DNA from: Methanobacteriota archaeon
GTDB lineage: Archaea > Thermoplasmatota > Poseidoniia > Poseidoniales > Poseidoniaceae
Direction: 5' to 3'
Assembly: GCA_002697705.1 (NCBI GenBank)
Contig: NZXL01000057.1
Span: 1 to 14,262 of the forward strand
Length of the DNA stretch: 14,262 nucleotides
The notes below the pieces were generated by a model, which did not search any database, was not told the origin of the DNA, and was given only the letters and a program-made list of their open reading frames with translations. Made by a program: the position numbers and the translations under genes. Positions 1-14,262 of this stretch are shown in pieces. The first letter of the stretch is position 1. Every line of letters starts with the position of its first letter.

Positions 1-313
1 GGACTCCATTTGTCGTCATTGCAATATCAAGTTCATCATCTAAATCTCTAATCATCTTAATTAGTTTAGAAATATCCTTCCTGATAAGAGGTTCTCCGCC
101 AGTTATTCTTATCTTCTTTAGACCTAGAGGTAAAGCAGACTTGATTACTTGAATTATTTCTTCATATGAAATTATTTTTTCTTTAGGGAGGAATTCATAT
201 TTAGAATCAAAATGCTCTCTAGGCATACAGTAATCGCACCTAAAATTGCATCTATCAGTAACTGAGATTCTAAGGTCGCGCAGTGGCCTACCGAGAGAAT
301 CATTCAATCTCAT
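1..313 (-). CDS. moaA: GTP 3',8-cyclase MoaA, N-terminal part (cut by window edge)
   Basis: Radical SAM enzyme that converts GTP to 3',8-cyclo-GTP in the first step of molybdenum cofactor synthesis. I translated the minus strand from the ATG at 313-311; about 104 codons are open and run off the left edge. The N-terminus has the MoaA hallmark LRISVTDRCNFRCDYCMP, with the radical-SAM cysteines C22, C26 and C29 in CxxxCxxC spacing. Further on come ITGGEPL.R.D, the SAM-contacting region, and a TTNG motif, all in family order. The C-terminal second Fe-S cluster and GTP-binding part lie outside the window. The gene diverges from aroA across 67 bases, so the two probably have separate promoters. The start fits the family, where the conserved block begins about 10-15 residues in. 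The family call is strong; the activity cannot be judged from a fragment. Confidence 0.93.
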   Translation of the reverse strand, partial: MRLNDSLGRPLRDLRISVTDRCNFRCDYCMPREHFDSKYEFLPKEKIISYEEIIQVIKSALPLGLKKIRITGGEPLIRKDISKLIKMIRDLDDELDIAMTTNGV

Positions 314-380
314 TATTATTTCTAAGTGTAGTAGGTTATTGAATTGTTTTACAAGGTTTGATGTTAGATGATTTCTTGGA
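314..380. promoter_or_regulatory. Divergent moaA/aroA intergenic promoter region
   Basis: This 67-base AT-rich spacer separates the divergent starts of moaA and aroA, so promoters for both must lie in it or run into the genes. TTTTACAA at 347-354 is about 27-34 bases before the aroA ATG, where an archaeal TATA box would give a nearly leaderless transcript. On the minus strand, TTCAATAACC near 336-345 is similarly placed for moaA. Neither matches the consensus well, and neither gene has a clear Shine-Dalgarno, which fits leaderless starts. The exact boxes are guesses. Confidence 0.35.
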
Positions 381-1766
381 ATGCTCATGGGCAATGAAGA
401 TAAGACTTCATCGTCAAGACAATTACACAATATTTCAATTGGCGATGAATTAATCTCAGTTGGAATTAAAGTTCATAATAAATCGATGAAATGGCAGTTA
501 CCTCCTTCTAAGAGTCATGCTATAAGGTCACTAATTCTAGCTTCCCAATCCGATAGTATAACTACAATTACAGGAATCGCAGATTGTGGAGATGATGTCA
601 CTTCAATGAAAGAATGCTTGATTCAGTTGGGTGTTTTAATAGAGCATATAGATTCAAGTGGCCAAATTATAGAAATGGATATTGAAAGTGATAATTCTGA
701 GTTCGAATCATTAAGGATTCACGGGGTAGGAAAAAACGGCTTTTCTAAACCAGAGGGATTATTGAATGTAGGTAATTCTGGTACAACTCTTAGATTAATC
801 GCAGTTTTATGCTCGAGGTTTTCATTCACAGTTACTATTGATGGTGATGAAACCTTAAGAAATAGAGATACAGAAGTTCTTTGGGATTCAATTAAGCAAG
901 CAGGAGTAGATGTATCATTCCTAAATCTCGAAAATCGTTTACCTGTTAAAATGAAAGGCCCTTGGTTTAGTAAAATAATTGAACAAATTAATCTCGATGT
1001 TTCTAAGTCTAGTCAACCTTTATCTGCTTGGATGATTGCTAGTTCTGGATTAGAAAGAATGATAGAAATAAATAGAATTGGGACATCAGTTTCTAATCGA
1101 CACTGGAATCTCAGTTTACGTATGTGTAACCAATATGGATCAAGAATTATTCTAGATGGGAGTAAAGTCAAACTTTCTCCTTGGAATGTAGAATTGCCAA
1201 AGATTGTAGAAATTCCAAAAGATGCTTCTATGGCAAGTTTTGCTATGTTAGCATGCTCATGCCTGGGGCATGAAGTAGAACTTATTGGCTGGCCTAATGA
1301 GGAGGATTCTATAGGGCATGAAATACTCAAAAATAAATCTAAACAATTAGGTTTTTCATGGCAAAATAAAAAAATCAAATTTATTGGTACACATTCTTCT
1401 ATAGAGGTAGACATAACCGATTCTAATGATTTAATTACTCCGCTCAGTGTAATTATGGCAATTGGAGGTGGAGGAGTCATCAAAGGTGCTTTACATACCT
1501 CGTTTAAGGAAAGCAATAGAATTCTTTCAACACAATCATTATTGAAATCTTTTGGAATGAATTGTCAAATTACAAATGATGGAATCTCAATTCCTGGGGG
1601 GCAAAAACCGACAGCACCAAATGAAATTGTTGATTGCTTTGGCGATCATAGAATTTTCATGTCTGCATACATCTTGGCATCTAAAGTAGGAGCTAATGTT
1701 AGAGGAAAAGGACTCCATAAGGTTGCAGATGAACTTTTCATAGAGCGATTTGAATCGGAAGATTAA
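381..1766 (+). CDS. aroA: 3-phosphoshikimate 1-carboxyvinyltransferase (EPSP synthase)
   Basis: Transfers enolpyruvyl from PEP to shikimate-3-phosphate, the sixth step of the shikimate pathway to aromatic amino acids; cytosolic. The 461-residue length is near the family's usual 430-450. Motifs appear in order: PPSKSHAIR (residues 41-49, with K44, S45 and R49 at the substrate-binding positions of the usual PGSKSxxxR), GNSGTTLR (131-138, the PEP-binding loop), GDETLRNR (155-162), SSQPLSA (210-216), the catalytic-Asp region ITDSNDLITPL (345-355), KESNR (376-380, usually KESDR) and DHR (422-424). The proline in place of glycine in the first motif and Asn for Asp in KESDR are mild departures. About 38 residues precede the first motif, longer than usual, so the ATG at 387 is an alternative start. 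No Shine-Dalgarno is evident. The stop codon is one base from the end of convergent mutL. Confidence 0.94.
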   Translation: MLMGNEDKTSSSRQLHNISIGDELISVGIKVHNKSMKWQLPPSKSHAIRSLILASQSDSITTITGIADCGDDVTSMKECLIQLGVLIEHIDSSGQIIEMDIESDNSEFESLRIHGVGKNGFSKPEGLLNVGNSGTTLRLIAVLCSRFSFTVTIDGDETLRNRDTEVLWDSIKQAGVDVSFLNLENRLPVKMKGPWFSKIIEQINLDVSKSSQPLSAWMIASSGLERMIEINRIGTSVSNRHWNLSLRMCNQYGSRIILDGSKVKLSPWNVELPKIVEIPKDASMASFAMLACSCLGHEVELIGWPNEEDSIGHEILKNKSKQLGFSWQNKKIKFIGTHSSIEVDITDSNDLITPLSVIMAIGGGGVIKGALHTSFKESNRILSTQSLLKSFGMNCQITNDGISIPGGQKPTAPNEIVDCFGDHRIFMSAYILASKVGANVRGKGLHKVADELFIERFESED

Positions 1767-1767
1767 A

Positions 1768-3777
1768 TCATCCATGGCGGCCAAAGTGGTGGTCTAGTGA
1801 ATGAATTGGTAGTCTTAGAGCAGTGGGTCTGCCATGCACACATGCCCAAGGATTCGGTATCTTTCGCATGTCATCAAGTAATCTTCTCATCTCAGAAAGA
1901 GTTAATTTTTGATTTGCCTTTACTGCACCTCGACAAGCATTTAGGAATGCCAGATGGTCTTTCCTATTATCTACAGTTTCTAGAGGTGCACCATCTTCAG
2001 AGCAATCTTGTAGAGTGTCAATTAAAAATGGAACAACATCTTCGCCTTTGAGTAAATTTGGAGAGCAAGTTAATTTCCAAGAACCATCTTCCATTTCAAA
2101 TTCAAAACCTACTTGCTTTAGTCTGTCAAATGAAGATTCTAGCAAGGTTTTTTGTTTAGCATCAAAGTCTAATTCCATAGGTTCAAGACGTCTTTGACTC
2201 ATCCAAAGTTTCTCATTATATCGTAACCTTTCAAAACGTATTCTTTCATGTAATGCGTGCTGATCTATCAAGAGTAGTTCTTCACCCGCTTGAGCAAGAA
2301 TATAAGAATCAGCAAATTGTGCTAGAGGTTCCATTTCAGGTAAATCATTAATCACCTTTTCAAGAGGCAGTTCATCATTTGGAGAAATTTTCTTACCTAT
2401 TCTAGAATAGCGATGTAATTCTCTTTCAGCAGAAGATAAAGCAGGTGAAATAGGATTTTCCTCCATACCTGGAAGAATTTGTTGAGGTGTTTCTGATGAA
2501 GAGACAGGTCTAGGTTTTTCAGTATCTTTTGGGGTTACAGCTTCACTTCCATGGAGATTTAATTGTGAACCTGCAGCAATCGCCCATGAGGGTATGTTTT
2601 CATCATTCGATTTCTCTATAGAAGGGAGTATTGCAGTTGCCACTCCCGCTGCTTCAGAAATATCCGGTTTTGAGTTATTTTGGGAGAATATATTTGCAAT
2701 CGGCTCAATATCTTGAGAGTTTAGACCTTGTAATTCTTTTATGCCACCCGCTGAATCAGGATTTGTAGGAACTTGTTCTAATGTATTAGATATCGCTCTT
2801 TCCAATCTTTCCAATACTCTCCAAGAGTGTTTTAGGCGAACTTCACGCTTAGTTGGATGTACATTTACATCTACTTCATCGGGTGGTATTTCCAATGATA
2901 AAACAGCAATAGGGTGCCTTCCCTGCATAAGTCGAGTTCTGTATCCTCTCCTTATCGCTTGCTGAAATGGTCCTGATGCAACTGGCCTTTCATTGATTAA
3001 AATGTATATGTCATCGCCTTTACCTCTAGTTATATCGGGAGTACTAATCCAACCTTTCCACTTTTCATTTCCTGGAGCATCATCATCTATTTGTGGAATT
3101 TTTAATTCAATCAATTGATTTGCTTGCCTTCCAAGAATATCATATAATCTATCTGCTAAGTTTTCACTTTTGGGGACATCAAGTATTGTTCTTTCATCAT
3201 TGACTAGTTTGAATCCTGTTTCAGTATTAGCCATTGCATGAGATACAACTACATCGACAATTCTTGAATTTTCTGTAGCAGGTCTTCTCTGAAAAGATAG
3301 TCTTGCAGGTGTATTTTCAAAAAGGGCTTTTACTTCAATTATTGTTCCTTCGGCCATACCGTGCGGCTCAACGTTTTTCTTTTCTCCAAATTCCATTGTA
3401 ATACTGCGCCCTTCACAGCCTTTTGGCCTACTTGCAACCAATAGTTTGGAAACAATTCCAATACTAGCCAAAGCTTCACCTCGAAATCCGAGTGTGTTGA
3501 TTTTCTGTAAATCTTCAGCGGATTTCAATTTAGAAGTGGCATGCCTGTCCAATGATAAACTAAGGTCTTGCTCTCTAATTCCGCCTCCGTCATCTTCAAT
3601 TTTAATTAGATCAAATCCACCTCTTTCAATTGTTATTTTAATTTGTGAACAACCAGCATCAAGGCTATTTTCAATTAATTCTTTAACAACCTGTGCAGGT
3701 CTTTCAACAACTTCTCCAGCAGCAATATGTCCTATCGTATTCTGGTCCAATTGGACAATGATATTTGGTTCGCTCAT
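1768..3777 (-). CDS. mutL: DNA mismatch repair protein MutL, endonuclease-type
   Basis: ATPase and latent nicking endonuclease that acts after MutS binds a mismatch. The 669-residue protein has an N-terminal GHKL ATPase domain (about 1-335): KELIENSLDAG (E33 catalytic, N37 Mg-binding), DDGGGI (62-67), GFRGEAL (97-103) and NVHPTKREV (305-313). A low-complexity linker (about 335-480) leads to the C-terminal dimerisation/endonuclease domain. All three metal-site motifs of nicking MutL are present: DQHALHERIRFE (505-516, the DQHAx2Ex4E motif), ACR (614-616, followed by K620) and CVHGRP (646-651). It is therefore expected to nick DNA, unlike E. coli MutL. QRRLEP (528-533) lies where other MutL proteins carry a sliding-clamp-binding peptide. 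The gene starts nine bases after mutS, with a GAGG sequence by the mutS stop as a plausible ribosome-binding site, so the two form an operon. Confidence 0.97.
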   Translation of the reverse strand: MSEPNIIVQLDQNTIGHIAAGEVVERPAQVVKELIENSLDAGCSQIKITIERGGFDLIKIEDDGGGIREQDLSLSLDRHATSKLKSAEDLQKINTLGFRGEALASIGIVSKLLVASRPKGCEGRSITMEFGEKKNVEPHGMAEGTIIEVKALFENTPARLSFQRRPATENSRIVDVVVSHAMANTETGFKLVNDERTILDVPKSENLADRLYDILGRQANQLIELKIPQIDDDAPGNEKWKGWISTPDITRGKGDDIYILINERPVASGPFQQAIRRGYRTRLMQGRHPIAVLSLEIPPDEVDVNVHPTKREVRLKHSWRVLERLERAISNTLEQVPTNPDSAGGIKELQGLNSQDIEPIANIFSQNNSKPDISEAAGVATAILPSIEKSNDENIPSWAIAAGSQLNLHGSEAVTPKDTEKPRPVSSSETPQQILPGMEENPISPALSSAERELHRYSRIGKKISPNDELPLEKVINDLPEMEPLAQFADSYILAQAGEELLLIDQHALHERIRFERLRYNEKLWMSQRRLEPMELDFDAKQKTLLESSFDRLKQVGFEFEMEDGSWKLTCSPNLLKGEDVVPFLIDTLQDCSEDGAPLETVDNRKDHLAFLNACRGAVKANQKLTLSEMRRLLDDMRKIPNPWACVHGRPTALRLPIHSLDHHFGRHG

Positions 3778-3786
3778 AGTTATCCC

Positions 3787-6462
3787 TCACAATTGCTCTC
3801 TTAATGTTCTTAGACGATATAAAGAATCATGAGCATCCTTTGGTGACATGTTATCTAGTTGAGAACAAATATTATCTAATTCTTCAATTACTTTCTCATA
3901 CTTATCTTCATGATTTTCGCCTACTGATGCTGCAGCAAGGTAACCCATTAAACTCGATTGACCTAAATCTCTAGCCATAGGAGCGCCTGATTCTCCAGCC
4001 CTTGCTCCTCTTGCTTGTTTTTCTAAGAACAGTAAAAGGTCTGACGCTCTTTCTACAACATTTCTTGGTAATCCTGCTAAAGCAGCAACTTGTACTCCAT
4101 ATGAATCATCACAAGGTCCATCTCCAACAGTATGAAGGAACTTCAATTCTCCATTGCTTTGTGCGACTTGAACATGCACGTTCTTAATTCGCTTTATCTC
4201 ATCCTCTAATCCGATTAATTGATGATAGTGGGTAGCAAAAAGACTTCTTGCTTGAATTCTATTACATATATCCTCAGTCATCGACCAGGCTATAGATAAA
4301 CCGTCAAAGGTAGAAGTTCCTCGACCTACTTCATCTAAAAGTATCAATGAATTACTTGTGGCTCGCTTAAGAATATGTGCGACTTCAATCATTTCCATCA
4401 TGAATGTAGACCTTCCTCTTCTTAGATCATCACTTGCTCCAACTCTAGTAAAAACTCTATCCACTAAGCCAACTTTAGCCTTTGATGCAGGTACAAATGA
4501 ACCCGATTGAGCAAGAATAGAAATTAGTGCAGTAGTACGTAAGTAAGTCGATTTTCCTCCCATATTTGGACCGGTTATCAATAAGAAATTCTTTTTATTA
4601 TCTAATTGTATATCATTGGGTACAAAACCTCCCTGTTGTTCTAAAACAGGATGTCTTCCTTGTTCTATTTTCATTATTGGTTCATCGATAATTTCAGGTC
4701 TTACCCATGAACGCCTTTTAGCCACAATTGCAAAACATTGTAGCACATCAATAGAGGCAACTTTACCAGCAATTTCTGCTAATTGCTGAGCATTACCTCT
4801 GCATTTATCTCTTAGTTGTCGGAACATACGATATTCTAATTCCTTCACTTTAGTGTCTGCAGTAAGCAGTAAATCATCTCGCTGAATTAGTTCATCAGTA
4901 GTATACCTGGAACCATTTGTCATTTGTTGCTTTCTTTTCCATTCTTCTGGAACTTTATCCTCATGAGTCTTTGTAACTTCTATGAACCAACCAATTTGTC
5001 TATTCATTTTTACTTTAAGTGAAGGAATTTCTAATTCTGTTCTGAGTTTCTTTTCTAAATCACTGAACCAAGAATGTCCTTTAGAGGTAGTATCTCTCAA
5101 AATATCAATTTCCTTACTATAACCATCTCTGATTAATCCTCCATCACGTAAACTAAGAGGCGGGCTATCAACCAAAGTACGCCTAATTTCCTCTCCCATC
5201 TCATCTAAGCAATCTAGGTTTGAAGTCAAATGATTTAGTAAAATATCATCGGTTTGTTGACAAATACCTATCACAGCAGGCATCCTTTCTATTGCTAAAG
5301 AAGTTGCAAGTAAGTCTCTAGCATTTGATCTATTGTATGCTAATTGAGTTGCTAACCTTTCCATATCTCTCAAACCTTTGAGAGCATCTCTTAGTGAGTC
5401 AATGCGTTTCGAAGAACGGTATAATGCATTAACAGAGTTTTGCCTTGACGAGATTGATTCGATATTAGATAATGGTCTTAAAATCCAAGTCTTCAACAAT
5501 CTTCTACCCATGGCAGTACGACAGAAATTGATACTAGAAAGCAAACTTCCTTCGTATTCTCCTGAAAGTGTAGACGTCAATTCAAGATTTCTTAGAGTTG
5601 TTTGGTCAAGTAACATATTTCCCTTTTCTTCAATAATTGAAATATCTCTCAATGGGATAGAATCGGCTATGTGGACAGTTGCTAAATAATCAGCAGCAAG
5701 TCCTGCAGCAGCGAGTGATAAAGGAGCATTATCTAGGTCAAGATGACCTAAATCTCCCACTTTCATAATCTCCTTCAGTCTATTTCGTCTTTTATTTTCC
5801 GAAGCATTGTGTTGACTGATTACTGTATTTTGTAGGTGAGTAAACATATTACAAAGAGTGGAATCTTGTGAATCTTTAGAGGATATTACTATTTCAGCAG
5901 GATTCCATCTTAGAATTTCATCCATGGCTCTATTGTATCTATCATTTCCACTCCAGGTACTGGCCCATGATTCGCCGGTTGAAGCATCAATTACTCCCAT
6001 CCCCAGTTGTTCTTTGCCAAGAACAATTGCAGTTAACAAAGAACGTTCTTCGCTTGATAATAGGGATTCTTCGTAAAGACTCCCTGGAGTGTATACTCTA
6101 GTTACTACTCTTTCGAGAAGTTTGGCTCCTTCTCTAAGTTCACTTTCTTGTTCAGCTACTGTGACCTTAAATCCAGATTTTAGCATCTTTCTCAAATTAT
6201 CTTCTAAAGCATGCCAAGGGAAACCGGCCATAGGAACAGGGTTATCGGCGTTTTTATCTCTAGCAGTTAGTGCCAAACCTAGTATCTCAGAAGCGATTTC
6301 TGCATCTTCGTGGAATAATTCATAGAAGTCTCCCATTCTGAAAAACAAAATTGTTTCAGGATGTTCAGATTTAATTTCCATGAACTGGTCCATCATGCCT
6401 CTTTTTGACATCTCATCACATCCATGGCTTACGCTGGATTTGATTGTCGTTGAATGAGGCAC
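3787..6462 (-). CDS. mutS: DNA mismatch repair protein MutS (MutS1 type)
   Basis: Recognises base mismatches and small loops and, on ATP binding, recruits MutL. The 891 residues cover the full MutS1 plan. The mismatch-reading GDFYE motif (F46, E48) lies in domain I, followed by connector, lever and clamp domains. The ATPase has Walker A GPNMGGKST (631-639), the signature region STFMMEM (685-691), Walker B LILLDE (706-711), GRGTST (713-718) and ATHYHQL (743-749). DDSYGVQVA (785-793) marks the dimer interface helix-turn-helix. The tail has a typical MutS C-terminal dimerisation helix pair. The longest form starts at a GTG (6462-6460); ATG at 6411 (residue 18) gives an N-terminus closer to bacterial MutS and has GTGAT six to ten bases upstream, so the start is uncertain. 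The presence of F46/E48 separates it from MutS2 and from archaeal MutS-like proteins without mismatch function. Confidence 0.97.
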   Translation of the reverse strand: MPHSTTIKSSVSHGCDEMSKRGMMDQFMEIKSEHPETILFFRMGDFYELFHEDAEIASEILGLALTARDKNADNPVPMAGFPWHALEDNLRKMLKSGFKVTVAEQESELREGAKLLERVVTRVYTPGSLYEESLLSSEERSLLTAIVLGKEQLGMGVIDASTGESWASTWSGNDRYNRAMDEILRWNPAEIVISSKDSQDSTLCNMFTHLQNTVISQHNASENKRRNRLKEIMKVGDLGHLDLDNAPLSLAAAGLAADYLATVHIADSIPLRDISIIEEKGNMLLDQTTLRNLELTSTLSGEYEGSLLSSINFCRTAMGRRLLKTWILRPLSNIESISSRQNSVNALYRSSKRIDSLRDALKGLRDMERLATQLAYNRSNARDLLATSLAIERMPAVIGICQQTDDILLNHLTSNLDCLDEMGEEIRRTLVDSPPLSLRDGGLIRDGYSKEIDILRDTTSKGHSWFSDLEKKLRTELEIPSLKVKMNRQIGWFIEVTKTHEDKVPEEWKRKQQMTNGSRYTTDELIQRDDLLLTADTKVKELEYRMFRQLRDKCRGNAQQLAEIAGKVASIDVLQCFAIVAKRRSWVRPEIIDEPIMKIEQGRHPVLEQQGGFVPNDIQLDNKKNFLLITGPNMGGKSTYLRTTALISILAQSGSFVPASKAKVGLVDRVFTRVGASDDLRRGRSTFMMEMIEVAHILKRATSNSLILLDEVGRGTSTFDGLSIAWSMTEDICNRIQARSLFATHYHQLIGLEDEIKRIKNVHVQVAQSNGELKFLHTVGDGPCDDSYGVQVAALAGLPRNVVERASDLLLFLEKQARGARAGESGAPMARDLGQSSLMGYLAAASVGENHEDKYEKVIEELDNICSQLDNMSPKDAHDSLYRLRTLREQL

Positions 6463-6485
6463 ATGAAGGTTGCCAAAGAAAGAGG

Positions 6486-6501
6486 AAAATTATTTTATTT
6501 T
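6486..6501 (-). promoter_or_regulatory. Candidate TATA box for mutSL
   Basis: On the minus strand this reads AAAATAAAATAATTTT and lies 24-39 bases upstream of the GTG at 6462. That is the spacing expected for an archaeal TATA box driving a leaderless or nearly leaderless transcript from the GTG. It sits in the 52-base gap between the exported-protein gene and mutS, suggesting mutSL can be transcribed on its own. The gap is AT-rich throughout, so chance resemblance is possible. Confidence 0.4.
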
Positions 6502-6514
6502 CCTTAGTAAATTA

Positions 6515-7708
6515 TTAAAATTTCATTCTCTCTATGATGTTCCAACCCATCACGGCAAAAATAACACTGAAAATTAAAATGAATGAGAAGTTTAAGAAAC
6601 CTCTTCCACTTTCTATAGAACCATGTGATGAATAGTCGAAAGTTAGTATTTTATACTCTCCATTTGAGTTCATTCCGTGCATATAAATCATCTTAGAAGA
6701 AGAACCATAACTTTCTATTTCAATAGGCATTTTATGTTGTAAATCTATTACCTCATATCCTTCATTAGTCCATTTGATTACGGAATCTGAGTTAATAGTT
6801 CCGAAGAACCAAACAACATCACATTCGCCCTTAATCGCAGCAGAACTTGTTATTGTTAAATGTTCAAAAGTTAAGTCATTAGAATCGAAAATAGTGGTCT
6901 GAGTAGTTCCCGCAATAATCATTTCATCACCCATTCTTATCATCGAATGAAACTCACCTGATGGAGCAATATACATCTTATCAAGCATCGGTGCAGTAAA
7001 TCCACCAGTCCATATAACATGCCCAACAACAGGCTTTATCTCTGGTGATGCAGGATTATTATCTTGACCGGAATTCGAAGAAATTTGAATTCCTGTCGCT
7101 ATCCATTCATCATCGCTTAAAGACTCTATTTTTTGCCATTCAACCTCTACATTGTTGGGCATTGAAGAACTAGGTACTCCATCAATTGATGCTCCTCTAA
7201 AACTGGTATGGTCACCTTCATCAGTAATTAGAAGCATAGAATTTTCTTGTTCATTAAAATTTTCAGATAAATCAATAATGTCGAAATTTCCTCTATCACT
7301 ATTCAAACTAATATTAGATGTTGTTGAACCATCAATAATTAAGATAGAGTTTTCCTCTGTTGAGGTAGCGACAGACCCATTATCTAATTCAGTAAGAAAT
7401 TGAATTCCTGATGCACTGGAGTCAGTATTAGGATTTATGATATCAGTCCTTTCACCATCAGCAAAATGATACAAGTAAGTGCCTTCACTGGTATAACTAA
7501 CCGAATAATAGTCCTCATAGTCTTGATAACTGATCTCTAATACACGAGAGTTTTCAAGAGCAGAATTATTTTTAATATCCATGCCAGTAAGTTTACTGGT
7601 GCCATGAATTGCAAAGGCTCCGATAATAATGAACACGAAGAACAGCGAAATTGCTAACCATTGATGCTCAGATTCTTCTTCAAGAAACCGCCTCCAGCCC
7701 TTCGCCAT
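6515..7708 (-). CDS. Two-helix membrane-anchored exported protein of unknown function
   Basis: I do not recognise a family. The 397-residue protein starts with a basic stretch (MAKGWRRF) and then a hydrophobic helix at about 17-34. It ends with a second hydrophobic helix at about 371-392 and a short basic tail (ERMKF). The positive residues at both ends predict both termini in the cytoplasm and about 335 residues outside. The outside part is rich in acidic residues, Ser, Thr and Asn and in alternating hydrophobic beta-like segments (for example SILIIDG, SMLLITDEG, EMIIAGTTQT, KMIYMHGM), which suggests an all-beta, possibly propeller-like, sensor or binding domain. There is no lipobox and no catalytic motif I can name. 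It is expressed in the same direction as mutSL, 52 bases upstream of it, and its start diverges from rpl10e. The coding call is firm because the frame is long and has this topology; function is open. Confidence 0.85.
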   Translation of the reverse strand: MAKGWRRFLEEESEHQWLAISLFFVFIIIGAFAIHGTSKLTGMDIKNNSALENSRVLEISYQDYEDYYSVSYTSEGTYLYHFADGERTDIINPNTDSSASGIQFLTELDNGSVATSTEENSILIIDGSTTSNISLNSDRGNFDIIDLSENFNEQENSMLLITDEGDHTSFRGASIDGVPSSSMPNNVEVEWQKIESLSDDEWIATGIQISSNSGQDNNPASPEIKPVVGHVIWTGGFTAPMLDKMYIAPSGEFHSMIRMGDEMIIAGTTQTTIFDSNDLTFEHLTITSSAAIKGECDVVWFFGTINSDSVIKWTNEGYEVIDLQHKMPIEIESYGSSSKMIYMHGMNSNGEYKILTFDYSSHGSIESGRGFLNFSFILIFSVIFAVMGWNIIERMKF

Positions 7709-7849
7709 GTTGTTCGGTTGAATCTATACTCCATGAAGGCTTTGATAAAATACATATTTTTCTGCTTTGTTTCTCAAATTATCAAAATTCGAATCATGCG
7801 GAGAAGTGATAAAGGGAGCATCAATCGCAGTGTTGCTTGGAGGTCTATT
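7709..7849. promoter_or_regulatory. Divergent promoter region with an 8-bp inverted repeat
   Basis: This 141-base region, the longest non-coding stretch here, lies between the starts of the exported-protein gene (minus) and rpl10e (plus). It contains TTTGATAA at 7741-7748 and its exact reverse complement TTATCAAA at 7779-7786, with arm starts 38 bases apart. AT-rich stretches at 7741-7762 could hold TATA boxes in either direction. The inverted repeat could be an operator or could be chance in AT-rich DNA. Confidence 0.4.
7839..7844 (+). promoter_or_regulatory. Shine-Dalgarno GGAGGT of rpl10e
   Basis: A full GGAGGT lies five bases before the ATG at 7850. It decides the start: the same frame is open further upstream to 7661, but only the ATG at 7850 has this site and gives the family N-terminus. 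Confidence 0.8.
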
Positions 7850-8389
7850 ATGGCAAGAAAACCCGCATCAATGTATCGTCGTTTGAAAGGTCCTGCTTAC
7901 ACCAGACGTAAGTATATCGGCGGTGTACCCAATAACCGTATCATGCAATTCCACGTCGGTAATAGAAGAGCTGCTGAAACTGGGCAGTTCCCTGTTGTTA
8001 TCGAACTTAGGTCTGACAACAACTGTCAAATTAGGCATACTGCATTAGAAGCTGCTCGTGTTATATCCAACTCTACAATTCGTAATGAAGCAGGTGCCCA
8101 AGGATATGCTTTGAGAGTTCATACATTTCCACACCATGTTCTAAGAGAAAACAAACAAGCTACTGGAGCAGGTGCAGACCGTGTATCTCAAGGTATGAGA
8201 TGTGCATTTGGAAAGAATGTAGGAACAGCGGCTAGAGTCAAGAGAGGACAAAGAGTCATTTCAATTCAGATTCAACCAGAGCACTATCTTACTGCAAGAG
8301 ATGCTCTTAGAAAGGCTAGCATGAAATTTCCAACTCCATGTACAATCCGTTTGATTAAGGGCCACGAGCATCTAAAGGGTCTAATTTGA
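7850..8389 (+). CDS. rpl10e: Large ribosomal subunit protein L10e (uL16)
   Basis: Core protein of the 50S subunit near the A-site tRNA and the central protuberance; the archaeal/eukaryotic L10e counterpart of bacterial L16. The 179 residues match the usual length of about 170-180. The N-terminus MARKPASMYRRLKGPAYTRR is typical of the family, followed by YIGGVPNNRI, the loop HHVLRENKQATGAGADRVSQ (the universally conserved functional loop region), GMRCAFGKNVGTAARV and a C-terminal beta strand set. I chose the ATG at 7850 because of the adjacent GGAGGT and family alignment; the longer frame from 7661 would overlap the divergent gene and add about 63 non-family residues. It lies 101 bases upstream of abce1, another ribosome-associated gene. 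Confidence 0.96.
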   Translation: MARKPASMYRRLKGPAYTRRKYIGGVPNNRIMQFHVGNRRAAETGQFPVVIELRSDNNCQIRHTALEAARVISNSTIRNEAGAQGYALRVHTFPHHVLRENKQATGAGADRVSQGMRCAFGKNVGTAARVKRGQRVISIQIQPEHYLTARDALRKASMKFPTPCTIRLIKGHEHLKGLI

Positions 8390-8396
8390 ACTCAGG

Positions 8397-8439
8397 TGGG
8401 CCTAGCCCATCATCAAAGAGCGCTTTTGTTCTTGATTTT
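8397..8439 (+). terminator. Possible rpl10e terminator (small hairpin plus T-rich run)
   Basis: Just after the rpl10e stop, TGGGC-CTA-GCCCA (8397-8409) can form a five-pair hairpin with a three-base loop. A T-rich segment follows (TTTTGTTCTTGATTTT, 8424-8439). Archaeal intrinsic termination depends mainly on T-runs, so this could end or weaken rpl10e transcription before abce1. The T-runs are interrupted, so read-through into abce1 is equally possible. Confidence 0.35.
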
Positions 8440-8481
8440 GGGCGCGGTTTCAAAAGTAAGAATAATTTCGAATGATTTAAG

Positions 8482-8487
8482 GGTGAT
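8482..8487 (+). promoter_or_regulatory. Shine-Dalgarno GGTGAT of abce1, supporting a TTG start
   Basis: GGTGAT matches the 3' half of the archaeal GGAGGTGAT consensus and lies three bases before the TTG at 8491. An in-frame stop (TGA at 8473-8475) and the lack of any other initiation codon after it leave TTG as the only start that keeps the Fe-S domain. Confidence 0.7.
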
Positions 8488-8490
8488 TTT

Positions 8491-10272
8491 TTGAGAGTTG
8501 CAGTTTTGAAGGAAGACAGTTGTCAACCAAAGAAGTGTAATGATGAATGCCAATCATTCTGTCCTCCTGTTAGAAATGGGCAAGAATGCATAATTATGGA
8601 TGAGAAAACAGGTAAACCACATATCTCCGAAAGTTTGTGTATAGGTTGTGGAATTTGTATAAATAAATGCCCGCATGATGCACTTATAATTGAACAATTA
8701 CCAAGTGAATTAGAAACCGATATGATACATAGATATTCTATGAATGGTTTTAGACTATTCCGTTTACCTACTCCTTCAAAGGAAAGTGTTGTCGGCATTC
8801 TTGGTCCAAATGGAATGGGTAAATCGACTGCAATAAATGCTCTTTCGGGGAGGATAGTTCCAAACCTTGGTGACTGGTTGAATAAAGAGCCAGATTGGCA
8901 AGATATCATCGAATCATTGCCAAGAGGTGAACTTAGAGATTTCCTAATTTCTGTTGATAAGGGTGAAGTAAAAATAGCCGTCAAACCTCAAAATGTCGAT
9001 AAACTTCCAAAGAGGATTAATGGAACAGTTCGTGAATTACTTTCTAAAGTTGATGAAAGAAATATATTTGATGAAGCCACCAAAGACCTCGGCATTGACC
9101 ACCTATTAGACAGAACTATTCAGCAATTATCTGGTGGTGAATTACAAAGAATGGCTATTTGTGCTACAATCCTTAGAGATGTCGATGTTTACTTTTTTGA
9201 TGAGCCGTCTTCTTATCTTGATATACATGAGAGAATGCGTATAGTGAATATAATTCAGAAGTTATCGGAAACCAAGAGAGTAATAGTCATTGAACACGAT
9301 TTAGCCGTACTTGACGTTCTTGCAGATCTAATTCACATCGTATACGGAAAGAAAGGAGCATTTGGAATTTTTACTCCTGCTCGTTCGACAAGGCAAGCGA
9401 TAAACACCTACCTTGATGGATTTTTACCGGAACAAAATGTGAGAATAAGAAATAAGCCGATTCAATTTTTGAATCATAAAGACCGAAGTTCAGAATTAGG
9501 TTCGGAAGTAGTTTCCTGGTCTGGTCTAAAAAAGAAGTTAGGTGACTTCGAACTTAGTACAGGCGATGGTGCAGTTCACAGAAGTGAAGTAGTCGGTGTA
9601 GTAGGTCCAAATGGAACTGGTAAATCTACGATGATTAAGATCTTAGCAGGAATACATGAATACGATGATGGTTGGGTAACTAAGGAATCGACAGTATCTT
9701 ACAAACCTCAACATATCGATGTTGATATGGATTGTAGTGTTCAATTATGGCTAGATAGTGAAATTGGTGCAAAGTGGCGTGGTGGAGAATTCAATGTCAA
9801 TGTAATCAAAGCATTAGGGGTTGACCAATTACTTGCAAAGAGGGTAAAGAAATTATCAGGTGGTGAAAGACAAGCAGTTTCTATTGCTATATGTCTTGGT
9901 CGAGATGCTGACCTATATTTGCTGGATGAACCGTCTGCACACTTGGACGCTAATGCTAGAATGGAAGCAGCCAAGGCGATTAGACGAACCATGGAATCAA
10001 ATGAGAAATCAGCTTTTGTAATTGACCATGATGTATATTTCATAGATATCCTCAGCGACTCTCTATTGGTATTTGATGGTCAAGGAGGTTCTTTTGGTAA
10101 AGCAGAAGGGCCATTTACTCTTAGAGAAGGCATGAATCGCTTCCTGAAGGATGTTAATATCACTTTTAGAAGAGATCATGATTCAAAGCGCCCTAGAATA
10201 AATAAAAATCAAAGCAGAAAAGATAGGGAACAACAAAGTTCTGGAGACTACTATTCTTTTGATGCCAGTTAG
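8491..10272 (+). CDS. abce1: Ribosome recycling ATPase ABCE1 (RNase L inhibitor, Rli1)
   Basis: Soluble twin-ATPase that splits 70S ribosomes after termination or rescue, working with release factor aRF1 or Pelota. The 593 residues hold the complete family layout. The N-terminal ferredoxin-like domain has two [4Fe-4S] cysteine sets (C11, C16, C20, C24 and C50, C53, C56, C60, the second in CIGCGICINKCP). The first nucleotide-binding domain has Walker A GPNGMGKST (105-113), LSGGE (213-217), Walker B VYFFDEP (233-239) and switch H269. The second has GPNGTGKST (372-380), LSGGE (455-459), Walker B LYLLDEP (475-481) and H513. The C-terminal tail (RRD...RPRINK...SSGDYY) is typical. Translation starts at TTG. 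It is followed eight bases later by an Fe-S nuclease gene whose ribosome-binding site overlaps this stop codon. Confidence 0.97.
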   Translation: MRVAVLKEDSCQPKKCNDECQSFCPPVRNGQECIIMDEKTGKPHISESLCIGCGICINKCPHDALIIEQLPSELETDMIHRYSMNGFRLFRLPTPSKESVVGILGPNGMGKSTAINALSGRIVPNLGDWLNKEPDWQDIIESLPRGELRDFLISVDKGEVKIAVKPQNVDKLPKRINGTVRELLSKVDERNIFDEATKDLGIDHLLDRTIQQLSGGELQRMAICATILRDVDVYFFDEPSSYLDIHERMRIVNIIQKLSETKRVIVIEHDLAVLDVLADLIHIVYGKKGAFGIFTPARSTRQAINTYLDGFLPEQNVRIRNKPIQFLNHKDRSSELGSEVVSWSGLKKKLGDFELSTGDGAVHRSEVVGVVGPNGTGKSTMIKILAGIHEYDDGWVTKESTVSYKPQHIDVDMDCSVQLWLDSEIGAKWRGGEFNVNVIKALGVDQLLAKRVKKLSGGERQAVSIAICLGRDADLYLLDEPSAHLDANARMEAAKAIRRTMESNEKSAFVIDHDVYFIDILSDSLLVFDGQGGSFGKAEGPFTLREGMNRFLKDVNITFRRDHDSKRPRINKNQSRKDREQQSSGDYYSFDAS

Positions 10273-10277
10273 GTGAT
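10272..10277 (+). promoter_or_regulatory. Shine-Dalgarno GGTGAT of the first nuclease, overlapping the abce1 stop
   Basis: GGTGAT begins on the last base of the abce1 TAG and lies three bases before the ATG at 10281. Sequence and spacing are the same as at abce1. This predicts translation from one message with abce1, with likely coupling. Confidence 0.75.
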
Positions 10278-10280
10278 TTA

Positions 10281-12038
10281 ATGCCATTTGGAAAACCACC
10301 TTTAGGCGGCCCTTTGGGCAAATCACGCTCTCGAATTTCAGCCAGTGGATTAACAACTTTCCTTAGATGTAAAACACAATGGTTTCTAAGTTCTAAATTA
10401 GGGCTATCTGGTCCTTTGAATACTTCACAAGTACTCGGTATAGTAATTGAGGACTGTTTTTGTGAGATATTAATGAAAAGACCAAAATCAATAAATTCAT
10501 TTGAAGAATTGAAATTATGGGCTAATAGTTTTGTTGAAGAATATTCAATTAAGGCCATGGATAGAGGCGAAGAACTCTGGTTACAAGGTATTTGGCATAA
10601 GGAAGGTGCTTCTTGGGATGATGTAGAATTAGAATCAATAAAATATCGAATTTCATGCGGATTAGAATTATTCCTAGAAGAGGTCGAAAACTGCTATAAT
10701 GCAGGAGGAGGACCTTACTTGGAAAGTTTCAGGAAAGGAGATTTTGTTTTTGAAATTAATTCACCTGCTTGGGGGGAAGAGCCAATATTTCCAATACCTG
10801 ATAAAGTAAACAATTTTGCTATTAGAAAATGGTCTATAGAAGAAAATATTGAGTGGCAGGAAGAAAATAGCCCCGTCAGTTGGTGCGAGGCTTGGGAAAT
10901 CGCTAGGCCTTGGGTCAAAGACCCTAGAGTTCACCAACCTCAACGATTATTCCATCCTGAAGGGTGGGCTGCTGGCGAATTAGACCTTGTACTAAGGTGG
11001 GATGGAAGAATAAGAATCATCGATATAAAATCAGGTAATCCGGAATCTAAATTTGCAGTATCGTTGATTCATCAACTAAGATTTTATTCTTGGTTATGGA
11101 GAGAAACACATGATGGAGAAGTTATTGATGGAATGGAAGGCTGGTATCTTGATGGGGCTCACAGAGTTACTTATGATGCTCCTACTTTGGAAGAATATGA
11201 CTCGATGAGTACTGAATTTAAACAGGTTCATTCAGAGATGCAATCGATGGGTGAAGGCCCTGCAGTATTTCCTAATGCCCAACAAAGTGAATGCAAAGGA
11301 GAGCAAGCAGGTTGCCACTGGTGTGGGGTTTCAAGAGATGATTCAGGGGTCTGGACTAATTCTGATATAGTTGAGTCAATAACAAAAAAGTTGGAAATAG
11401 AAATTAAACCTCCATTCGAAATGTTAAGTGAAATTCCTTCAAGAGTAACTGTAAAAGGAAAGTTTACAGGTTCTTGGGGGCCGTTACCCAATCACTTTTC
11501 TGAACCAGTATTAGGTGCAATGCTGTCTTCAGGTCAAAAGCAAATCACAATTGAAGAAAGCGAACCAGGTTCTTTTCCAACATTGCATGACTGTCCAAAT
11601 GAAGAGGTTGTGATAATAGATGCATTACCAGGGGTTTGGAGAGGAAATTCTAGACTATATGTTGATTCTAAGACTAAAATCTTAACACTGGAGGAATCAG
11701 AGGAATATTTCAGTTCAATAGGCAAAGAAGCCTCTAATGCGATTACTAGAGTAGGACTTCTAAGAACCAGAGCAAATGCTGAAGGATTTGTACTAAGCAT
11801 CAGAAAAAGAAATGGAATTAGATTAGATGGTAAACCTTGGACAATGCTCAATATGTATATCTGGGATGGACATAATGTAGTTGAAGTAGTTGCTTTTGGA
11901 TCGAGTATTAATTCCCAAATGGAATCGATCACTAAGGGTCAGAAAGTTGGCCTAATTGGTGCAGAAATAGGATGGCGAGCTGGCTTACCACAACTTAGAA
12001 TAGATTCTAGAAATACTAGAATTACAGTGAAAAATTAA
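10281..12038 (+). CDS. Fe-S PD-(D/E)XK nuclease (Cas4/RecB-like) with C-terminal OB folds, paralog 1
   Basis: Predicted nuclease of 585 residues. The N-terminal half is a RecB/Cas4-type PD-(D/E)XK domain: SASGLTTFLRC (20-30, C30 as first Fe-S ligand), GIVIED (53-58), GELDLV (232-237, catalytic D235), RIIDIKSG (245-252, D248 and K250) and HQLRFY (264-269, the QxxxY motif). Three later cysteines, C338, C345 and C348, would complete a four-Cys cluster, though their CX6CX2C spacing differs from the Cas4 CX2CX5C. After about 385 come two probable OB folds (about 385-475 and 490-583). The second resembles RPA: an EGFVLSIRKRNG strand, then DGKPWTMLNMYIWDG, then VVEVVAFG. Nucleic-acid end processing is the inferred role; substrate and polarity are unknown. 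It is co-transcribed with abce1 and followed by a paralog. Cas4 proteins are about 200 residues and lack OB folds, so I do not call it Cas4. Confidence 0.85.
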   Translation: MPFGKPPLGGPLGKSRSRISASGLTTFLRCKTQWFLSSKLGLSGPLNTSQVLGIVIEDCFCEILMKRPKSINSFEELKLWANSFVEEYSIKAMDRGEELWLQGIWHKEGASWDDVELESIKYRISCGLELFLEEVENCYNAGGGPYLESFRKGDFVFEINSPAWGEEPIFPIPDKVNNFAIRKWSIEENIEWQEENSPVSWCEAWEIARPWVKDPRVHQPQRLFHPEGWAAGELDLVLRWDGRIRIIDIKSGNPESKFAVSLIHQLRFYSWLWRETHDGEVIDGMEGWYLDGAHRVTYDAPTLEEYDSMSTEFKQVHSEMQSMGEGPAVFPNAQQSECKGEQAGCHWCGVSRDDSGVWTNSDIVESITKKLEIEIKPPFEMLSEIPSRVTVKGKFTGSWGPLPNHFSEPVLGAMLSSGQKQITIEESEPGSFPTLHDCPNEEVVIIDALPGVWRGNSRLYVDSKTKILTLEESEEYFSSIGKEASNAITRVGLLRTRANAEGFVLSIRKRNGIRLDGKPWTMLNMYIWDGHNVVEVVAFGSSINSQMESITKGQKVGLIGAEIGWRAGLPQLRIDSRNTRITVKN

Positions 12039-12086
12039 TTTCATAAATCATAGGTTTCAATAGGGTAGGCCAATAGCACTCCTAGT
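12039..12086 (+). promoter_or_regulatory. Spacer between the two nuclease genes, possible internal promoter
   Basis: This 48-base gap has no convincing Shine-Dalgarno before the ATG at 12087, unlike the site before the first nuclease. AT-rich TTTCATAAATCATA (12039-12052) is about 35-48 bases upstream and could act as a TATA box giving a short leader. The second nuclease may thus have its own promoter as well as read-through from abce1. Confidence 0.25.
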
Positions 12087-13922
12087 ATGCCAGCGACAAT
12101 TGTAGACCAGGATAACGATGTTGTTGGACCATATAATAGATTATCTGCAAGCCAAGTTAATAGTTATCAATCATGCCCAAGATTATGGTTTTATGAAAAG
12201 AACTTACATTTCAAGTTTCCACAAGTGCCGGTTCTTTTCGTTGGTCGGGCTGTTGAAGATGCATTCTGTAGGATGTTGAGAGAGTCTCCAGCATTGATAT
12301 CTAGCAATGCTTCCAATGATACTCTTTCGAAAATACCACTAGATGACAGTGGTCAACCAGATAGAGACCCAGACAAGATTTGGCCTTCTCAAAGAATACT
12401 TCCTTTACCTGAAAAATTATTTCCTAAATCAATCAGTGAAATTAGAGACTGGGCAATCGCAAGAATAGATGTTCACTTACCCGTTTCTTTAGAGGAAATG
12501 AGAAAGGAATGGCTCAAAGATGAAAGAAAATCCGGAGATTGGGATGACGTAGATCCAAATTATTGCCGTCAAATGTGTATCAATGGTATCGATATGCATT
12601 TACTTGAAGTGGAAAAATGCTTTGAGGAAATCGACGAAAAATCATTACAACTTTGGAGGGGTGGTAGCAGAACTAAATGGCCCGCTCCTGATGGCTTTGG
12701 CTTTTCTTTTTCAGGCCCACACCCACTGTCTAGTAGTTCGGAAATAAAATTAATAGAAGCATGGGAGATTAGTCGTCCCTGGTTTGTCGACCCGGATGCA
12801 GCAAATTTCAGTTTAAACTCGATCCATCCTGATTTTTGGTTCCAAGGAGAGTATGACTTGGTTTACCGATGGAATGGTAAAATCAAAATCGTTGACCTCA
12901 AAGCCAGTTTAGGTAAAGGTGATCGTTCAGGAGACTATGTCAAACAATTACGAATGTATGCAATGCTGTGGTGGGTCACCCACGGTAAAGAAGAAATGGT
13001 TGATGAACTCGAAGTTTGGTATCTTGGTGCTAATAAAGTAAAAATCATCGAAAACCCAACTCAAGATGAATTAGAATCTATGGAAAAAGAACTTAATTCA
13101 CTGTGGAATGAACTAAAGTCGGTGGCAATTTCTATAGAGAACTTTCCACCAACTCCAAGTCCTGTTAGAGGTTTTCTCGAGGGAGGGGTAAAGACAGAGC
13201 CACCCAATGAGAAAAGATGCGAGAGATGTGATTGGAATACAATATGCCCTGGGGGTTCAGGAAATGATGAATTCCCTGATGATAAATCATTCAATATACC
13301 AGGAAATATAACTCCAATAGAAGTGACTAGGGTTGAAGATTTGAATCCGAGATTGACAATTGTATGCGATGTTTTTTCTGTTTTTGATTCTAAAAATAAG
13401 AGGCCAAGTATTACCGTCAGTCAAGGTAAGAGTATGGCTAAAATCGACATATTAGTGGACAAGCATCAAGATGGGCGAATGCCATGGCCAGAACAAATCT
13501 CCAAGGGGGATAGAATACTGGTGGAGGATGCTGTTGTGACAGTAAATTGGAAAGGTGAATTAGTTTTGAAAATCGACCCACTAGGATTTATTTCCAAAAC
13601 TGATAAAGAAATTATTGTTCATTCTGACCTTATGGAATTTAGGGCGAGATGGAATATTGTTGGAAAATTGATCTATAAATTTGATAAAAGAGGAGTAGGG
13701 CGAAATGGCAAACAATGGCATAGGAAGGGCATTATGATAATGGACCCTTCCGGTTCGATGAAGATTTCAGGATGGGCAAATGACTGGGGTACACAGTATA
13801 GTATGTCTGAAGTTGGGGATTTGGTATTGATTGCCAATACTGGAATTGATGCATGGGCTACACAGGTCAGAGGAGATATTTCTCGTAATTCGAAACTTCA
13901 AATTATTTCATCCACCAGATGA
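12087..13922 (+). CDS. Fe-S PD-(D/E)XK nuclease (Cas4/RecB-like) with C-terminal OB folds, paralog 2
   Basis: 611-residue paralog of the preceding protein. The core motifs align closely, with C30 and E57 at the same residue numbers in both: SASQVNSYQSCPRLWF (20-35, C30), GRAVED (53-58), GEYDLV (254-259, D257), KIVDLKAS (267-274, D270 and K272) and KQLRMY (286-291). Its C-terminal cysteines C378, C381 and C387 have the canonical Cas4 CX2CX5C spacing. Shared blocks such as EAWEI(A/S)RPW and RW(D/N)G(R/K)I(R/K)I(I/V)D(I/L)K confirm duplication. Two probable OB folds follow (about 410-498 and 517-608); the second has NGKQWHRKGIMIMDPSG, an RPA-like strand-turn-strand. Inserts at about 70-115 and 190-220 distinguish it from paralog 1. 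It probably forms a complex with paralog 1 or has a divided role; this is inference. Its last 15 bases overlap the convergent ubiquitin-like gene. Confidence 0.85.
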   Translation: MPATIVDQDNDVVGPYNRLSASQVNSYQSCPRLWFYEKNLHFKFPQVPVLFVGRAVEDAFCRMLRESPALISSNASNDTLSKIPLDDSGQPDRDPDKIWPSQRILPLPEKLFPKSISEIRDWAIARIDVHLPVSLEEMRKEWLKDERKSGDWDDVDPNYCRQMCINGIDMHLLEVEKCFEEIDEKSLQLWRGGSRTKWPAPDGFGFSFSGPHPLSSSSEIKLIEAWEISRPWFVDPDAANFSLNSIHPDFWFQGEYDLVYRWNGKIKIVDLKASLGKGDRSGDYVKQLRMYAMLWWVTHGKEEMVDELEVWYLGANKVKIIENPTQDELESMEKELNSLWNELKSVAISIENFPPTPSPVRGFLEGGVKTEPPNEKRCERCDWNTICPGGSGNDEFPDDKSFNIPGNITPIEVTRVEDLNPRLTIVCDVFSVFDSKNKRPSITVSQGKSMAKIDILVDKHQDGRMPWPEQISKGDRILVEDAVVTVNWKGELVLKIDPLGFISKTDKEIIVHSDLMEFRARWNIVGKLIYKFDKRGVGRNGKQWHRKGIMIMDPSGSMKISGWANDWGTQYSMSEVGDLVLIANTGIDAWATQVRGDISRNSKLQIISSTR

Positions 13923-14108
13923 CACTGTAATCACATTCAAAGTCACGTCAGATTTGATTATTGTCGAATGTGGTAGAATATTTTCTTCAAAGGAAACTAT
14001 AACAGTTGATGGCTGGATTTTCGCTTTAGTTAGAGCTTCTCTTATCGATAAACTCTGTTCGAAATCCACAGTTGTATCGTGGTCCCTGCCAATAAAATGA
14101 ATCTGCAT
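13908..14108 (-). CDS. Ubiquitin-like small modifier / sulfur carrier (SAMP2/Urm1/ThiS-like)
   Basis: 66-residue beta-grasp protein ending in Gly-Gly (G65, G66), the C-terminus required for adenylation by an E1-like enzyme. The pattern fits the family: an opening strand MQIHFIG, a second strand DTTVDF, a helix SIREALTKAK, strands STVIVSFEEN and ILPHSTI, and a final strand DVTLNVITVSSGG. Length and layout resemble Haloferax SAMP2, which supplies sulfur for tRNA wobble-uridine thiolation and is conjugated to protein lysines; a ThiS or MoaD role is possible too. I infer SAMP2-like from the central xVxVxxx(E/D)xx(V/I)P segment, without a search. Its final codons overlap the 3' end of the second nuclease by 15 bases on the opposite strand, and its start faces a tRNA gene. 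No E1-like partner is in the window. Confidence 0.85.
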   Translation of the reverse strand: MQIHFIGRDHDTTVDFEQSLSIREALTKAKIQPSTVIVSFEENILPHSTIIKSDVTLNVITVSSGG

Positions 14109-14162
14109 GATTAAGCGTTATAGCACCATGCTTATGATGGTGGCGCTGAAGCGGCACCTACT
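14109..14162. promoter_or_regulatory. Spacer between ubiquitin-like gene and tRNA-Ser
   Basis: Both genes start from this 54-base spacer, so it should hold both promoters. CTTATGAT at 14131-14138 lies 25-32 bases before the tRNA and is a weak box-A candidate. The sequence CACCAT-GCTTATG-ATGGTG (14124-14142) is a six-pair inverted repeat around that box. TTATAG at 14119-14124 is another AT-rich element. Assignments are tentative. Confidence 0.3.
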
Positions 14163-14247
14163 GCCGAGATCGCATAGCCCGGTATTGCGGTGGATTCGAA
14201 ATCCACTGTCTTCGGACACGGGAGTTCAAATCTCTCTCTCGGCGCCA
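14163..14247 (+). tRNA. tRNA-Ser (anticodon CGA), CCA encoded
   Basis: I folded this by hand. The acceptor stem GCCGAGA/TCTCGGC (14163-14169 with 14237-14243) pairs perfectly, followed by discriminator G (14244) and encoded CCA (14245-14247). The D stem is GCA/TGC (14172-14174 with 14186-14188). The anticodon stem GTGGA/TCCAC encloses TTCGAAA, placing CGA at 14197-14199, which reads UCG serine codons. A long variable arm TGTC-TTCG-GACA (14207-14218) marks the serine/leucine class, and the T arm GGGAG-TTCAAAT-CTCTC has one G-T pair. A TTTT follows at 14248-14251 and may serve as the terminator. The long variable arm, G73 and anticodon together support serine. Confidence 0.96.
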
Positions 14248-14262
14248 TTTTCACATGTAAAA

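Follow-up and report, generated by a model that had tools for sequence, protein, structure and literature searches.

What might two adjacent paralogous genes, each apparently coding for a nuclease joined to OB folds, be doing in an archaeon of the order Poseidoniales? The question is raised by a 14,262-nucleotide stretch of DNA, the whole of which is called the window here. The first-pass annotation had seen in it tandem Cas4/RecB-type nuclease genes, each with some 200 OB-like C-terminal residues. This observation itself was confirmed, and the features can be laid out as follows.

8491..10272, + strand: ABCE1 (RLI) gene, identified with Pfam; upstream member of the conserved ABCE1-nucA-nucB string.
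10281..12038, + strand: nucA; its 585-aa product is a predicted Fe-S-type PD-(D/E)XK nuclease that ends in two OB folds.
10323..11330, + strand: NucA nuclease domain, about residues 15-350, from its structure match to AdnA/Dna2/AddB/Cas4 and residue counts.
11406..12035, + strand: two predicted OB folds in tandem in NucA, covering approximately residues 376-585 and dividing near 486; from the secondary structure of the model, OB-fold matches of about 100 residues with RPA first, and a profile match to the NucB halves.
12087..13922, + strand: nucB, a 611-aa paralogue of nucA with the same architecture.
12135..13271, + strand: NucB nuclease domain, about residues 17-395, from the Pfam match and residue counts.
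13314..13907, + strand: two predicted OB folds in tandem in NucB, covering approximately residues 410-607, of which the second resembles RPA; from PDB profile matches and hhalign.

NucA and NucB are distant paralogues (23% identity). The nuclease model PF12705 matched the two window proteins with 57.5 and 57.3 bits, over its curated cut-off of 22, and all alignment members at E <=0.01 (27/27 NucA, 33/33 NucB). The structures nearest to the nuclease part of the NucA model (pLDDT 89) were AdnA, Dna2, AddB and Cas4, and ACE1 was also among the best fold matches. EXO5 was not among the 50 structural matches listed for the model, which is no argument against kinship. The Asp/Asp/Lys set of the predicted active site is complete in both proteins; the motif residues are Glu57, Asp235, Asp248, Lys250 and Gln265/Tyr269 in NucA, and Glu57, Asp257, Asp270, Lys272 and Gln287/Tyr291 in NucB. 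Residues were counted in deduplicated sequences longer than 530 aa or, for NucB from loci, longer than 560 aa. The Asp, Asp-x-Lys and Gln-x3-Tyr motifs were invariant in the 159 NucA and 162 NucB sequences. RecB-type nucleases carry a motif-I histidine. Profile alignments placed Glu57 at this position, with a probability of 97% for NucA and 52% for NucB; Glu57 was found in 159/159 NucA and 161/162 NucB sequences, the one remaining NucB row being a gap. A solo nuclease from Poseidoniales has the GxxxH motif-I histidine. One N-terminal and three C-terminal cysteines, the pattern of an iron staple, are conserved in NucA (Cys30, 338, 345, 348) and in NucB (Cys30, 378, 381, 387), and this pattern suggests that both bind an Fe-S cluster. 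Cys138 of NucA and Cys178 of NucB are invariant as well. No match to an SF1 helicase domain was found in 60 alignment members, including the window's two, and the NucA model consists of nuclease and OB parts only, with no helicase or helicase-like region.

The C-terminal halves are predicted to contain RPA-type OB folds. With NucB, profile searches of the PDB returned 8aa9, 8aaj and 1o7i, archaeal RPA being included among the matches. With the NucA model, RPA and then other OB folds were obtained as structural matches to the C-terminal part. Finally, hhalign in local mode, run with controls, matched both OB halves of NucA to those of NucB; the control aIF2alpha contains an S1 domain, which is an OB-type fold. 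Overall, as judged from the NucA model and the NucB sequence, each protein joins an Fe-S-type PD-(D/E)XK nuclease to a pair of OB folds, the terminal one resembling RPA, which bears out the architecture proposed in the first-pass annotation.

EXO5 (DEM1) is likewise an Fe-S PD-(D/E)XK nuclease without a helicase. By description it is a single nuclease domain, whereas NucA and NucB add two OB folds and occur as two tandem paralogues. Passages of PMC8710748 present EXO5 as an ssDNA enzyme working with RPA. Dna2 has an SF1 helicase domain, and AdnA/AdnB and AddB have a helicase or helicase-like part, all of which NucA and NucB lack. The Cas4 model TIGR00372 gave 12.1 and 21.3 bits for NucA and NucB against a cut-off of 65, and the two proteins differ from Cas4 and ACE1 by the added OB folds; a scan of neighbouring genes revealed no cas gene. 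Their C-terminal OB folds resemble those of archaeal RPA (Rpa1, OB-1), but a nuclease stands in place of RPA's other parts. Separate RPA-like proteins of 562-591 aa, scoring below the cut-off of the RPA model, were seen in the six order genomes read. No curated NCBIfam family claims NucA or NucB, all matches being far below cut-off.

A member of the nuclease-OB family was found in 109 of 115 Poseidoniales genomes, and within the phylum sampled the fusion is confined to this order. The protein searches covered the best 120 of 396 and the best 120 of 511 matches. In a scan of genome contigs, the 80 relatives listed out of 265 were all titled Poseidoniales, Poseidoniaceae, Poseidonia, Euryarchaeota or euryarchaeote. 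Across the order genomes nucA and nucB are vertically inherited and syntenic, as read from sequence comparison. The ABCE1-nucA-nucB string is kept in one Poseidoniales family and in four genera of the other; ABCE1 and the nuc genes are co-directional in all 85 loci with both, and the median gaps in loci with these genes are 33 and 43 nt. PAC2, aIF2alpha and L44E lie near the string. The string is a conserved gene association, with at most a putative functional tie.

The tandem is widely kept in the order and not unique to this genome; uniqueness would have spoken against the first-pass annotation, which had suggested a candidate two-subunit system. An obligate pair is not what was found: in the second family, nucA was present in 12 genomes, whereas 41 of the 53 genomes with a match had a nucB-like gene only, as judged by E-values. 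The nucB-only state was confirmed at seven second-family loci, all in one clade. The tandem is thus old and occurs widely in the order, but it is not obligatory, as one sister clade carries nucB only. The duplication that gave nucA and nucB is probably older than the split of the two families. Evolutionary rates were compared in 46 loci, 40 after dereplication and all from the first family, for 28 gene pairs; nucA-nucB ranked second (r 0.593).

The reading that we prefer, with a probability of roughly one half, is that NucA and NucB are ssDNA nucleases akin to EXO5 or to the nuclease of Dna2, equipped with their own RPA-type module and acting in replication or repair. The pair looks like an uncharacterised housekeeping nuclease of DNA maintenance, not like a gene for CRISPR or another form of defence. 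A free ssDNA end or flap would be threaded past the Fe-S-stapled PD-(D/E)XK site, as in EXO5 and the Dna2 nuclease, while the protein's own pair of RPA-type OB folds would grip the strand, instead of sole reliance on free RPA. The predicted activity is exonucleolytic, and the enzymes would trim flaps, overhangs and strands of stalled forks during replication and repair. In genomes with both genes, NucA and NucB would probably form one joint complex; in the nucA-less clade, NucB may act alone or as a homo-oligomer. A bolder version, which we put forward only tentatively, sees NucA-NucB as a self-contained heteromeric nuclease-RPA machine, with two non-equivalent Fe-S nuclease subunits and four OB folds. 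Without needing a helicase, the two subunits would bind and cut ssDNA of opposite strand or polarity. Such an enzyme for processing replication forks would have arisen a single time in Poseidoniales, and a branch with smaller genomes would have cut it down to one subunit. Replacement of FEN1 was considered and rejected, since FEN1 was found in 47 of the 60 genomes of the class and, for the order, in 33 of 39.

Resection of double-strand break ends, with NucA/NucB replacing Mre11-Rad50-HerA-NurA in Poseidoniales, appears unlikely and was dropped as first choice on account of the AddA/AddB-like pair described below. The NurA and SbcD/Mre11 models found no match in 77 order genomes, as this role would have it, and the Rad50 hook was over cut-off in none of 98 class genomes, with a model that found just 3 of 14 controls. 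The two strongest DUF87 matches, in HerA-sized frames of 514 aa, belong to the sister family; DUF87 was over cut-off in 39 further genomes, mostly in frames from the first family that are around 800 aa long, and going by score and size we tentatively read these as not HerA. In the genome of the window, however, the gene for a 1657-aa UvrD-helicase/PDDEXK protein (AddA model, E 4.4e-47) adjoins that for a 1257-aa AddB-like protein (E 1.8e-8), together a ready resection machine. Because of this AddA/AddB-like helicase-nuclease, the pair is not an obvious resection enzyme, and the end-resection role raised in the first-pass annotation has a better candidate in the same genome. Moreover, the sister family (f3) has NurA in only 1 of 21 genomes, yet none of five f3 genomes matched NucB. 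With the SbcD/Mre11 model, 15 genomes of this family were positive; by score, 3 of 21 have a Mre11-like protein (E 1.7e-15 or better), and 12 gave weak matches in frames about 480-530 aa long, with E from 1.3e-5 to 1.4e-4, which may stem from a different phosphoesterase, for instance the small subunit of PolD.

It is improbable that NucA/NucB provide the exonuclease for excision in bacterial-type mismatch repair by MutS and MutL, whose genes are close by. In the window, the distance from nucA upstream to mutS and mutL is about 4 to 8.5 kb, a MutS match was found in 70 of the 100 loci fetched, and MutS1 was over cut-off in 12 of 12 second-family genomes with nucA. The strongest rate covariation of all pairs was nucB-MutS (r 0.634), but MutS rates also track unrelated genes (PAC2, 0.52; orf265, 0.47). 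The MutS1 pattern is not strictly parallel to that of nucA or nucB: genera g8, g10, g12, g14 and g114 keep nucB with MutS1 over cut-off in no listed genome, whereas g16 and most g9 genomes retain MutS1 without nucA. Furthermore, mutS does not adjoin nucAB in the second-family loci fetched.

A role on RNA together with ABCE1, either in translation or in the turnover of ribosomes, seems to us just as improbable. The close co-directional string and its neighbours PAC2, aIF2alpha and L44E would fit it, the last two being members of the archaeal LSIN cluster according to passages of PMC2643942. Against it, the structures nearest to the nuclease part of the NucA model are DNA nucleases, ABCE1 has no rate covariation with nucA (r 0.10) or nucB (r 0.02), and ABCE1 does not adjoin nucB in the seven nucB-only loci fetched.

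Finally, a defence or CRISPR-type nuclease is very hard to credit: besides the ACE1 fold match there were weak PADLOC matches (Cas4, 5e-7, and an Argonaute-associated Cas4-like nuclease, 1.9e-4, with NucB; DruK, 1.3e-6, with NucA) and uniformly weak PHROGs matches (exonuclease families, two unknown and, with NucB at 3.1e-5, one labelled CRISPR/Cas system associated), but the family is order-wide, vertical and syntenic, the Cas4 model match is far below cut-off, and no relative was found in phage and plasmid records with the NucB query or in viral contigs with either alignment.

PMC6461757 describes Marine Group II, as the Poseidoniales are also called, as ranking first in abundance among the planktonic archaea of the surface ocean and as having no cultured representatives; in its main text the terms nuclease, DNA repair, CRISPR, RecB, Mre11 and mutS do not occur. 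In those parts of the open-licence literature that were covered, including papers on Marine Group II or Poseidoniales nucleases and recombination, we found no description of the NucA/NucB pair. By these searches, Poseidoniales lack two usual components of archaeal end processing, NurA and Mre11. An order-wide nuclease that carries an RPA-type module of its own would unite, compactly and by nature, two activities that are usually supplied by separate proteins, and the nucB-only clade offers a natural comparison for the contribution of the second subunit.

The first-pass annotation had claimed two adjacent open reading frames in the window, and both lie exactly at the positions that it gave:

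10281-12038, plus strand: nucA, 585 aa
12087-13922, plus strand: nucB, 611 aa

The two genes are separated by 48 nt. Their proposed paralogy is borne out by an alignment spanning nearly the full length of both proteins (23% identity, E 2e-33), and in a Pfam profile search NucA and NucB each match PF12705 (E about 1e-15). On the same strand, 5′ of nucA, Pfam identifies the uL16/L10e and ABCE1 genes. The opposite strand of the window carries mutS and mutL, the latter named from sequence. A tRNA-Ser gene is located downstream of nucB, and past it, beyond the window, PAC2, aIF2alpha and L44E are found on the opposite strand. Two of these, L44E and aIF2alpha, are members of the LSIN cluster, which according to an excerpt of PMC2643942 is found almost systematically in archaea. 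The window also encodes, at 6515-7708, a protein of 397 aa for which no Pfam family exceeds its cut-off; by eye it has a hydrophobic stretch near either end, and it is 23-34% identical to relatives in six fetched loci. The source genome (1.6 Mb, 74% complete) gave two near-equal matches for MutS1 (contigs C27 and C3, the window) and two for the separate, solo Cas4-like nuclease of the order (contigs C53 and C76), perhaps reflecting two strains in one bin.

Residue conservation was examined across distinct full-length sequences, 159 of NucA and 162 of NucB. None of them departs from the Asp, Asp-x-Lys and Gln-x3-Tyr motifs. Glu57 is found in 159/159 NucA and 161/162 NucB, the one remaining NucB row being a gap. 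In the solo nuclease (profile of 21 sequences from 30 loci), a His (GTAVH) aligns with Glu57, an equivalence taken from a profile match that reaches a probability of 97% with NucA and 52% with NucB. The iron-staple-type set noticed at first reading, Cys30 plus three C-terminal cysteines, is conserved across both collections: Cys30 is kept in 158/159 NucA and 160/162 NucB, and the last three cysteines in 155-158/159 and 162/162, respectively. Their spacing is C-x2-C-x5-C in NucB and in second-family NucA, unlike window NucA, where it is C-x6-C-x2-C (338, 345, 348). A fifth cysteine, in a helical insert, is invariant in NucA (residue 138, 10692-10694; 159/159) and in NucB (residue 178, 12618-12620; 162/162).

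In the order Poseidoniales (Marine Group II), 46 of 48 genomes matched the NucB query; elsewhere in the phylum 1 of 146 did, via a nuclease stretch only. With the NucB profile, searched in 145 phylum genomes, all matches listed outside the order covered query residues 405-608 only. Because these non-order matches are partial stretches, the nuclease-OB fusion looks specific to Poseidoniales within its phylum. The 80 named relatives among the matches listed are all labeled Poseidoniales (Marine Group II) or plain Euryarchaeota. No NucB relatives were found in phage and plasmid records, nor NucA or NucB relatives in viral contigs. The NucA query matched 109/115 order genomes; those without a match are 78-88% complete. 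As read from the E-values of this query, nucA is present in 56/57 genomes of the first of the two families. The 58 second-family genomes split into 12 with nucA (E 1e-51 or better), 41 in which a nucB-like gene stands alone (E 7.5e-42 to 2e-23) and 5 giving no match; the pair does not always co-occur. In another genome, nucB is broken across frames with an internal stop (G061:C26:43551-45302), either by assembly error or by decay.

The tandem is not unique to this genome. Across 100 loci the order is ABCE1-nucA-nucB on one strand. ABCE1 and nucA are separated by a median of 33 nt (same strand 85/85), and nucA and nucB by 43 nt (same strand 91/91). These lengths use start sites estimated by homology, so outliers of up to 910 nt may reflect start-site error. 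Nine loci lack nucA: two start inside nucB and seven are second-family nucB-only loci, in which ABCE1 does not adjoin nucB. In a tree of 60 sequences (midpoint root, short search, SH-aLRT without bootstrap), a fully supported branch divides NucA from NucB. As both families are present on each side, and as the eight rows with nucB alone fall together in a single clade (SH-aLRT 99) within the NucB side, the duplication would most simply predate the split of the two families, with a single loss of nucA. Two features are untidy: locus L079 belongs to the first family, yet its NucB is placed among second-family rows (88); and second-family NucB having a NucA neighbour do not form one clade. The NucA and NucB gene trees have 30/37 splits in common; they share 31/37 and 28/37, respectively, with the concatenate, which contains both genes. 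Rate covariation did not set nucA-nucB apart from other gene pairs; ABCE1, despite its strong synteny, did not covary in rate with either nuclease (r of 0.10 and 0.02).

Models for NurA and SbcD/Mre11 matched 0/77 order genomes, while detecting 7/14 and 13/14 controls, respectively. No Rad50 hook was above cut-off in 98 class genomes, a weak test with 3/14 controls detected. Evidence for HerA, from DUF87, is softer: 41/98 class genomes are above cut-off, with strong, HerA-sized frames in 2 genomes of the sister family and weaker matches in 39 others, whose frames, mostly about 800 aa, were presumed to be ATPases other than HerA. Of the genomes listed, most from the first family but few from the second have a DUF87 ATPase of about 800 aa that scores above the cut-off for its family. 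These results would make NucAB an attractive candidate for resection, were it not for a 1657-aa AddA-like protein (UvrD helicase plus PDDEXK) adjoining a 1257-aa AddB-like one in the window's genome (L202:4053-12796, on G000:C12). Locus L201 (G061:C21) was noted with it for large PDDEXK frames. Among the matches listed, PDDEXK frames of 1203-1652 aa occur in at least 11 genomes, drawn from both families; the AddA/AddB assignment was checked for the window's genome only. Since such frames recur while the NurA and Mre11 models match none of the 77 genomes, a resection machine of bacterial type perhaps replaces the archaeal one in the order. FEN1 was found in 33/39 order genomes; six order genomes yielded RPA-like proteins of 562-591 aa. 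The solo Cas4-like nuclease, a third one, occurs in both families (L205:181-1362, L176-L200); it bears a C-terminal Cys motif and in most cases measures about 385-480 aa. The sister family has PDDEXK_1 proteins of about 405-420 aa, which may or may not be kin to it. MutS1 is above cut-off in second-family genera g11, g13, g15, g16, g115 and most of g9, and absent at this cut-off from the listed genomes of g8, g10, g12, g14 and g114; some of the family thus appears to have lost mismatch repair.

Overall, what the first-pass annotation observed is confirmed. Its interpretation stands in part: a tandem Fe-S-type nuclease-OB pair is upheld, and a resection role is disfavored by the AddA/AddB-like pair. 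NucA and NucB combine a known nuclease fold with a known OB fold; in the open-licence literature searched, no description was found of this architecture in its duplicated form and in this lineage. Judged by the parts, one chain joins an Fe-S-type nuclease of the DNA-end-handling group to an RPA-type strand-holding module. The best functional analogue is EXO5, which, according to an excerpt of PMC8710748, resects open-ended ssDNA only, with its direction enforced by RPA. On the basis of this analogue and of the domain make-up, we commit to the reading that NucAB would cut ssDNA, flaps or overhangs in replication or repair. Tandem retention suggests that NucA and NucB are probably heteromeric where both genes exist and, as the nucB-only clade shows, NucB can do without NucA.
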